DNA from: Urbifossiella limnaea
GTDB taxonomy: Bacteria; Planctomycetota; Planctomycetia; Gemmatales; Gemmataceae
Direction: 5' to 3'
Length of the DNA stretch: 64,000 nt
NCBI RefSeq assembly: GCF_007747215.1
Contig: NZ_CP036273.1
Location: forward strand, 806,001-870,000
The notes beneath the pieces were generated by a model. That model saw nothing but the letters and a program-made list of their open reading frames with translations. It was not told where the DNA came from and made no database searches. The position numbers and the translations under genes are program-made. This document shows, piece by piece, positions 1 through 64,000 of this stretch; position 1 is the stretch's first letter, and every line of letters begins with the position of its first letter.

Positions 1-2
1 AT

Positions 3-851
3 CTGCTGGAGCCGACGGCCCCGCCCGGAGCTCACGCCGAACTGCTGGCGGTCGCCCGCGGCGCCTTCAGCCGCGAGCAACTCACGCGGCCGCGCCTCGT
101 CTTCACGGCGATCGGCCTGGCGCTGTTCGCGTACAACGCCGTCACCAACTTCTTCCCCGACACCTTCTACCACCGGTCCCCGAAGTGGGACTCGGTGCGG
201 TTCCCGGTGAGCTACGCCGCGGCCCGGCTGTGGGTGCTGTTCGTGTGGGGCTACGCGGTGCCCGTGTGGGCGACGGAGGTGTGGGCGCAGTTGTCGGCGC
301 TGGTGCGGATCACGCGGACGATGAGCGGGCGCGGCTGGCTCCGCATTGCGCCGTACGCGGCGGACGGCTTCGGCGGCCTGGCCCGGCTGAAGTCGGCGTC
401 GGCGTGGGTCAGCTCGCTGGTGCTGGTGGCGGGCCTGTTCTTCCTGGCGCCGATGCTGCGGCTGGTGATCTGGCACCGGCCGCTGCACCTGGGGAACTAC
501 GTCGGCCTGGGCCTGTACGCGCTGTGCGCCGCGGCGAGCGCGGTCGGGCCGGTGTACCTGCTGCACCGCGCCCTGGCCCGGAAGAAGGTGCAGATGCTCG
601 GCCTGCTGGCGGTGGCGTTCGACCGGATCAACGGCCGGGCGGCGCCGCTGGTGGAGCGGGGCGGAGTGGCGGAGCTGGCGGACGCGGAGCTCGGCCGGGC
701 GCTCGACACGGCGGACCGGCTGCGGGCGCAGTGGGCGTCGCTGCCGGTGTGGCCGCTGGGCGTGGGGTTCTTCCTGAAGGCGCTGGCGACGGTGGCCCCG
801 CCGCTGGTGGCCTTCCTGTGGCAGCAGTACGCCGCCCGGCTGGTGCCGTGA
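3..851 (+). CDS. Membrane protein of unknown function, 5' end missing
   Basis: The reading frame is open from base 3 and ends at a TGA at 849-851, so the gene begins before the window and 282 codons are visible. The protein has several hydrophobic stretches. They include one near the visible start (FTAIGLALFAYNAV), one around WVLFVWGYAVPVW, a pair around VSSLVLVAGLFFLAPML and YVGLGLYALCAAASAVGPVYLL, and a last one near VGFFLKALATVAPPLVAFLW. The segment between the last two is polar and likely helical (AFDRINGRAAPLVERGGVAELADAELGRALDTADRLRAQW). This suggests an integral inner-membrane protein with four or five visible segments and a cytoplasmic helical loop. No family motif is recognised, so no function is assigned. 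GC-rich third positions match the neighbours. The next gene on the strand is 268 bp away and probably separate. Confidence 0.75.
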   Translation: MLEPTAPPGAHAELLAVARGAFSREQLTRPRLVFTAIGLALFAYNAVTNFFPDTFYHRSPKWDSVRFPVSYAAARLWVLFVWGYAVPVWATEVWAQLSALVRITRTMSGRGWLRIAPYAADGFGGLARLKSASAWVSSLVLVAGLFFLAPMLRLVIWHRPLHLGNYVGLGLYALCAAASAVGPVYLLHRALARKKVQMLGLLAVAFDRINGRAAPLVERGGVAELADAELGRALDTADRLRAQWASLPVWPLGVGFFLKALATVAPPLVAFLWQQYAARLVP

Positions 852-1119
852 CGGAGGCACGCCATTCGACGGTTTCGGCGGCGTTCGTGGTCCCGGCAGG
901 GGAAACCCATTCAAAGCCTCCCGGTATGAGCGGCCATGCCTCCGACCCCCGCCGACCTCCACCACCGCCCGCGGGGTGTGACGGCGCCCGTGCGCACGGC
1001 ACATCCGCCCCGCTCGACGCCCCCGCCGGGCGGCGGGCGGGGCTTCGCGGGAAGATTTCCTGAATCTTGGCCGGCCCGACACTAGTATGGCGTGAACGTT
1101 CCGGGCCGGAGACAAGTCC
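852..1119. other. Intergenic region before the WD40-like gene
   Basis: These 268 bp hold no convincing gene. A TAGTAT hexamer at 1083-1088 could be a -10 box, with a transcript starting about 25 bases before the ATG at 1120, but no good -35 box lies at the right distance. A purine-rich GGGCCGGAGA just before the ATG may serve as a ribosome binding site. Confidence 0.35.
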
Positions 1120-2040
1120 ATGCGGGTGCTGCGGACGGGAGCCGGCTGGGTGCTCGGGCTGCAGTTCAGCCCCGACGCCCGCGCACTCGCCGCCTACGTC
1201 CGCGGGCAGGGCGTGTTCCTCTGGAACCTCGACGCCGCCGGCCCGCCCGTGTGCATCAGCCCGCGCGCGTCCGACCGGGCCGAGGGCGTCTACTTCACCC
1301 CGGACGGCCGCGGCGTCGGCTGGCTCGACTACGACGGCTGGAACGTCTACGACCGCGACGCCCGCCGCCTGTCCCGGGTGCGACTGTCCGGCCCCGGCCA
1401 GATCTTCCGCCTCCTACCCGGCCCCGCCGGCGACCGCGTCTACACGCAACACACCTTCCCGCAGCACGCCCTCGTCGGCTGGCGCGCCACCCCCGCCGGC
1501 TGGGAGCGCGACTGGGAGGTCACCACCCGCCACCTGAACGTCGAGCAGCTCACCGTCTCGCCGGCCGGCGACCAGCTCGCCGTCCTCACCCGCCCCACGA
1601 CCGGCCCCAAGTGGGTGGACAAGCACTTCGTTCTGGAGCTACGGTCGGCCGCGAGCGGGCGGGTGCTCTCCAGCGCCCCGTACCCGTGGAAGGTGACCGG
1701 CCCGCTGGTCGTGGCACCGGACGGGCGGCACGTCGTCGGCCTCCACGGCATGACGGTCGTGGTGTGGGCGGCCGGCGACCGCGGCGACCCCGCGCTGGTC
1801 CGCGACGCCTCCCGCAATCCGTTTTATGCCGGCGCCTTCGACCCGCTCAGCCGCCACCTGTTCGCTGCCCGCTCCGACGGCACCGTCCACGTGTTTGACG
1901 CCGCCGGGTGGGGCTGTCGCGTCCGCTTCGACTGGGGCGTCGGCCCGCTGCGGACGGTGGCCGTGTCGCCCGACGGCACGCTCGCCGCCGCCGGCAACGA
2001 GCGCGGCGAACTCGTCGTCTGGGACGTCGACCTGGACTGA
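1120..2040 (+). CDS. WD40-like beta-propeller protein
   Basis: This 306-residue protein is built from degenerate WD40-type repeats. The strongest signs are repeated strings such as GLQFSPDARALAAY, VYFTPDGRGVGWLDYDGWNVYD, LTVSPAGDQLAVLT, PLVVAPDGRHVVGLHGMTVVVW and VAVSPDGTLAAAGNERGELVVWDVD, which follow the usual pattern of an SPDG turn followed by a short strand ending in VW or VYD. There is no signal peptide or membrane segment, so it is probably cytoplasmic. WD40 proteins are scaffolds for protein contacts, and nothing here indicates a partner or an enzyme activity. The ATG at 1120 is chosen because it follows a purine-rich stretch and immediately precedes the first repeat. It seems to be monocistronic, since a hairpin follows the stop and the next gene has its own promoter candidate. 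Confidence 0.75.
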   Translation: MRVLRTGAGWVLGLQFSPDARALAAYVRGQGVFLWNLDAAGPPVCISPRASDRAEGVYFTPDGRGVGWLDYDGWNVYDRDARRLSRVRLSGPGQIFRLLPGPAGDRVYTQHTFPQHALVGWRATPAGWERDWEVTTRHLNVEQLTVSPAGDQLAVLTRPTTGPKWVDKHFVLELRSAASGRVLSSAPYPWKVTGPLVVAPDGRHVVGLHGMTVVVWAAGDRGDPALVRDASRNPFYAGAFDPLSRHLFAARSDGTVHVFDAAGWGCRVRFDWGVGPLRTVAVSPDGTLAAAGNERGELVVWDVDLD

Positions 2041-2046
2041 CGAAAT

Positions 2047-2085
2047 GATTCTGCCGCAGGGCCCCCGCCGGGTCGCGGCAGAATC
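2047..2085 (+). terminator. Hairpin after the WD40-like gene
   Basis: An 11-bp perfect inverted repeat (GATTCTGCCGC at 2047-2057 and its complement at 2075-2085) with a 17-base loop starts seven bases after the stop codon. It lacks a clear T-tract, so it is either a weak intrinsic terminator or a transcript-stabilising hairpin. Confidence 0.5.
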
Positions 2086-2285
2086 GTCTGTCGCTGATGC
2101 GTCGCGTCAATTCCTGTTCCGGTGACACTTTACGGCGACGTTTCGCCCCCGCCTTTCGCCCACGCCGTCACCCCGCTCGCCACCTCGCCCGTACCGGCGA
2201 TCGAGCCCGCGAACGTCCCCGTCATGTGGCCAGATCGCGCGCAACGCCCGGAGCGCGCGGGTGAAGCCCGCCGCGGGGGACGGTC

Positions 2286-2314
2286 TTGCCCGCCCCCCGC
2301 GCCGCGGGTATACC
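2286..2314 (+). promoter_or_regulatory. Candidate sigma-70 promoter for the ABC exporter pair
   Basis: TTGCCC at 2286-2291 and TATACC at 2309-2314 are separated by 17 bases, the ideal spacing for a housekeeping promoter. Transcription would begin near 2321, about 23 bases before the ATG at 2344, leaving room for the GGAG at 2335-2338. The boxes each match consensus at four or five positions. This is a pattern match only. Confidence 0.5.
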
Positions 2315-2343
2315 CCCGCCCCCGATCCTTCCCCGGAGCCCGC

Positions 2344-3273
2344 ATGACCGCGGCCCTGCGCCTCCAGGCCGTCCGCGCCCGCTACGGCGACCGCGTTGCC
2401 GTCGCCGGCCTGACGCTGGACGTGGCGGCGGGTGAAGTCGTGGCCCTCATCGGCCCCAACGGCTCCGGCAAGAGCACGACACTCGCCCTCGCCGCCGGCG
2501 TGATGACCCCCGCGAGCGGCACCGTCACCGCGTGCGGCATCGACCGCGCCGCCGACCCGCACGGCTACGCCGCGAAGGTCGGGCTGGTGCCGCAGGACGG
2601 CGCCACCTACGACGAACTGACCGCGGCGCAGAACCTCGCCTTCTTCGGCCGCCTGTACGGCCTCGGCGGCCGCGAGCTGCGCCGCCGCGTCGCCCGCGGC
2701 CTGTCGCGCGTCGGCCTGTCGGAGCGTGCCCACGACCGCGTCGGCACGCTGTCCGGCGGCCTGCGGCAGCGCGTCAACCTCGCCGCCGCGCTGCTCCACG
2801 ACCCGCCGATCCTGTTGCTCGACGAGCCGACCGCGGCCCTCGACCCCGCCAGCCGCGACGCCTTCCTCGCCGGCCTGACGCGCCTCCGCGACGACGGCCA
2901 CGCCATCCTGTTCACCACGCACCACACCGACGAGACCGAACTGGCCGCCGACCGCGTCGCGGTGCTGGGCGCCGGCCGGCTGGTGGCGTGCGGCCGGCCC
3001 GGCGACGTGCTGCGGCCGCGCGGCCGCGAGGTGCTGTACGCCCGCCTACGGATGCCGGTGCCGCGCTTCCTGGAGAAGGGCCTCCGCCGCGAGCTGGCCC
3101 CCCTCGCCGAACTGGAGGTGACCGGCAACCGCCTGCGGCTGTCGGCCGACACCCCCGAGAACCTCGGCCGGGCGCTGGCCCGCGTGCTGGCCGAAGGCCT
3201 GGACCTGGACGGCTACCGCAGCCCGGGGGGGGCGGGGGCCCGGGCCGCGAGCAGCGAGAAGGTGGTGCGGTGA
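2344..3273 (+). CDS. ABC transporter ATP-binding protein
   Basis: This 309-residue protein is a complete ABC ATPase of the CcmA/drug-exporter type. Walker A is GPNGSGKST at residues 37-45, the Q-loop is VPQDG near 82, the signature is LSGGLRQR from 136, Walker B is ILLLDEP from 156, and the switch histidine is at 193 in FTTHHTDE. After the nucleotide-binding domain comes a C-terminal extension of about 90 residues, as in ABC-2 exporters. The frame is open further upstream, but the ATG at 2344 follows a GGAG site and a good promoter, and the domain begins directly after it. It would energise the permease encoded immediately downstream, whose GTG start overlaps this stop codon by four bases, so the two are surely co-translated. 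The substrate cannot be read from sequence. Confidence 0.9.
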   Translation: MTAALRLQAVRARYGDRVAVAGLTLDVAAGEVVALIGPNGSGKSTTLALAAGVMTPASGTVTACGIDRAADPHGYAAKVGLVPQDGATYDELTAAQNLAFFGRLYGLGGRELRRRVARGLSRVGLSERAHDRVGTLSGGLRQRVNLAAALLHDPPILLLDEPTAALDPASRDAFLAGLTRLRDDGHAILFTTHHTDETELAADRVAVLGAGRLVACGRPGDVLRPRGREVLYARLRMPVPRFLEKGLRRELAPLAELEVTGNRLRLSADTPENLGRALARVLAEGLDLDGYRSPGGAGARAASSEKVVR

Positions 3274-4424
3274 GCGCGAAGCACATCCTCGCCGTGGCCG
3301 GGAAAGACTGGCGCCTGTTCTGGGCCGACCGGCGGGCCGCCGCGCTCGCGTTCGTCGTTCCCGTCGTCCTCGCGTCCGCGTTCGGCCTCGTCTTCGCGCG
3401 CCCCACCGCCGACCGCGGCGCCCCCCAACTCCCCGTCGCCGTCGTGGTCGAGGACCACAGCGCGTTCGCGCGTGCGGTCGCCGACGAGCTGCTGGCGTCG
3501 CCACGATTCGCCGCCGTGGAGATGACCCGCGCCGCCGCCGAGGCCGCGGTCGCCGACCGCCGGCCCGGCGTGGCGATCGTGCTGCCGTCCGGCTTCGAGC
3601 GTGCCGCGGCGTGGGCCGGGGAGCGGCCGGTGGTCGAACTGCTGCACCACCCCACGACCGCGGCCGAGCGCCAGTGGGCCGAGGGCGTGCTGACGGAAAC
3701 CGTGATGCGGAAGCTGGCCCGCGACCGCTTCGGCGACACGGCCGCGCTGGCGCCGCCGTTCCGCGCCGAAGCCACGAGCGTGGCCGGGGCGGCCGGCGGG
3801 TTCGACTCGTACACCCACAGCTTCTGCGGGATGACGCTGCAATACCTGCTGTTCTGGGGCATGGAGAGCGGCCTGCTGTTCCTGCGCGAGCGGCGCCGCG
3901 GGGCGTGGGTCCGCGTCCGCGCCGCGCCGGTGTCGCTGGCCGCGGTGCTCGCCGGCAAGGCGCTCGCCACCGCGGGGATCGCGCTGCTGATGATCGGCGT
4001 CACGTTCGGCGTCGGCCGGGTGGCGTTCGGCGTGACGGCGGCGGGGTCGTGGCTCGGGTTCGCGCTGTTGGCGCTGGCCGGGTGCGGGCTCGCCGCGGCG
4101 ACGGGCCTGTTGGTCGCGGCCGTCGGCGGCACGGAAGCGCGGGCGCGGAGCGTGAGCATCCTGGTGATCCTCGGCGTGAGCATGCTGGGCGGCCTGTGGG
4201 TGCCGGCGTTCCTGCTGCCGGAGTGGGTGCGCGACGCCGCCCTGGCGCTGCCGACGACGTGGGCGATGCGCGGCCTCGACCGCGTGACGTGGCAGGGCCG
4301 CGGGCTGGCCGAGGCGCTGCCGTACGTGGCCGCCGTGACCGCGTTCGCGTCGGCGTTCCTGGCGCTGGCGGCGTGGCGCCTGACCGCCGACGAGCGCCGC
4401 CGCGCCGCCGGGCTCGGGGCTTGA
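3270..4424 (+). CDS. ABC-2 type transporter permease
   Basis: This 384-residue protein has the ABC-2 permease plan. One membrane helix lies near the N terminus (AALAFVVPVVLASAFGLVFA). A periplasmic domain of about 150 residues follows, and then come five or so helices packed in the C-terminal half, including LAGKALATAGIALLMIGVTFGVG, GFALLALAGCGLAAATGLLVAAVGG, VSILVILGVSMLGGLWVPAFLLP and ALPYVAAVTAFASAFLALAAW. The periplasmic domain resembles the ABC2_membrane_3 class used in drug, lipid or Na+ exporters. The start is a GTG at 3270 that overlaps the stop of the ATPase gene in a GTGA junction, and the first residues SAKHILAVAGKDWRLFWADRR are the typical cytoplasmic lead-in. It forms a transporter with the upstream ATPase, probably as a dimer of each. 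The exported substrate is unknown. Confidence 0.88.
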   Translation: MSAKHILAVAGKDWRLFWADRRAAALAFVVPVVLASAFGLVFARPTADRGAPQLPVAVVVEDHSAFARAVADELLASPRFAAVEMTRAAAEAAVADRRPGVAIVLPSGFERAAAWAGERPVVELLHHPTTAAERQWAEGVLTETVMRKLARDRFGDTAALAPPFRAEATSVAGAAGGFDSYTHSFCGMTLQYLLFWGMESGLLFLRERRRGAWVRVRAAPVSLAAVLAGKALATAGIALLMIGVTFGVGRVAFGVTAAGSWLGFALLALAGCGLAAATGLLVAAVGGTEARARSVSILVILGVSMLGGLWVPAFLLPEWVRDAALALPTTWAMRGLDRVTWQGRGLAEALPYVAAVTAFASAFLALAAWRLTADERRRAAGLGA

Positions 4425-4428
4425 TCCA

Positions 4429-4478
4429 TTGCCGCTTGCGGCGTAGCGGCGCACGCGCCGCTACGCCGCAAGCGGCAA
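4429..4478. repeat. Perfect 24-bp inverted repeat
   Basis: Arms at 4429-4452 and 4455-4478 are exact reverse complements, separated by only two bases. The motif GCCGCTTGCGGCGTAGCGGC is itself made of short GC-rich echoes. It begins five bases after the permease stop codon and could act as a transcription terminator, but its length and perfection are more like a REP-type palindromic element. Confidence 0.8.
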
Positions 4479-4512
4479 ATACGCAGAACCCACTCACATC
4501 AAGGAACCATCC

Positions 4513-5106
4513 ATGACGCGCACGACCGGTCTCACCGCCGCCGCACTAGTCGTTCTCGCCGGCGTCGGCGTCGCGCAGCCGCCGGCAGCGCTGCCCGACC
4601 TGGCGCTCGAGGACCAGTTCGACCGCAAGGCCGACCCCGCCGCGTACCGCGGGTCGGTCGTGATCCTCGTCTACGGCGACCGCCGCGGCACCGACGCCTG
4701 CAAGGCGCTCGGCGAGCAACTGCATGTGTGCTGGCACCCGACCGCGAAGGGGCAGCCGGCGGCGAAGGCGAAGGCGGCGCCGGTGGTCGGCCTGGACGGC
4801 CTCGCACCCGGGAAGGCGGCGCCCGACGTGAAGGTGATCCCCGTGGCGTGTTGCGGCAAGGTGCCCGGCCCGATCCGCGGCGTCATCCGCACGCAGATCG
4901 CCCGCGGCGCCCCCGATGTGCCGGTGTGGCTCGACTTCACCGACGCCATGAAGACGCACTTCGGCCTGACCGCCGGCGAGCCGAACCTCGTCGTCATCGA
5001 CGCCGCCGGCCGCCCGCGCGGCAAGGTGAACGGCGCCCCCGACCAGGCCACCCTCGACGGCGTGATGCGGACCGTTCAGCAGCTCCGCGCCGAGGCCGTG
5101 AAGTGA
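4513..5106 (+). CDS. Secreted thioredoxin-fold protein without CxxC
   Basis: This 197-residue protein starts with a signal peptide (TTGLTAAALVVLAGVGVAQPPAA) and continues with a redoxin-like domain. The strand YRGSVVILVYGDRRG near residue 45 corresponds to the strand that precedes the active site in thioredoxin-like proteins, and GEPNLVVIDAAGRPRGKVNG near 155 matches the typical late strand and turn. The usual CxxC pair is missing at the expected place. Cysteines occur instead as a single one in TDACKAL, another in HVCWHP and a CC pair in PVACCGKV, so ordinary disulfide exchange is doubtful. It may be a structural member of the redoxin superfamily or a metal-related protein. The gene sits alone between two inverted-repeat elements and is probably its own unit. 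Start chosen at the ATG preceding the signal peptide. Confidence 0.65.
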   Translation: MTRTTGLTAAALVVLAGVGVAQPPAALPDLALEDQFDRKADPAAYRGSVVILVYGDRRGTDACKALGEQLHVCWHPTAKGQPAAKAKAAPVVGLDGLAPGKAAPDVKVIPVACCGKVPGPIRGVIRTQIARGAPDVPVWLDFTDAMKTHFGLTAGEPNLVVIDAAGRPRGKVNGAPDQATLDGVMRTVQQLRAEAVK

Positions 5107-5116
5107 AGAACGGAGA

Positions 5117-5235
5117 TTAGCCACAGAGTCACAGAGAGCACAGAGGGAAGACAGAAGGCCGAGGCCGAGCAGGATTTGAATTCAAATTCTGTCTTTCCTC
5201 CGCTCTCTGTCTTCTCTCTGTGACTCTGTGGTTAA
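5117..5235. repeat. Composite inverted-repeat element with CACAGAG motif
   Basis: The outer arms at 5117-5138 and 5214-5235 match over 22 bases with one G-T type mismatch (TTAGCCACAGAGTCACAGAG against its complement). An inner pair, GAAGACAGAA against TTCTGTCTTT, and a central TTTGAATTCAAA palindrome at 5175-5186 extend the fold. The segment is far more AT-rich than its surroundings. It fills the gap between two genes and may be read as a long hairpin in RNA. From general knowledge, CACAGAG-type intergenic palindromes are common in planctomycete and related genomes. Confidence 0.75.
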
Positions 5236-5263
5236 TCCTGCTTCGGCTCCTTATCCTTTCCCC

Positions 5264-5743
5264 ATGGCCGCCGCGTCCGACTGCCCGTTCTGCGCCAAGC
5301 TCGCCGCCCCCGACGGGTGGCCGGCCGCGGACGTGGTGTGGCGCTTCCCGAACTCCGTCGCCGTGCTCGGCCCGTGGCAGAGCTACCCCGGCTACTGCGT
5401 CCTCGTGAGCCGCGACCACGCTTCGGAACTCAGCCAGCTCGGCCCGCGCCGCGCCGCCTTCCTCGACGAGATGGCGACGCTCGCGGAGGCGATCGAGTCG
5501 TGCTTCCGCCCGCACAAGCTGAACTACGAGCTGCTCGGCAACCAGGTGCCGCACCTGCACTGGCACCTGTTCCCGCGCACCGCCGACGACCCCGACCGGC
5601 TGCGGGCCGTGTGGTTCGCGCTGGACGCCGCCGACCGCGACCCCGCGGCGAAGGCCCGGCTCGAAGTCGGCCCCGTCCCCCGTTCCGAGGCCGTCGCCCG
5701 GCTACAGAACCACCTCCGCGCCCGGAACACAGCGTCGGCATGA
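5264..5743 (+). CDS. HIT family protein
   Basis: This 159-residue protein belongs to the histidine triad superfamily of nucleotide hydrolases and transferases. The triad is seen as HLHWHLFPR at residues 97-105, with His at 97, 99 and 101, and the central His of the family is expected to form the nucleotidyl intermediate. The start contains CPFC at residues 7-10, a possible zinc pair with later residues, as in HIT proteins of the Fhit/HINT type. The mid-protein strands VAVLGPWQSYPGYCVLVSRDHASELSQL are typical of the fold. The ATG at 5264 is used because the CPFC start follows it directly; a longer in-frame start would enter the upstream repeat. It overlaps hemC by four bases (ATGA at 5740-5743), so it is the first gene of a three-gene operon with hemC and an ABC ATPase. 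Substrate is not defined. Confidence 0.88.
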   Translation: MAAASDCPFCAKLAAPDGWPAADVVWRFPNSVAVLGPWQSYPGYCVLVSRDHASELSQLGPRRAAFLDEMATLAEAIESCFRPHKLNYELLGNQVPHLHWHLFPRTADDPDRLRAVWFALDAADRDPAAKARLEVGPVPRSEAVARLQNHLRARNTASA

Positions 5744-6654
5744 ACGACACCCCGCTTCGACTCGGCACCCGCGGCAGCCCGCTCGCCCTGTGGCAGGCGC
5801 ACTTCATCGCCGACCGCCTCCGCCCCGTCGCCGCGCCGCGGCCGGTCGAGCTGGTGCTCATCGAGACGCACGGCGACCGCGACCGCGCCACGCCGCTGGC
5901 CGCGATGGGCGGGTTCGGCGTGTTCACGAAGGCCATCCAGACGGCCCTCCGCGACAACCGCGCCGACGCCGCCGTCCACAGCCTGAAGGACCTACCCACG
6001 ATCCCCGAGCCCGGCCTGGAACTCGTCGCGGTGCCGCCGCGCGGGCCGACCGGCGACGCCTTCGTGTCGCTGAAGCACCGCCGCTTCGACGCGCTTCCAC
6101 AGGGCGGCGTCGTTGGCACGAGCAGCCTGCGGCGCCGGGCGATGCTGGCGAACCGGCGGCCCGACCTGACGCTGATCGACCTGCGCGGCAACGTCGAGAC
6201 GCGGCTGCGGAAGCTGGAGGAGAACGACCTCGACGCCATCATCCTGGCCGAGGCCGGGCTGGTGCGGCTCGGCCTGGCCGACCGCATCACCGAGGTGCTG
6301 GACGCGACGTGGATGCTGCCGGCCGTGGGGCAGGGCGCCATCGGCCTGGAGTGCCGCAGCGACGACGCCGACACCATCGACGCCGTGCTGGCGCTGACCG
6401 ACGCAGACACGTTCGCGCGGGTGACGGCCGAGCGCGCGATGCTCGCGGCGCTAGGCGGCGGCTGCCTCGTGCCGATCGGCACCACGTCGAAGATCGACGG
6501 CGGGACGCTCACGATCCGCGGCATGGTGCTGTCGCCGGACGGGCGGCGGAAGGTGTCAGCGACGCACGTCGGCCCGGCCGACGCGCCGCTGGCGACGGGC
6601 CAAGAGCTGGCCGCGATGCTGCTCGCCGAGGGCGCCGCGGAGCTGCTGGCGTGA
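5740..6654 (+). CDS. hemC: Porphobilinogen deaminase (hydroxymethylbilane synthase)
   Basis: This 304-residue enzyme joins four porphobilinogen molecules into hydroxymethylbilane in heme and tetrapyrrole synthesis. Clear family features are LGTRGSPLALWQA at residues 8-20, the HSLKDLPT motif at 80-87 with the catalytic Asp 84, and the arginine-rich GTSSLRRRAML and LRGNVETRL segments that bind substrate carboxylates. A conserved Cys 242 in LGGGCLVPIG carries the dipyrromethane cofactor. The size is normal for the family. The ATG at 5740 overlaps the HIT gene stop by four bases, and the following ABC gene starts with a GTG overlapping the hemC stop, so all three should be co-translated. Heme would also serve the cytochrome-like protein encoded further along, but no direct link is visible. 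Identification is confident from the motifs. Confidence 0.97.
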   Translation: MNDTPLRLGTRGSPLALWQAHFIADRLRPVAAPRPVELVLIETHGDRDRATPLAAMGGFGVFTKAIQTALRDNRADAAVHSLKDLPTIPEPGLELVAVPPRGPTGDAFVSLKHRRFDALPQGGVVGTSSLRRRAMLANRRPDLTLIDLRGNVETRLRKLEENDLDAIILAEAGLVRLGLADRITEVLDATWMLPAVGQGAIGLECRSDDADTIDAVLALTDADTFARVTAERAMLAALGGGCLVPIGTTSKIDGGTLTIRGMVLSPDGRRKVSATHVGPADAPLATGQELAAMLLAEGAAELLA

Positions 6655-8087
6655 CCGAACCCGTCTTCGCGCTCGACCGCGCGACCGTCGCCCGGCCCGG
6701 CGGCGCCGCCGTCCTCACCGACTTCTCGTGGACCGTCCGCGAGGGCGAGACGTGGGCCGTCACCGGCCCCGTCGGCTGCGGCAAGTCCACCCTCGCCGAC
6801 GCCCTCCTCGGCCGCATCCACCTCCGCGCCGGCGACCTGACGTGGCCGCTCCTCGACCGCCTCCGCGCCGCCGGCCGCGACGTGAAGTACGTCTCGGACG
6901 TGGCCCGGCACGTGCCGTTCCAGGAGAACAGCCGGCTGTTCAGCTACGCGGGTCACTACTACCAGCAGCGGTTCGAGTTCGCCGACGCCGACGAGCCGCT
7001 GTCGCTCGGCACATTCCTCCGCAGCGGCAGCCCCGCGCCGGCCGACGAGGTCGCCGCCGTCGCCGCCCGGCTCGGCCTCGCGGACCGGCTGGGGCAGCCG
7101 TTCATCACGCTGTCGAACGGCCAGACGCGGCGGGCGCGCATCGCCCGCGCGCTGCTGGGGCACCCGGAACTACTGGTGCTCGACGACCCGTTCCTCGGCC
7201 TCGACGCCGCCGGGCGCGCGGACGTGGCGGCGTTCCTCGGCCGGCTGGTGGGCGAGGGGCTGCGGCTGGTGCTGGTCTGCGCCGCGGACGCGGTGCCGGG
7301 GTGGGTTTCCAACAAGCTGACTTTGGGACGCAGGGACGCAGGGACACAGGGACAGAAAGACATCGCGCCCGCGTCAGTCCCTCAGTCCCTCAGTCCCTCA
7401 GTCCCTCAGTCCCTCAGTCCCATCATCGAGCTCCGCGACGTGACCGTCCGCCACGGCGGCCGCGTCCTCCTCGACGACGTGACGTGGACCGTCCGCGCCG
7501 GCGAGCGGTGGGCGGTGATGGGGCCGAACGGCAGCGGCAAGACGACCCTCCTCAGCCTCCTGTGCGGGGACCACCCGCAGGCGTTCTCCAACGACGTGCG
7601 GCTGTTCGGCCGCCGCCGTGGCACCGGCGAGCGGATCTGGGACGTGAAGCGCCCCGTCGGCCTCACGTCGCCCGAGTTCCACCTGTACTTCACCGGCCCG
7701 CTCACCGCCGCGCGCGCCGCCGCCACCGGCTTCTTCGACGGCGTCACCGACCACGCCACCACGCCCGAACAGGACGCGATGGTGGCCGGCCTGTTCGCCG
7801 ACTTCGGGCTCGGCGCGCTGGCGGCGCGGCCGTTCCGGCAGCTGTCCACCGGCGAGCAGAAGCTGGTGCTGCTGGCCCGGGCGCTCGTCAAGCGGCCGCG
7901 GCTCGTCATCCTCGACGAGCCGTTCCAGAGCTTCGACGCGGACACGGTGGCGCGCTGCCGCGACTGGCTGGACGCGAACCTGAGCCCGGACCAGACACTG
8001 CTGTTCGTGAGCCACCACCCGCCGGAGCTGCCGCGCACCGTGACGCGCACGCTACGCCTGGACAACGGGCGGGCGACGGCGGAGTGA
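6651..8087 (+). CDS. Fused double ABC ATPase, first half degenerate
   Basis: This 478-residue protein carries two ABC ATPase modules in one chain, like ModF or PhrA proteins. Module 1 has Walker A GPVGCGKSTL near residue 39, signature LSNGQTRR at 154 and Walker B LLVLDDP at 174. Here the catalytic Glu is Asp and the H-loop His is absent (LVCAADAVPGW). Module 2 has GPNGSGKTTLL at 291, LSTGEQKLVLL at 399, LVILDEP at 418 and SHH at 454, all intact. The linker at about residues 225-257 is coded by a period-8 DNA repeat (see repeat entry). There is no membrane domain, so it may be a soluble ATPase or pair with an unlinked permease. The GTG start overlaps hemC in a GTGA junction and no ribosome binding site is needed for coupled translation. 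Confidence 0.8.
   Translation: MTEPVFALDRATVARPGGAAVLTDFSWTVREGETWAVTGPVGCGKSTLADALLGRIHLRAGDLTWPLLDRLRAAGRDVKYVSDVARHVPFQENSRLFSYAGHYYQQRFEFADADEPLSLGTFLRSGSPAPADEVAAVAARLGLADRLGQPFITLSNGQTRRARIARALLGHPELLVLDDPFLGLDAAGRADVAAFLGRLVGEGLRLVLVCAADAVPGWVSNKLTLGRRDAGTQGQKDIAPASVPQSLSPSVPQSLSPIIELRDVTVRHGGRVLLDDVTWTVRAGERWAVMGPNGSGKTTLLSLLCGDHPQAFSNDVRLFGRRRGTGERIWDVKRPVGLTSPEFHLYFTGPLTAARAAATGFFDGVTDHATTPEQDAMVAGLFADFGLGALAARPFRQLSTGEQKLVLLARALVKRPRLVILDEPFQSFDADTVARCRDWLDANLSPDQTLLFVSHHPPELPRTVTRTLRLDNGRATAE
7325..7421. repeat. Period-8 inverted repeat inside the ABC gene
   Basis: Four GGGACnnn units at 7325-7356 are followed by six perfect TCAGTCCC units at 7374-7421, so the two halves are opposite-strand copies of the same 8-bp theme (GGGAC against GTCCC). 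In frame they encode the low-complexity linker between the two ATPase modules. The second half reads as two SVPQSLSP octapeptides. It looks like an intergenic palindromic element that has become coding. Confidence 0.85.
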
Positions 8088-8134
8088 CGGCCGCGTATCC
8101 TGTCCGAACCCCTCTCCGCCACCCGGAGCGCCTC

Positions 8135-10231
8135 ATGCGTGCCTTCCACGTCGCGGCCGTGCTGCTGCTCGCCGCCGGCCCCGCGGCCGCCCAGAACAAG
8201 CGGCCGATGACGGTCGAAGACCTGTACGCGTTCAAGCGCGTCGCCGCCCCGCAGATCAGCCCCGACGGCAAACACGTCGCGTACCAGGTCGGCACCGTCA
8301 GCCTGGAGGCGAACAAGAGCACGACGGCGCTCTGGGTCGCCACGACGGACGGCAAGACGCCGCCGAAGCAGCTGACCGACCCGAAGGGGAAGCGCGACGC
8401 CGCCCCGCGCTGGAGCCCGGACGGCAAGACCATCCTGTTCGAGTCCACGCGCTCCGGCAGCTCGCAGCTGTGGACCGTCCCCGCGGCCGGCGGCGAGCCG
8501 AAGCAGGTCACGAGCATCAGCACCGGCGCCGCGACGGGCATCTGGTCGCCGGACGGCACGCACGTGGCGTTCGTGTCGAGCGTGTTCCCGGAGTTCAGCA
8601 CGCTGCCGTTCGGCGAGAGCGACGCGAAGAACAAGGCGAAGGACGAGGCGGCGGAGAAGAACCCGGTGAAGGCCAAGGTGTTCACCAAACTCTTCTACCG
8701 CCACTGGGACGAGTACGTCGGCGACAAGCGGCAGCACCTGTTCGTGATCGACGCCCCCGGCGCCCGCCCGGGAACCGTCGCCGCCCCGCGCGACGTGACG
8801 CCCGGCGACCGCGACGCCAACCCGACCAGCAGCACGTTCAGCAGCGGCGACGACTTCACGTTCACGCCCGACGGGAAGCACCTGGTCTTCACCGCGGTGC
8901 CGGCGAAGGACGAGGCGTGGAGCACGAACTACGACCTGTGCCGCGTCGGGATCACGAACACGAAGACCGAGTGGGAGACGCTGACGCCCAACCCGGCCGC
9001 GGACGGCGGCCCGAAGTTCAGCCCGGACGGCAAGAAACTGGCGTGGCGGGCGCAGAAGAAGCCGGGGTCGGAGGCCGACCGGTGGGAGATCGCCGTTGCC
9101 TCTGCCAACCCGGACGGCACGCTAGCGAGCCCGGTCGTGCGACTCGGCGATGCGGGCGACGTGTCGGTCAACGAGTTCGCCTTCGTGGGCGAGTCGCGTG
9201 CGATGTTCACCGCCGACGTCCGCGGGTCCACCGGGCTGTTCTTACTGGAGGGCGACCAAGTCGAGCGGCTCGGGGCGCCGGGCGGGTTTGCCTCACTCAG
9301 CGCCGGCGGCGGTGTGGTGACCGGGACCCGGGCGTCGATGGACGCCCCGCCGGAGGTGATGGCCTGGCCGGCGCGTGGGCCGATGGTCAACGTCAGCAAG
9401 GCGAACGACGACCTGCTCGCCAAGCTCGACCGGCCGCGCCCGGAATCGGTGGAGGTGCCGATCGAGGGCGGCAAGATGCAGATGTGGGTGCTCAAGCCGC
9501 CGGGCTTCGACGCCGCGAAGAAGTGGCCGGTGGCGTACCTCGTCCACGGCGGGCCGCAGGGGGCGTGGGAGGACAGCTGGAGCTTCCGCTGGAACCCGTC
9601 GCTGTGGGCGGCGCAGGGGTACGTCGTGGTCCTGCCGAACCCGCGCGGCAGCACCGGGTTCGGCCAGAAGTTCGTGGACGAGATCAGCGGCGACTGGGGC
9701 GGCAAGTGCTACCGCGACCTCGTCGCCGGGCTCGACTACGTCGAGAAGCAGCCGTGGGCCGACAAGGAGCGGATGGCGTCGGCCGGCGCGAGCTTCGGCG
9801 GGTACATGATGAACTGGTTCGCGGTGAACGACATCAGCAAGCGGTTCAAGTGCCTCGTCACGCACTGCTCCGTGTGGAACTTCGAGAGCATGTGGGGGAC
9901 GACGGACGAGCTGTGGTTCGACGAGCACGAGCACGGCGGGCTGCCGTGGCAGGTGCCGGGGAAGTACCGCGAGTTCAGCCCGCACATCAGGGCCGGCGAG
10001 CTGGCGAAGAACAAGACGCCGATGCTGGTGGTCCACAACGACCTCGACTTCCGCTGCCCGATCGGGCAGGGGCACGAGCTGTTCAGCGCGTTGCAGCGGC
10101 AGGGCGTGCCGTCGCGGTTCGTGAACTTCCCCGACGAGGGGCACTGGGTGCTGAAGCCGAAGAACGGCGCGTACTGGCACCGCGAGGTGTTCGGCTGGCT
10201 GGCGCGCTACGCCCCGCCGGGCGGGCGCTGA
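8135..10231 (+). CDS. Secreted S9 family peptidase (prolyl oligopeptidase type)
   Basis: This 698-residue protein begins with a signal peptide (AFHVAAVLLLAAGPAAAQN), continues as a beta-propeller rich in SPDGK motifs (ISPDGKHVAYQV, WSPDGKTILFES, WSPDGTHVAFVS, FSPDGKKLAWR), and ends in an alpha/beta hydrolase domain. The catalytic serine is 553 in GASFGG, the aspartate 638 in HNDLDFRCP and the histidine 670 in DEGHWVL, all in the expected order. The domain starts around VAYLVHGGPQGAWEDSW, whose HGGP forms the oxyanion hole. Family members cut peptides after proline or remove acylated residues; the exact specificity is not visible. Export suggests peptide scavenging in the periplasm or outside. 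The start ATG at 8135 lies 47 bases after the ABC gene, so they might share a transcript, but a TATCCT at 8096-8101 might also start it separately. The gene ends 26 bp from the oppositely directed kinase gene. Confidence 0.92.
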   Translation: MRAFHVAAVLLLAAGPAAAQNKRPMTVEDLYAFKRVAAPQISPDGKHVAYQVGTVSLEANKSTTALWVATTDGKTPPKQLTDPKGKRDAAPRWSPDGKTILFESTRSGSSQLWTVPAAGGEPKQVTSISTGAATGIWSPDGTHVAFVSSVFPEFSTLPFGESDAKNKAKDEAAEKNPVKAKVFTKLFYRHWDEYVGDKRQHLFVIDAPGARPGTVAAPRDVTPGDRDANPTSSTFSSGDDFTFTPDGKHLVFTAVPAKDEAWSTNYDLCRVGITNTKTEWETLTPNPAADGGPKFSPDGKKLAWRAQKKPGSEADRWEIAVASANPDGTLASPVVRLGDAGDVSVNEFAFVGESRAMFTADVRGSTGLFLLEGDQVERLGAPGGFASLSAGGGVVTGTRASMDAPPEVMAWPARGPMVNVSKANDDLLAKLDRPRPESVEVPIEGGKMQMWVLKPPGFDAAKKWPVAYLVHGGPQGAWEDSWSFRWNPSLWAAQGYVVVLPNPRGSTGFGQKFVDEISGDWGGKCYRDLVAGLDYVEKQPWADKERMASAGASFGGYMMNWFAVNDISKRFKCLVTHCSVWNFESMWGTTDELWFDEHEHGGLPWQVPGKYREFSPHIRAGELAKNKTPMLVVHNDLDFRCPIGQGHELFSALQRQGVPSRFVNFPDEGHWVLKPKNGAYWHREVFGWLARYAPPGGR

Positions 10232-10257
10232 AGTGACGTTGCCGCTCGCGGCGTGGG

Positions 10258-13200
10258 TTACCGCCCCGCGGGGCGGGCCACCTTCGCGGGGTCGGCGCCG
10301 GCGTCGGCGGGGCGCGGGTCCGTCAGGTCGGGGAACGCCACGGACTGCACCGCCGCGTCGGCCGGGGTCATGCCGGAAAGCGCGCCCAGGCCGTCGGGGG
10401 CGTCGGCGAACGTCGCGGTGCCCAGCGGCCGGCCCAGCTCCCGCGCGAACGCCAGCCACTTGTCCCAGTCCCACTCCTGCACCGGTGCGTCGCCCGGCCG
10501 CACCAGCACCGTGATCGCCCCGGCGTCGAAGTTGGCGTAGCGGTTGGCGCCGCCGCGGCCCGGCTCCCACTTCAGCACCCGGTTCGGGTCGTCGCGGGCC
10601 AGCTCGGCGCCGTCCACCTCGGCCAGCGCCCGGCCCGCCCCCGGCACCCCCACGAACAAGGACGCCTCCGCCGTCACCTCCGTCGGCACCAGCCCGCTGG
10701 CGCGCATCTCGCCGACCTTGCCGCCGTGCAGTTCCACGACCGGGCCGCCGAGGAACGCCGTCACCCGGTGGAACCGCACCCGCGACACCTGGCCGGCGTC
10801 GGCCGCCCGGCCGCCGGCCTTCGCCCACACCAGCGGCCCGGCCACGGCCGTCACGCACTGGTCGAGGTCGAGGTCGAACGGCCGGCTCACCGGCACCGAC
10901 AGCAGCCGCCCGCGGCCGCGGACGAGGCACCCGTCGAACTCGACCTTTGGCGTCGGCCGGTTCGCCGCGGCCATCATCATCTCGCGGCCCGGGTCGCTCA
11001 CCGCCACCACCGCCGCCGTCTTGCCGTCCGGCTCGTCGAGGGTGAACACGCAGTCCTTGAACTCGACGCCGCGGCCGGCCACCACCGTCACCGCGGCGAC
11101 GGCGTCGTTCTTGGCCCCGGGCCGCAGCTGGAATTCGAGCCCGGTCAGCGTCAGCCGGCCCTCCCACAGCTTGAACAGCGAGAAGCTGAGCTTTTCGTCC
11201 GCGGCCGGGGTGAGGACGGGGGCACTCCCCGCGAACGGCGCGATCGTCAGGTGGAAGTCGGCGCGCTCGGCGGCGCCGGCGGGGCGCGGCGGGTCGATGG
11301 TGAGTTGCTCGACGGCGAGCGGCCCGGTGTGGCGGACGCGGACGGTGTCGCCGGAGCGGGCGTCGCGGAGCAGCTTCACGAGGTCGGTGGACGTGTTCGC
11401 CGGTAGCGGCTGGTCGGCGGGCGCCTCGGGCCACCACACGAGTTCGCGCGGGCCGGCGGGGCTGAGCGCGGGGTTCGCCGGCGGCCACGCCACACTCGGC
11501 TCGCCGCCGTAGACGAGGCCGGGGAGGGCGAGCGGGTCGCGGGTGAACTGCGCCCCGAGCACCTTCACGTCGGGGTTGCCGCGGGCGGCGAACAGGTCGC
11601 GGTCGGCGTCCGGCCCGGCGACGCGGAGGCGGAAGGTGCGGTGCGGGTCGGGGCCGGCGAGCGGCGCGAGAACGCCGCCCTCGGCCGCGGCCCACGGCAG
11701 CTGCTTGAGGAGCACCTTGCCGGCGTCGTCGGCGGGGAGGCCGTCCTTCTTCGCGTCGTCGAACGTGACCGTGCGGGCGGCGGTCGCCAGCGGGTCGGTC
11801 TGGTAGTAGGCGTTGGCCTTGCCCGGAATGCCGGCGAAGCGGACGCCGCCCTCGCCCTCGCCCGGGGTCCGCACGACCGCCCCGCGGCGCGCTTCGGCAC
11901 CCGGCCCGGCGGGCGGCGCGACGACGCAATAGCCGGCGGTCACGCGAACGTTCCCGCCGCCGTCGGTCGCCACCACCGCCCCGCCGCCGTCCGGCATGAA
12001 CGACGAGCGGAGCAGCGCCACCGTGGTCGCCGGGGCTTCGTCGACGGCGGGGGGGGCATCCGGGTCGCCGACCAACACCACGGCGGTGAGGGGGGCGAAG
12101 GCCGAGTCGTTCACCTCGACCGTGGCGCCGTGCGCCACCCGCACGCCGTACCCGCCGGGGCCGACCAGGCAGCGGTCGAGCCGCACCCGCGACGGGCCGC
12201 CCGGGGCGTTGACCGTGACCGCGGTACGGCCGGCGGCGCGGGCGCCCGGGTCGTGGGTGAACACCACGTCTTCGAGTTTCACGTCGCTCGTGTCGGTGAG
12301 CACCAACCCGTCGTCGGTCGCCCCGCCGTCCTCGGCGTCGAACGCGACGCGGAGCTTGTAGACGGCGACCGTGCGGGCGTTGGCCGTGAGGCTCCCCGGC
12401 CCGCCCTGCGCGAGCTTGACCCGAGCGCTGCCGACCGGCCCGTCGCCCGCCAGCACCAGGCTCGTGCCGCGGAACTCGACGCGCTGATCGACTCCGGTCA
12501 GGTCGTAGTCGCCGGGCGCGAGCTTCACCTTGAGGTCGCCGCCGGCCGGCTTCGTCAGTGCCTCGACCAGCTCGGCGGCGGTCTTCACCCGCACCCAGCC
12601 GTCGGCGGCCGGCGGCGGGAGCGGAACCGCGGGGCCGGCCCCCGGCACCGGCTCCACCGGCGGCGCCACGGTCGTCTTGGCCCACGGCGGTGCCACCGCC
12701 GTCGGGCGGTTGCCGTTGCCCGTCGTCGCCAGCAGCACGACGGCCACGACCACCGCGGCCGCGGCGGCGACCCAACTCGTGCGCACCCGCGGCCCCGTCG
12801 GCAGCCGCTCGGCCGCGACCGCGCGGATCGTCGAGTCCTTCACCGCCGACTCGAGGCCGACGTTCAGCCGCTCCGCGATCGTCTTCAGGTGCGCGATCAG
12901 TTCCACCGGCGTCTGGTAGCGGCGCTCCGGGTCCTTCGCCATCATCCCGGACAGCACCGCGGCCAGGTCGTCCGGCACCGCCGGGTTCAGCTCGCGCGGG
13001 TCGAGCGGGTCCACGTGCTGGTGCGCGTACAGCTTCTTCGCCGCCGTGCCCTCGGGGACCGGCGGCCGGCCCGTCAGCGCGTGGTAGAAGGCGCAGCCGA
13101 GCGAATAAATGTCGCTCCGCACGTCGGCCCGGCGGGGGTCGAGCGCCTGCTCCGGCGAGATGTAGTCGAACGTGCCGAGCGTCACACCCGACTGCGTGAC

Positions 13201-13962
13201 GCCGCCGTTCACCGACTGCCCGTCGAGGCTGCGGGCCAGCCCCATGTCCACGATCTTGGCGCGGCCGTCCGGCGTGATGATGAGGTTGCTCGGCTTGATG
13301 TCGCGGTGCACGACGCCGCGCTCGGCGGCGTGGTGCAGCCCGGCCGCGACCTGGATCATGTAGCGGACGCACTCGCCGGCCGGGAGCCGGCCGCGGCGGT
13401 CGATCATCTGCCGCAGCGTGATCCCCTCGACGAACTCGAAGGCGATGAAGTGCAGGCCCTGGTCTTCGCCGCAGAAGTAGACGCGGGCCACGTTCTCGTG
13501 GTCGAGCCGCGCCGCGGCGCGGGCCTCCTGCTTGAACCGCGTCACCGTCTCGGCGTCCTTCGCCGACTCGGGCGGGAGGATCTTCAGGGCGACGACGCGG
13601 CCGAGTTCCAGGTCGCGGGCCTTCAGCACGGCGGCCATGCCGCCGGCGCCGACGGCCTCGATCAGCTCGAAGTGGCCGAGCTTGCGGCCGGCCAGGTTCG
13701 GCGTGTCGCCGACGACGTAGGGCGGCGGCGGCGGCGGCGGGTGGCCGTGGGCGTTGGTGATGACGGTGGGGGCGTCGTCGTCGTTGGCTTCGTGCGGCGC
13801 GGCGGTGAGGTGGGCCGCCACGTCCTGGGCGGGGGAATGACGGCGGGCCGACGACGAGCCGCGGAGCAGGTCGGACAGCGACGGCTCCGGCGGGCGGGCC
13901 GACGACCCGGCCGCGGGGGGCGGGGGGTGTCGGCCGGTCGAGTCGGGCGTCGGGGGCGGCAT
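10258..13962 (-). CDS. Ser/Thr protein kinase with beta-helix-like ectodomain
   Basis: This protein of about 1,234 residues has a disordered proline-rich N terminus (1-95), a eukaryotic-type kinase domain (97-360), one membrane helix (396-413, WVAAAAAVVVAVVLLATT) and a long extracytoplasmic part. Kinase landmarks are the glycine loop GAGGMA at 105, catalytic Lys 127 in VALK, HRD at 219-221, and a metal-binding motif that is DMG instead of DFG at 239-241. The activation-loop end is GTFDYISPEQ. The outer part starts with a PGDYDLTGV turn and has repeated strands with phrases like VVFTHDP, VELHGGKVGEM and LDRCLVGPGGYGV, as in right-handed beta-helix carbohydrate-binding folds. It may sense surface sugars (inference). 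The ATG at 13962 is chosen because a promoter covers the next upstream start. No substrate or partner gene is seen nearby. Confidence 0.88.
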   Translation of the reverse strand: MPPPTPDSTGRHPPPPAAGSSARPPEPSLSDLLRGSSSARRHSPAQDVAAHLTAAPHEANDDDAPTVITNAHGHPPPPPPPYVVGDTPNLAGRKLGHFELIEAVGAGGMAAVLKARDLELGRVVALKILPPESAKDAETVTRFKQEARAAARLDHENVARVYFCGEDQGLHFIAFEFVEGITLRQMIDRRGRLPAGECVRYMIQVAAGLHHAAERGVVHRDIKPSNLIITPDGRAKIVDMGLARSLDGQSVNGGVTQSGVTLGTFDYISPEQALDPRRADVRSDIYSLGCAFYHALTGRPPVPEGTAAKKLYAHQHVDPLDPRELNPAVPDDLAAVLSGMMAKDPERRYQTPVELIAHLKTIAERLNVGLESAVKDSTIRAVAAERLPTGPRVRTSWVAAAAAVVVAVVLLATTGNGNRPTAVAPPWAKTTVAPPVEPVPGAGPAVPLPPPAADGWVRVKTAAELVEALTKPAGGDLKVKLAPGDYDLTGVDQRVEFRGTSLVLAGDGPVGSARVKLAQGGPGSLTANARTVAVYKLRVAFDAEDGGATDDGLVLTDTSDVKLEDVVFTHDPGARAAGRTAVTVNAPGGPSRVRLDRCLVGPGGYGVRVAHGATVEVNDSAFAPLTAVVLVGDPDAPPAVDEAPATTVALLRSSFMPDGGGAVVATDGGGNVRVTAGYCVVAPPAGPGAEARRGAVVRTPGEGEGGVRFAGIPGKANAYYQTDPLATAARTVTFDDAKKDGLPADDAGKVLLKQLPWAAAEGGVLAPLAGPDPHRTFRLRVAGPDADRDLFAARGNPDVKVLGAQFTRDPLALPGLVYGGEPSVAWPPANPALSPAGPRELVWWPEAPADQPLPANTSTDLVKLLRDARSGDTVRVRHTGPLAVEQLTIDPPRPAGAAERADFHLTIAPFAGSAPVLTPAADEKLSFSLFKLWEGRLTLTGLEFQLRPGAKNDAVAAVTVVAGRGVEFKDCVFTLDEPDGKTAAVVAVSDPGREMMMAAANRPTPKVEFDGCLVRGRGRLLSVPVSRPFDLDLDQCVTAVAGPLVWAKAGGRAADAGQVSRVRFHRVTAFLGGPVVELHGGKVGEMRASGLVPTEVTAEASLFVGVPGAGRALAEVDGAELARDDPNRVLKWEPGRGGANRYANFDAGAITVLVRPGDAPVQEWDWDKWLAFARELGRPLGTATFADAPDGLGALSGMTPADAAVQSVAFPDLTDPRPADAGADPAKVARPAGR

Positions 13963-14130
13963 CCGGTGTCCCACGGGGGCAGGGGCCGGGCGACGCCGGG
14001 CAGCCTGCGGGTTGTTTCCCAGTTGCCGCCGAAGGGGTGGCGGCCGCGACGGCGTCGTGCCGAGGATCGGCGGCGGGTATCCGGCCCGCGGGTGGGAACG
14101 CGCCGGGTGGCGCGAGGATCGGGTGAGAAA

Positions 14131-14160
14131 AGTATAGCCCACGCCGCGGGCGGGTGTCAA
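14131..14160 (-). promoter_or_regulatory. Strong sigma-70 promoter of the kinase gene
   Basis: On the minus strand a perfect TTGACA (14160-14155) is followed after 18 bases by TATACT (14136-14131). This is one of the best housekeeping promoter matches in the window. Transcription should begin near 14124, giving a leader of about 160 bases before the ATG at 13962. Because the only longer in-frame start is the TTG of the -35 box, the shorter start is supported. Confidence 0.8.
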
Positions 14161-14213
14161 TTTGGGAATGCGGCGGGGGCTGGGGCCGGGCTGGGATTCG
14201 GCCCGGGGCTTGA

Positions 14214-15662
14214 TTACGCCAGGATGTCGCGGACGACCCGCGCCGGCCGGCCGTCGGTCAGCCGCTGGGCGCGGCCGCCGTGGTGGTACACCAGCCGCTC
14301 GTGGTCGATCCCCAGCAGGTGCAACACCGTCGCCTGGAAGTCGTTCGGCGTCACCACGTTCTCGGCCGCCTTGTGGCCGACCTCGTCCGTCGCGCCGTAG
14401 GTCATGCCGGCCTTCACGCCGCCGCCGGCCAGCCAGTTGGTGAAGCCCTGGCCGTTGTGGTCGCGGCCCGCCGCGGCGTTCAGCTCACCCTCGCACACCG
14501 GCAGGCGGCCGATCTCGCCGCCCCAGTGGACCAGCGTCGTGTCCAGTAGGCCGCGCTGCTTCAGGTCCGTCACCAGCGCCGCGGCCGGCTGGTCGGTCCG
14601 CTTGCAGATCGCCGGCAGGCCGGTGCGGATGGTGTTGTGGTTGTCCCACGGCTGGCCGCCGAGGAACAGCTGCACGAAGCGCACGCCGCGCTCCACGAGG
14701 CGGCGCGCGATCAGGCAGCGGGTGCCGTACTCGCGCGTCTCGGGGCGGTCGATGCCGTACAGCGCCTTCACCCGCTCCGGCTCGCGGCTCACGTCCAGCG
14801 CCTCGGACGCGGCCGTCTGCATCGCCGCGGCGAGCTCGTAGCTGGCGATGCGTGCCTCCAGGTCAGCCTCCCCCGGGCGCGCGGCGAGGTGCCGGCGGTT
14901 GAGCGATGCGAGCAGGTCGAGGTTCTGCCGCTGCACCGCCCCGGCGGCGTCCGGCGGCGGGTTCAGGTTCAGGATGCGCGGCTCCTGCGGCCGCAGCACC
15001 GTCCCCTGGTACAGCGGCGGAAGGAAGCCGCAGTCCCAGTTATTGGCCGCGTCCACGGGGGCGCCGCCCGGGTCGGACAGCACCATGTACGCGGGCAGGT
15101 TGCGGGCCTCGGAGCCGAGGCCGTACACCATCCAGCTGCCGAGCGTCGGCCGGCCGGTGACGCCGGCGATGCCGCCGTGGAAGTAGCGGATCGACACCTC
15201 GTGCCCGTTGAACCCGGTGTGCATCGAGCGGACGACGCAGATGTCGTCCACGATGCCGGCCGTGTGCGGCAGCAGCTCGGACACCTGGGTGCCGCACTTG
15301 CCGCGCGGGGCGAACCGCCACGGGCTGCCGAACAGCGTCTTGCTGGCGCGGTTGACGAAGCTGTAGTGGACGTTCCCGCCGTAGTCCTTGCCGCTCATCC
15401 GCGTGAGTTCGGGCTTCGGGTCGAACAGGTCGACGTGGCTCGGCCCGCCGTGCATGAACAGCGAGATCATGGCCTTCGCCTTGGGGGCGAAGTGTGGCGC
15501 CTTCGGGGCGAGCGACGGGTGCGGGTTCTCGCCCGGCTTCGGCGGCCCGTCGGCGGCGAGGAGGCCGTCGCGCGCCAGCAGGTCGGCGAGCGCGAACAGG
15601 CCGACGCCCGCGGCGGTGCGGGAAAGGAGCGCGCGGCGGGTGGGGGTGAGGTCAATCGACAT
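14214..15662 (-). CDS. DUF1501 family exported protein
   Basis: This 482-residue protein starts with a twin-arginine type leader (TPTRRALLSRTAAGVGLFALADLLA) and therefore is probably exported folded through the Tat system. The body has the typical DUF1501 features: AKAMISLFMHGGPSHVDLFDPKPEL near residue 60, where the aspartate and histidine recall the alkaline phosphatase/sulfatase superfamily. It also has WDNHNTIRTGLP near 340, TLVHWGGEIGRLP near 375 and AGRDHNGQGFTNWLAGGGVK near 395, ending with LHLLGIDHERLVYHHGGRAQRLTDG. The family is almost restricted to planctomycetes and relatives. Its enzymatic role is unproven, though a hydrolase acting on sulfated or phosphorylated sugars has been suggested by fold. 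The gene overlaps the preceding DUF1549/1553 gene by 11 bases, and such pairs are common and probably work together in the periplasm. Confidence 0.93.
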   Translation of the reverse strand: MSIDLTPTRRALLSRTAAGVGLFALADLLARDGLLAADGPPKPGENPHPSLAPKAPHFAPKAKAMISLFMHGGPSHVDLFDPKPELTRMSGKDYGGNVHYSFVNRASKTLFGSPWRFAPRGKCGTQVSELLPHTAGIVDDICVVRSMHTGFNGHEVSIRYFHGGIAGVTGRPTLGSWMVYGLGSEARNLPAYMVLSDPGGAPVDAANNWDCGFLPPLYQGTVLRPQEPRILNLNPPPDAAGAVQRQNLDLLASLNRRHLAARPGEADLEARIASYELAAAMQTAASEALDVSREPERVKALYGIDRPETREYGTRCLIARRLVERGVRFVQLFLGGQPWDNHNTIRTGLPAICKRTDQPAAALVTDLKQRGLLDTTLVHWGGEIGRLPVCEGELNAAAGRDHNGQGFTNWLAGGGVKAGMTYGATDEVGHKAAENVVTPNDFQATVLHLLGIDHERLVYHHGGRAQRLTDGRPARVVRDILA

Positions 15663-18114
15663 AGAGGAACTCGTTCGACGCCAGCAGCTGCTGGCACAGG
15701 TTCGTCAGCCCCGCGGCGGCCGGCTGCGACGCCAGGAACGCCACACCGAGCCGCAACTCGTCGGCCGCGGGCGCCCGCAGGTACGCCAGCCGCCACGCCG
15801 TCTCCGTCAGCTTCTCCGGCGTCGCGCCGGTGCCGGCCTCGGCCTTCACCCGCGCCGCCAGGTGACCGGCTTGCTTGCGGACGAAGTCGCTGTTCAGCAG
15901 CATCAGCGACTGCGGCGCCGTCGTCGTCACCAGCCGGCGGTCGCAGTTCAGCCCGCTCCCCGGTGCGTCGAACGCGGCCAGGAACGCCACCGGTTTCGAC
16001 CGCCGCACCTGGAGGTACACGCTCCGCCGCGGCTTCTCGTCCGGCGCGCCGACCTGCCCGGCCGCGTCCTCGACCACAGCCACCGCCGGGCCGAACGGCG
16101 TGCGGTCGAGCCGGCCCGCGACGACGAGCATCCGGTCGCGCACCGCTTCGGCTTCGAGCCGCCGCACGGGGAAGCGGCCGTACAGCGCGTCGGGCGCGGC
16201 GCTGCGCGCCGACGACTGGCGGTACACGGTCGAGAGCATCAGCAGCTTGTGGAACCGCTTCTGACTCCAGCCGAGCCGCGGCAGCTCGGTGGCGAGCCAG
16301 TCCAGCAACTCGGGGTGCGACGGCGCCTGCCCGAGCTTGCCGAACTCGCCGGGCGTGTCCACGATGCCGCGGCCGAAGTGGCCGAGCCACAGCCGGTTCG
16401 CCGTCGCCCGGCCGAACAGCGGGTGCGTCCCGTTCGTGAGGTGCTTCGCCCACGCCAGCCGGCGGCCGGTCGCGGAAGCCGGCAACTCGAACCGCTGCCC
16501 CTCCGGTGCCGCGACCGTCAGGTCGGCGGGCGCCAGGTCCGGGCCCTTCGGCTGGCGGGCGTCGCCGCGGTAGTGGAGCTTCGTCGTCGGCACGCGGCCG
16601 GGCGCCTCGGTCGTCACCGCGACGAACCCCTCCGCCGGCCGCTCCCCGCGCTTGGCCGTCACCTTCGCCTGAAGTGCCTTCAACTCGTCCGCAGCCTTCT
16701 GGTTGTACTGGTACAGCACTCCGGGAGTGATCTTCAGCTTCGGGTTCGCGTCCGTCAGCGCCTTTTGCTCGGGCGTGCGCTTCGCCTCGGGCGCCTCGAA
16801 CGCGGCCTTCAGCGCGGCGCGCTTCTCTTCGGGGAACTTCGTCAGTTCCTTCTCGAACGCCGCGGCCACGGCGGCGGTCTGCTTCGAAGTCAGCTCCGCT
16901 TGCAGCTTCGCCGCCTCGGCCTCGACCGCCGCCGCCTTCGCCCGGTCGGCGTCGGTGTACAGCGACACGAGCCGCGCCGCCGGCCGCCGCCACTGCCCGG
17001 GGTCGAGCGCCGGCTCGAACACGGCGCGGAGGCGGAAGTAGTCGGCCTGCGGTACCGGGTCGTAGCGGTGGTCGTGGCACTGGGCACACCCGACGGACGT
17101 GCCGAGGAGCGTGCTCGACACCACCTTCAGCACGTCGGTCATCACCTGTTCGGCGTCGCCGGCGCCGGCGGCGGTCGCGTCCGGGGCGGTGCGGAGGAAG
17201 CCGGTCGCGGCGAGCAGATCGACCTGCGGCGGCGTCAGGTTCGCCCACGGCTTCGGCACCAGCTCGTCGCCGGCCAGTTGCTCCACGATGAAGCGGTCGA
17301 GCGGCACGTCGGCGTTGAGCGCCCGGATGACGTAGTCGCGATACCGCCAGGCGTGCGGCCGCACCGTGTCGGCCGGGATGTCGCCGTCGCTGTCGGCGTA
17401 GCCGGCGGCGTCGAGCCAGTGGCGGCCCCACCGCTCGCCGTAGGCCGGCGACGCGAGCAGCCGGTCGAGCGCCTTCTCGTACGCGTCCGCGGCCGGGTCG
17501 GCGACCAAGGCGTCGAGTTCGGCCTGCGTCGGCGGCAGGCCGGTGAGGTCGAAGGTGGCGCGGCGGAGCAGGGTGGCGCGGTCGGCGTCCGGGTTGAAGG
17601 TCAGCCCCTTCTCGTTCAGCTTCGCCAGCACGAACGCGTCGATCGGGGTGCGCACGCGCTCGGAGGCGACGGCCGGCGGTGTGGGGCGGGTGAGCGGCTG
17701 GTAGAACCAGTAGGCGCGCTCGTCGGCGGTGATGCCGAGGCCGGGCGGGAGCGTGGCGGGCTCGTCGCGCTTCGTGCGGGCGCCGTCGGCGATCCACTTC
17801 TCGATCACGGCGATCTGGTCGGCCGGCACCTTCTTCTCGCCCGGCGGCATCTCGCCGGACCGCAGCCGCTCCACAATCGCGCTCTTACCGGGCTCGCCGG
17901 GCACGACCGCGCTGCCGCCCTTGCCGCCGGCGACGGCGAAGCGCTTCAGGCGCAGGTCGAGGCCGCCCGCGTGCTTCTCGGCGCCGCCGTGGCAGTCCAG
18001 GCAGTAGGCGCGGAGGATGGGGCGGACGTGCTGCTCGAACGTCAGCGGTTCGTCGGCCGCGGCGGGGGCGGACGCGAGGAGCAGCAGCAGGCCGGCGAGT
18101 GGGCCACGGGGCAT
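15652..18114 (-). CDS. Planctomycete cytochrome C / DUF1549 / DUF1553 protein
   Basis: This 820-residue secreted protein starts with a signal peptide (GPLAGLLLLLASAPAAADEP). It then has a planctomycete-type cytochrome domain with a single heme site CLDCH at residues 38-42, followed by KSAIVERLRSGEMPPGEKKVPADQIAVIEKW, which supplies a candidate axial Met. DUF1549 follows with ATFDLTGLPPTQAELDALVADP and YGERWGRHWLDAAGYADSDG, then a coiled-coil-like charged middle (RAKAAAVEAEAAKLQAELTSKQTAAVAAAFEKEL). The C-terminal DUF1553 includes HPLFGRATANRLWLGHFGRGIV, STVYRQSS and NSDFVRKQAGHLAARV. Known family context links such proteins to surface carbohydrate degradation, with electron transfer by the heme. 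It is the first gene of a two-gene unit and overlaps the DUF1501 gene. A TATCAT on the minus strand at 18154-18149 is a possible -10 box. Confidence 0.95.
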   Translation of the reverse strand: MPRGPLAGLLLLLASAPAAADEPLTFEQHVRPILRAYCLDCHGGAEKHAGGLDLRLKRFAVAGGKGGSAVVPGEPGKSAIVERLRSGEMPPGEKKVPADQIAVIEKWIADGARTKRDEPATLPPGLGITADERAYWFYQPLTRPTPPAVASERVRTPIDAFVLAKLNEKGLTFNPDADRATLLRRATFDLTGLPPTQAELDALVADPAADAYEKALDRLLASPAYGERWGRHWLDAAGYADSDGDIPADTVRPHAWRYRDYVIRALNADVPLDRFIVEQLAGDELVPKPWANLTPPQVDLLAATGFLRTAPDATAAGAGDAEQVMTDVLKVVSSTLLGTSVGCAQCHDHRYDPVPQADYFRLRAVFEPALDPGQWRRPAARLVSLYTDADRAKAAAVEAEAAKLQAELTSKQTAAVAAAFEKELTKFPEEKRAALKAAFEAPEAKRTPEQKALTDANPKLKITPGVLYQYNQKAADELKALQAKVTAKRGERPAEGFVAVTTEAPGRVPTTKLHYRGDARQPKGPDLAPADLTVAAPEGQRFELPASATGRRLAWAKHLTNGTHPLFGRATANRLWLGHFGRGIVDTPGEFGKLGQAPSHPELLDWLATELPRLGWSQKRFHKLLMLSTVYRQSSARSAAPDALYGRFPVRRLEAEAVRDRMLVVAGRLDRTPFGPAVAVVEDAAGQVGAPDEKPRRSVYLQVRRSKPVAFLAAFDAPGSGLNCDRRLVTTTAPQSLMLLNSDFVRKQAGHLAARVKAEAGTGATPEKLTETAWRLAYLRAPAADELRLGVAFLASQPAAAGLTNLCQQLLASNEFLYVD

Positions 18115-18269
18115 GGGAAAGGGAGCCTGGCGGGGGAAGGCGGGCAGGATGATAGCCTACCACCTCCGCCCCGGCGACGCCAGTCGGCCGGCGGTTCGGC
18201 TCAAGCCCCGCATCCGGTTCAACCGATTCTTTCCCCAGGAGATACTCCGGCCGCGAAGGGAGGCGCAGC
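18115..18269. promoter_or_regulatory. Divergent promoter region
   Basis: These 155 bases separate two diverging genes and must hold promoters for both. On the minus strand TATCAT at 18154-18149 would give a leader of about 28 bases for the cytochrome gene. On the plus strand TTCAAC at about 18217 and GATACT at 18241 with a spacing near 18 could serve the downstream gene. Both are weak matches. The ribosome binding site AAGGGAGG lies at 18256-18263 for the plus-strand gene. Confidence 0.45.
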
Positions 18270-19928
18270 GTGCGATTGCGGTGGGCCGGAATCGCGTTGG
18301 CCGTCGCGCTCGCCGTCCTGGCGGCCGCGGCCACCCGCGCCCAGGACGACCGCACCGCCCGCGCCTACCACTGGCCGCACCGCAAGTTCTTCATCCCCAT
18401 CGACCCGGCCAACGTCGAGCGGGCCGCCAAGGACAAGGGCACGCCCGTGCCCGCCGCCGTCCAGCTCTACTACTCGCTCGCCAAGGGCCCGTGGCAGGCC
18501 GGCCCCAAGCGGCCGCTCAACGGCCTCGACACCAACTCGGTGGACGGCAAGAAGGGCTTCGACTTCACCGCCGACCGCGACGGCGAGTTCGAGTTCAGCG
18601 TCCAGAACCACTACGCCGACGGCAGCAGCGCGCCCGCGAAGGCGGACGAGCTCGCCACGCAGCTCCGCGTCGTCATCGACAGCACGCTCCCGGCCGTCCG
18701 CGTGAACGTGATCGGCAACGGCGTCGAGTGGTCCGCCGCCGACGACAACCTGGACCCCGACGGCACCCGCCTCCAGGCCAAGTTCCCGAACTGGCCGGAG
18801 TGGAAGACGATCGACGGCCGCCAGTTCCGCGCCCAGGACCAGTACGCCTGGAAACTCCAGCCGGGGCAGGTGCTCGACGTGCGCGTCCTGGCCCGCGACC
18901 GCGCCGGCAACGAGAGCTACTCCGCGCCGGTGCAGGTGCCGGGCAGCGGCGCCTTCAACACCGCCTTCCCGCGGCCCACGACCGGCGGCAGCGACGCGCC
19001 GATCCCCGGCGCCGGCTCGGGCCTGCCGCAGCCGCGCATCGACTACGTGAAGTCGCCGAACTTCGACATCGACTACCGCATCGACAAGGCCGGCCGGTCG
19101 GGCATCGAGGCGGCCGAGCTGTACGTGCAGAAGCCGCGCAGCACCCAGTGGCAGAAGACCGAGCGCTACCCGCTGCCGAAGACCGCGTACACCGGCGACA
19201 ACCTGAAGCTGAAGTACACGGCGCCGGAGAACGACGAGGGGATGTACGGGTTCTACGTGGCCCCGGAGAGCGGCGCCGGCAAGACGGCCCCGCCGCCCGG
19301 CGCGAGCGCCCCGCCGATGGTCTACGTCACCTACGACAAGACGGCGCCGTACCTGCAGATCACCGGCGTCCGCGTCGGGGCCGGCGGGGCGAAGGGGCCG
19401 CTGGTCGAGGTCATGTGGGAGACGTTCGACCAGAACCTGCTGCCGGACCCGGTCAGCCTGTCGTACGCGCTGGCGAAGGACGCCACGCAGTGGACCGAGA
19501 TCCGCTACCGGCTGCCGCCGGGCTCGCCGCGGCAGGACGCCCAGGGGACGCAGCGGCACGTCGGCCAGTTCACGTGGGAGGTGCCGGACGAGAAGCTGTG
19601 GAAGTTCTACGTCCGGGCGCAGTGCGTCGATAAGGCGGGGAACAGCACCACGCACGTGTACAAGGACGCGGTGGTGGTGGACCTGGAGACGCCGGCGGCG
19701 TCGATCACCGGGGTGCGCGGCACGGGCGAGGCGGCGCCGGTGACGCCGCGGCCGATGCCGCAGCCGCAGCCTGAGCCGCAACCGCGGCCCCAGCCGAAGG
19801 CGGACCCGCCGATGACGCCGGCGCTGCCGGAGGCGCCGTCGACGATCCCGCCGGCGGGCGGGACGATCCCGACGGTGCCGCCGATCAGGCCGCCGGCGGT
19901 GCCGGAGCTGCCCGTGCCGCCGGGGTGA
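18270..19928 (+). CDS. Secreted protein of unknown function
   Basis: This 552-residue protein begins with a GTG codon placed six bases after a good AAGGGAGG site and carries a signal peptide (WAGIALAVALAVLAAAATRAQ). The body contains several beta-rich segments that look like immunoglobulin-type or fibronectin-type modules, with phrases such as GKKGFDFTADRDGEFEFSVQN, LDVRVLARDRAGNESYSAPVQ and WKFYVRAQCVDKAGNSTTH. The repeated DRAGN or DKAGN turns and a VDSTLPAVRV-like DTxxP pattern are typical of Ig-like surface modules. The last 70 residues are a proline-rich tail (PQPQPEPQPRPQPK and PPIRPPAVPELPVPPG) that could span or bind the cell wall. No enzymatic motif is seen. It diverges from the cytochrome gene and is followed by a long inverted repeat, so it is probably monocistronic. 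The exported location is supported; the function is unknown. Confidence 0.7.
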   Translation: MRLRWAGIALAVALAVLAAAATRAQDDRTARAYHWPHRKFFIPIDPANVERAAKDKGTPVPAAVQLYYSLAKGPWQAGPKRPLNGLDTNSVDGKKGFDFTADRDGEFEFSVQNHYADGSSAPAKADELATQLRVVIDSTLPAVRVNVIGNGVEWSAADDNLDPDGTRLQAKFPNWPEWKTIDGRQFRAQDQYAWKLQPGQVLDVRVLARDRAGNESYSAPVQVPGSGAFNTAFPRPTTGGSDAPIPGAGSGLPQPRIDYVKSPNFDIDYRIDKAGRSGIEAAELYVQKPRSTQWQKTERYPLPKTAYTGDNLKLKYTAPENDEGMYGFYVAPESGAGKTAPPPGASAPPMVYVTYDKTAPYLQITGVRVGAGGAKGPLVEVMWETFDQNLLPDPVSLSYALAKDATQWTEIRYRLPPGSPRQDAQGTQRHVGQFTWEVPDEKLWKFYVRAQCVDKAGNSTTHVYKDAVVVDLETPAASITGVRGTGEAAPVTPRPMPQPQPEPQPRPQPKADPPMTPALPEAPSTIPPAGGTIPTVPPIRPPAVPELPVPPG

Positions 19929-19934
19929 TTCAAC

Positions 19935-20099
19935 CGTCGACCGATTCCCGTCGGGCTTCGCCCGTTGGCGGGGCAGCGAGCCGTTAGGCCGGGGCGCAAG
20001 CCCCGTCGGGCGTGTCCGGACCGCGACGGGGCTTGCGCCCCGGCCTAACGGCTCGGCCGAGGCTCCTGAGGGCGAAGTCCGACGGGGATCGGCCGACGG
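19935..20099. repeat. Nested long inverted repeat
   Basis: The core is a perfect 32-bp inverted repeat at 19977-20008 and 20024-20055 with a 15-base loop, containing GTTAGGCCGGGGCGCAAG. Outside it, 19935-19976 and 20056-20099 are a second, imperfect complementary pair (CGATTCCCGTCGGGCTTCGCC type). The whole would fold into one tall hairpin. It lies seven bases after the stop codon of the preceding gene and resembles REP-type elements, perhaps acting as a terminator. Confidence 0.85.
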
Positions 20100-20191
20100 A
20101 TTACCACGAACCCCGAGCCGGCATCCTGAGAGCCGCGTGAGACCCTTTCCGGGTCGTCGCAGATTCCCCATTCCTGCGGCGACGGCGCTGC

Positions 20192-20197
20192 TATAAT
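20192..20197 (+). promoter_or_regulatory. TATAAT box for the HtrA gene pair
   Basis: A perfect TATAAT lies in the 529-base gap before the first HtrA gene. The best -35 candidate, TTCCTG at 20171-20176, is weak and only 15 bases away. The transcript would have a leader of about 255 bases before the ATG at 20459. In this leader and the rest of the gap no gene is visible; the leader may have a regulatory structure. Confidence 0.45.
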
Positions 20198-20458
20198 CCA
20201 TCTACCAGACCCGGCCCCCGCGCCGACGGCGACGCCCCTCCCGACCGGGTCTGACACGCGCCCCAAACCCGTTCCCCCCCGCACCCGGCACGCCCGTCCG
20301 CCCCGGCACGAACCCACAAACTCGGCGCTTGCGTCGGCCGGGCGGTTGAGACAAAGTGTAGAAACGGGGTAGGGCGGGTCGAACCCATTGACCGCGACCG
20401 ACATCGAATCCCGCAGGCCGCCCCCGGACCGCGGACGATGCAGCCGGAGTTCCTGCCA

Positions 20459-21514
20459 ATGACGCGCCGTCGGCTCCTGTTCACCCTCCCGCTCGCCGCC
20501 GCCCTCCTGGCCGGTTTCGCCGCCCCCTCCGCGGCCGACGACCCGCCGCCCACGAAGGTCGCCGCGAAGATTCCCACCTGGGACGTGGCCCGCACCACCA
20601 CCCCGGGCAGCATCGAAGACCTGAAGGCGCTGGAGCTCGCCACCAAGCGCGTCGTGGACAAGTGCACGCCGGCCACCGTCGGGCTGTTCGTCGGGATGGG
20701 TGCCGGCAGCGGCGTCATCGTCACCGAGGACGGCCTGGTGCTGACCGCCGCCCACGTGTCCGGCGAGCCCGGCACCAAGTGCACGGTCGTGCTGCCGGAC
20801 GGCACCAAGGTGGCCGGCAAGTCGCTCGGCACGAACGCCAAGCTCGACAGCGGCATGATCCAGATCACGGACAAGGCCAAGGCGCCGAACGGCAAGTGGC
20901 CGGTGGTGGAGACGGGCAAGTCCACCGACCTGAAGAAGGGGCAGTGGGTGGTGTCGCTCGGGCACCACGGCGGGTGGCGCACCGGCCGGCCGCCGGTGGC
21001 GCGGCTCGGCCAGGTGCTCACCAACCAGAAGGACCTGATCCAGACCAACTGCACGCTGGTCGGCGGCGACAGCGGCGGCCCGCTGTTCGACCTGGACGGC
21101 AAGCTCATCGGCATCCACAGCCGCATCGGCTTCACGCTGGCGCACAACATCCACGTCCCGGTGGACGGGTTCAAGACCGACTGGGACCAGCTCCTGGCGA
21201 GCGTGCAGGTCGGCAAGGCGAAGGCGCCGCCGGCGGTGTACTTCGGCGCGTCGTTCGAGGACGTCGACGGCAAAGAGGTGAAGGGCGCCAGGGGCGTGAA
21301 GGTGACGTTCGTGGCCGAGGAGGGCCCGGCCGCCGAGGGCGGCGTCCGCGTGGACGACGAGATCACCTCGTTCGACGGCACGGAGGTGAAGACCGCCGAC
21401 GACGTCCGCAAGCTGATCACCCGCCGCCAGCCCGGCGACGAGGTGGAGGTGGTGGTGGCCCGCGGCACCCGCACCGTGACGCTGACCGTGACCCTGGGCC
21501 GCCGCCGGCCGTAA
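20459..21514 (+). CDS. HtrA-type serine protease with PDZ domain
   Basis: This exported protease of about 351 residues has a signal peptide (RRRLLFTLPLAAALLAGFAAPSAA), a trypsin-like domain and one PDZ domain at the C-terminal end. The catalytic triad is intact: His 99 in LTAAHVSG, Asp 130 in KLDSGM, and Ser 205 in GGDSGGPL. The PDZ domain starts near residue 262 with GVKVTFVAEEGPAAEGGVRVDDEITSFDGTEVKTADDVRKLI. HtrA proteases degrade misfolded periplasmic proteins. The TAAHV and GDSGGP strings are closer to trypsin-like S1 members than to the GNSGGP of DegP. The ATG at 20459 has a GGAG nine bases upstream; an earlier ATG at 20438 in the same frame would add only seven residues before the signal peptide. 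The next gene, 56 bases downstream, encodes a related but altered protein, so the two probably form one operon. Confidence 0.9.
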   Translation: MTRRRLLFTLPLAAALLAGFAAPSAADDPPPTKVAAKIPTWDVARTTTPGSIEDLKALELATKRVVDKCTPATVGLFVGMGAGSGVIVTEDGLVLTAAHVSGEPGTKCTVVLPDGTKVAGKSLGTNAKLDSGMIQITDKAKAPNGKWPVVETGKSTDLKKGQWVVSLGHHGGWRTGRPPVARLGQVLTNQKDLIQTNCTLVGGDSGGPLFDLDGKLIGIHSRIGFTLAHNIHVPVDGFKTDWDQLLASVQVGKAKAPPAVYFGASFEDVDGKEVKGARGVKVTFVAEEGPAAEGGVRVDDEITSFDGTEVKTADDVRKLITRRQPGDEVEVVVARGTRTVTLTVTLGRRRP

Positions 21515-21570
21515 CCCGAGCCCGAATCTCCGACCACGACTCATCCAACCCCCCGCCGGAGCCTTCCGAG

Positions 21571-22686
21571 ATGCGCACCCGCCTGCTCGTAGCCGCGGCC
21601 CTGTCGCTCACCCTGGCGGGGCCGGCCGCGGCCCAGCCGCCCGACGGCGGCAAGCGCAAGGACCGCGGCTCCAGCCCCGACGTGATCTCGGCCCGCCTCG
21701 TCGCCCCGTTCCAGCCGGTCGTGGCGAAGGTGAACGAGTCCACCGTCCGCGTCCTGGCCGACGGCAAGGAAGCGGCCCTCGGCACCGTCGTGTTCGCCGA
21801 CGGCTACGTCCTCACGAAGGCCAGCGACCTGCGCGGCGAGCTGGCCGTCAAGTTCCACGACGGCTCGAACGTCCCGGCCAAGCTGGTGGGCGTCGAGAAG
21901 AAGACCGACCTGGCGCTCCTCCGGATCGAGAAGAAGGGGCTGACCGCGCTGGCGTTCGCCGACAGCAAGGTGGCCGCGCTCGGCAACTGGCTGGCGGCCG
22001 CCGGCGTCGGCAGCGACCCGGCCGGCGTCGGCATCGTCAGCGTGGTGACGCGGAAGCTGTCGCTGCGGGAGCAGAACGAGTTCGACAAGTTGAACGCCAA
22101 CCGCGGGTTCCTCGGCATCACCATGTCGCAGACCCAGCCGGCCGACGGCGGGGCCGAGGTCGAGGCGGTGAGCAAGGGCGGCTCGGCGGAGAAGGCCGGG
22201 CTGAAAAGGGGCGACATCATCCGCCGGGTGAACGACAAGAAGATCGCCGACTCGGACAGCCTGCGCGAGATGCTGAACGACTTCCGCCCCGGCCAGAAGG
22301 TGAACCTGAGCGTGAACCGCAAGGGCGAGGCCCTGGAGCTGTCGGCGACGCTGGCCGGCCCGCCGGCGGACATGAAGAACCAGCGGAGCGACATCCAGAA
22401 CACGATGGGCGGGGCCCTGTCGAACCGCCGCGGCGGGTTCGAGCAGATTTTGCAGACGGACATGGTGGTGGACCCGAAGAACTGCGGCGGCGCCGTGGTG
22501 GACCTGGACGGCCGGGTGATCGGCGTGTGCATCTCCCGCGCGGGCCGCGTCGAGACGTACGTGCTGCCGGGCGAGGTGGTGCGGCCGCTGCTCGCCGACC
22601 TGCGGGCGGGCAAGTTCCCGCCGCCGGCCGCGCCGGTGTCGCTGCCGACGGCCCCGGCCCCGCGGCCGGTCCGCAGCAGCTCGTGA
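21571..22686 (+). CDS. Degenerate HtrA-like protein with inserted PDZ domain
   Basis: This 371-residue exported protein has a signal peptide (LLVAAALSLTLAGPAAAQ) and the outline of an HtrA protease, but the domain order is unusual. The N-terminal lobe runs to GIVSVVTRKLSL at about 165, with the catalytic His position replaced by Ser 85 (LTKASDL) and Asp 113 kept in TDLALLRI. A PDZ domain follows at about 172-265 (GGSAEKAGLKRGDIIRRVNDKKI). Then the second part of the protease lobe resumes with FEQILQTDMVVDPKNCGGAVVDLDGRVIGV, where the serine of GNSGG is Cys 305. It is therefore probably inactive as a serine protease, unless Cys works with another base. It lies 56 bases after the intact HtrA gene and may regulate it or bind its partners. 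A strong terminator hairpin follows. Confidence 0.85.
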   Translation: MRTRLLVAAALSLTLAGPAAAQPPDGGKRKDRGSSPDVISARLVAPFQPVVAKVNESTVRVLADGKEAALGTVVFADGYVLTKASDLRGELAVKFHDGSNVPAKLVGVEKKTDLALLRIEKKGLTALAFADSKVAALGNWLAAAGVGSDPAGVGIVSVVTRKLSLREQNEFDKLNANRGFLGITMSQTQPADGGAEVEAVSKGGSAEKAGLKRGDIIRRVNDKKIADSDSLREMLNDFRPGQKVNLSVNRKGEALELSATLAGPPADMKNQRSDIQNTMGGALSNRRGGFEQILQTDMVVDPKNCGGAVVDLDGRVIGVCISRAGRVETYVLPGEVVRPLLADLRAGKFPPPAAPVSLPTAPAPRPVRSSS

Positions 22687-22705
22687 CGCTCTGAGGTGCG
22701 CATCA

Positions 22706-22741
22706 CGCGACCCCGCGCCGGCCTTCCGGCGCGGGGTCGCG
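22706..22741 (+). terminator. Terminator after the HtrA pair
   Basis: A perfect 16-bp GC-rich stem (CGCGACCCCGCGCCGG at 22706-22721 and its complement at 22726-22741) with a CCTT loop is followed by TCGTTTCGT. This is the classical form of an intrinsic terminator and is located 19 bases after the stop codon. Confidence 0.85.
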
Positions 22742-22804
22742 TCGTTTCGTGGGGCCGGCATCCGGCCGGCCGTCACTCTCATCAACGCTCGGCTCTCACG
22801 AACT

Positions 22805-22860
22805 TTTGTGTCACGGACTCAATGCGTGCCTCGACCCCCCGGGGGGGAGCCGTACACACA
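22805..22860 (+). repeat. Conserved 56-bp element, copy 1
   Basis: This element reads TTTGTG, five variable bases, GACTCAATGCGTGCC, one variable base, CGACCCCCCGGGGGGG and ends in CACACA. Copy 2 on the other strand at 30421-30476 has the same length and about 45 of 56 identical bases. The element ends 102 bases before the kinase gene start. It may be a promoter, an operator or a small-RNA/peptide leader; the function is unknown. Confidence 0.75.
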
Positions 22861-22900
22861 ATGACCCCGGCCCGAACGTGCCCCCCGTGCGCGGAAGGGG

Positions 22901-22906
22901 TACAAT
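22901..22906 (+). promoter_or_regulatory. Candidate -10 box of the WD40 kinase gene
   Basis: TACAAT lies 57 bases before the ATG at 22963. GTGCCC at 22878-22883 could be its -35 box with a 17-base spacer. It sits just downstream of the 56-bp element, so the element could be an upstream regulator of this promoter. Confidence 0.45.
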
Positions 22907-22962
22907 CTCGCCCGGCGGGCGGCGAATCACCCCGGACGCCTCTCCCCCGCGGAGCCGGCCCG

Positions 22963-25788
22963 ATGTACGTCCTGATGCAGTGCGTCGCCGAGGCGGTGGT
23001 GGCGAAGGGCGTCCGCGGCCTGGCCGAGATGGTGCCCGGCGGCGGCTTCCTCTACGACGTGGCCAACGAGGCCCACCGCCGCCTCCGCGACCGCAGGCGG
23101 ACCGACCAAATCCGCGAGGAGGTGGTCGCCGTCGCCGCCGCGGGCGTGGACGAGGTGCGCCGCGTGGCCGCCGAGGTGGTGCGCGAGGTGGCGAAGGACG
23201 CCGCCCCCGCCGACCGGGCGGCGCTGGAGTTGTACCTGACGCAAGTCCCCGGCGCCGTCCGCGCCTCGTTCCGCCGCGCCGACGACCCGTCCGGCCGGTC
23301 CGTGCCCGACCAGTTCGCGCTAAACGACGGCGCCGACCTGGCCCGCCGCCTGCCGTCGCGGCTGCCGCACTTCCGCCCCGGCGATCCGCTGCCCGGCCGC
23401 CCCGGGTGGGAGCTCGGCGAGCTGCTCGGTAGCGGCGGCTTCGGCGAGGTGTGGCTGGCGCGCAACCCGTCGCTGGCGGCGCTCAAGGGGGCCGTCAAGT
23501 TCGGCACCGACCCGCAGGCCCGCGAGCGGCTGCTGCGCCACGAGGGCGGTCTGGTCAGCCGGGTGATGGAGGAGGGCCGCCACCCCAACATCGTGCCGCT
23601 GCTCGACGCCTACCTCGAAGGCGCGACGCCGTGGCTGATGTACGAGTACGTCGGCGGCGGCGAGCTGGGCACGCTCATCGGCGCGTGGCCGGTCGCCGAG
23701 CGCGCCGCGAAAGCGGTCGCCGCGCTGCGCACGCTCGCCGCCGCCGTCGGGCACTTCCACCAGCTCCGGCCGCCGCTGGTCCACCGCGACCTGAAGCCGG
23801 CGAACATCCTCGTCCGCGGCACCGCGGCGAACCCGCAGCTGCTCGTCGCCGACTTCGGCATCGGCGGCGTCGCCGCGGACGCGGCCCTCGCGGCGGAAGC
23901 CACGCGGCGGTCGAGCGGCTATTTGGCGTCGCAGTTGTGGGGCTCGCACACGCCGCTGTACGCCAGCCCGCAGCAGCAGCGCGGCGAGAAGCCCGACCCG
24001 CGCGACGACGTTCACGCGCTGGGCGTGATCGGTTACCAGATGCTGACGGGGAAGCTGGACGCGGCGCCGGGGGCCGACTTCGCCCGCACCTTGAAGCGGC
24101 TGAACGTGCCGGAGCCGGTGATCGAGCTGCTCGGCGACTGCGCCGCCCACGACCCCGACCACCGGCCCAAGGACGCCGCCGCGCTGGCCGACCGACTGGC
24201 GGCGCTGGACCGCGCCGCACCGGCGCCGCCGGCGGGGCCGACGATCGTGGCGTGCCCGACGTGCGCGGTGTCGCTGCGGTTCCGGGCCGGGGCGACGACG
24301 CTCCGCTGCGCCCGCTGCGGCACCGTGTTCGACCCGTCGGCCACGGCCGCGCCGCCGAAGCTGTCAGTGGTGCAGGCGGAAGTCGCGCCGCCGCCGCCGC
24401 CACCGCTGCTGCCGGTGGCGACGCTCCGCCGCCGCGAACCGGACCGCCCGCGCCGCCGCGAGCGCGAGGAGGAGCCGGAGCGGCAACCGCGGAGCAGCAC
24501 GACGCCGCTGTGGATCGCCGGCGCGGCGGTGGGGGCGGCGCTGGTCGTCGTCGTGATGGTGGTGCTGATCCGCGGCCGCGGCCAGACCCTGCCCCCACCC
24601 CCGCCGGTCGAAGCAACCGTGCCCGGCACCATCCCGACGCCCGGCGTCCCGGGCCGGCCGCGGGGCGAGGCCGGGCCGCTCCGCTACTTCCGCGACTTCA
24701 CCTACGCCCCGGCCGGCGCCGCGAAGGTCTTCCGCCACACGCCCGACGGCACCGCGTTCATGATCGCCGACGCCGCCGGTACGGTCACGGTCGTCGGCCT
24801 CGACGGGAAGGAACAGCTGCGGCTCGACACCACGATCCGCGACTTCCGCCCGGTGATGTTCCCCGGCGGGGTCGGGATGCTGGCCGCGGCCGCGCGGTTC
24901 GGCCCCCGGGCGTCGCCGTGCGTGGTGCCGCTGGCCGCGGGCGCCGCGGCGGTGGAACTGGTCGGCCTCGGCGAGCAGCCGACGGCGGTGGCGGTGAGCC
25001 CGACCGGGACGTGGGTGGCCGCCGGCGGCGACGGCGGGTCGGTGACGGTGTGGAATCCGGTGATCCCGACCGTCGGCTACCCGCTGCGGGTCGCCGGCGG
25101 GGAGAAGCCGCACCCCGGCGGCGTGACGGCGCTGGCGTTCAGCCCCGACGGCCAGAAGTTGGTGTCGGCCGGCGGCGGGGCGGTGCGGTCGTGGGCGGTG
25201 TCGCCGAAGTGGACGAGCGACCACGACGCGACGACCGTGGCCGGCACCGTGTTCGACCTCGGCGTGACGGCCGACGGCAAGAAGCTGGTGGCCGGCCTGC
25301 GGGAGCGCGGGATGCGGCTGTGGGACTTCCCGGCGCTCGTCGGCCCGGCCGACCCGCTCGACGGCAAGCTGTCGAGCGCGGGCGGGTTCAAGCGGGTGGT
25401 GTTCGGGTCCGACCCGCCGTTCGGGTACCGGCTGGTCGGCCTGACCGCGACCGGCCGGGTCGGCATCTGGAGCGGCAACCCGCGCGAGCCGTTCGGCCAG
25501 CGCGACGCGGCGGGCGGGAACCCGATCGCGACCGACCTGGCGATGAGCCCGAAGGACGCGAACCTGGTGGCGGCGGCGAACGCCGACGGCACGGTGCTGA
25601 TCTGGCACCTGTTCATGGGCCGCGGCCCGTCGGTGAAGCTGAAGAACTTCGGCAGCCCGGTGGTGGGGGTGAGCTTCTCGCCGGACGGCAAGGTGCTGGC
25701 GACGGCCGAGCAGTCGGGCCGGGTGCGCGTCTGGGGCGACGTGGACGTGACGGCGCACACCGGCTGGACCGAGGTGGCGGCGCCGTGA
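22963..25788 (+). CDS. Ser/Thr protein kinase with zinc ribbon and WD40 repeats
   Basis: This 941-residue protein joins five parts. First is a helical N-terminal region (1-105), with a charged helix REEVVAVAAAGVDEVRRVAAEVVREV. The kinase domain follows (146-415), with GSGGFGEV at 156, Lys 179, HRD at 274-276 and DFG at 297-299. Next is a zinc ribbon with Cys 431, 434, 449 and 452 (CPTC and CARC). A membrane helix lies at 516-537 (WIAGAAVGAALVVVVMVVLI), and WD40 repeats fill the C-terminal third (VTALAFSPDGQKLVSAGGGAVRSW, VVGVSFSPDGKVLATAEQSGRVRVWGD). The kinase would be cytoplasmic and the propeller extracytoplasmic, so it is likely a transmembrane signalling kinase. The ATG at 22963 has GGAG upstream; the open frame extends further but into the conserved 56-bp element. 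Targets are unknown. Confidence 0.88.
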   Translation: MYVLMQCVAEAVVAKGVRGLAEMVPGGGFLYDVANEAHRRLRDRRRTDQIREEVVAVAAAGVDEVRRVAAEVVREVAKDAAPADRAALELYLTQVPGAVRASFRRADDPSGRSVPDQFALNDGADLARRLPSRLPHFRPGDPLPGRPGWELGELLGSGGFGEVWLARNPSLAALKGAVKFGTDPQARERLLRHEGGLVSRVMEEGRHPNIVPLLDAYLEGATPWLMYEYVGGGELGTLIGAWPVAERAAKAVAALRTLAAAVGHFHQLRPPLVHRDLKPANILVRGTAANPQLLVADFGIGGVAADAALAAEATRRSSGYLASQLWGSHTPLYASPQQQRGEKPDPRDDVHALGVIGYQMLTGKLDAAPGADFARTLKRLNVPEPVIELLGDCAAHDPDHRPKDAAALADRLAALDRAAPAPPAGPTIVACPTCAVSLRFRAGATTLRCARCGTVFDPSATAAPPKLSVVQAEVAPPPPPPLLPVATLRRREPDRPRRREREEEPERQPRSSTTPLWIAGAAVGAALVVVVMVVLIRGRGQTLPPPPPVEATVPGTIPTPGVPGRPRGEAGPLRYFRDFTYAPAGAAKVFRHTPDGTAFMIADAAGTVTVVGLDGKEQLRLDTTIRDFRPVMFPGGVGMLAAAARFGPRASPCVVPLAAGAAAVELVGLGEQPTAVAVSPTGTWVAAGGDGGSVTVWNPVIPTVGYPLRVAGGEKPHPGGVTALAFSPDGQKLVSAGGGAVRSWAVSPKWTSDHDATTVAGTVFDLGVTADGKKLVAGLRERGMRLWDFPALVGPADPLDGKLSSAGGFKRVVFGSDPPFGYRLVGLTATGRVGIWSGNPREPFGQRDAAGGNPIATDLAMSPKDANLVAAANADGTVLIWHLFMGRGPSVKLKNFGSPVVGVSFSPDGKVLATAEQSGRVRVWGDVDVTAHTGWTEVAAP

Positions 25789-25823
25789 CGGCCGCGCGGG
25801 CGACCCGTGGCCGCGCGACCCGC

Positions 25824-25829
25824 TACAAT
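25824..25829 (+). promoter_or_regulatory. -10 box placed for a leaderless transcript
   Basis: TACAAT ends six bases before the ATG at 25836, so RNA polymerase would start at or within one base of the start codon. No ribosome binding site lies between them. No convincing -35 box is seen 16 to 18 bases upstream, so this remains a suggestion. Confidence 0.4.
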
Positions 25830-25835
25830 GCCCCG

Positions 25836-28322
25836 ATGGCTTCCGCACCTGCCACCCCCGAACTCCTGGCTCCCGCCGGCGACCGCGAGGCGCTCCGCGC
25901 CGCCGTCGCCAACGGGGCCGACGCCGTCTACTTCGGCCTCACTGGGTTCAACGCCCGCGCCCGCGCCGCCAACTTCACCCCGGCGGAACTCCCCGAGCTG
26001 ATGCGGTTCCTCCACGGCCGCAACGTCCGCGGGTTCGTCGCCCTCAACACCCTCGTCTTCTCCGACGAACTCCCCGCCGCCGCCGAGTTGCTTTCCGCCT
26101 GCGCCGCGGCGGGGGTTGATGCGGTCATCGTGCAAGACCTCGGCCTCGTGCGGCTCGCCCGCCGGCTGGCGCCGTCGCTGCCGGTCCATGCCAGCACGCA
26201 GATGACGCTCACCGAGCCGCGCGGCATCGCCTTCGCCAAGCAGCTCGGCGTCGGTCGTGTGGTGCTGGCCCGCGAGCTGTCGCTCGCCGACATCGAGAAG
26301 GTGACCGCGGCGACGGACGTGCCGGTCGAAGTGTTCGTTCACGGGGCGCTGTGCGTGGCGTACAGCGGCCAGTGCCTCACGAGCGAAGCCCTCGGCGGCC
26401 GCAGCGCCAACCGCGGCCAGTGCGCCCAGGCGTGCCGGCTGCCGTACGAGCTGGTCGTGGACGGCGCCGCCCGCGACCTCGGCGACCGCGCCTACCTCCT
26501 CAGCCCGCAAGACCTCGCCGCCTACGACCGCATCGCGCCGCTGGTGCAGGCCGGCGTGGTGTCGTTCAAGATCGAGGGGCGGCTGAAGGGCGGCCCGTAC
26601 GTCGCCGCGACCACGCAGACGTACCGCCAGGCGATCGACGCGGCGACCGGCGGCACGAGCTTCCGCATGAGCCGCCGCGCCGAGCTCGACCTGGCGCAGA
26701 CGTTCAGCCGCGGCCTCACCACCGGCTTCCTCGACGGCGTGAACCACCAGGTGCTCGTGCGCGGCCGCTTCCCCAAGAGCCGCGGCGTGCGCATCGGCCG
26801 CGTTGCCGGCGTGACGCGCCGCGGCGTGCGGATCGAGCCGGCGGAGGCGGTGCCGGAGCTGGTGAAGGCCGGCGACGGCGTCGTCTTCGACCTCGGCCGG
26901 CCGGAGGAGAAGGAGCCGGGCGGCCGCGTGTGGGCCGTGGCGCCGGCGGGTCGGCTGCTGGAGTTGCAGTTCGAGCCGAACGCCGTCGACCTTGCGGCGG
27001 TGCCGGTCGGCTGCGACGTGTACAAGACGGACGACCCGGCCCTGCGGAAGCGGCTCGAACAGAGCTACGGGCAGGACAAGCCGGCCCGCCGTGTCGCGCT
27101 CGCCGCGCGCCTCGCGGGTGTGCTCGGCGGTCCGCTCGTGCTGACGCTCACCGACCCCGATGGCGCCGCGGGCGAAGCCGTGTGGCCCGGCCCGCTCGAA
27201 GCGGCGGCGAAGCGGCCGGCCACGGCCGACGAGCTGCGCGACCAGCTCGGCCGCCTCGGCGACACGCCGTTCGAGCTGGGGGCGCTGGCGGCCGAGTTGC
27301 CTGACGCGGTCATGGTTCCGCGCAGCGTGCTGAACGACCTCCGCCGCCGCGCCGCCGCGGCGCTCGCCGAGCGGCGCCTGCGGGCGCACCCGATCGCGGA
27401 GCCGGGGGCGCTGGACGCGCTCCGCTCCGCCGCTCGCGGCGGTGCAACCGGCGGAACGGCGGCGCTCACCGTACTCGTCCGCACGCTCGACCAGCTCGAC
27501 GCCGTGCTGGCGTGGCAGCCGCCCGCCGGCTTCCCGCGGCCCGCGGCCGTGTACTGCGACTTCGAAGACCTCCGCCGCTACGCCGACGCCGTGCCCCGCG
27601 CCCGCGCCGCGGGCATCCCCGTCGGCGTCGCGCCGCTCCGCGTCCTGAAACCCGGCGAGGACGGATTCCAGTCGCTTGTCGTCCGCGCCGACCCGGACCT
27701 CGTGCTGGTGCGGAACCTTGGGTCGATCGAGTTCTTCCGCGCCGCGCTGCCGCAGGCCCGGCTCGTCGGCGACTTCAGCCTGAACGTGGCGAACGAGTTG
27801 ACGGCCGACGTGCTGGTCGGCGCCGGGCTGGAGCGGCTGGTGCCGAGCTACGACCTGAACTGGGATCAGCTGGCGGCGATGGTGCGGGCGTTCGACCCCG
27901 CACGGTTCGAGCCGGTCGTGCACCAGCACATGCCGATGTTCCACAACGAGTTCTGCCTGTTCGCCGCGTTCCTGAGCACCGGCAAGGACCACCGCGACTG
28001 CGGCCGGCCGTGCGAGGACCACAAGGTGGAGCTGCGCGACCGCGTCGGCGCGGCCTTCCCCGTGCTGCCGGACACGGGCTGCCGCAACACGGTGTTCAAC
28101 AGCGTGCCGCAGAGCGCCGCCGAGTACGTCGGCCGGATGCGCGGCCTCGGCCTGACTCGCTTCCGCATCGATCTGCTGCGCGAGTCCGCGGCCGACGTGG
28201 CGCCGCTGCTGGACCGCTACGCCGCCGTGGTGAGCGGTGCCGACGACGGCCGGCAGGTGTGGCGGCAGCTGCGGGCGCTGAACCAGCTCGGCGTCACCCG
28301 CGGCACGCTCTCAGTGCTGTAG
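25836..28322 (+). CDS. U32 peptidase-family protein, RlhA/YdcP type
   Basis: This 828-residue protein belongs to the U32 family, now known to include iron-sulfur enzymes that modify RNA or ubiquinone. The start ELLAPAGDREALRAAVANGADAVYFGL is the family hallmark. The four cluster-binding cysteines are visible at 173, 180, 196 and 200 in HGALC, SGQC, NRGQC and ACR. The adjacent LSPQDLAAYDRIAPLVQAGVVSFKIEGRLKGGPYVA also fits. The long C-terminal half after residue 300 matches the extended type with a DUF3656-like insertion, as in the E. coli RlhA (YdcP) protein that hydroxylates 23S rRNA C2501. Length and motifs support that role, but other U32 subfamilies look similar. A -10-like box six bases before the ATG suggests a leaderless transcript. 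It converges with the SDR gene, and only two bases separate their stops. Confidence 0.85.
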   Translation: MASAPATPELLAPAGDREALRAAVANGADAVYFGLTGFNARARAANFTPAELPELMRFLHGRNVRGFVALNTLVFSDELPAAAELLSACAAAGVDAVIVQDLGLVRLARRLAPSLPVHASTQMTLTEPRGIAFAKQLGVGRVVLARELSLADIEKVTAATDVPVEVFVHGALCVAYSGQCLTSEALGGRSANRGQCAQACRLPYELVVDGAARDLGDRAYLLSPQDLAAYDRIAPLVQAGVVSFKIEGRLKGGPYVAATTQTYRQAIDAATGGTSFRMSRRAELDLAQTFSRGLTTGFLDGVNHQVLVRGRFPKSRGVRIGRVAGVTRRGVRIEPAEAVPELVKAGDGVVFDLGRPEEKEPGGRVWAVAPAGRLLELQFEPNAVDLAAVPVGCDVYKTDDPALRKRLEQSYGQDKPARRVALAARLAGVLGGPLVLTLTDPDGAAGEAVWPGPLEAAAKRPATADELRDQLGRLGDTPFELGALAAELPDAVMVPRSVLNDLRRRAAAALAERRLRAHPIAEPGALDALRSAARGGATGGTAALTVLVRTLDQLDAVLAWQPPAGFPRPAAVYCDFEDLRRYADAVPRARAAGIPVGVAPLRVLKPGEDGFQSLVVRADPDLVLVRNLGSIEFFRAALPQARLVGDFSLNVANELTADVLVGAGLERLVPSYDLNWDQLAAMVRAFDPARFEPVVHQHMPMFHNEFCLFAAFLSTGKDHRDCGRPCEDHKVELRDRVGAAFPVLPDTGCRNTVFNSVPQSAAEYVGRMRGLGLTRFRIDLLRESAADVAPLLDRYAAVVSGADDGRQVWRQLRALNQLGVTRGTLSVL

Positions 28323-28324
28323 CC

Positions 28325-29107
28325 TCACCACAGCGTGTACCCGCCGTCGATCACCAGCGCGGCGCCGGTCATGTACCGGCTGGCGTCGCTGGCCAGGTAC
28401 ACCGCCAGCGGGCCGATCTCGTCCGGCTCGCCGAGCCGGCCCATCGGGATGTTCCGCTCGAACTCGGCGATCACCGCCGGGTGCGTCTGCTGCCACTTCC
28501 GGTTCGGGTCGGTCAAGAAGCCGCCGGGCAGAATCGCGTTGACCGTCACCCCGGCCGCCGCCCAGTCGGCCGCGGTCGCGCGGGTGAAGCCGACGACCGC
28601 CGCCTTCGCCGCCTCGTAGTGCCGGCCGCCGATGCCGCGGCCGGCGACCAGCGCGTTCACCGACGCGACGTTGATGACCCGCCCGCCGCGGCCGCGCTCG
28701 ACCATCGCCCCGCCGACCAGCTTGGTGCAGACAAACACGCTCGTCAGGTTCAGGTCGATCAGCTGGCGCCACGTCTCCAGCGGCATCTCCGCGGTCGGGG
28801 TGGGCACACGGCGACCGCCGGCGTTGTTGATGAGGACGTCGATCGGGCCGAACTCGTCGAGCGCCCGCCGGCACGCGGCCTCGCACGCGGCGGGGTCGCC
28901 CACGTCGGCGGCGATGGCGAAGGCTTCGCGGCCGAGGGCGCGGACCTCCGCGGCGGCGCGGTCGAGGGCGTCCGGGTCGCGGCCGACGAGGGCGATGTCG
29001 GCGCCGGCGTCGGCGCAGGCGAGGGCCATGGCACGGCCGAGCCCGCGGCTGCCGCCGGTGACGAGCAGCCGCTTGCCGGTGAGCCGGAACCGGTCGAGAA
29101 CGCCCAT
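28325..29107 (-). CDS. Short-chain dehydrogenase/reductase
   Basis: This 260-residue protein is a classical SDR oxidoreductase that would use NAD(P)H. The cofactor-binding TGGSRGLG is at residues 17-24, the NNAG motif at 94-97, and the catalytic triad is Ser 149, Tyr 164 and Lys 168 (the last two in HYEAAK). The end DASRYMTGAALVIDGGYTLW has the typical C-terminal GGxT motif of the family. An arginine in the GGSRG turn and another in VGRD suggest NADP preference, but this is only a hint. Length is normal. It starts at an ATG with GGAGGC upstream. It converges tail to tail with the U32 gene and lies 45 bases downstream of a glycosyltransferase gene on the same strand, so these two may be co-transcribed; a role in modifying a sugar or lipid precursor is possible but not shown. 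Confidence 0.9.
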   Translation of the reverse strand: MGVLDRFRLTGKRLLVTGGSRGLGRAMALACADAGADIALVGRDPDALDRAAAEVRALGREAFAIAADVGDPAACEAACRRALDEFGPIDVLINNAGGRRVPTPTAEMPLETWRQLIDLNLTSVFVCTKLVGGAMVERGRGGRVINVASVNALVAGRGIGGRHYEAAKAAVVGFTRATAADWAAAGVTVNAILPGGFLTDPNRKWQQTHPAVIAEFERNIPMGRLGEPDEIGPLAVYLASDASRYMTGAALVIDGGYTLW

Positions 29108-29152
29108 GCCGCCTCCGCTGGTCGAGTTAGTGATCCGTCGAACGCTCGATGT

Positions 29153-30325
29153 CTAACGCCGCACCGCCTCCTTCAGCCCCGCCTCCGCCGTCCGCGCCGC
29201 CGTCTCCCAGCTGTGGTGCGCCACCACCCACGCCCGCGCCGCGGCGCCGGCCGACGCCCGCTTTGCCGCGTCGGCCCACAACCCGGCCAAGCCCTCCGCC
29301 CACTCCGCCGGCGTCCGCGGCAGCACGAACCCCGCCTCCTCCGGCCGCCGCAGGCCGTTCAGCGCGGTCGGCGAACACACCACGGGTTTGCCCATCGCCG
29401 CCGCCTCCAGCAGCTTGTTCTTGATGCCGCCGCCGCTCACGAACGGCAGCACCACCACCTGCTGGCGCGCGACCTCCGCCCGCAGGTCCGGCAGGTCCGC
29501 GGCCAGCTCCACGCCGTCGTGGCCGACCAGCGCCAACACCGGCGCCGTCGGGTTGAAGCCGAACACGCGGAGCCGCGCGTCCGGGTGCGCCGCCCGCACC
29601 CGCGGCCACACCGCGCCGCAGAACCATTCGAGCGCCTGCACGTTCGGCCCGAAGTCCAGCCGGCCCCAGAACGTACACGTCCGCTCGTCCTGCTCCGCGG
29701 CCAGCGGCGTGTAGTAGTCGCCGTCCACGCCGTTGGGAACGACATCAATCCCCGTCACGCCGGCGACCCAGCGCATGGCCCGGCGGTCGGGCTCGGTCAC
29801 CACCCACACGCGGTCCAGCAGCGACCGGTACGCCCGCTCGTACAGCCCCTTCACAAGCGCCTGCTTGGCCTCGCCCCAGGTGCGGCGGTCGAGCAACTTC
29901 ACTTGGCTGGCGTGGTGCCAGAACCACTCGTCGGCCGCGTACCACACCCGCGCCCGGCCGCGGACCGCCCCCAGGTACGGCAGCACGTTCAGGCCTACCA
30001 CCACCACCGCGTCGGCGTCCCACTCGTCGGCCGCGGCGCCGACCGCGGCCACCCGGTTGGGGTCGACGCCCCAGTAGTCGCGGAACTTCTCCTGGAGGTG
30101 ACCCAACTGCGACGCTGGGCCGCGCGGCGGCTCGCCCGGCGGCGGGAACGTGCCCGTCCAGTCGAGCGGCAGGCCGGCGACGGCTTCGGGCGGCGGCGGG
30201 CTGGCGGTGAGGAGGCCGAGGCGGTGCCCGAGGGCCGCCAGGGCGCGCATCATGTGGTACGTGTGAACGTCGTGCCCGCTCGACCGCGGCCAGGCGAGCG
30301 AATCCTTCACGAACAGCAGGCGCAT
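29153..30325 (-). CDS. Glycosyltransferase, GT4-like
   Basis: This 390-residue protein has a two-domain GT-B fold. The start MRLLFVKDSLAWPRSSGHDVHTYHMMRALAALGH is the classical N-terminal strand and glycine-rich loop of GT4 enzymes. The C-terminal domain includes VVPNGVDGDYYTP and LVGHDGVELAADLPDLRAEVARQQVVVLPFVSGGGIKNKLLEAAAMGKPVVCSP, where the KNKLLEAAAMG segment carries the nucleotide-sugar contact (Glu in LLEA). The protein probably transfers a sugar from a nucleotide donor to a cell-surface glycan or protein. The start is the ATG at 30325. The conserved 56-bp element (copy 2) lies 95 bases upstream on the same strand. It is followed by the SDR gene with a 45-base gap. The acceptor is unknown. 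Confidence 0.88.
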   Translation of the reverse strand: MRLLFVKDSLAWPRSSGHDVHTYHMMRALAALGHRLGLLTASPPPPEAVAGLPLDWTGTFPPPGEPPRGPASQLGHLQEKFRDYWGVDPNRVAAVGAAADEWDADAVVVVGLNVLPYLGAVRGRARVWYAADEWFWHHASQVKLLDRRTWGEAKQALVKGLYERAYRSLLDRVWVVTEPDRRAMRWVAGVTGIDVVPNGVDGDYYTPLAAEQDERTCTFWGRLDFGPNVQALEWFCGAVWPRVRAAHPDARLRVFGFNPTAPVLALVGHDGVELAADLPDLRAEVARQQVVVLPFVSGGGIKNKLLEAAAMGKPVVCSPTALNGLRRPEEAGFVLPRTPAEWAEGLAGLWADAAKRASAGAAARAWVVAHHSWETAARTAEAGLKEAVRR

Positions 30326-30420
30326 GGCGTCCGGGGCTTCGGGAGCGGGTGCGGTCCGAAAGCCTTAGCTTAGTGCGAGTTCGGCCGCGGCGGCGCGGGC
30401 GGGCGGCGTCCGCCGCTGAA

Positions 30421-30476
30421 TGTGTGACACGTACCCCCCCGGGGGGTCGTGGCACGCATTGAGTCAAAGTCACAAA
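30421..30476 (-). repeat. Conserved 56-bp element, copy 2
   Basis: Read on the minus strand this is the same element as copy 1, with TTTGTG, GACTCAATGCGTGCC, CGACCCCCCGGGGGGG and CACACA at identical spacing. The segment ends 95 bases before the start of the glycosyltransferase gene at 30325, compared with 102 bases before the kinase for copy 1. Both copies are intergenic. A small in-frame ATG (MRATTPRGG here, MRASTPRGG in copy 1) lies inside each. Confidence 0.75.
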
Positions 30477-30583
30477 TTAGTATTTGGTCGACGGCATCCA
30501 CGGTGCCGCGCCCCGGGGCACGGAATTCGGGCGCTGACGCCCCCGGCTCGCCGTCCCCCGTGGCACTTCGCCGCCGGGTCGCG

Positions 30584-30589
30584 GATAAT
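30584..30589 (+). promoter_or_regulatory. -10 box placed for a leaderless transcript (von Willebrand-type gene)
   Basis: GATAAT ends six bases before the ATG at 30596, the same geometry as at 25824. There is no separate ribosome binding site in the intervening CCCGC. A TGGCAC at 30561-30566 with a 17-base spacer is a poor -35 match. Leaderless initiation is an inference from spacing. Confidence 0.4.
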
Positions 30590-30595
30590 ACCCGC

Positions 30596-33067
30596 ATGTC
30601 CGACACGAGTCTGTTCCTGTCCACGCGGCCGGCGTACCCGTGGTCCGCCGACCCGCTCGGGCTCCCCGCCCTCGGCGCCGTCGCGCTGCTGCTCGTGCTC
30701 CTCACCCTGTGGACGTACCTCGGCCACGCCAACGCCACCCGCCGGCGCGTGCTCGTCGTCATGGGGCTGCGCCTCGCCGCGCTCGCCGTCACGCTGCTCA
30801 CGGCGCTCCGCCCCAGCGTCGGCTTCCAGGAAGAACCCAAGGTTCCCTCGCTGCTGCTGATCGGCGTGGACACGTCGGAGAGCATGACGGTGAAGGACGA
30901 GGTGAACAACCAGCCGCGGGCCGAGGCCGTGCGGCGGGCGCTCGACCGCGCCAAACCGCTGCTCGACGAGCTGGCCGCCGAGCAGAACGTGAAGGTGGAA
31001 CTGTTCGCCTTCAGCACGCCCGACTTCTCGCCGGGCACGAGCCGCTACGAGGCCGACACGCCAAGCCTCGGCAAGCGCTCCGACTACGGCAGCTACCTCA
31101 ACAAGACCTACGACCACACGCAGGCCGAGCGCTTCGTCCGCGGCCACCTGCTGATCGGCGACGGGGCCGACAACGGCACCGCCTTCGCCGCCGCCGCCGA
31201 GGCCGCGCGGTGGGGCCGCCGCAACGTCCCCGTCACCACCTTCACCGTCGGCTCCGAGAGCACCACGGGCACCGCCCGCGACCTGTCCGTCGCCGCGCTC
31301 AGCCTCGACCCGTCGCCGGCGCCGGTGAAGACAGAAGTGACGGTCAACGCCCGCGTCCACGCCTACGGCTACGCCGGCACCCGCGTCCGCGCCCGCGTGC
31401 TGTTCGACGACAAGGAAGTCGCCGCCGAGGACGTGCCGCTGCCGAAGGACCGCGACAACGAGGTGAAGCTCGTCGTGAAGGCGCCGGAGAAGCCCGGCGA
31501 GGTGAAGGTGCGGGTGGAAGTGGGCCGCGACGTGGACGGCAAGATCGAGCCGCTGCCCGGCGAGGTGTCGGGGCTGAACAACCAGTCGGAGACGTACCTG
31601 ACCGTGACGAAGGAGGGCGTCCGCGTTCTCGTGATCGACCAGTACCGGCCCGAGAACGCCCGGCTGCTCGACGCGCTGCGCTCCGAGAAGCGGTTCGACG
31701 TGGTGGCGGTGTGGCGCCAGGCGGCGTTCCCCGCGTCGCCCGAGGACCGCGCGCTGCTCGACCTGGAGGCGCAGAACTACGACGTGGTGGTGGTCGGCAA
31801 CGTGTCCTACGAGCTGCTGGCGAGCGCCGACTCGAAGCTGCCCGAGCAGCTGGTCGAGCGCGTGACCAAGAAGGGGATGGGCCTGCTGTTCCTCGGCGGC
31901 GAGGCGGCGTTCACCGGCTTCCCGGCCGCGCCGGCGGCGCCGCCCGGGGCGCGGCCGTGGACGGTCGGCGACCTGCTCCCGGTGGTGCCGTCGCCCGGCG
32001 ACATCATCGAGACGGCGACGAAGGACGGCCGGCCGCTGAAGACCTACCAGACGGTGCCGACCGCAAAGGGGCTCGACGACAGCGTGCTGACACTCGACCG
32101 CGACCCGGCGAAGTCGCGCGAGCTGTGGGACCAGCTGAACGCCGGCGGCCGCCCGCCGCGGCCGCGGATCAGCGGCCTGGTTCGCATGTCGCGCAAGCCC
32201 GGGGCGACGCTCTACGCCTGGGCCACGAACGACGACGTCACCGTTCCCGCGGGGAGCATCCACGTCGAGAAGGGGAAGGAGAAGGGCGACGCGTTGCTGG
32301 TGGGCCACCAGATCGGCGAGGGGGCGAAGGGCCGGGTGCTGGCGTTCGGCGGGTACGACTCGTACCTGTGGGAGCGGCTCGGCCAGCCGAAAGCCCGACA
32401 GGGGACCGAGCTGCACCACCGGTTCTGGCGGCAGTGCGTGCTGTGGCTCGCGCACCAGGAGGAGGAAGAGGGCCAGGTATTCGCGCGGCCCGAGTTCCGC
32501 CGGCTGGCCGTGGCCGGCGACCAGACCATCCGCGTCGGCGTGAAGTCGGCGCTCGGCGGCGAGGAGGCGAACCCGGACATCGAAGTGAAGGTGCTGCCGC
32601 CGGGCTCGACGGACGAGGCGAAGGCGGCGCGGCAGACGCTGCTGCGCGACGCGAAGGGGTCGAAGGTGCTGTTCCGCCCGCCGTCGCCGGGCGAGTACAC
32701 GGTGGTCGTCACCGCGCCGCTGAAGGACAAGGACGGCAACGTGGTGCCGGGTCAGCGGCTGCGCGGCACGGCTCGGTTCCTGGCGTACCCGGAGGTGAGC
32801 GACGAGATGCTGAACGTGGCCGCCGACCACCGCTTCCTGGAGCGCCTGGCGACCGCGAGCGGCGGCAAGGCGCTGCGGTTGGAGGACCTGTCGGCGTTCC
32901 TGCGGGAGCTGAAGGGTCAGCCGCTCGAGGTGCTGAAGCCGAAGCCGCGCTACCTGCCGGACTGGCGGCGGAACCACTCGAAGGGTTTTCTTCCGGCGTG
33001 GCTGGTGCTGTTCGTGACGCTCCTGGGCGTCGAGTGGGGTCTGCGCCGGTACTGGGGGATGGTGTGA
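30596..33067 (+). CDS. Membrane protein with von Willebrand-type A domain
   Basis: This 823-residue protein has two N-terminal membrane helices (22-43 and 52-71), a von Willebrand A-type domain with metal-site motif DTSESM at 92-97, and a last helix near 800 (FLPAWLVLFVTLLGVEWGLRRYW). After the A domain follow beta-rich segments around residues 240-340, then a region with a glutamine-amidotransferase-like layout around GVRVLVIDQYRPENARLLDAL and DVVVVGNVSYELLASADSKLPEQLVERVTKKGMGLLFLGGEAAFTG. It is typical of large planctomycete membrane proteins that combine a vWA domain with a class I amidotransferase-like fold, whose function is unknown. Orientation suggests the bulk faces the periplasm. 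The next small gene overlaps its stop with a GTGA junction. A -10-like box six bases before the ATG is noted separately. Confidence 0.85.
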   Translation: MSDTSLFLSTRPAYPWSADPLGLPALGAVALLLVLLTLWTYLGHANATRRRVLVVMGLRLAALAVTLLTALRPSVGFQEEPKVPSLLLIGVDTSESMTVKDEVNNQPRAEAVRRALDRAKPLLDELAAEQNVKVELFAFSTPDFSPGTSRYEADTPSLGKRSDYGSYLNKTYDHTQAERFVRGHLLIGDGADNGTAFAAAAEAARWGRRNVPVTTFTVGSESTTGTARDLSVAALSLDPSPAPVKTEVTVNARVHAYGYAGTRVRARVLFDDKEVAAEDVPLPKDRDNEVKLVVKAPEKPGEVKVRVEVGRDVDGKIEPLPGEVSGLNNQSETYLTVTKEGVRVLVIDQYRPENARLLDALRSEKRFDVVAVWRQAAFPASPEDRALLDLEAQNYDVVVVGNVSYELLASADSKLPEQLVERVTKKGMGLLFLGGEAAFTGFPAAPAAPPGARPWTVGDLLPVVPSPGDIIETATKDGRPLKTYQTVPTAKGLDDSVLTLDRDPAKSRELWDQLNAGGRPPRPRISGLVRMSRKPGATLYAWATNDDVTVPAGSIHVEKGKEKGDALLVGHQIGEGAKGRVLAFGGYDSYLWERLGQPKARQGTELHHRFWRQCVLWLAHQEEEEGQVFARPEFRRLAVAGDQTIRVGVKSALGGEEANPDIEVKVLPPGSTDEAKAARQTLLRDAKGSKVLFRPPSPGEYTVVVTAPLKDKDGNVVPGQRLRGTARFLAYPEVSDEMLNVAADHRFLERLATASGGKALRLEDLSAFLRELKGQPLEVLKPKPRYLPDWRRNHSKGFLPAWLVLFVTLLGVEWGLRRYWGMV

Positions 33068-33552
33068 ACGACGCATCCGACCGCGCAACTCGGACGTGGT
33101 CAGGCGACTGGCGTAACCGGGTTATTGTCCGCGTCCGGGCGCTCGGCTATCCGTCAGTGGCGGCATTCCTGGAGAGCATCCCGGCCGAGACCTATAAAGC
33201 AGCGTCAGACCGACTCGGCGACGACGTGGCTCCGATCCAGTTAGAACTCGCGCAGTTCGCAGAAGCCCGGCGCTCGGGCACAGTTCGCGCGGCGGCAATG
33301 GATTCGTTGGTTCGGGAAGCAACCCAGCACATTCCCGGCGGCTGGCCCGATGATCCGGTAGGGCATTTCGGCCTCGGCGGCGTGTACGTCTGCTGGGCGA
33401 TTCGAGTGGAAGATGTGCAGGTGGCCCTGAGAGCGAAGGCCGACGCCGTGTGGGCGGCGCTGACGGCTCTCTCGCCGCCGGCCGGGTGGCTCCCGACGCG
33501 CGTCGATGACCCGCTGATTGTCGCGGCATTTGACAGCGGTTGGCCGCCGTGA
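33064..33552 (+). CDS. Small protein of unknown function
   Basis: This 162-residue protein starts with a GTG that overlaps the stop codon of the membrane protein gene by four bases. The sequence has no signal peptide or membrane helix. A mid-part GGWPDDPVGHFGLGGVYVCWAIRVEDVQ and a long acidic-basic helix (SDRLGDDVAPIQLELAQFAEARRSGTVRAAAMDSLVREATQHI) suggest a compact alpha/beta protein. I do not recognise the family. The codon use is less extreme in GC than neighbours, with AGA, TTA, ATT and GCA codons that are scarce elsewhere in the window, so recent acquisition is possible. The overlap shows that it can be translated with the upstream gene, but a different origin is not excluded. It is followed by 136 bases containing the candidate start region of a toxin-antitoxin pair. 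Confidence 0.65.
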   Translation: MNDASDRATRTWSGDWRNRVIVRVRALGYPSVAAFLESIPAETYKAASDRLGDDVAPIQLELAQFAEARRSGTVRAAAMDSLVREATQHIPGGWPDDPVGHFGLGGVYVCWAIRVEDVQVALRAKADAVWAALTALSPPAGWLPTRVDDPLIVAAFDSGWPP

Positions 33553-33648
33553 TCCGCGCCCCGCGTCGGGCCTCGCTGACTCGGCCCGAACTACGAAGCA
33601 AGGTGGGAATGTGAGTCTGATCCTGCCCCCGTAGTCGGGGAGATGGAG

Positions 33649-33654
33649 TAAGAT
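33649..33654 (+). promoter_or_regulatory. Candidate -10 box before the antitoxin gene
   Basis: TAAGAT lies about 35 bases before the ATG at 33689. A matching -35 box is not clear. It is plausible for the toxin-antitoxin pair, whose promoters are usually near the antitoxin start and autoregulated. Confidence 0.3.
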
Positions 33655-33688
33655 GGGTGCGACAACTGGTCGCACCCGGGAGGGCGGC

Positions 33689-33913
33689 ATGGCGGTGACG
33701 ATGGAGGAATTCGGGATCGACCGGCTGACCGTCGATCAGCGGCTCGAACTGCTCGGGTTGATCTGGGACAGCGTGACGGCGGGCGGGGTGCCGACGCCGA
33801 TCCCCGACTGGCACCGTCGCGAACTTGACCGGCGGATTGCGGCCGCGGACGCGGACCCCGGCGCGGCTCGGCCGTGGGCGGAGGTCCGCGTCCGTCTGTT
33901 GGGTGGGCCGTGA
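33689..33913 (+). CDS. Antitoxin-like addiction module protein
   Basis: This 74-residue protein is of the putative addiction module component type, with MEEFGIDRLTVDQRLELLGLIWDSV near its start and an ending PDWHRRELDRRIAAADADPGAARPWAEVRVRLL. The LTVDQRLELLGLIWDSV helix is a recognised signature of small antitoxins encoded beside RelE/ParE-type toxins. The ATG at 33689 follows GGGAGGGCGG, a strong ribosome binding site; a longer in-frame start at 33653 would add a tail that does not fit the family. The stop overlaps the start of the next gene by four bases (GTGA), so antitoxin and toxin are co-translated, the classic order with antitoxin first. It would neutralise the toxin by binding and likely represses their common promoter. 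Confidence 0.85.
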   Translation: MAVTMEEFGIDRLTVDQRLELLGLIWDSVTAGGVPTPIPDWHRRELDRRIAAADADPGAARPWAEVRVRLLGGP

Positions 33914-34206
33914 GCCTGCCGGTCGTCGTCCGCCCCGAGGCCGACGACGACATCGTCGCGGCCCGCGCCTGGTACGACGAGCAGGGGGCCGGGCTGGGTG
34001 CGAGGTTCGCGGCCCGGCTGGCCGCGGTGATCGACCGGCTCAGCGACGTGCCCGAACTGTACGGCGAGGTCGGCCCCGGGGTGCGGGCCGCGACGGTCGC
34101 CCGCTTCCCGTACGTCGTCTACTACCGGCCGTTCGCCGACCGGGTCGAGGTGCTGGCCGTGCTCCACGGCAGTCGCGACCCGGCCGCGTGGCAAGGCCGC
34201 GCCTGA
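33910..34206 (+). CDS. RelE/ParE-family toxin
   Basis: This 98-residue protein has the signature of RelE/ParE toxins: PVVVRPEADDDIVAARAWYDEQGAGLGARFAARLAAVIDRLSDVPELYGEVGPGVRAATVARFPYVVYYRPFADRVEVLAVLHGSRDPAAW. The alternating beta-strand end VVYYR and VEVLAVLHGSRDP is characteristic. ParE members poison DNA gyrase, while RelE members cut mRNA on ribosomes; the RFPYVVYYR and ALHGSRDP pattern is shared and the target is not decided here. The GTG start overlaps the antitoxin stop codon by four bases. Such small modules are often mobile or stabilise genome regions. Immediately downstream is a 164-base gap to the next gene, which is unrelated. Confidence 0.88.
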   Translation: MSLPVVVRPEADDDIVAARAWYDEQGAGLGARFAARLAAVIDRLSDVPELYGEVGPGVRAATVARFPYVVYYRPFADRVEVLAVLHGSRDPAAWQGRA

Positions 34207-34370
34207 CACCCCCCTTCTCCGCCGCCGACGCGCCGTGTGTCCTTCGCCCAGGCCACCCGCCCCCGGAGCACTTCCCATGCGCCATCGCCCCGCCGCCCGG
34301 GCCGCCCGCCGAATACCATGACCCGGCGGCGATGCGGGGCGGCGGGCGCCGCGGCCGGCGGGGGCGGGTG

Positions 34371-35591
34371 ATGCACGTCCTGTTCGTCCACCCGAATTTC
34401 CCCGCTCAGTTCGGCCCGGTCGCGTTCCGCCTCGCCGCCACGCCGGGAGTGCGCTGTACGTTCGTGTCGCAGAAGCGGGAGGGCGTGTTCCGCGGCGTGC
34501 GCTGCCTCAAGTACGCCCCCCGCGGCGGCGCCACCGAGAAGACGCACTACTGCAGCCGCACCTTCGAGAACGCCACCTGGCACGCCACCGCCGTCTACGA
34601 GGCGCTGGCCGCCGCCCCGGACGTGCGGCCGGACCTCGTCGTCGGGCACAGCGGGTTCGGGTCCACGCTGTTCCTCCGCGACCTGTACCCCGGCGTGCCG
34701 GTCGTCAACCTGTTCGAGTACTTCTACCACGCTTCCGACTCCGACCTCGACTTCCGCCCCGACTTCCCGCCACGCCCCGCCGACCGCCTCCGCGCCCGCG
34801 CCCGCAACGCCATGATCCTCCTCGACCTGGAGAACTGCAACCGCGGGTACTGCCCCACGGCGTGGCAGCTCGGCCGCTTCCCCGCCGCCTACCGCCCCAA
34901 GCTCCGCACCCTGTTCGACGGCGTCGACACGACCGTGTGGAGGCCCGACCCGGCGGCGCCGCGGCGCGTCGGCGGGCGGGCCGTGCCGCCGGGGGTGAAG
35001 CTCGTGAGCTACGTGTCGCGCGGGTTCGAGTCGATGCGCGGGTTCGACGTGTTCATGCGTGCCGCCAAGATCGTGTGCGACCGCCGCGCCGACGTGCTGT
35101 TCGCGGTCGTGGGGCAGGACCGCGTGTGCTACGGCGGCGACGAGCGGTTCACCGGCGGGAAGACGTTCAAGGAGTGGGTGCTGGCCCAGGACCGCTACGA
35201 CCCCGACCGCTTCGTCTTCCCCGGCCTGCTCCCCGAGCCGGAGCTGGCGGCGCTCTTCGCGGCGACGGACCTGCACGTGTACCTCACGGTGCCGTTCGTG
35301 CTGTCGTGGTCGGTGTTCAACGCCCTGGCGTGCGGCGCGGTCGTGCTCGCCTCCGACACCGCCCCGGTCCGCGAGGTGATCGAGCCGGGCCGGACCGGCC
35401 TCGTGGCGCCGTTCTTCGACCCCGGCGCGTTCGCGGATTCCATCTGCGCCGTGCTCGACGACCCGGCGAAGTACCGGCACCTGGGCGCCGCCGGCGCCGC
35501 GCTGGTCCGCGAGAAGTACGCCGTGGACGTGTGCGTGCCCGAGTTCCTGCGGCTGTGCGCGGAGGTGCGGGGGATTCCCGGCCCCGGCTGA
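34371..35591 (+). CDS. Glycosyltransferase with a substituted donor-site glutamate
   Basis: This 406-residue protein starts with MHVLFVHPNFPAQFGPVAFRLAA and is a GT4-type enzyme of the group with an extended N-terminal domain (PF12000 type). It has typical phrases such as DLVVGHSGFGSTLFLRDLYPGVPVVNLFEYFYH, SYVSRGFESMRGFDVFMRAA and VFPGLLPEPELAALFAATDLHVYLTVPFVLSWSVFNALACGAVVLASDTAPVREVI. In the family the last stretch normally reads SWSLLEAMACG, with a Glu that helps bind the nucleotide sugar. Here it is SWSVFNALACG, with Asn 317 in that position, so donor recognition or activity could be changed. The ATG at 34371 is the best start, directly before the first strand. It stands alone between a toxin gene and a kinase gene; the sugar and acceptor are unknown. 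Confidence 0.85.
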   Translation: MHVLFVHPNFPAQFGPVAFRLAATPGVRCTFVSQKREGVFRGVRCLKYAPRGGATEKTHYCSRTFENATWHATAVYEALAAAPDVRPDLVVGHSGFGSTLFLRDLYPGVPVVNLFEYFYHASDSDLDFRPDFPPRPADRLRARARNAMILLDLENCNRGYCPTAWQLGRFPAAYRPKLRTLFDGVDTTVWRPDPAAPRRVGGRAVPPGVKLVSYVSRGFESMRGFDVFMRAAKIVCDRRADVLFAVVGQDRVCYGGDERFTGGKTFKEWVLAQDRYDPDRFVFPGLLPEPELAALFAATDLHVYLTVPFVLSWSVFNALACGAVVLASDTAPVREVIEPGRTGLVAPFFDPGAFADSICAVLDDPAKYRHLGAAGAALVREKYAVDVCVPEFLRLCAEVRGIPGPG

Positions 35592-35664
35592 ACAGGGGGG
35601 TGGACGCGAGCCGTCCGGCGTGTCATTCTGACCGCCACCGCTCCGCCGCCCCGGGGACGCCGCG

Positions 35665-38400
35665 ATGAACCCGCCCCTCGACCCGCAGCCCAACCCCGCC
35701 GACGACCCCGACCGTACCACCGACCTCCCCGCGGCGCCGGACACGCCGCGCGCCGCCGACACCCCGCGCGACCCGGCGCCGGCCGACGACCCGCTCGGCA
35801 CCGGCGCCCACGTCCCGTCCGGCGACACCGACCCGCTCGCCACCGGCGCGTACCGCGACACCGACCCGGCCTCGCCCGGCGTGCCCGGCGCGCCGGCGGT
35901 GCCGGGGTACGTCATCCTCGGCGAGCTCGGCAAGGGCGGCATGGGCGTGGTGTACAAGGCCCGGCAGACGGGGCTGAACCGCGTCGTCGCGCTGAAGATG
36001 ATCCTGGCCGGCCCGCACGCCGCGCCCGCGGCGGTGGCCCGGTTCCTGTCCGAGGCCCGCGCCGTCGCGCGGTTCCAGCACCCGAACGTGGTGCAGATCT
36101 TCGACGTCGGCGAGGCCGCGGGGCTGCCGTACTTCGCGCTCGAGTTCGTGGACGGGCCGACGCTCGCGAAGCAGATCGGCCGCGCCCCCACGCCGCCGGC
36201 CTACGCCGCCGCCGTGGCCGAGGAGCTGGCCCGCGCCGTCGCCTACGCCCACGCGCAGGGGGTGGTCCACCGCGACCTGAAGCCGGCGAACGTGCTCCTC
36301 GCCCCGGACGGCACCGCGAAGGTCACCGACTTCGGCCTCGCCAAGTACGACGACGACAGCGGGCAGACGCAGACCGGCCAGATCCTCGGCACCCCGAGCT
36401 ACATGGCCCCCGAGCAGGCCGAGGGCCGCGACGACGTGGGGCCGCCGGCCGACGTGTACGCGCTCGGCGCGATCCTGTACGACCTGCTCACCGGCCGGCC
36501 GCCGTTCGTCGGGGCCAGCGCCATCGACACCATCAGCCAGGTCCGCACCCGCGAGCCGGTGCCGCCGCGGCAGCTGGCCGCCGGCGTGCCGCGCGACCTG
36601 GAGACGGTCTGCCTCAAGTGCCTCCAGAAGGACCCCGCGCGCCGCTACGCCTCGGCCGCGGCCGTGGCCGACGACCTGAGGCGGTTCCGCGCCGGCGAGC
36701 CGATCGTGGCCCGGCCGGTGTCGGCGGCGGAGAAGGCGTGGCGGTGGGCGCGGCGGAACCCGGTCGGGGCGCTGGCCGCGGCGCTGGCGGCGGTCGTGTT
36801 CTTCGGCGGGCCGGTCGTGGCGTGGCAGATGTACCAGCTCGCCGGCAGCGAGCGCACCGCCCGTACCCAGGCCGAGCAGGACCGCGACGCCAAGGAGAAG
36901 GCCCGCGCCGCCGAGGAGGTGGCGAAGGTGGAGGCGGTGCGGAACGCGACCGCCGCGTACAACCAGCAGAACCACGCCCTCAAGACGATCCGCACCGTGC
37001 TCCTGTCGGTCGACGACATGATGCGCGACAAGGCGAGCCTGGCCCCGGTGCGGCTGAAGGTCCTCGACGCGATGCTCAAGGAGCTGAACGAGGTGAAGGT
37101 GATCGCGGCCCGCGACCCGTTCCAGACGGAGGACGGCCGCGTGCTGCCGCCGGGGCGGATGGCCAACCAGAACGAGGCCGTCGGCAAGAGCCGCATCGGC
37201 GAGACGTACCTCAAGGCCGGCAAGGTGGACGAGGCCGGGCCGTGGCTGGCCGAGGCGCTGAAGGTCTACCGCGTCGAGCTGGCCGCCGTGCCGGACGAGC
37301 CGCACACGCTGCGGAACGTCGCGGCGCTGGCCAACATGAACTCGGACGTCAAGCTCCGCCTCGGCGACGCCGCCGCGGCCCGGGCGCTGCGCGCCGAGTC
37401 GCTGAAGCTGCGGCAGGAGCGGCTCAAGATCCTCACCGCGCGGTCGATCGCGGCGGACAAGAAGCAACAGGACACGGCCGAGAACGTGCGCCTCCTCGCC
37501 GCCGAGGACGTGGCCACCTCGTTCCGCCTCATCGCCGACGTGGACGTGCTCCTCGGCGACCCCGCGGCCGCGGTCGAGGGGTACCTCGCCGCCGAGGCCG
37601 CGTTCGCCGCGCTGCCGGAGGAGCGCCGCCGGCTGCTGCGCGTCCGCCGCGAGCGCGCCGCCGTACAGGACTGGCTCGGCGACGCGCGCGTGAAGACCGG
37701 CGACCCGGCCGCCGCGGAGGCGTGCTACCGCGCCGCCCTCGCCGAGCGCGAGGAGCTGGCCCGCGTCACGAACCACCCCGTGGCCGGGCCCGTGGCCCGC
37801 GCCGACGCCGCGCTGTCGCGGATGACGCTCGGCGACTTCTTCCTCACCGTCCGCAACCAGCGCGGCGCCGCGGCCGCGGAGTACGCCGCGGCGCACCGCG
37901 AGTTCGCCGCACTGAACAAGCTCGACCCGGACAGCCTGCCGGTCCGCCGCGGCCTCGGGCACACGCACTACCGCCTCGGGGGCACCGCGACCGACCCGAC
38001 GGAGGCCAAGGCGCACTTCGCCGACGCGCTCAAGGTGCGGGAGGTGCTCGGCAAGATCGACCCGAAGGACACCCAGGCGCAGTTCGAGCTGCTGACGGCG
38101 CTCGGCCGGGTGGGCCGGGCGGCGGACGCGGAGAAGCTGGCCGACCGTCTGAAGGCGCTGGCCCCGCGCGACCCGCGGGTGCTGTTCCAGGTCGCTTGCG
38201 GGCTGTCGGTCGCGGCCGGCGGCACTACCGGCGCCGACGCCGCCCGGCTCCGCGACAAGACGCTCGACGCCCTGGACAGGCTCGCCGCCGCCGGCTGGAG
38301 GGACGGCCACGCCCTCGACACCGACCCCGACCTCGCCGCCGTGCGTGCCGACCCGCGGTTCGCAGCCGTCCGCGCCAAGGTGCCCGCCCCGAAACGCTGA
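35665..38400 (+). CDS. Ser/Thr protein kinase with TPR-like C-terminal domain
   Basis: This 911-residue protein has an acidic, disordered N-terminal region (1-80), a kinase domain (82-345) and a membrane helix (367-386). A long helical C-terminal part follows, with a predicted coiled region (AEQDRDAKEKARAAEEVAKVEAVRNATAAYNQQNHALKTIRTVL). The kinase has GKGGMGVVYKAR at 89-100, catalytic Lys 111, HRD at 202-204, DFG at 222-224 and GTPSYMAPEQ at 242. The C-terminal region has TPR-like repeats (e.g. AGPWLAEALKVYRVELAAVPDEPHTLRNVAALANM, ARAAYNQ... and GDPAAAEACYRAALAEREELARV), probably outside the membrane, where they may bind partners. The kinase faces the cytoplasm. It is followed by a hairpin and a 388-base gap before the giant gene. 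No direct substrate is evident, but its position near the surface-protein gene is suggestive. Confidence 0.9.
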   Translation: MNPPLDPQPNPADDPDRTTDLPAAPDTPRAADTPRDPAPADDPLGTGAHVPSGDTDPLATGAYRDTDPASPGVPGAPAVPGYVILGELGKGGMGVVYKARQTGLNRVVALKMILAGPHAAPAAVARFLSEARAVARFQHPNVVQIFDVGEAAGLPYFALEFVDGPTLAKQIGRAPTPPAYAAAVAEELARAVAYAHAQGVVHRDLKPANVLLAPDGTAKVTDFGLAKYDDDSGQTQTGQILGTPSYMAPEQAEGRDDVGPPADVYALGAILYDLLTGRPPFVGASAIDTISQVRTREPVPPRQLAAGVPRDLETVCLKCLQKDPARRYASAAAVADDLRRFRAGEPIVARPVSAAEKAWRWARRNPVGALAAALAAVVFFGGPVVAWQMYQLAGSERTARTQAEQDRDAKEKARAAEEVAKVEAVRNATAAYNQQNHALKTIRTVLLSVDDMMRDKASLAPVRLKVLDAMLKELNEVKVIAARDPFQTEDGRVLPPGRMANQNEAVGKSRIGETYLKAGKVDEAGPWLAEALKVYRVELAAVPDEPHTLRNVAALANMNSDVKLRLGDAAAARALRAESLKLRQERLKILTARSIAADKKQQDTAENVRLLAAEDVATSFRLIADVDVLLGDPAAAVEGYLAAEAAFAALPEERRRLLRVRRERAAVQDWLGDARVKTGDPAAAEACYRAALAEREELARVTNHPVAGPVARADAALSRMTLGDFFLTVRNQRGAAAAEYAAAHREFAALNKLDPDSLPVRRGLGHTHYRLGGTATDPTEAKAHFADALKVREVLGKIDPKDTQAQFELLTALGRVGRAADAEKLADRLKALAPRDPRVLFQVACGLSVAAGGTTGADAARLRDKTLDALDRLAAAGWRDGHALDTDPDLAAVRADPRFAAVRAKVPAPKR

Positions 38401-38788
38401 CCGGCGTCGGAATGGTGCAAATTCTTGTTTCCGCCGCACCCCACCCGGGTCGCGGAAACAAGTGCGTCGCTCAAACCGACGCCTGCCCCGACACCGTGCG
38501 CGATCAAAGTCGATAGCCAAATTGTGGTTACGGCTGGGCCAGGCCCATTCCCGCGACCCATCCGTCGCGCACGTTTCGATTTGTTCACGGTCACAGAATT
38601 CTCAGAATTGTCGCCGACACGGGCTTGATCGTACGCCGATTTTTGGGAGAATCGCACGTATTCCGTTGGTCCGGATGCGCCGGTCGCGCGAATTTTCCGG
38701 CCGTGTCCGATTTTCGACTCGTGCTCGCTGATACCGGTAGGCGCCGTGCCGCTCCCGGCCGTCGCTCGCCCCGTGCCGGAGATCGCCC
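38401..38788. other. Intergenic region upstream of the giant gene
   Basis: These 388 bases contain no convincing gene. They are notably AT-richer than the coding flanks. A hairpin lies at 38424-38462 after the kinase stop. TTGATC at 38625-38630 followed after 16 bases by GAGAAT at 38647-38652 is a weak promoter candidate for the giant gene. A CAGAATTCTCAGAATTG near-palindrome lies at 38594-38610 and could be an operator site. Confidence 0.45.
38424..38462 (+). terminator. Hairpin after the TPR kinase
   Basis: An 11-bp perfect stem (CTTGTTTCCGC at 38424-38434 and its complement at 38452-38462) with a 17-base loop lies 24 bases after the kinase stop. It could be an intrinsic terminator, though no T-run follows. 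Confidence 0.55.
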
Positions 38789-41700
38789 GTGTCTCGTTCC
38801 TGGCTCCGTCAGCTGTTCCGCCGTTGGCTCCGCCGCCCGTCGCCGACGGCCCCCATCCGCCGCCCGCGGCCGCGCGTCGGGCTCGGCCTGGAGGAGGTCG
38901 AGGACCGCATCACCCCGGCGACGATCACCTGGATCAACGCCGCGGGTGGGGCGTGGAACACGGCCGCGAACTGGGACCTCGGCCGGCAGCCACTCGCCGG
39001 TGATGATGTTGTCGTCCCCGACCTTGGGGCGCCCGGCGCGAACGTCTCGATCACCAACGCGGCCACAAGCACGCAGTGGCTACAGAGCCTCACGATCTGG
39101 GAGAACGTGACGACCGGAGCCGGTGTTTCTGTGCGGTTGGCCGGCGACCTGGCCATCAACGGCGGTGCGACGTTTCGTGTCTCGAACTCCTACCTCGACT
39201 TCGACGCGAGTTCGTCGGCGACCGTTCAGCATGTCACCACGAGCGGCGGCGGGACGATCGAACTGGTACTCGGCGGGGACCTCAGCCAGTTGGGGACCGC
39301 TCACACGGTTTCCATCGGTGCCGGGATCTCGGTGACCGCCCTGTCCGGCGGGGGGGGCATCGGGAACACCGGGGGCTCTCGGCCAGCCGGGACGTGGACG
39401 AACGCGGGCGACTTGTCCGTCGTTAGCGGTGGAACCCTGACCATCGGCGCCGTCGGCGGGTCCTGGACGAACACGGGCGCGATCAGCGTCACCGGCGGCA
39501 CGCTCAACCTCGGTGGCTCGTTCACCGGGGCCGACGTGGCGAACCTCACCAACACGGGCGGCACGGTCAACCTGACCGGTGACGTGACGGGCGACCTCAC
39601 CCTCGGTGCCGCGGCCGGAACTTGGAGGTTCGGCGGCACCGGGGCATCGCTGACCAACTCGACGATCACGGTCGATCCGGCCGCGTCCTTCGTCGAGAAC
39701 GGCAACTTCATCTTCGACAACGTCACCATCGCCGCCGGCTCGACGGTCGTGGCGTCCACCACCGGGAGCGCGTTCATCACGGTCCAGAACGGGCTGACGG
39801 TCAACGGCACCTTCCAGGTCGGGCCGGCCAGCGGTTCGGCGGGCGGCGCCGTTCACACTGTCGGGACGATGACCATCGGCGGGACCGGCACGATTCAGTT
39901 CGGCAGCGGCAACTTCGACAACCGGATCAGCGCCGGCGGGAGCGGGAACACCCTCACCCTGGGGCCGGGACTGACGCTCACCGGGCGGTCGCCGACCGTC
40001 CGCGCGGCGACCGGCACGGGCCCCACAGGGAACACGGTGGTCATCCACTCGGCCGTGATCCCGACCGTGGCGATGGCCAACCGCGTCGCAACCCTCGGCC
40101 AGTACGGCGACCTGGTGACGACAGGCACGATCGGCGGCATCAGCGGTGCGTCGGTGACGATCGCTGCCAGCAACTGGACCAACTCCGCGACCATCACTGT
40201 GCCGGCCGGTGCGACGTTCAACACACCCACCACGACCTGGTCGAGTACTGGCTCCTTCAACGTCACCGGCGGCACCTTGAACCTCGGTGGCAGCTTCGCC
40301 GGCAGTTCGGTGAGCGACCCCGGCCGCTTCTCCCGCACCGGCGGCACGGTGAACCTGACCGGCACCGTGACCGGCGGGCTGACCCTCAGTGCGAACACCG
40401 GCCCGTTCACCCTGACGAGTACCGGCACCGTCTCCGGGGGGACGCTCCTGACGAGTGGCGGGGCGTCCCTCGTCCTCGCCGGCGGCACCCTCAGCGGCGC
40501 GACGATCGGGGCCGGAGCGACGGCTGCCACGGCCAGCGGCACCACCGTTCAGGTGCTCGGCGGGCTGACGGTCGACGGCACCCTCCAGGTCGGCGACGCC
40601 GCCGGGGCCGGGTCCGGCGTCCTCAACTTCCCGCAGACGCAGACGATCGGCGGGTCCGGCAGCGTCGTCTTCGGCGGGCACGGCTCGAACGCCCTCACCG
40701 CCCACGTCGCCGGGGTGGCCACGAACTTCACCCTCACGCTTGCCGCCCCACTCCGGTTCGCCGGGAAGACCGGGACGTTCGGCGGCTCCTCGACCGGCGG
40801 CGGGGTGACCAACTGGGTCACCGCCGCCACCATCCGCCCGGACGTGAGCGGCGGCGGGTTCGCCTTCGGCGCGAACGCGACGACGGTCCAGAACTCGGGC
40901 ACGATCGGCACCATCGCCGGCTCGACGCTGACCATCAGCGCCCCGAACTGGTCGAACACCGGCCTGCTCGACGTGGGCGGCGGCACGCTCAACCTCGGCG
41001 GCGGGTTCGCCACCGCCTCGGTCGCCGGGGGCCGGTTCGCCCGGGCCGGTGGGACCGTCAACCTGACCGGGACGCTGACCAACACCGGGGCGACGCTGGC
41101 GCTCGACGCCGTCCGCGGAGGGTGGAACTTCCCGGCGGGGGGGAGCATCGTCGGGGGCACCGTCCAGACCAACCCCGGGCTGGCGCTTACGGTCACGGGG
41201 ACGAATAATCGGCCGGTACTCAACGGCGTGATCCTGGCCGCCGGGAGCGTCCTCGACATCGGATCGGTGAACGGTGCGATCGTGGATGTCGTGGGCGGGT
41301 TGACGATCAACGGCACCGTCCTCGTCGGGAACGCCGCCGGGACCAACGCGGGCACACTGAACTTCCCGGAGTCCCAGACGATCGGCGGGACCGGGACCGT
41401 CGTGTTCGGGGGGCACGGGTCGAACGCCCTCACCGCCCACGTCGCCGGGGTGGCCACGAACTCCACCATCACCCTCCTCGCCCCACTCCGCTTCGCCGGG
41501 AAGACCGGGACGTTCGGCGGCTCCTCGACCGGCGGCGGGGTGACCAACTGGGTCACCGCCGCCACCATCCGCCCGGACGTGAGCGGCGGCGGGTTCGCCT
41601 TCGGCGCGAACGCGACGACGGTCCAGAACTCGGGCACGATCGGCACCATCGCCGGCTCGACGCTGACCATCAGCGCCCCGAACTGGTCGAACACCGGCCT

Positions 41701-44700
41701 GCTCGACGTGAACGGCGGCACGCTCAACCTCGGCGGCACGTTCCCCGGCAGCTCGCTGGGCGACCCCGGGCGGTTTGCCCGCATCGGCGGGGCGGTCACG
41801 ATCACCGGCACCGTGACCGGCGGGCTCACGCTCCGCGACACGGTCGGCGACATGACGCTGAGTGGGGCCACGATTTCGGGCGGCACCGTCGACCGCGCCG
41901 CGGGGAGCACCGCGCGGCTGATCGCCACCAGCACCTCGTCGAACCTCGTCGGCGTCACGCTCAACACCCCCGTCGATCTGACGCAGAACACCGGGGCGGT
42001 GGTCCGGCTGAGCGGGTCGCTGGTGCTGAACACCACCATGCCGATCGGGTCGGCCAGCGGGGCCGTCACCGCCGGGGTGTGGGCCGACACCTCGCTCACC
42101 GTCTCGACCACGTACGTCCCCGGCGTGGGCCCCGGCACCGGGTACGGCCGGTTCGTGCTCGGGCCGTCGGCGTCCAACTTCCTCGACCTGAGCACGAACA
42201 ACTCCGCCCTCACGATCGCCCCGAACGTCACCGTGGAGGCGAAGGGCGGGCGGGTCGGGCGGTCGTCGCTCACGATCACCGTCGTCAACCAGGGGACGAT
42301 CGAGTCCGGGCTGGGCGTGCCGGCGACCGTGTACCTCGGCACCGGCGGGGCGAACTTCGGGACCGTCCGGGCGAACCCGGGGTCGAACCTGACCCTCGAC
42401 GGCCCGGGGTGGACGAACGCCCCCGGCGGCACCATCACGGCGACGAGCGCGACGCTCACGACGAACAGTGGGTCGAACGCGTTCACCAACCTCGGCACGC
42501 TCGCCGCCACGGACTCGGTGGTGAACCTCGGCGGCGCGTTCACCCAGGCCGCACTCGGGAACTTCACCCGCACCCGCGGCGTCGTCAACCTGACTGGCAC
42601 GCTGAGCGGCGACCTGGCGCTGGACGACGTGTCCGGCCCTTGGAAGATCACCACCGGCACGCTCCGGGACGGGGTGTTGTCCACGTCCGGGGCCGCCGCC
42701 CTGGCCGGCGGGAGTGGCTTCAACTTCGGCCTCACCCGGTACGCGATCAACGGTGCCCTCGACCTGTCGCGGACCGGCGGCACGATCACCGTCACCGGCG
42801 GGCTGACGCTGAACACGTCCGTTGTCGTCGGGGACGGGGTCAACGTCTCCACGACGTTCAACGTCGCCGACGCCCAGACGTGGACGGGTACGGGCGAGTT
42901 CGTGTTCCGCGCGGCGGCCGGCGGCGGCGGGGTGAGCCGTCTCAACGTGTTCAACCCGCTCACCATCGACCGGGCGTTGACCCTTCGCGGGAACGCGCTG
43001 CTGGTGGCCGGGGCGAACATGCCGCTCACCAACCTCGGGACGCTCGCGGCGGACGCGGCCGGCCCGACGACCGGGTTTGAGATCGGGCTGGGGACGTTCA
43101 CGAACCTGGGCACCGTGTCGGCGACGAACGGCGGGATCGTGCGGATCAACCCGCAGACGACGTTCGGAAACTTCACCACCTACACGCAGTCCGGCAACAC
43201 GTACACCGGCCCGCTGACCGGCGGGCGGTGGGTGGTCGGGAACGGCAGCGCGATCCGGACGTACTTCAACACCAACGGGGTGTACCAGTACACCCGCCTG
43301 AACGCGGACGTGACGCTGGACGGGTCGGGGTTGTTCGGCGGGGCGCAGAACGCAGCCACCGACGCCTTCGCCCCCCTGGCCGCGATCGACGCCGGCGGGA
43401 AGCTGACGCTCGGCGCCGGGCGGTCGTTCTCCCCGTCGGGCACCTTCACGAGCGCCGGGAACCTGACGGTCGGCGCCGGCGGCACGTTCGGCGCCCCGCC
43501 GCCGGCGACGCCGACCACGAGCGGTCTCGTGAGCCACTACGCGGCCGAGGGGACCACCGCGGACGAGACCGCCGCGAACCCCGGCACCACCCCGAACGGA
43601 GTGTCGTACGCCGCCGGCATCCGCGGGCAGGCGTTCAACCTGGACGGCATCAACCAGCACGTCCGCGTCCCGGACTCCGCCGCCCTCCGCCCGACGAACC
43701 TGACGCTCGACTTCTGGGTGAACTTCAACGCCGTCCCGACCGGCACGGCGGTGTACTCGCTGGCCGCCAAGCCGGTCGGCTCCGGGGACGAGGACTCGTT
43801 CGCCGTCTGGTACCAGACGGGGGCGCTGCGGGCCTACGTGAGCAACAACGCCGCCGGGTCCCCGGCGCTGGCCTACACCTGGGCGCCGGCGGTGGGCCAG
43901 TGGTACCACGTGGCATTCGCGTTCGACGACGCCGCCAACGCCATGGCCCTGTACGTGAACGGGGCGCTCGTCACGTCCGCCACCACCACCCGGTCGATCG
44001 CGTACGACGCCCAGCCCCTGATGCTCGGGGCCGACCAGACGGCCGGGGCGCTCAGCTACCCGTCGAACGTGAAGCTGGACGAGGTGCGCATCTTCAACCG
44101 CGCCCTCTCCGCGGCCGAACTCGCGACGATCCACACCTACGAGACCGTCGCCCCGCTGTCGTTCACGCAGACCGGCGGCACCACGACGATAAACGGCACC
44201 CTCCTCGTCCCCGGCGGGGCGGGCGTCGCCGCCGGCGCCACCTTCAAGGGCGTCGGCACGGTGCAGGGGAGCCTGACGAACGCCGGCACCGTCGCGCCGG
44301 GGAACTCGCCCGGGTTCCTGAACGTCACCGGGGACTACACCCAGACCGCCGCCGGCACGCTCGAACTGGAGATCGCCGGGCGGAACCCGAACGTGCCGGA
44401 GTACGACCGCCTCCGCGTCACCGGCGTCGCGTACCTCGACGGCATCGTGCGGGTGAACCTGCTGGACGGGTTCCAGCCGGCGCTCGGCGACAACTACCAG
44501 GTGCTGACCGCGGCGGCGCGGGTCGGCCAGTTCGCGGCGCACGAGTACCCGGCCCCCGGCGGCGCCGGGCGGGCGCTGAAGTCGGTGTACGACCCCGCCC
44601 CGCCGCTCCTCCCGTCGAGCCAGCCGGGCCTCCTGATCCAGACGCAGCAGCTGCCCCCGGTCGAGTTCGGATACGGCACCACGGCCGCCCCGACCGCGGC

Positions 44701-47700
44701 CGCGACCGGCAACACGTTCGTGGCCCGGGACGTGGCCCTCGACGCCGCCGGGAACAGCTACGTCGTCGGGTGGTTCCAGGGCACGGTCGACTTCGACCGC
44801 GAGACGGCCGCGGCCGGGGACACCCTGACCTCGACGGGCGCGAACCGGGACGGGTTCCTGGCGAAGTACGCGGCCGACGGGACGCTGCTGTGGGTGCGCG
44901 CGATCGACGGCACGACCGAGGCGACGGCCCAGGGCGTGGCGGTGGACACCCGCGGCAACGCCGACCCGGCCGACGACCGGGTGTACGTGGTCGGGGCGTT
45001 CACCGGCTCGGCGACGTACCCCGGCGCCGGGCCGGTGGCGGGTACCGCCGTGCAGTCCGGCCTGCTCCTGCGGACCGACTCGGCCGGCGCCGCGGTCGGG
45101 TTCGGGGCGGTGAACGCGGTCGCCGGGGGCGGGGCGTTCCTGGACGGCGTCGCGGTCGGGCCCGGCGGGAACGTCGTCGTCGCCGGCACTACCGGCACGA
45201 CGGCGGACCTCGACCCCGGGGCGGGCACCGCCACGTTCGGCCCGTTCGGCACCAGTAACGCCCTTGTCGCCGAGTACACCCCGGCGTTCGGGTTCGTCCG
45301 GGCCGACCGCATCTCGTCGGCCGGGGCGTTCACCAACTTCGGGTCGGACGTGGCCGTGTCGGCCGCCGGCGACGTGTGGTTCACCGGCACGTTCACCGCC
45401 GCCGCCACCACCGGCGCCGCCGTGCTCGCCAACACCGGCCCGGCCGGCACCACGGACGTGTTCCTGATCAAGTTCGCCGCCGCCACCTTCGCCCCGACCG
45501 TCGCGCGGGCCTACGGCGGGGTCGGCGGCGACGGCGGGAACGGGTTCACGCCGCCCTCCGTGGCGGTGGACCCGGCGGGGAACGTCGTGCTCGGGTCGCT
45601 GTTCGAGTACGCCGTGGACTTCGACCCCGCCCCGGACCGGGCGTTCACCCTGGTGAGCGACGGCGACGCGGACGGGTTCGTCCTCAAGCTGGCCGCCGAC
45701 GGCGCGTTCCAGTGGGCGCGGCGGGTCGGCGGGTACCGGGACGACTCCGTGACCGGGGTGTCGACCGACGCCCAAGGCGCGATCTACCTGACCGGGGTGT
45801 TCGCCGACACGGTGGACTTCGACCCGTCGACCGCCGGCTACCTGCTGTCCGCCGGCGGCAGCGCCGGCCAGGCGTTCGTCGCCCGCTTCACCTCCGGCGG
45901 CGAGTTCGGGTGGGCGTTCGCGCTCGGCGGCGGCGCGGCGGCCACGTCCATCGGGTACGCCGTCGCCGTCGGCCCGGAGGGCCGGGTCGCCTCGGTCGGG
46001 GCGTTCGCCGGGACGGTCGACCTCGACCCGACCGCCGGCACCGCCTCCCGGACGTTCACCGCCGGCGGAACGAGTGCGGAGGCCGGGTACGTCTCGCTGA
46101 TCCGCCAGAAGGGCGCGCCCGCCGCCGTCATCCTCGGCGTCCCGGCCGGGCCGGTCGCCGAGGGCACCACGCTCGGCCTCGGGGTGAGCGTCGCCGACGC
46201 CGACTCGGCGTACTTCACCTACGCCTGGAGCGTCCGCCGCGGGGCCGACCCGGAAGTCACCGGCACCGGCCCGGCGTTCACCGCCCGGCTCGCCGACCAG
46301 GGCGTCTACGTCGTCAGCCTCACCGTCACCGACGAATCGGGGAACGCCGACACCCGCACCACCACCGTCACCGTCGTCGACGCCGCCGCGGCGCTGAACC
46401 CGACGGCGTTCGCGGCCGGCGCCCTCACCTCGCTGGCGACGGCCACGCCGCCCGTCGCCGCCGGCGACGCCCTCGGGTCGAGCCTCGCCGTGGGCGGCGG
46501 GTACCGGCTCGTCGGGGCGCCGGGGCGGGCCGTCGGCGGGTTCGCCGGCGCCGGCGCCGTCCGCGTGTTCGACGCCGCCGGCGCCCTCGTGTGGACGCTG
46601 GACAACCCGGCGCCCGCGCCGAACGCCGGGTTCGGCGCCGCCGTCGCCGTCGTCGGCACCTTCGCGGTCGTCGGCGCGCCCGGGGCCGGCGCCGGCGCGG
46701 CCTACGTGTTCGACCTCGCTACCGGCGTCCTGGTGCAGACGCTCACCGGCCCGAGCCCCGTCGCCGGCGACCGGTTCGGCGCAGCCGTCGGCGCGCTCGG
46801 CGGGCTGGTCGCCGTCGGCGCCCCGGGGCGTGGCACGGTCGCCGGCAGCGCCGTCGGCGAGGCGTACGTGTTCGACCCGCTCACCGGGCTGCGGCTGCGC
46901 GTACTCCGCAACCCGACGCCGGCGCAGGACGACGAGTTCGGCACCGCCGTGGCCGCGGTCGGGGCGAACCTGCTGGTCGGCGCCCCGGGCGACGACACGG
47001 CCGGGCCGAACGCCGGCGCCGCCTACCTGTTCGACCCCGGCACCGCCCGCGTCGTCGCCGCGCTCCTCAACCCGAACCCGGTCGCCACGCCGACGACGGG
47101 CGTGTTCGCCAGCCGGTTCGGCGCCAGCCTCGCCGCGTCCGGGCTGCGGGCCGTGGTCGGCGCGCCGACCGAGACGTACGGCGGCACCGCGAACGCCGGC
47201 CGCGTGTACCTGTTCGACCTCGACCCGGCGTCGGCCAAGTTCGGCGGCAGCGTCCGCGCCTTCAACAACCCGACGGCCGGGGCCGGCTGGTTCGGCCGGT
47301 CGGTGGCGCTGACCGGGAACCGCCTCCTCGTCGGCGCCACCGCCGAGAACGCGACCAGCCCGGGCGCCGGCGCGGCCGTGCTGCTCGACACCGAGCCGAC
47401 CGCCGCCGGGCTCCAGACCGTGATCGCGTCGCTGACCAAGACCGGCGGCGCCGGCGGCGACCGGTTCGGCGCCGCCGTCGGGTTCGCCGGCGACGACGTG
47501 CTCGTCGGCGCGAGCGGGGACGACGCCGCGGCGACCGACGCCGGCGGGCTGTACCGGTTCGCCGGCACGGTCGCCGCGTTCGCCACGACCACGCTCGGCG
47601 AGGGCGGCACGGTCACCGTGACCGGCTCGTTCACCGACCCCGGCCTGGCGGACGGCCACACCGTCCTCGTCGACTGGGGCGCCGGCGAGGCCACGACGCG

Positions 47701-50700
47701 GCTGTCGCTAGCGGCCGGCGTGTACACGTTCACCGCGTCGCACGCCTACCCCGACGACAACCCGACGGGCACGCCCAGCGACGTGTACCCGGTCCGGGTG
47801 CGCGTGCTCGACCAGACCGGCGACGTCCTCGTGGCCGACCTGGCGCCGGCCGCCGCCGACCGGTTCGTGCGGGCCGACGCGGCGACGGGCGCGGGCGCGT
47901 CCACGCTGATCGCCGCGGGGGCGGTGGCCGGCGCGCCCGAGGTGGCCGGCTTCCAGGTCGGGCCGGACGGGCTGCTGTACGTGGCCTACGCCGGCGGCAC
48001 GAACCCGATCGTGCGGTTCGACCCCGCCACCGGGCAGCTGGTCGACACGTTCGTCGCCGCGGGGTCGTCGTACTTCGACCAGCGGACCGGCAACCTGGCG
48101 TTCGGCCGCGACGGCACCCTGTACCAGTTCGCGCCCGGCAGCGGCGGGCTGTACCTGACGCGCGTCGCCGGCCCGGCCGGCGGCACCGTCACCCCGGCCA
48201 CCGGCACCGACAGCATCTTCAGCAGCACGTTCGCCGCGCCGGCCGGGCAGCGGGCGTTCGCCGTCGGGCCGGACGGCAACCTGTACGTCGCCCGCTCCAC
48301 CGCCACCGCCGGCGTCATCGAGAAGTACTCCGCCGTCACCGGCCTGTCGCTCGGCGTCGTGGCGGGCAGCGCGACCGGGTTCCAGCCCAGCGAGGTGAAC
48401 AGCATCCGCTTCGCCGCCGACGGCACGGTGTACGTCCTGAGCGCGTCCGCCCCCGGCGCCGCCGACCGGCTCGTCGCCCAGATCGACCCGGCCACCGGCA
48501 CGCTGCTCCGCACCTTCCCGCTGTCCGCCGGTGCCGGGTCGTTCCCCGACCACATCGCGATCGGCGCCGGGAACGTGCTGTACTACTCGTCCGGCAACCC
48601 GGCCGCGCCGGCCGTCCGCCGGTTCGACCTGACCACCGGCCAGGAACTGGCGCCGTTCGCCGGCCTCGGCCTGACCGCCGGCGGCTACGTCATCCCGCTC
48701 GCCACCCAGGACGTGGCCGCGACGAACCTGACGGTGACGAACACCGCGCCGGCCGTGGCCGTCCGCGCGGCCGCGGTCGCCGGCGGGACGTACACGCTGT
48801 CCGCGGTCGTGGCCGACGTGGGTGCCCGCGACACGTTCACGTACTCGTGGTCGGTCACCGCCGGCACCGCGACGATCGTCGGCGGCACCACCGGCAGCTC
48901 GTTCGGCTTCACCCCGACCGGCGCGGTCACGGTCAGCCTCACGGTGACGGACGACGACGGCGGCGCGCTGACGACGGCGACCCGGGTGGTGTTCGGGACC
49001 GCCGACAGCGAGACGATCACGATCACGAACACCACTTCGACGGTCGGCGGCGCTTCAGCCGTGAGCCTCGGCAGTGTCGGCCGCGTGATCGTTTTCGGGC
49101 TCGACGGGGACGACACGATCACCGCCTCGGGGGTCACCACCTTCCCGGTCGAGCTGGTCGGCGGGGCGGGGGCGGACACGCTCCTCGGCGGCAGCCGCGC
49201 GGACGTACTCACGGCCGACAGCCCCGGCGGCTACGGCACCTCGCCCGCCACCGCCACCGACGACCACGCCGCCGACAGCCTCAGCGGCGCCGCCGGGAAC
49301 GACACCCTCGACGGCGGGCTCGGCGACGACACCCTCGCCGGCGGCAACGACGACGACTGGTACCTCGAGGTGCCCGGCAGCGACGACCTGCTGACCGAGA
49401 GCGGCACGACCGGCGTCGACCGCGTGGACTACTCGCCGGCGTACTTCGGAATCACCTTCAGCCTCGACCCGCTGTGGCTCAAGCAGGTGGTGAACCCGGA
49501 CGCCCCGTTCGCCGAGCAGCACACGGTGCAGATCCTCGGGGCGTTCGAGAACCTCACCGGCAGCGGCTACGGCGACGTGCTCTCCGGCAACAGCCTCGAC
49601 AACGCCGTCGCCGGCGGGGCGGGGAACGACCAGATTTTCGGCGGCGACCGGCTGAACCTCTTCGCCCTGTTCGTGGCCGACGGCACCGACACGCTCGAGG
49701 GCGGCGTCGGCAACGACACGGTGGACGGGGGGGCGGGGAACGACGGCATCTTCGGCGGCGACCGCCTCGCCTTCACCTTCGACGCCGGGCAGACCGACGA
49801 CGACAGCCTCGTGGGCGGGCTGGGGAACGACACGGTGGACGGGGGGGCGGGGAACGACGGCATCTTCGGCGGCGACCGCCTCAACCTGCTCTTCCCCTAC
49901 GCCGGCAGCGACGACGACAGCCTGGCCGGCGGCGCCGGCAACGACACGGTGGACGGGGGGGCGGGGAACGACGGCATCTTCGGCGGCGACCGCCTCGCCT
50001 TCGGGCTCGACACCACCCTCGCCGGCGTCCCCGACAACGACAGTCTCGTCGGCGGGTGGGGCAACGACACGGTGGACGGCGGGGCGGGGAACGACGGCAT
50101 CTTCGGCGGCGACCGCCTCGCGCTCTACGCCCCTTACTACTTCGTCGGCGACGACGACAGCCTCGTGGGCGGGCTGGGGAACGACACGGTGGACGGGGGG
50201 GCGGGGAACGACGGCATCTTCGGCGGCGACCGCCTCGCCTTCACGCTGGACCCGGTCGCGGCCGCCGGCCTCGCCGACAACGACTCGCTGGCCGGCGGGT
50301 GGGGCAACGACACGGTGGACGGGGGGGCGGGGAACGACGGCATCTTCGGCGGCGACCGCCTCGCGTTCACGTTCGACCCGTTCGGGATCAGCCTCCCGGA
50401 CAACGACTCACTCGTCGGCGGGTACGGGAACGACACGGTGGACGGGGGGGCGGGGAACGACGGCATCTTCGGCGGCGACCGGCTGGCGCTCTCCTCCGAC
50501 CCCGCCGCCCTCGGCCTCCCGGACGACGACAGCCTGACCGGCGGCGTCGGCAACGACACGGTGGACGGGGGTGCGGGGAACGACGGCATCTTCGGCGGCG
50601 ACCGCCTCGCCTTCACCTTCGACCTCGCCGGCCTGGGGCTGACCGACGACGACAGCCTGGTGGGCGGGCTCGGCAACGACACGGTGGACGGGGGTGCGGG

Positions 50701-53700
50701 GAACGACGGCATCTTCGGCGGCGACCGCCTCGCCTTCACCGTCGGCTTCGACGCGCCCCCGAGTGTGTCCGACGACGACAGCCTCGTGGGCGGCGTCGGC
50801 AACGACACGGTGGACGGGGGGGCGGGGAACGACGGCATCTTCGGCGGCGACCGCCTCGCCTTCACCCTCGACCCGCTCGGCCTCACCTACTCCGACAACG
50901 ACTCGCTGGTCGGCGCCGCCGGGAACGACACGGTAGACGGGGGTGCGGGGAACGACGGCATCTTCGGCGGCGACGGCGACGACGTACTCACCGGCGGCGC
51001 CGGCGCCGACCTGTTCGAGGGCGGCAGCGGGCTCGACACCCTCGCCGACGCCGCCGACGCGACCGTGACGCTGGCCGCGACCACGGTGACGATCGCCGGC
51101 GTGGTCGAGCGCTTCTACGACGTGGAGCGGGCGGCGCTGGCCGGCGGCGCCGGGGACAACCTGATCGACGCCGGCGGGTTCGGCGGCCCGGTGTCCCTCA
51201 CCGGCGGCGCGGGCAACGACACGCTCGTCGGCACCGCCTACGGCGACACGCTCGTCGCCGGCGCCGGCAGCGACTCGCTCGTCGGCGGGGCCGGGGCCGA
51301 CACCCTCGACCTCGGCGGCGGCACGAAGAGCGCCGACGGCGGCGCCGACAACGACCTGTACCTCGTCCCCATGGGCGGGGCCGTGACGCTGACCGACGTG
51401 TCCGGCATCGACAGCATCGACCTCAGTACCGCCCCGCGGGCCGTGCGGGCCGACCTCCCCGCCGGGCTGATCACCGACGCGGCGGGCGCCGCGGTCGTGT
51501 TCGCCGCGGGCACGTTCGTCGAGAACGCGACCGGCACCACGTTCGCCGACACGCTCAAGGGTACGGCCGACCGGAACATCCTGGCCGGCGGCGGCGGGCT
51601 CGACGTGATCGACGGGGGCGCCGGCGAAGACACCCTGCAGGGGAGCTTCCCGCAGATCGTGTACCTGGACTTCGACACCGCCACCGGCCCGGGCGAGCAC
51701 GCCTACACGGTCGAGGAGCGGAACCTGATCCAGGCCCGGCTGGAGGCCGTGTACCCGGCCCCGTTCAGCGTCACGTTCACGCAGGGCGTGCCCGGCACCG
51801 GCCGGTACTCGACGCTGGTGGTGAACGGCGGCGACTACGCCGAGAACGAACTGGTGCTCGGCGGCGACGTGGACGCGCTCGACTTCCGCAACACCGACCT
51901 GGCGGCCGGCGGGCGGGTGAACGCGACCGGGTTCCTCGGCCGCGCCGGGCAGGCGGCGGCCACGTCCGAGAACTACGTGGCGTTCACAGCCGCCGTGGCC
52001 GCGCACGAGCTGGCCCACCTGTTCGGGCTGCGGCACTCCGACTCGTTCGGCCCGATCGGCACGAACCCGGCCACCGGGCTGCCGTACGGCGTGTCCGCGG
52101 GGCTGTTCCTGGCCGCCGTGTCGCCGAACGAGACGGCCGGCGGCGTGCCGGTCGGCGCCGGCCAGGTCGCGTACCCGCTCAAGCACGGCCTCGTCAGCAT
52201 CGCCCCGCGGCCGCAGGCCGGCGCGACGGTCGTGCCGTTCTACTCGCCGCTCGGCGTGATTTACGAGGGCACGACGCCCGTCGCGCGGTTCACCGTGACC
52301 ACCGCCGGTGTCGTGCAGCTGACGCACCTCGTCGCAACGCCCCGCGTCACCGGCGCAACGCTCGACGCCGCCAACGGCATCGTCACCGTGAACTGGGCGA
52401 CGCCGCCGACCAGCTCGAAGCTGATCGCGTCGTACCAGTACAGCCCGTTCCGCCCGGTGTACGACGGCCCGGCCGACGCCGGCGAGACGGCCCGGCACAT
52501 CACCGCGTCGCCGGCGTCGGTCGGCAGCACGGTCGCCGACGCGCTGGGGGCGACGTACCTGGGCGAGCGCGAACTCCTCAAGCTGGCCTTCGCCGACGCC
52601 AGCACCACGCGCGCCGAGGCGACGCTCCCCGTGCGCGCCGGCGGCACGCCGCTGCCGGCGGGGGTCGCGGCGCAGCTCGGCGCCGGCGGGCTCGTCCGCG
52701 ACCTCGGCCCGGTGCCGCTGCTGGCGGTGCCGAACCTCCTCCCCGCCGGCACGACGAACGCCGGCCGGCTGATGAACGTCCGCGCCGCCGGCGTGGTCGG
52801 GTCGATCGGGCTGAACACGGTCAGCCGGGTCAGCGAGAACGACGTGTACGCCGTGCAGGGGGCGGCCGGCGACCTGCTGACGGTGGAGGTGCTGTCGGTC
52901 ACGCTGCGGGCGCGCATCGGCAACACCATCGACGGCGTCGTGCGGGTGTACGACGCGGCGGGGAACCTGCTGAACTACTACGGCCGCCCCGCCGAGAGCG
53001 ACGACGGGTTCGACAACTCCGACCCGCTGCTCCAGGACGTGCGGCTGCCGGCCGACGGCACCTACTACGTGGTGGTGGACACGTACGCCGGCCCCGGCGT
53101 GCCGGACACCGACACCGGCGGGTACGAGCTGCTGCTGTACTCGTACCCGGCCCCGGGCGCGCCCGGGCCGAACCAGCTGCTCGGCGTCGGCCCCGGCGAC
53201 AGCGTCGTCGGCGGCGCCGGGGCCGACGTGCTGGTCGGCAGCACGGGCGTGGACCGGCTCGTCGGGTTCGTGAACGAGGACACCATCATCGGCGCCACGC
53301 CGGCCGACGTGCTGGCGGCGACGCTCGACCCGGCCGCGGCCGTGACGGTCGCCCTCACGCCGGCACTGCCGGCCCCGGAGGCGGTGCTTACGGCGACGGC
53401 CGCGCCGCTGCCGGACAGCGTGAACGCCAGCCTCACGTTCGTGTGGAGCGTGGACGGCGTCGTCCGCCGCACGATCACCGGCGCCGCGCTCGCGGACCAG
53501 TACGACCCCGCCGCCCCCGGCCAGGCGCTGACCGCCGGGCAGGTGGTGGTGGTGATGGTGACGCCGCAGAACGCGACCGGCACCGGCGAGCCGGCGGTGG
53601 CCGCCGTGCTGGTCGGCGCCGCCGCGCCGACGGCCACGAACAACCAGACCGTCACCGTGACCGAGGACACCGCGACCGCCCGCATCCTGGCCATCACCTC

Positions 53701-56700
53701 CCCGGGCGGGGCGCCGGTCACCGGCATCACGCTGACGCAGGCGCCGCAGTACGGCACGCTGGTGTTCGACCCGGTGCTGCTGCTCGTGGTGTACACGCCG
53801 GACGCCAACTACACCGGCACCGACACGTTCAGCTACACCGCCACCACCGCCGCCGGCACGAGCGCCCCCGCGACGGTGAGCGTGACCGTGGCCGCCACGA
53901 ACGACGCCCCCACGACCACCGCCCCGGCCGCCGTCGCGGCGGTCGAGGACGCCCCGGTGGCACTCGCCGGCGTGACCGTCGGCGACCTCGACTCGGCGGT
54001 CGTCACCGTCACGCTGACCGCGGCCCGCGGCACCGTCAGCATCGGCGCCGTGAGCGGCGGCACCGTGACCGGGAACGGGACCGGCACCGTGACCGTGACC
54101 GGCTCGCCCGCGGCCATCAACGCCGCCCTCGCCGCGGCCGGCGGGCTGACGTACACCGGCGCCGCGAACGCGACCGGCAGCGATACCGTCACCCTGACCG
54201 TGGCCGACGCCGACGCGACGAAGCCCCTGACGGCCGCGACGACGATCGCCGTCACGCTGGCCGCGGTCAACGACGCCCCCGTCGCCCAGCCGGCGACCCT
54301 GACCGCGACGGAGGACACGCCCCTCGTCGGGCAGGTCGCCGTGGCCGACGCCGACAGCGGCGCGTTCACCTACACGCTCGTCGGCGGCTCGGCGCCGGCG
54401 AACGGCACGTCCACACTGACCACGACCGCCGGCACGCTCGTGCTGAACGTCGCCACCGGCACGTACACCTACACCCCGGCCGCGAACTACACCGGGCCGG
54501 TGACGTTCAGCTACCGGGTGAACGACGGCACCCTCGACAGCACGACCGCGACCGGCACCATCAGCGTAGCCGCGGTGAACGACGCGCCGACGGCCGCCGC
54601 CCACTCGGGGACGGTGCCGGAGGACGGCACGCTCGCCGGCCAGCTCGCCGCCACCGACCCCGACCTGCCGGCACAGCCGCTGACGTTCGCGCTGGTCGCC
54701 GGGTCGGCGGCGAACGGCACGGCGGTGGTGAACCCGAACGGCACGTTCACGTTCACGCCGGCGGCGAACTTTAACGGTACCGCCTCCTTCCAGTTCGCCG
54801 CGTCCGACGGGCTGCTGGCGAGCGCGCCGGCGACCGTGACGGTCACGGTGACGGCGGTAAACGACGCCCCGACGTTCGGCGGCGGCGGCGACGTGACGGT
54901 GAACGAGGACACGGGCGCGTACTCGGCCGCGTGGGCGACCGGCGTCGGCGCCGGCCCCGCCGACGAGTCCGGCCAGTCGTTGACGTTCACGACCAGCAAC
55001 ACGAACGCCGCGCTGTTCGCCGCGGCGCCTCAGGTGAGCGCGGGCGGCGTCCTCACGTTCACCCCGGCCGCGAACGCCTTCGGCACCGCCACCGTGACCG
55101 TGACGCTGACGGACGGCGGCGGCACCGCGACCGGCGGCGTCAACAGCACCGTGCGCACCTTCACCCTGACCGTGTCGCCGGTCAACGACGCCCCGAGCTT
55201 CACGGCCGGCGGGAGCGTGACGGTGCCGGAAGACGCCGCGCCGTACTCGGCCCCGTGGGCGACCGCGCCGTCGGCCGGGCCGGCGAACGAGTCGGCGCAG
55301 ACGCTCGCGTTCGTGGTGACGAGTGACAACGCGGCGCTGTTCGCGGTGCAGCCGGCGGTCAGCCCGACGGGCGTGCTCACCTTCACGCCGGCGGCGAACG
55401 CCAGCGGCACGGCCGCCGTCACGGTGCGCCTGACGGACACAGGCGGGACGGCGAACGGCGGCACCGACACGAGCGCGCCGCAGGCCTTCACCATCGCCGT
55501 GACGGCGGTGAACGACGCCCCCACGGCGGTGACCGCGAACCAGAGCACGCTCGAAGACACGGCCGCGGACGTGGACCTCGCCGCGCTCGTCGGAGACGTG
55601 GAGACGCCGACGGCACAGCTGGCGTTCACCGTCGGCGGGGCGGTGAACGGCACGGTCGCGCTACTCGCCGACGGCCGCACCGCCCGGTTCACGCCGGCGG
55701 CGAACGCCACCGGCAGCGGATCGTTCACGTACTCCGTCACCGACACCGGCGACGGCGCCTCCCCGGCCCTGACGACTGGCCCGGTCACCGTCACGGTGCT
55801 GATCACGCCCGTGAACGACGCCCCGATCTTCACCGCCGGCGGGAACGTGACGGTGTCGGAGAACGCGGGGCCGTACTCGGCCGCGTGGGCGACCGCACTC
55901 TCGGCCGGCCCGGCGGACGAGTCGGGGCAGACGCTCGCGTTCGTGATCTCGAACAACAACGGCGCGCTGTTCGCAGTTCAGCCCGTGGTGAACCCGGCCG
56001 GCGTGCTGACGTTCACGCCCGCGGCGAACGCCAGCGGCACGGCCACTGTCACGGTGCGCCTGACGGACACCGGCGGGACGGCGAACGGCGGCGTCGACAG
56101 CACCCCGCCGCAGACGTTCACCATCACCGTGGCCGCGGTGAACGACGCCCCGACGGCGCGGGACGACGCCTTCACCGTGGCCGAGGACGCAACGCTGACC
56201 GGCTCGGTGACCGGGAACGACTTCGACGTGGACAGCCCGAGCTTCACCGCCGCGGTCGTGACCGGCCCGGCGCACGGCCTGCTCACCTTCGCCGCCGACG
56301 GGAGCTTCACCTACGCCCCGGCCGCGAACTACTTCGGCACCGACACGTTCACCTACCGGCTGAACGACGGCCAGCTCGACGGCAACGTCGCCACCGTCAC
56401 CGTCACCGTGACGCCGGTGAACGACGCGCCGACGGCCGCCGACGATGCGGTGACGACGCGCGAGGACACGGCGGTGGTGGTGGCCGTGCACGGGAACGAC
56501 ACCGACCCGGACGGCGACGCCCTGACCGTGACGGCGGTGACGCAGCCGGCGCACGGGTCGGTGACGCTGTCGGCGGGGGTGGTGACGTACACGCCGGCGG
56601 CGGACTACTTCGGGTCGGACGCGTTAACGTACACGGTGTCCGACGGGAGCGGCGGCACGAGCACGGCGACCGTGGGGGTGACCGTGTCGCCGGTGAACGA

Positions 56701-59700
56701 CGCCCCGGGCTTCGCCGCCGGCGGGGACGTGACCGTCGCCGAGGACTCGGGCGCGTACTCGGCCGGGTGGGCGGCGGCGGTGTCGGCCGGTCCGGCGAAC
56801 GAGTCGGGGCAGGCGGTCGCGTTCGTGGTGACGACGACGAACGCGGCGCTGTTCGCGGTCGCGCCGGCGATCAGCCCGACGGGCGTGCTGAGCTTCACGC
56901 CGGCGGCGAACGCCAGCGGCACGGCCACGGTCACGGTGCGGGTCACCGACGACGGCGGGACCGCGGACGGCGGCAGCGACACGAGCGCGGCGCAGACGTT
57001 CACCATCACCGTGGCCGCGGTGAACGACGCCCCGACGATCGCCGGCACCGCCGCCGACCAGCCGGTGACGGACCAGACGACGCTCCGCCCGTTCGCCGCG
57101 GTCACCGTCGGCGACGTCGACGGCGATGTGCTCACGCTGACGGTCGCGCTCGACGACTACGCCCGCGGCGCGCTGACCGGCACGGGCCTGAGCGGCACCG
57201 GTCCGTACACCCTCACCGGATCGCCGGCGGCGGTCACGGCGGCGCTCCGCGATCTGGTGTTCACCCCAGCCGCGAACCGCGTCGCCCCCGGCCTCACCGA
57301 AACGACCGCGTTCACCCTTACCGTCACCGACGGCGCCGCCGGCGCGACCGCGGCCGCGTCCGTAGTCGCCACGTCGGCGAACGACGCCCCGGCCGCCGCC
57401 GCCGCGAGCCTGAGCGCGACCGAGGACGGCGCCGCGGTGACGACGGCCGCTCTGACGGACGACGCGGACACCGACGACGACGCGGCGAGCCTGACGTACG
57501 CGGTCACGCAGCCGGCCGAGGGCACGGCCACGAGCGTGGGCGGCGGGGTGTTCCGGTTCGACCCGGGGGCCGCGTTCCAGAGCCTCGCCGCCGGCGCCAC
57601 CCGCGTCGTCACCTTCACCTATACCGCGACGGACCGGCACAACGCGACGACGACCAGCACCGTGACCGTCACCGTGACCGGCACGAACGACGCCCCGACG
57701 CTCGCCGGCCCGGCCGCGGTGAGCGCGGCCGAGAACACCGTCGCCGTCGCCACCTACGCCGCCGCCGACGCGGACGCCGGCTCGACCCTGACGTTCGGCC
57801 TCGCCGGCGCCGACGCGGCGCGGTTCGAGCTGGTGGCGGCCGGGGCGAGCACGTACGAGCTGCGGTTCAAGGCGGCCCCCGACTACGAGGCGCCCGCCGA
57901 CGCCGACGGCGACAACGTGTACGCCGTGACCGTGACCGCCGCCGACGGCACCGCCACGACCTCGCGGCCGGTGCTGGTGACGGTGACGAACGCGAACGAC
58001 ACCGCCCCGGCGGTGACGAGCAACGGCGGCGGGGCGGCCGCGGCCGCGAGCGTGGCCGAGAACACGACCGCCGTGACGACCGTGACCGCCGCCGACCCCG
58101 ACGGCCCGCTGACCCCGCTGACGTTCTCGATCGCCGGCGGCGCCGACGCGGCGAAGTTCACCATCGACGCCCCGTCCGGCGCGCTGTCGTTCGCGGCTGC
58201 CCCGGACTTCGAGGCGCCCGCGAGCGCCGCCGGGTCGAACGTGTACCTCGTCACGGTCCGCGTGTCGGACGGCGCCCACACCGCCGACCAGGCGCTGGCC
58301 GTGGCCGTTACGAACACGAACGACACCGCCCCGGTCGCCGCGGCCGACGCCGTGACGGTGTCGGAGGACGCCGCCGCGACCGCCGTGCCCGTGCTCGCCA
58401 ACGACACCGACGCCGACGGCAGTTTGCTCATCGTCACCGCCGTCACGCAGCCGGGCGCGGGCGTGGTGACGCTGTCAGGCGGCGTGGTGACGTACACGCC
58501 GCCGGCCGACTTCTTCGGCACCACGGCGTTCACGTACACCGTGTCCGACGGTGTGTTCAGCAGCACCGGCACGGTGGCCGTCACCGTCACCGCGGTGAAC
58601 GACGCCCCGACGTTCACCGCCGGGGGGAACGTGACCGTGCTGGAGGACGCCGCGGCGTACTCGGCCGGGTGGGCGGCGGCGGTGTCGGCCGGTCCAGCGA
58701 ACGAGTCGGGGCAGGCTCTCGCGTTCGTGGTGACGAGTAGCAACGCAGCGCTGTTCGCCGTCGCCCCCGCGATTAGCTCGGGTGGCGAGCTGACGTTCAC
58801 GCCCGCGGCGAACGCCAGCGGCACGGCCACCGTCACGGTACGCCTGACGGACACCGGCGGGACGGCGGACGGCGGCATCGACACCAGCACGCCGCAGTCG
58901 TTCACCGTCACCGTGACCGCTGTCAACGACGCCCCCACGGCGGCCGCCGGCACGCTGGCCGTCACCGAGGACACGGCCGCGACGGGCCAGTTGACCGCCG
59001 CCGACATCGACAGCGGGACGTTGACCTACGAGATCGTGACGGCGCCGACCCGCGGCGCGGTGACGGTGAACGCCGCGACGGGGGCGTACACGTACACGCC
59101 GAACACGAACGCCACCGGCGCCGACTCCTTCACCTTCCGCGCCAGCGACGGCGCGCTGTGGAGCACCGTCGCCACCGTGACGGTCACCGTCGCCGCGGTG
59201 AACGACGCGCCGACGGCCGCCGACGACGCGGTGACGACACGCGAGGACGCGGCGGTGGTGGTGGCCGTGCGCGGGAACGACACCGACCCGGACGGCGACA
59301 CCCTGACCGTGACGGCGGTGACGCAGCCGGTGTACGGTGCGGTGACGCTGTCGGCGGGTGTGGTGACGTACACGCCGGCGGCCGACTACTTCGGGGCCGA
59401 CTCGTTCACGTACACGGTGTCCGACGGGCACGGCGGCACGAGCACGGCGACCGTGGGTGTGACGGTGTCGCCGGTGAACGACGCCCCGAGCTTCGCCGCC
59501 GGCGGCGCCGTGAACGTGCCGGAAGACGCCGCGGCGTACTCGGCCGGGTGGGCGGCGGCGGTGTCGGCCGGTCCGGCGAACGAGTCGGGGCAGGCGGTCG
59601 CGTTCGTGGTGACGACGACGAACGCGGCGCTGTTCGCGGTCGCCCCCGCGATCAGCCCGACGGGCGTGCTGAGCTTCACGCCGGCGGCGAACGCCAGCGG

Positions 59701-62413
59701 CACGGCCACGGTCACGGTGCGGGTCACCGACGACGGCGGGACCGCGGACGGCGGCAGCGACACCAGCGCGGCGCTGACGTTCACCATCACCCTGACCGCT
59801 GTCAACGACGCCCCCACGGCCGCGGCCGCGAGCCGCACCACGCTCGAAGACACGGCCGTCGACGTGGACCTCGCCGCGCTCGTCGGCGACGTGGAGACGC
59901 CGACGGCACAGCTGACGTTCACCGTCGGCGGGGCGGTGAACGGCACGGTCGCGCTACTCGCGGACGGGCACACGGCCCGGTTCACGCCGGCGGCGAACGC
60001 CACCGGCAGCGGCTCGTTCACTTACTCCGTCGCCGACACCGGCGACGGCGCCTCCCCGGCCCTGACCACCGGCCCGGTCACCGTGTCGGTGGTGGTCACC
60101 GCCGTCAACGACGCCCCGAGCTTCGCCGGCAGCGGGGACGTGTCCGTCCTCGAAGACGCGGCCGCGTACTCGGCGGCGTGGGCGACGAACCTCTCCGCCG
60201 GGCCGGCCGACGAGACCGGGCAGACATTCACGTTCGTCGTCAGCAGCACGAACCCGGCGCTGTTCGCCGTCGCGCCGGCGATCAGCCCGACGGGCGTGCT
60301 CACGTTCACCCCGGCGGCCGACGCCTTCGGCACTGCCACCATGAACGTCGTGCTCCGCGACGGCGCCGGCACCGCGAACGGCGGCATCGATACAAGCGCC
60401 AGCCAAACGTTCACGCTCACCGTCGCGGCGGTGAACGACGCACCGAGCTACACGGCCGGCGGGAACGTCGCCCCGCCGCCGGGGGCCGGTGCGTACTCGG
60501 CCGGGTGGGCGGCGGCGGTGTCGGCCGGTCCGGCGAACGAGTCGGGACAGGCGGTCGCGTTCGTGGTGACGACGACGAACGCCGGGCTGTTCGCGGTCGC
60601 CCCCGCGATCAGCCCGACGGGCGTGCTGAGCTTCACGCCCGTGGCGAACGCCAGCGGCACGGCCACCGTCACGGTGCGACTCACCGACAGCGGCGGCACC
60701 GCGGACGGCGGCATCGACACCAGCACGACGCAGTCGTTCACCATCACGCTGACGCCGGCTACGACCGGCGGCGTCGCCGTCACCGCGTTCCGCGGGCCGG
60801 TCGCCGGCGTCGTCACGGACACCGCCGCGGCCGGGTTCGGCGGGTTCACCGCCGTCCGCGGGCAGCCGGTCACGCTGTCCGGCACGTTCACGGGCGGCAC
60901 GGCCGGCACCGCGCTCGTCATCAACTGGGGCGACGGCACCGCCACCGCCGCCACGATCGACCACGCCGCGGGCACGTTCACCGCGACGCGGTCCTACGCC
61001 GCGGCGGGCACCTTCGCCGTCGAGTTGTCGGACGGCGCCGGCACGGTGTACCGCACGGCGGCGACGGCCGTCGCGGCCGCGGAGGTGCAGGGCGGCGTCC
61101 TTGTGGTCGGCGGCACCCCGGACGACGACCTGATCTCCGTCGCCGCCGGGGCGGACGTCGGGTCGCTGGCGGTCACGGTCAACGGCGTCGTCACCACGTA
61201 CGCGGCACCGGCCGGTGGGTTCACCCTTGTCGCCGTCTTCGCCCAGGCCGGGAACGACGTGGTCACCGTCGCCGGCACCCTCCCGCTCCCCGCCGACCTC
61301 GACGGCGGCAGCGGGAACGACACCCTCGCCGGCGGCGGCGGGGCCGACACCGTCCGCGGCGGCACCGGCGACGACTCGCTCCGCGCCGTAACCGGCGACG
61401 ACGTGCTGTGGGGCGGCGACGGGAACGACACCCTCCGGGCCGGCGCCGGCAACGACCGCGTCTTCGGCGACGCCGGGAACGACGTGCTGATCGGGGCGAG
61501 TGGCGACGACACGCTCGACGGCGGGGCCGGCAACGACTCGCTGGTCGGCGGCAGCGGCGGCGACCTCCTCCTCGGCCGCGACGGCGACGACACCCTCCGG
61601 GCCGCGGCCGGCGGCGACGTGCTCGTCGGCGGGGCCGGCAACGACTCGCTGGTCGGCGGCAGCGGCGCCGACTCGCTCGACGGCGGGGCCGGCGACGACT
61701 CGCTGGCCGGCGGCGGCGGCGCGGACACGATCCTCGGCGGCGCCGGGAACGACCGGCTCGACGGCGGCGGCGGCGACGACTCGCTGGTCGGCGGCACCGG
61801 GAACGACACCATCCTCGGCGGCGCCGGTGCCGACGTGCTCGACGGCGGCGCCGGCGGCGACGTGTTCCTCGGCTGGGGCGGGGTGTTCGTGGACGACGTG
61901 CTCGCCGGCGGCGGCGGGTACGACCGGGTCGTGAACCCCGGCGAGAGCGGCGGCCTGTCGCTCGCCTACTTCGGCCCCGACCTCGGCGTCGAGGAGATCG
62001 CCGGCGCCGCCGGGGCGGGCGACCAGCACGTCGCCGGCACGTCCGGGGCGAACGTCTTGAACTTCAGCCAGACCCTGCTGACGAACCTGCTGTACGTGGA
62101 CGGCCGCGGCGGGAACGACGCCGTCACCGCGTCGGCGCTCACCTCCGGGATGCGCTACGTCGGCGGCGGCGGGGGCGACCTGTTCGCCGTGACCGCCGCC
62201 GCCGCCGGGACGGAGGCCGTGATCGACAACTTCAAGAGCGGTACCGACAAGCTCGACCTGCGGGCGCTCGGCGTGACCGCGGCGAACCTGACGTTCATCG
62301 CCGCCGGGGCCGACCGGCTCGTCCGCATCCAGCTGGCGAACGGCGGAGTCATCACGCTGCGGCTGAAGAACTTCAGCGGCGACCCGCCGGCGTCCGACTT
62401 CTTGTTCACATGA
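38789..62413 (+). CDS. Giant multi-domain extracellular protein (7,874 residues)
   Basis: One uninterrupted frame from a GTG at 38789. The N-terminal LGLEEVEDRITPAT motif is a planctomycete export/anchor signature. Approximate domains in order: autotransporter-like beta-helix (48-1578), LamG-like (1580-1787), beta-helix end (1791-1938), SBBP-type propeller (1955-2440), PKD-like (2445-2534), FG-GAP-like (2548-2926), PKD-like (2928-3005), NHL-type propeller (3015-3311), PKD-like (3316-3404), RTX calcium-binding repeats (3431-4290), metzincin-like region with HELAHLFGLRHSD (4406-4418), PPC-like (4661-4788), about 22 cadherin/VCBS-like modules each ending in VNDAP (4951-7321), PKD-like (7326-7431) and a second RTX block (7498-7697). 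The last 175 residues resemble the serralysin C-terminal region that targets type I secretion. It is likely a secreted adhesin-like protein with a possible protease region. The next gene overlaps its stop, so co-translation is expected. The name and exact function are not assigned. Confidence 0.9.
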   Translation: MSRSWLRQLFRRWLRRPSPTAPIRRPRPRVGLGLEEVEDRITPATITWINAAGGAWNTAANWDLGRQPLAGDDVVVPDLGAPGANVSITNAATSTQWLQSLTIWENVTTGAGVSVRLAGDLAINGGATFRVSNSYLDFDASSSATVQHVTTSGGGTIELVLGGDLSQLGTAHTVSIGAGISVTALSGGGGIGNTGGSRPAGTWTNAGDLSVVSGGTLTIGAVGGSWTNTGAISVTGGTLNLGGSFTGADVANLTNTGGTVNLTGDVTGDLTLGAAAGTWRFGGTGASLTNSTITVDPAASFVENGNFIFDNVTIAAGSTVVASTTGSAFITVQNGLTVNGTFQVGPASGSAGGAVHTVGTMTIGGTGTIQFGSGNFDNRISAGGSGNTLTLGPGLTLTGRSPTVRAATGTGPTGNTVVIHSAVIPTVAMANRVATLGQYGDLVTTGTIGGISGASVTIAASNWTNSATITVPAGATFNTPTTTWSSTGSFNVTGGTLNLGGSFAGSSVSDPGRFSRTGGTVNLTGTVTGGLTLSANTGPFTLTSTGTVSGGTLLTSGGASLVLAGGTLSGATIGAGATAATASGTTVQVLGGLTVDGTLQVGDAAGAGSGVLNFPQTQTIGGSGSVVFGGHGSNALTAHVAGVATNFTLTLAAPLRFAGKTGTFGGSSTGGGVTNWVTAATIRPDVSGGGFAFGANATTVQNSGTIGTIAGSTLTISAPNWSNTGLLDVGGGTLNLGGGFATASVAGGRFARAGGTVNLTGTLTNTGATLALDAVRGGWNFPAGGSIVGGTVQTNPGLALTVTGTNNRPVLNGVILAAGSVLDIGSVNGAIVDVVGGLTINGTVLVGNAAGTNAGTLNFPESQTIGGTGTVVFGGHGSNALTAHVAGVATNSTITLLAPLRFAGKTGTFGGSSTGGGVTNWVTAATIRPDVSGGGFAFGANATTVQNSGTIGTIAGSTLTISAPNWSNTGLLDVNGGTLNLGGTFPGSSLGDPGRFARIGGAVTITGTVTGGLTLRDTVGDMTLSGATISGGTVDRAAGSTARLIATSTSSNLVGVTLNTPVDLTQNTGAVVRLSGSLVLNTTMPIGSASGAVTAGVWADTSLTVSTTYVPGVGPGTGYGRFVLGPSASNFLDLSTNNSALTIAPNVTVEAKGGRVGRSSLTITVVNQGTIESGLGVPATVYLGTGGANFGTVRANPGSNLTLDGPGWTNAPGGTITATSATLTTNSGSNAFTNLGTLAATDSVVNLGGAFTQAALGNFTRTRGVVNLTGTLSGDLALDDVSGPWKITTGTLRDGVLSTSGAAALAGGSGFNFGLTRYAINGALDLSRTGGTITVTGGLTLNTSVVVGDGVNVSTTFNVADAQTWTGTGEFVFRAAAGGGGVSRLNVFNPLTIDRALTLRGNALLVAGANMPLTNLGTLAADAAGPTTGFEIGLGTFTNLGTVSATNGGIVRINPQTTFGNFTTYTQSGNTYTGPLTGGRWVVGNGSAIRTYFNTNGVYQYTRLNADVTLDGSGLFGGAQNAATDAFAPLAAIDAGGKLTLGAGRSFSPSGTFTSAGNLTVGAGGTFGAPPPATPTTSGLVSHYAAEGTTADETAANPGTTPNGVSYAAGIRGQAFNLDGINQHVRVPDSAALRPTNLTLDFWVNFNAVPTGTAVYSLAAKPVGSGDEDSFAVWYQTGALRAYVSNNAAGSPALAYTWAPAVGQWYHVAFAFDDAANAMALYVNGALVTSATTTRSIAYDAQPLMLGADQTAGALSYPSNVKLDEVRIFNRALSAAELATIHTYETVAPLSFTQTGGTTTINGTLLVPGGAGVAAGATFKGVGTVQGSLTNAGTVAPGNSPGFLNVTGDYTQTAAGTLELEIAGRNPNVPEYDRLRVTGVAYLDGIVRVNLLDGFQPALGDNYQVLTAAARVGQFAAHEYPAPGGAGRALKSVYDPAPPLLPSSQPGLLIQTQQLPPVEFGYGTTAAPTAAATGNTFVARDVALDAAGNSYVVGWFQGTVDFDRETAAAGDTLTSTGANRDGFLAKYAADGTLLWVRAIDGTTEATAQGVAVDTRGNADPADDRVYVVGAFTGSATYPGAGPVAGTAVQSGLLLRTDSAGAAVGFGAVNAVAGGGAFLDGVAVGPGGNVVVAGTTGTTADLDPGAGTATFGPFGTSNALVAEYTPAFGFVRADRISSAGAFTNFGSDVAVSAAGDVWFTGTFTAAATTGAAVLANTGPAGTTDVFLIKFAAATFAPTVARAYGGVGGDGGNGFTPPSVAVDPAGNVVLGSLFEYAVDFDPAPDRAFTLVSDGDADGFVLKLAADGAFQWARRVGGYRDDSVTGVSTDAQGAIYLTGVFADTVDFDPSTAGYLLSAGGSAGQAFVARFTSGGEFGWAFALGGGAAATSIGYAVAVGPEGRVASVGAFAGTVDLDPTAGTASRTFTAGGTSAEAGYVSLIRQKGAPAAVILGVPAGPVAEGTTLGLGVSVADADSAYFTYAWSVRRGADPEVTGTGPAFTARLADQGVYVVSLTVTDESGNADTRTTTVTVVDAAAALNPTAFAAGALTSLATATPPVAAGDALGSSLAVGGGYRLVGAPGRAVGGFAGAGAVRVFDAAGALVWTLDNPAPAPNAGFGAAVAVVGTFAVVGAPGAGAGAAYVFDLATGVLVQTLTGPSPVAGDRFGAAVGALGGLVAVGAPGRGTVAGSAVGEAYVFDPLTGLRLRVLRNPTPAQDDEFGTAVAAVGANLLVGAPGDDTAGPNAGAAYLFDPGTARVVAALLNPNPVATPTTGVFASRFGASLAASGLRAVVGAPTETYGGTANAGRVYLFDLDPASAKFGGSVRAFNNPTAGAGWFGRSVALTGNRLLVGATAENATSPGAGAAVLLDTEPTAAGLQTVIASLTKTGGAGGDRFGAAVGFAGDDVLVGASGDDAAATDAGGLYRFAGTVAAFATTTLGEGGTVTVTGSFTDPGLADGHTVLVDWGAGEATTRLSLAAGVYTFTASHAYPDDNPTGTPSDVYPVRVRVLDQTGDVLVADLAPAAADRFVRADAATGAGASTLIAAGAVAGAPEVAGFQVGPDGLLYVAYAGGTNPIVRFDPATGQLVDTFVAAGSSYFDQRTGNLAFGRDGTLYQFAPGSGGLYLTRVAGPAGGTVTPATGTDSIFSSTFAAPAGQRAFAVGPDGNLYVARSTATAGVIEKYSAVTGLSLGVVAGSATGFQPSEVNSIRFAADGTVYVLSASAPGAADRLVAQIDPATGTLLRTFPLSAGAGSFPDHIAIGAGNVLYYSSGNPAAPAVRRFDLTTGQELAPFAGLGLTAGGYVIPLATQDVAATNLTVTNTAPAVAVRAAAVAGGTYTLSAVVADVGARDTFTYSWSVTAGTATIVGGTTGSSFGFTPTGAVTVSLTVTDDDGGALTTATRVVFGTADSETITITNTTSTVGGASAVSLGSVGRVIVFGLDGDDTITASGVTTFPVELVGGAGADTLLGGSRADVLTADSPGGYGTSPATATDDHAADSLSGAAGNDTLDGGLGDDTLAGGNDDDWYLEVPGSDDLLTESGTTGVDRVDYSPAYFGITFSLDPLWLKQVVNPDAPFAEQHTVQILGAFENLTGSGYGDVLSGNSLDNAVAGGAGNDQIFGGDRLNLFALFVADGTDTLEGGVGNDTVDGGAGNDGIFGGDRLAFTFDAGQTDDDSLVGGLGNDTVDGGAGNDGIFGGDRLNLLFPYAGSDDDSLAGGAGNDTVDGGAGNDGIFGGDRLAFGLDTTLAGVPDNDSLVGGWGNDTVDGGAGNDGIFGGDRLALYAPYYFVGDDDSLVGGLGNDTVDGGAGNDGIFGGDRLAFTLDPVAAAGLADNDSLAGGWGNDTVDGGAGNDGIFGGDRLAFTFDPFGISLPDNDSLVGGYGNDTVDGGAGNDGIFGGDRLALSSDPAALGLPDDDSLTGGVGNDTVDGGAGNDGIFGGDRLAFTFDLAGLGLTDDDSLVGGLGNDTVDGGAGNDGIFGGDRLAFTVGFDAPPSVSDDDSLVGGVGNDTVDGGAGNDGIFGGDRLAFTLDPLGLTYSDNDSLVGAAGNDTVDGGAGNDGIFGGDGDDVLTGGAGADLFEGGSGLDTLADAADATVTLAATTVTIAGVVERFYDVERAALAGGAGDNLIDAGGFGGPVSLTGGAGNDTLVGTAYGDTLVAGAGSDSLVGGAGADTLDLGGGTKSADGGADNDLYLVPMGGAVTLTDVSGIDSIDLSTAPRAVRADLPAGLITDAAGAAVVFAAGTFVENATGTTFADTLKGTADRNILAGGGGLDVIDGGAGEDTLQGSFPQIVYLDFDTATGPGEHAYTVEERNLIQARLEAVYPAPFSVTFTQGVPGTGRYSTLVVNGGDYAENELVLGGDVDALDFRNTDLAAGGRVNATGFLGRAGQAAATSENYVAFTAAVAAHELAHLFGLRHSDSFGPIGTNPATGLPYGVSAGLFLAAVSPNETAGGVPVGAGQVAYPLKHGLVSIAPRPQAGATVVPFYSPLGVIYEGTTPVARFTVTTAGVVQLTHLVATPRVTGATLDAANGIVTVNWATPPTSSKLIASYQYSPFRPVYDGPADAGETARHITASPASVGSTVADALGATYLGERELLKLAFADASTTRAEATLPVRAGGTPLPAGVAAQLGAGGLVRDLGPVPLLAVPNLLPAGTTNAGRLMNVRAAGVVGSIGLNTVSRVSENDVYAVQGAAGDLLTVEVLSVTLRARIGNTIDGVVRVYDAAGNLLNYYGRPAESDDGFDNSDPLLQDVRLPADGTYYVVVDTYAGPGVPDTDTGGYELLLYSYPAPGAPGPNQLLGVGPGDSVVGGAGADVLVGSTGVDRLVGFVNEDTIIGATPADVLAATLDPAAAVTVALTPALPAPEAVLTATAAPLPDSVNASLTFVWSVDGVVRRTITGAALADQYDPAAPGQALTAGQVVVVMVTPQNATGTGEPAVAAVLVGAAAPTATNNQTVTVTEDTATARILAITSPGGAPVTGITLTQAPQYGTLVFDPVLLLVVYTPDANYTGTDTFSYTATTAAGTSAPATVSVTVAATNDAPTTTAPAAVAAVEDAPVALAGVTVGDLDSAVVTVTLTAARGTVSIGAVSGGTVTGNGTGTVTVTGSPAAINAALAAAGGLTYTGAANATGSDTVTLTVADADATKPLTAATTIAVTLAAVNDAPVAQPATLTATEDTPLVGQVAVADADSGAFTYTLVGGSAPANGTSTLTTTAGTLVLNVATGTYTYTPAANYTGPVTFSYRVNDGTLDSTTATGTISVAAVNDAPTAAAHSGTVPEDGTLAGQLAATDPDLPAQPLTFALVAGSAANGTAVVNPNGTFTFTPAANFNGTASFQFAASDGLLASAPATVTVTVTAVNDAPTFGGGGDVTVNEDTGAYSAAWATGVGAGPADESGQSLTFTTSNTNAALFAAAPQVSAGGVLTFTPAANAFGTATVTVTLTDGGGTATGGVNSTVRTFTLTVSPVNDAPSFTAGGSVTVPEDAAPYSAPWATAPSAGPANESAQTLAFVVTSDNAALFAVQPAVSPTGVLTFTPAANASGTAAVTVRLTDTGGTANGGTDTSAPQAFTIAVTAVNDAPTAVTANQSTLEDTAADVDLAALVGDVETPTAQLAFTVGGAVNGTVALLADGRTARFTPAANATGSGSFTYSVTDTGDGASPALTTGPVTVTVLITPVNDAPIFTAGGNVTVSENAGPYSAAWATALSAGPADESGQTLAFVISNNNGALFAVQPVVNPAGVLTFTPAANASGTATVTVRLTDTGGTANGGVDSTPPQTFTITVAAVNDAPTARDDAFTVAEDATLTGSVTGNDFDVDSPSFTAAVVTGPAHGLLTFAADGSFTYAPAANYFGTDTFTYRLNDGQLDGNVATVTVTVTPVNDAPTAADDAVTTREDTAVVVAVHGNDTDPDGDALTVTAVTQPAHGSVTLSAGVVTYTPAADYFGSDALTYTVSDGSGGTSTATVGVTVSPVNDAPGFAAGGDVTVAEDSGAYSAGWAAAVSAGPANESGQAVAFVVTTTNAALFAVAPAISPTGVLSFTPAANASGTATVTVRVTDDGGTADGGSDTSAAQTFTITVAAVNDAPTIAGTAADQPVTDQTTLRPFAAVTVGDVDGDVLTLTVALDDYARGALTGTGLSGTGPYTLTGSPAAVTAALRDLVFTPAANRVAPGLTETTAFTLTVTDGAAGATAAASVVATSANDAPAAAAASLSATEDGAAVTTAALTDDADTDDDAASLTYAVTQPAEGTATSVGGGVFRFDPGAAFQSLAAGATRVVTFTYTATDRHNATTTSTVTVTVTGTNDAPTLAGPAAVSAAENTVAVATYAAADADAGSTLTFGLAGADAARFELVAAGASTYELRFKAAPDYEAPADADGDNVYAVTVTAADGTATTSRPVLVTVTNANDTAPAVTSNGGGAAAAASVAENTTAVTTVTAADPDGPLTPLTFSIAGGADAAKFTIDAPSGALSFAAAPDFEAPASAAGSNVYLVTVRVSDGAHTADQALAVAVTNTNDTAPVAAADAVTVSEDAAATAVPVLANDTDADGSLLIVTAVTQPGAGVVTLSGGVVTYTPPADFFGTTAFTYTVSDGVFSSTGTVAVTVTAVNDAPTFTAGGNVTVLEDAAAYSAGWAAAVSAGPANESGQALAFVVTSSNAALFAVAPAISSGGELTFTPAANASGTATVTVRLTDTGGTADGGIDTSTPQSFTVTVTAVNDAPTAAAGTLAVTEDTAATGQLTAADIDSGTLTYEIVTAPTRGAVTVNAATGAYTYTPNTNATGADSFTFRASDGALWSTVATVTVTVAAVNDAPTAADDAVTTREDAAVVVAVRGNDTDPDGDTLTVTAVTQPVYGAVTLSAGVVTYTPAADYFGADSFTYTVSDGHGGTSTATVGVTVSPVNDAPSFAAGGAVNVPEDAAAYSAGWAAAVSAGPANESGQAVAFVVTTTNAALFAVAPAISPTGVLSFTPAANASGTATVTVRVTDDGGTADGGSDTSAALTFTITLTAVNDAPTAAAASRTTLEDTAVDVDLAALVGDVETPTAQLTFTVGGAVNGTVALLADGHTARFTPAANATGSGSFTYSVADTGDGASPALTTGPVTVSVVVTAVNDAPSFAGSGDVSVLEDAAAYSAAWATNLSAGPADETGQTFTFVVSSTNPALFAVAPAISPTGVLTFTPAADAFGTATMNVVLRDGAGTANGGIDTSASQTFTLTVAAVNDAPSYTAGGNVAPPPGAGAYSAGWAAAVSAGPANESGQAVAFVVTTTNAGLFAVAPAISPTGVLSFTPVANASGTATVTVRLTDSGGTADGGIDTSTTQSFTITLTPATTGGVAVTAFRGPVAGVVTDTAAAGFGGFTAVRGQPVTLSGTFTGGTAGTALVINWGDGTATAATIDHAAGTFTATRSYAAAGTFAVELSDGAGTVYRTAATAVAAAEVQGGVLVVGGTPDDDLISVAAGADVGSLAVTVNGVVTTYAAPAGGFTLVAVFAQAGNDVVTVAGTLPLPADLDGGSGNDTLAGGGGADTVRGGTGDDSLRAVTGDDVLWGGDGNDTLRAGAGNDRVFGDAGNDVLIGASGDDTLDGGAGNDSLVGGSGGDLLLGRDGDDTLRAAAGGDVLVGGAGNDSLVGGSGADSLDGGAGDDSLAGGGGADTILGGAGNDRLDGGGGDDSLVGGTGNDTILGGAGADVLDGGAGGDVFLGWGGVFVDDVLAGGGGYDRVVNPGESGGLSLAYFGPDLGVEEIAGAAGAGDQHVAGTSGANVLNFSQTLLTNLLYVDGRGGNDAVTASALTSGMRYVGGGGGDLFAVTAAAAGTEAVIDNFKSGTDKLDLRALGVTAANLTFIAAGADRLVRIQLANGGVITLRLKNFSGDPPASDFLFT
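40757..40975 (+). repeat. 219-bp exact duplication, copy A (inside giant gene)
   Basis: These 219 bases appear identical to those at 41492-41710, 735 bases (245 codons) away in the same frame, within the beta-helix part. The surrounding bases are similar but not identical, so the exact stretch points to recent duplication or gene conversion. Confidence 0.8.
41492..41710 (+). repeat. 219-bp exact duplication, copy B (inside giant gene)
   Basis: Partner of the copy at 40757-40975. It encodes the same segment of the beta-helix, running from FAGKTGTFGGSSTGGGVTNW to APNWSNTGLLDV. Confidence 0.8.
43525..44150 (+). other. LamG/concanavalin-like domain of the giant protein
   Basis: Residues about 1580-1787 form a laminin-G-like lectin fold. 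The markers are NLDGINQHVRVPDSAALRP, LTLDFWVNFNA, GQWYHVAFAFDDAANAMALYVNGALV and LDEVRIFNRALSAAELATI, all standard signatures. Such domains bind carbohydrate or calcium-dependent ligands. It interrupts the beta-helix, which continues after it. Confidence 0.85.
49712..50985 (+). repeat. Eleven near-identical RTX repeat units with variable inserts
   Basis: Eleven blocks begin at 49712, 49826, 49940, 50063, 50180, 50306, 50429, 50552, 50675, 50801 and 50924, so periods are 114 to 126 bases and always multiples of three. Each has a constant part encoding GNDTVDGGAGNDGIFGGD and, in the first ten, a variable insert starting RLAF, RLNL or RLAL. The constant DNA is almost unchanged between units, and many copies contain GGGGGGGCGGGG. 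This would bind calcium in a parallel beta-roll with exposed hydrophobic inserts. Confidence 0.9.
51655..52620 (+). other. Metzincin-like protease region of the giant protein
   Basis: Residues about 4290-4610 start as YLDFDTATGPGEHAYTVEERNLIQARLEAVY and contain HELAHLFGLRHSD, with zinc ligands His 4406, 4410 and 4416, Glu 4407 as general base and Asp 4418. The HExxHxxGxxHxD pattern is that of metzincins. A segment HITASPASVGST at 4570-4581 lies where the methionine turn would be expected, but Thr 4572 occupies the Met position. The protease may be weakened or structurally altered. Confidence 0.7.
53640..60750 (+). repeat. About 22 cadherin/VCBS-like modules of the giant protein
   Basis: Each module is about 100 residues and ends in a VNDAP, ANDAP, TNDAP or NDTAP motif, the usual boundary of cadherin-like and VCBS-like surface repeats. 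Several share long near-identical DNA. One group carries SAGPANESGQ followed by TATVTVRxTD and DTSxxQTFTI. Two consecutive modules at 56431-57010 are nearly repeated at 59212-59791 without a length change. The array probably makes a long stalk. Confidence 0.85.
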
Positions 62414-64000
62414 CCGCGCCCGCCGTCGCCCTGTACTACGACCCCGACGGGTACGTCGAGCGGACCGCCCCCGGCCCGGCGGGGGCGGCGCGCGGGCTCA
62501 TGGGGCGGCAGGTCGCCGGGCGAACCTTCCTCGACGCCTACCTCGCCCACGGCACCTGGGACACGCTCACGGCCGTGGTCCGCGACCGGCGGCGGGCGGC
62601 GCCGCTCGCCGCCGCCGGCCGGGCGCACCCCGCGGCCCGCGGCCGGCGGCTGCGGGTGCTCACCGAGCGCGAGTTCCCGCCGGCCGCCGACCCGCCCGCC
62701 GTCCTCCACTTCCCGAACCCGCCCGACCCGCGGTTCGCGTGGGCCCGCCACGCCGGCGGCTCCGGCGCCGCACTGTGCGGCGTCACCCACACCCTGGCCA
62801 CGCCCGCCGCCGCCGCCGCGCTGTGCGACCTCGTCGCCGCCCCGTTCGAGCCGTGCGACGCGCTCGTGTGTACGTCCCGCGCCGTCGCCGCGATGGTCCG
62901 CGCCGTCACCGACAGCTACCGGGCGTACCTCGCCGACCGCTGCGGCGCCGCACCGCCGCTGCGGCCGCGGCTCGAAATCATCCCGCTCGGGGTGGACCCG
63001 GCCGCGTTCCGCCCGCCCGACGCGGCCGCCCGCGCGGCCGCCCGGGCGCGGTTCGGCATCACCGACGACGAGGTGGTGGTGCTGTGCGTCGGCCGCCTGT
63101 CGCACCACGCCAAGGCGCACCCGTACCCGCTGTTCCACGCGGCGAGCGAGGCGGCCCGGCGGACCGGCGCGCGGGTGCGGCTGCTGATGGCCGGGTGGGC
63201 GGCGAACCCGGCGGTCGCGGCGGCGTTCGAGGGCGGGGCGCGCGTGTTCGCGCCGGCCGCGCGGGTGACGTTCGCCGACGGCCAGCACCCGGCCGTGCGC
63301 GCCGCCGCGTGGCCGGCCGCGGACGTGTTCGCGTCCCTGCCGGACAACGTGCAGGAGACGTTCGGCCTGGTCGTGGCCGAAGCGATGGCCAGCGGGCTGC
63401 CGGTCGTCGCCGCCGACTGGGACGGCTACCGCGACCTCGTCGCCGACGGCGAAACCGGCCTCCTGGTGCCGACGCGGCTCGTGGCCGGGGCGACCACGGG
63501 GGCGACGGGCCGGCTCCTCGGCGGCCTCACGAACTACGACCACTTCCTCGCCGAGTGCAGCCAGGCGGCGGCGGTCGATGCCGCGGCGGCGGCGGACGCG
63601 CTGACCCGGTTCGTGGCCGACGCGGCGCTGCGGGCGCGGCTCGGCGCGGCCGGGCGGGCGCGGGCCGTCGAGCGGTTCGCGTGGGGGCACGTCATCGCCG
63701 CCTACGAGGCGTTGTGGGCCGACCAGGCGCGGGAGTTCGCCGCGCGCCCGCCGCGGGCACACGGCCCGGTACGCTACCCGCCGCCCGAGGTGTCGTTCGC
63801 CGGCTACCCGACGGCGTGGCTGACCGACGCCGACGCGCTCGCCGCGGCGCCGGACGCGGCCCCGCGGCTGGCGGCGCTGCTCACGATGCCGCTCACCAAC
63901 CTCGCCGCCGCGAGCCGCTGCGCCGACCCGGCCGCGCTCGCGGCGCTGCTCGCCGCCGCACCGGCGACCCTCGGCGACCTCGCGCGCTCGCTGGAAAGTC
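62410..64000 (+). CDS. Glycosyltransferase, GT4-like, 3' end missing
   Basis: The ATG at 62410 overlaps the stop codon of the giant gene (ATGA), and the frame stays open to the window end, so at least 530 residues are visible. The central part has the GT4 pattern: LEIIPLGVDPAAFRPPD, DEVVVLCVGRLSHHAKAHPYPLFHAAS and NVQETFGLVVAEAMASGLPVVAADWDGYRDLVADGETGLLVPT. The EX7E pair, Glu 316 and Glu 324, binds the nucleotide sugar. The N-terminal part (VALYYDPDGYVERT, AGRTFLDAYLAHGTW) is unusual but seems the correct acceptor domain. After about 440 the sequence leads into a helical region with DADALAAAPDAAPRLAALL, so it may be a multidomain enzyme. The overlap implies coupled translation with the giant protein, so it may glycosylate that protein (inference). 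Confidence 0.88.
   Translation, partial: MTAPAVALYYDPDGYVERTAPGPAGAARGLMGRQVAGRTFLDAYLAHGTWDTLTAVVRDRRRAAPLAAAGRAHPAARGRRLRVLTEREFPPAADPPAVLHFPNPPDPRFAWARHAGGSGAALCGVTHTLATPAAAAALCDLVAAPFEPCDALVCTSRAVAAMVRAVTDSYRAYLADRCGAAPPLRPRLEIIPLGVDPAAFRPPDAAARAAARARFGITDDEVVVLCVGRLSHHAKAHPYPLFHAASEAARRTGARVRLLMAGWAANPAVAAAFEGGARVFAPAARVTFADGQHPAVRAAAWPAADVFASLPDNVQETFGLVVAEAMASGLPVVAADWDGYRDLVADGETGLLVPTRLVAGATTGATGRLLGGLTNYDHFLAECSQAAAVDAAAAADALTRFVADAALRARLGAAGRARAVERFAWGHVIAAYEALWADQAREFAARPPRAHGPVRYPPPEVSFAGYPTAWLTDADALAAAPDAAPRLAALLTMPLTNLAAASRCADPAALAALLAAAPATLGDLARSLES

Follow-up and report, generated by a model that had tools for sequence, protein, structure and literature searches.

Planctomycetota carry a family of HtrA-derived pseudoproteases in which a PDZ domain lies, according to alignment and a predicted structure, inside the protease fold. 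Adjacency, repeated fusion and co-occurrence tie this inactive module to a live HtrA. The family is confirmed as real. The member described here is encoded in the window, the whole stretch of 64,000 nucleotides of Urbifossiella limnaea DNA that was analysed.

The gene and the place of the PDZ domain

The pseudoprotease gene starts 56 nt past the stop codon of an HtrA gene on the same strand. The features of the two genes are as follows.

20459..21514, + strand, partner HtrA gene (reading frame, ATG at 20459)
21571..22686, + strand, PDZ-in-L3 pseudoprotease gene (ATG start, 371 aa)
21571..21636, + strand, likely signal peptide MRTRLLVAAALSLTLAGPAAAQ (by eye from the sequence)
21700..22056, + strand, lobe 1 and first strands of lobe 2, aa 44–162 (Trypsin_2 match, model strands)
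21817..21825, + strand, Lys83-Ala84-Ser85 at the HtrA catalytic-His motif (alignment of 93 relatives)
21907..21909, + strand, Asp113 at the catalytic Asp position (alignment of 93 relatives)
22039..22053, + strand, Ser157-Val-Val-Thr-Arg161, equivalent of the HtrA L3 Ser and Arg (alignment)
22099..22356, + strand, PDZ domain, aa 177–262, inserted in loop L3 (PDZ_2 match, column counts)
22384..22440, + strand, conserved return linker RSDIQNTMGGALSNRRGGF (family consensus RGDxQNxMGSxLSxRRTGF)
22438..22605, + strand, remaining lobe 2, aa 290–345, with QTD...NCGG and conserved Arg323/Arg326
22477..22485, + strand, Lys303-Asn304-Cys305, oxyanion glycine lost and Cys at the Ser position (column counts)

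The 371-residue protein is likely exported and periplasmic, judging by an N-terminal signal recognised by eye. Pfam matches Trypsin_2 at residues 71–161 and PDZ_2 at residues 179–260 (E 6e-16), and both families are matched in 30/30 relatives. The PDZ retains its carboxylate loop, GFLGI, by column counts. The reading frame stops 26 residues past the protease fold and is without a C-terminal transporter domain.

The AlphaFold2 model, made with 30 relatives in the alignment, has a mean pLDDT of 90.5 and a pTM of 0.83. VIA-align places model residues 20–323 on the single protease domain of H. pylori HtrA (Z 24.4, 1.7 Å over 170 residues) and on DegS without its PDZ (Z 23.1, 2.2 Å over 174 residues). 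Since the segments flanking the PDZ superpose on one HtrA domain, the C-terminal segment completes the fold. The first-pass annotation had claimed that a complete PDZ interrupts one degenerate protease fold, a claim that would fall if the C-terminal segment did not pack on the first lobe. The two parts form one HtrA fold in the model, and Pfam and the order of the profile matches bear the claim out as well.

The protein shares with HtrA/Deg proteins (DegP, DegQ, DegS, HTRA1/2; MEROPS S1C) the two-barrel protease domain (Z 22–24 for the model), the L3 Ser/Arg, an HtrA-type PDZ with a YLGV-like carboxylate loop and likely periplasmic export. In those proteins, however, the PDZ follows the protease domain at the C-terminus, whereas here it is enclosed by the profile blocks on either side of L3. 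A profile of the 30 relatives matches PDB HtrA chains in the blocks 31–127, 245–302 and then the PDZ, 132–244. The block order is thus swapped, the nucleophile segment coming before the PDZ in the aligned PDB chains and after it in the pseudoprotease. Foldseek aligns in sequence order and reaches a TM of only 0.3, with an rmsd above 10 Å, against whole HtrA chains, as would be expected for a relocated domain. Similarity to the Do-family model TIGR02037 is recognisable, but the score is 133.7 bits against a cut-off of 416.2 and is split over 3 broken stretches.

In the model, the final strand preceding the PDZ is formed by residues 152–162 (GVGIVSVVTRK), and the first core strand beyond it by residues 292–296 (QILQT). 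The equivalent strands are joined by loop L3 in DegP-like chains, and just eight residues separate them in H. pylori HtrA. The DegP-like sequence GIVSAKGRSL aligns with the family sequence GVVSVAARKL, Ser on Ser and Arg on Arg. Position 157 is Ser in 76/93 members and position 161 is Arg in 78/93 (84%). We take these residues to correspond to S276 and R280 of HtrA2, from the shared S-x-x-x-R spacing and the HtrA2 sequences. By this alignment and the model, the PDZ is embedded inside the regulatory loop L3, directly after the conserved Ser and Arg. The PDZ had first been described as lying between the two lobes. The insertion stands, but not that location: GIVSVVTRK, which precedes the PDZ, is already part of lobe 2, so that the domain is inserted within lobe 2, and a position between the lobes is ruled out.

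The same domain order was sought in relatives and is present in 93 non-redundant planctomycete sequences. Chance is excluded, because both the order and the residues recur among these. A pseudogene or decaying gene was considered and ruled out, as the frame and the invariant residues are kept in the 93 relatives; so was a sequencing or annotation artefact, as the order is the same across many independent genomes. The aligned members are the best matches plus hand-picked distant ones, hence not a random sample, and most come from draft genomes. Over the phylum, the family profile matches 122 of 393 sampled genomes at E 1e-20, some of the weakest matches being partial. The counts cover Planctomycetota, on which the searches were centred. 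A pattern scan of genome contigs with the single protein returned a single close relative; its other matches were two ordinary HtrAs and one confined to the PDZ. No family match was found in a plasmid collection, and a viral fold library gave generic trypsin-like or PDZ matches only, with low TM-scores.

The active site

HtrA/Deg proteins have His, Ser and the oxyanion glycine, whereas the family has lost the His and the Gly, and Cys replaces the Ser. At the His position (85), the 93 relatives have Ser in 85 cases, Asn in 4, His in 2, and Asp and Thr in 1 each. Asp is found at position 113 in 93/93, and Lys83, two residues before the His position, is equally invariant. The nucleophile position (305) is Cys in 86/93 and M, V, Q, I or L in the other 7, never Ser; the seven members without Cys still keep Lys83 and Asp113. 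Position 303, two residues ahead of the nucleophile, is Gly in 1/93 and non-Gly in 92/93. The His-Asp-Ser triad and the oxyanion glycine of HtrA (S1C) are therefore both missing, and the residues read at first pass (Ser85 at the His position, Asp113 retained, Cys305 at the Ser position) are confirmed. A degenerate triad with a non-Gly residue at position 193 marks MamO in the available text of PMC4794232, and by these two features the family is a pseudoprotease.

Judged from its residues by the usual criteria, the active site is dead. Lys83 probably pairs with the buried Asp113 and so substitutes for the lost His. The strict conservation of both residues suggests a structural pair in place of His-Asp, and such a pair would leave the dead site with a structural role. 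A different proposal is that Cys305 is a working nucleophile, of a Cys protease, a transferase or a redox site, acting with Lys83, Ser85 and Asp113. The prevalence of Cys305, the complete lack of Ser and the invariance of Lys83 and Asp113 agree with it, as does one member, L024, that unites His, Asp, Cys and the oxyanion Gly. A chymotrypsin-like cysteine protease, though, has a His general base beside its Cys nucleophile. Picornaviral 2A and 3C proteases of this kind carry the Cys nucleophile (2A motif) on the same fold as the pseudoprotease and keep the His and the oxyanion Gly, whereas the family is without both. The Cys-based protease raised at first pass is not upheld: the His is absent from 91/93 members, the oxyanion Gly from 92/93, and the Cys itself gives way to other residues in seven that all retain Lys83 and Asp113. 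We regard a Cys enzyme as unlikely and hold the chance of a working nucleophile to be slim; that Cys305 and Lys83 are so strongly conserved speaks for keeping the reading in mind. A shade slimmer is the chance that Lys83-x-Ser85, Asp113 and Cys305 form a new active site on the HtrA scaffold, gated by the PDZ in L3. With the same small probability, such a site would be a Lys-assisted Cys enzyme or a thiol switch, not a dead site.

Still further down in probability, and very improbable in our judgement, is a metal-binding or otherwise repurposed scaffold, like the second role of MamO and unrelated to partner regulation. There is a precedent for such reuse of HtrA folds in MamO, according to the available text of PMC4794232, and the family conserves the His of the QHD motif in 74/93 and Arg323 and Arg326 in 88/93 each. 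The QHD His is nevertheless Thr in the clade of the window protein itself, and beyond Cys305 and Asp113 the alignment shows no conserved cluster of His, Asp or Cys. The same His was also considered as a substitute catalytic His and ruled out, since it is Thr in the window clade and in several others.

L024 (L024:1389-2382, + strand, genome G018) is the only member to combine His, Asp, Cys and the oxyanion Gly (KAHEL ... KPGDCGS). It is placed inside the Gemmatales part of the pseudo-module tree and is without an HtrA partner in the upstream stretch examined. From its sequence, L024 may be a reverted or active (Cys) member.

Linkage to the partner HtrA

The partner HtrA of the window has an export signal, a trypsin-like domain, the triad His99/Asp130/Ser205, a short L3 and a PDZ at its C-terminus, in agreement with the intact upstream HtrA reported at first pass. 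The triad is intact in 89/90 aligned partner HtrAs. The partners (20459-21514 in the window and the partner genes in L001-L104) form an HtrA subfamily whose L3 turn is unusually short and which shares a conserved VVRLGRVL...TDCTLVGGDSGGPLF motif, unlike DegP/DegQ. The idea that the partner is without the L3 Arg was dropped, as its L3 is a short turn in which the alignment register is ambiguous.

The HtrA gene lies directly upstream on the same strand in 64/93 members, and an HtrA domain is fused N-terminally in one chain in 23/93. The linkage is ambiguous in 2/93, and in 4/93 no HtrA gene was found within the approximately 1.5 kb examined upstream. On the pseudo-module tree, the fused or separate state changes 7 times, with at least 2 of the changes forced by starred branches. 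The co-occurrence was counted in 59 relatives: 39 have both genes, 18 have neither, and the two discordant ones fall one on each side (Fisher p 5e-13, uncorrected for shared ancestry). Both discordant cases are truncated: in G010 the partner gene is 288 nt from a contig end, and the case in G041 is a 133-aa fragment. G045 and G058 keep both genes, but separated. The suggested tie between the pseudoprotease and its neighbouring HtrA is supported by the adjacency, the fusions and the co-occurrence alike.

In 12 fused chains the spacing is too small for the HtrA's own PDZ, so the entire chain appears to rely on the PDZ of the pseudo-module. The AlphaFold model of a fused chain has a pLDDT of 91.6 and a pTM of 0.64; its domains are confident and its linker is below 50. 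With this pTM and weak linker, the model predicts no fixed packing of the domains against each other in the single chain. L082, L083 and L077 (genomes G119 and G142) are very long chains of 780–1146 aa in which an HtrA, several PDZ-like stretches and a pseudo-module follow one another; in L082 the Cys position is taken by Gln.

The flexible linker in the fused chain is one of the points that favour the main rival to a regulatory subunit, namely an inactive, free-standing PDZ scaffold, a substrate adaptor or a periplasmic chaperone, that works in the pathway of the HtrA without allosteric control. The inactive site and the intact carboxylate loop of the PDZ suit an adaptor too, and the coupling to HtrA would be equally expected. 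What an adaptor leaves unexplained is the position of the PDZ in L3, right behind the preserved Ser and Arg, and the retention of the protease fold. We regard an adaptor as rather unlikely, though it deserves weight.

A proposed regulatory subunit and its precedents

In HtrA activation, the signal is thought to start at the PDZ and to reach the neighbouring subunit by way of loop L3. L3 reads the state of the PDZ in DegS and DegP, as summarised by the authors of the CtpB study (PMC3808539). L3 also relays the signal to the LD loop of the adjacent subunit, with R302 in HTRA1 (PMC5666011), and the L3 residues S276 and R280 of HtrA2 are essential for activity (PMC6172425). A PDZ inside the on-switch loop of an HtrA fold points to a subunit dedicated to sensing or regulation, although what the embedding means for function we infer. 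We favour, with some reserve, the reading that the inactive HtrA-lineage protein is a sensor or regulator subunit of the HtrA encoded just upstream. The two proteins would meet in the periplasm, where the embedded PDZ would bind exposed C-terminal peptides. The binding may move the partner HtrA from a resting to an active state or back, or hand it the substrate; a shift of the partner would be possible because the PDZ sits in L3, the loop that in HtrA trimers signals to the LD loop of the neighbour. Several points go against the regulator: the L3 Arg, at 84%, is not universal, the model of the fused chain shows no fixed packing, four members have no HtrA gene in the upstream stretch examined, and most members come from draft genomes.

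An HtrA-derived pseudoprotease paired with an HtrA is already known from MamO and MamE, and MamO is the closest functional precedent. In the available text of PMC4794232, MamO is reported to activate MamE-dependent proteolysis, for which it is needed, without catalysis. Like the pseudoprotease, it is encoded with an active HtrA partner and has a non-Gly residue at the oxyanion position 193. The same text gives MamO a Thr at the nucleophile position, where the family has Cys, and a C-terminal transporter domain that promotes MamE proteolysis, which the pseudoprotease is without; unlike here, it describes no PDZ inserted into the protease fold. A MamO profile matches the pseudoprotease at E 1e-8 only. 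CtpB and other C-terminal processing proteases (S41) resemble it in PDZ placement, as the ligand state of their PDZ directly gates the protease (PMC3808539), but they have an unrelated protease fold, are catalytically active and act in cis.

In the literature searched, we found no description of a PDZ inside L3, of the Lys-x-Ser/Asp/Cys signature or of the planctomycete pairing. A 2019 survey records many HtrA/PDZ proteins in planctomycetes and, in its available text, does not mention the PDZ-in-L3 architecture. A widespread protease-pseudoprotease pair is revealed in a group noted for such HtrA/PDZ proteins. Evolution has seemingly put a PDZ embedded in L3 on a dead subunit beside, or fused to, a live protease, and the pair is a natural experiment on subunit-to-subunit signalling in HtrA.

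Upstream of the HtrA gene, 18270-19928 (+) encodes a 552-aa protein with a hydrophobic stretch at its N-terminus, for which Pfam gives weak Ig/FN3-like matches, all below the cut-offs. Directly downstream of the pseudoprotease gene, 22963-25788 (+) encodes a product of 941 aa, taking the Met at 22963 as the start, that combines a Ser/Thr kinase domain with WD40 repeats at its C-terminus.
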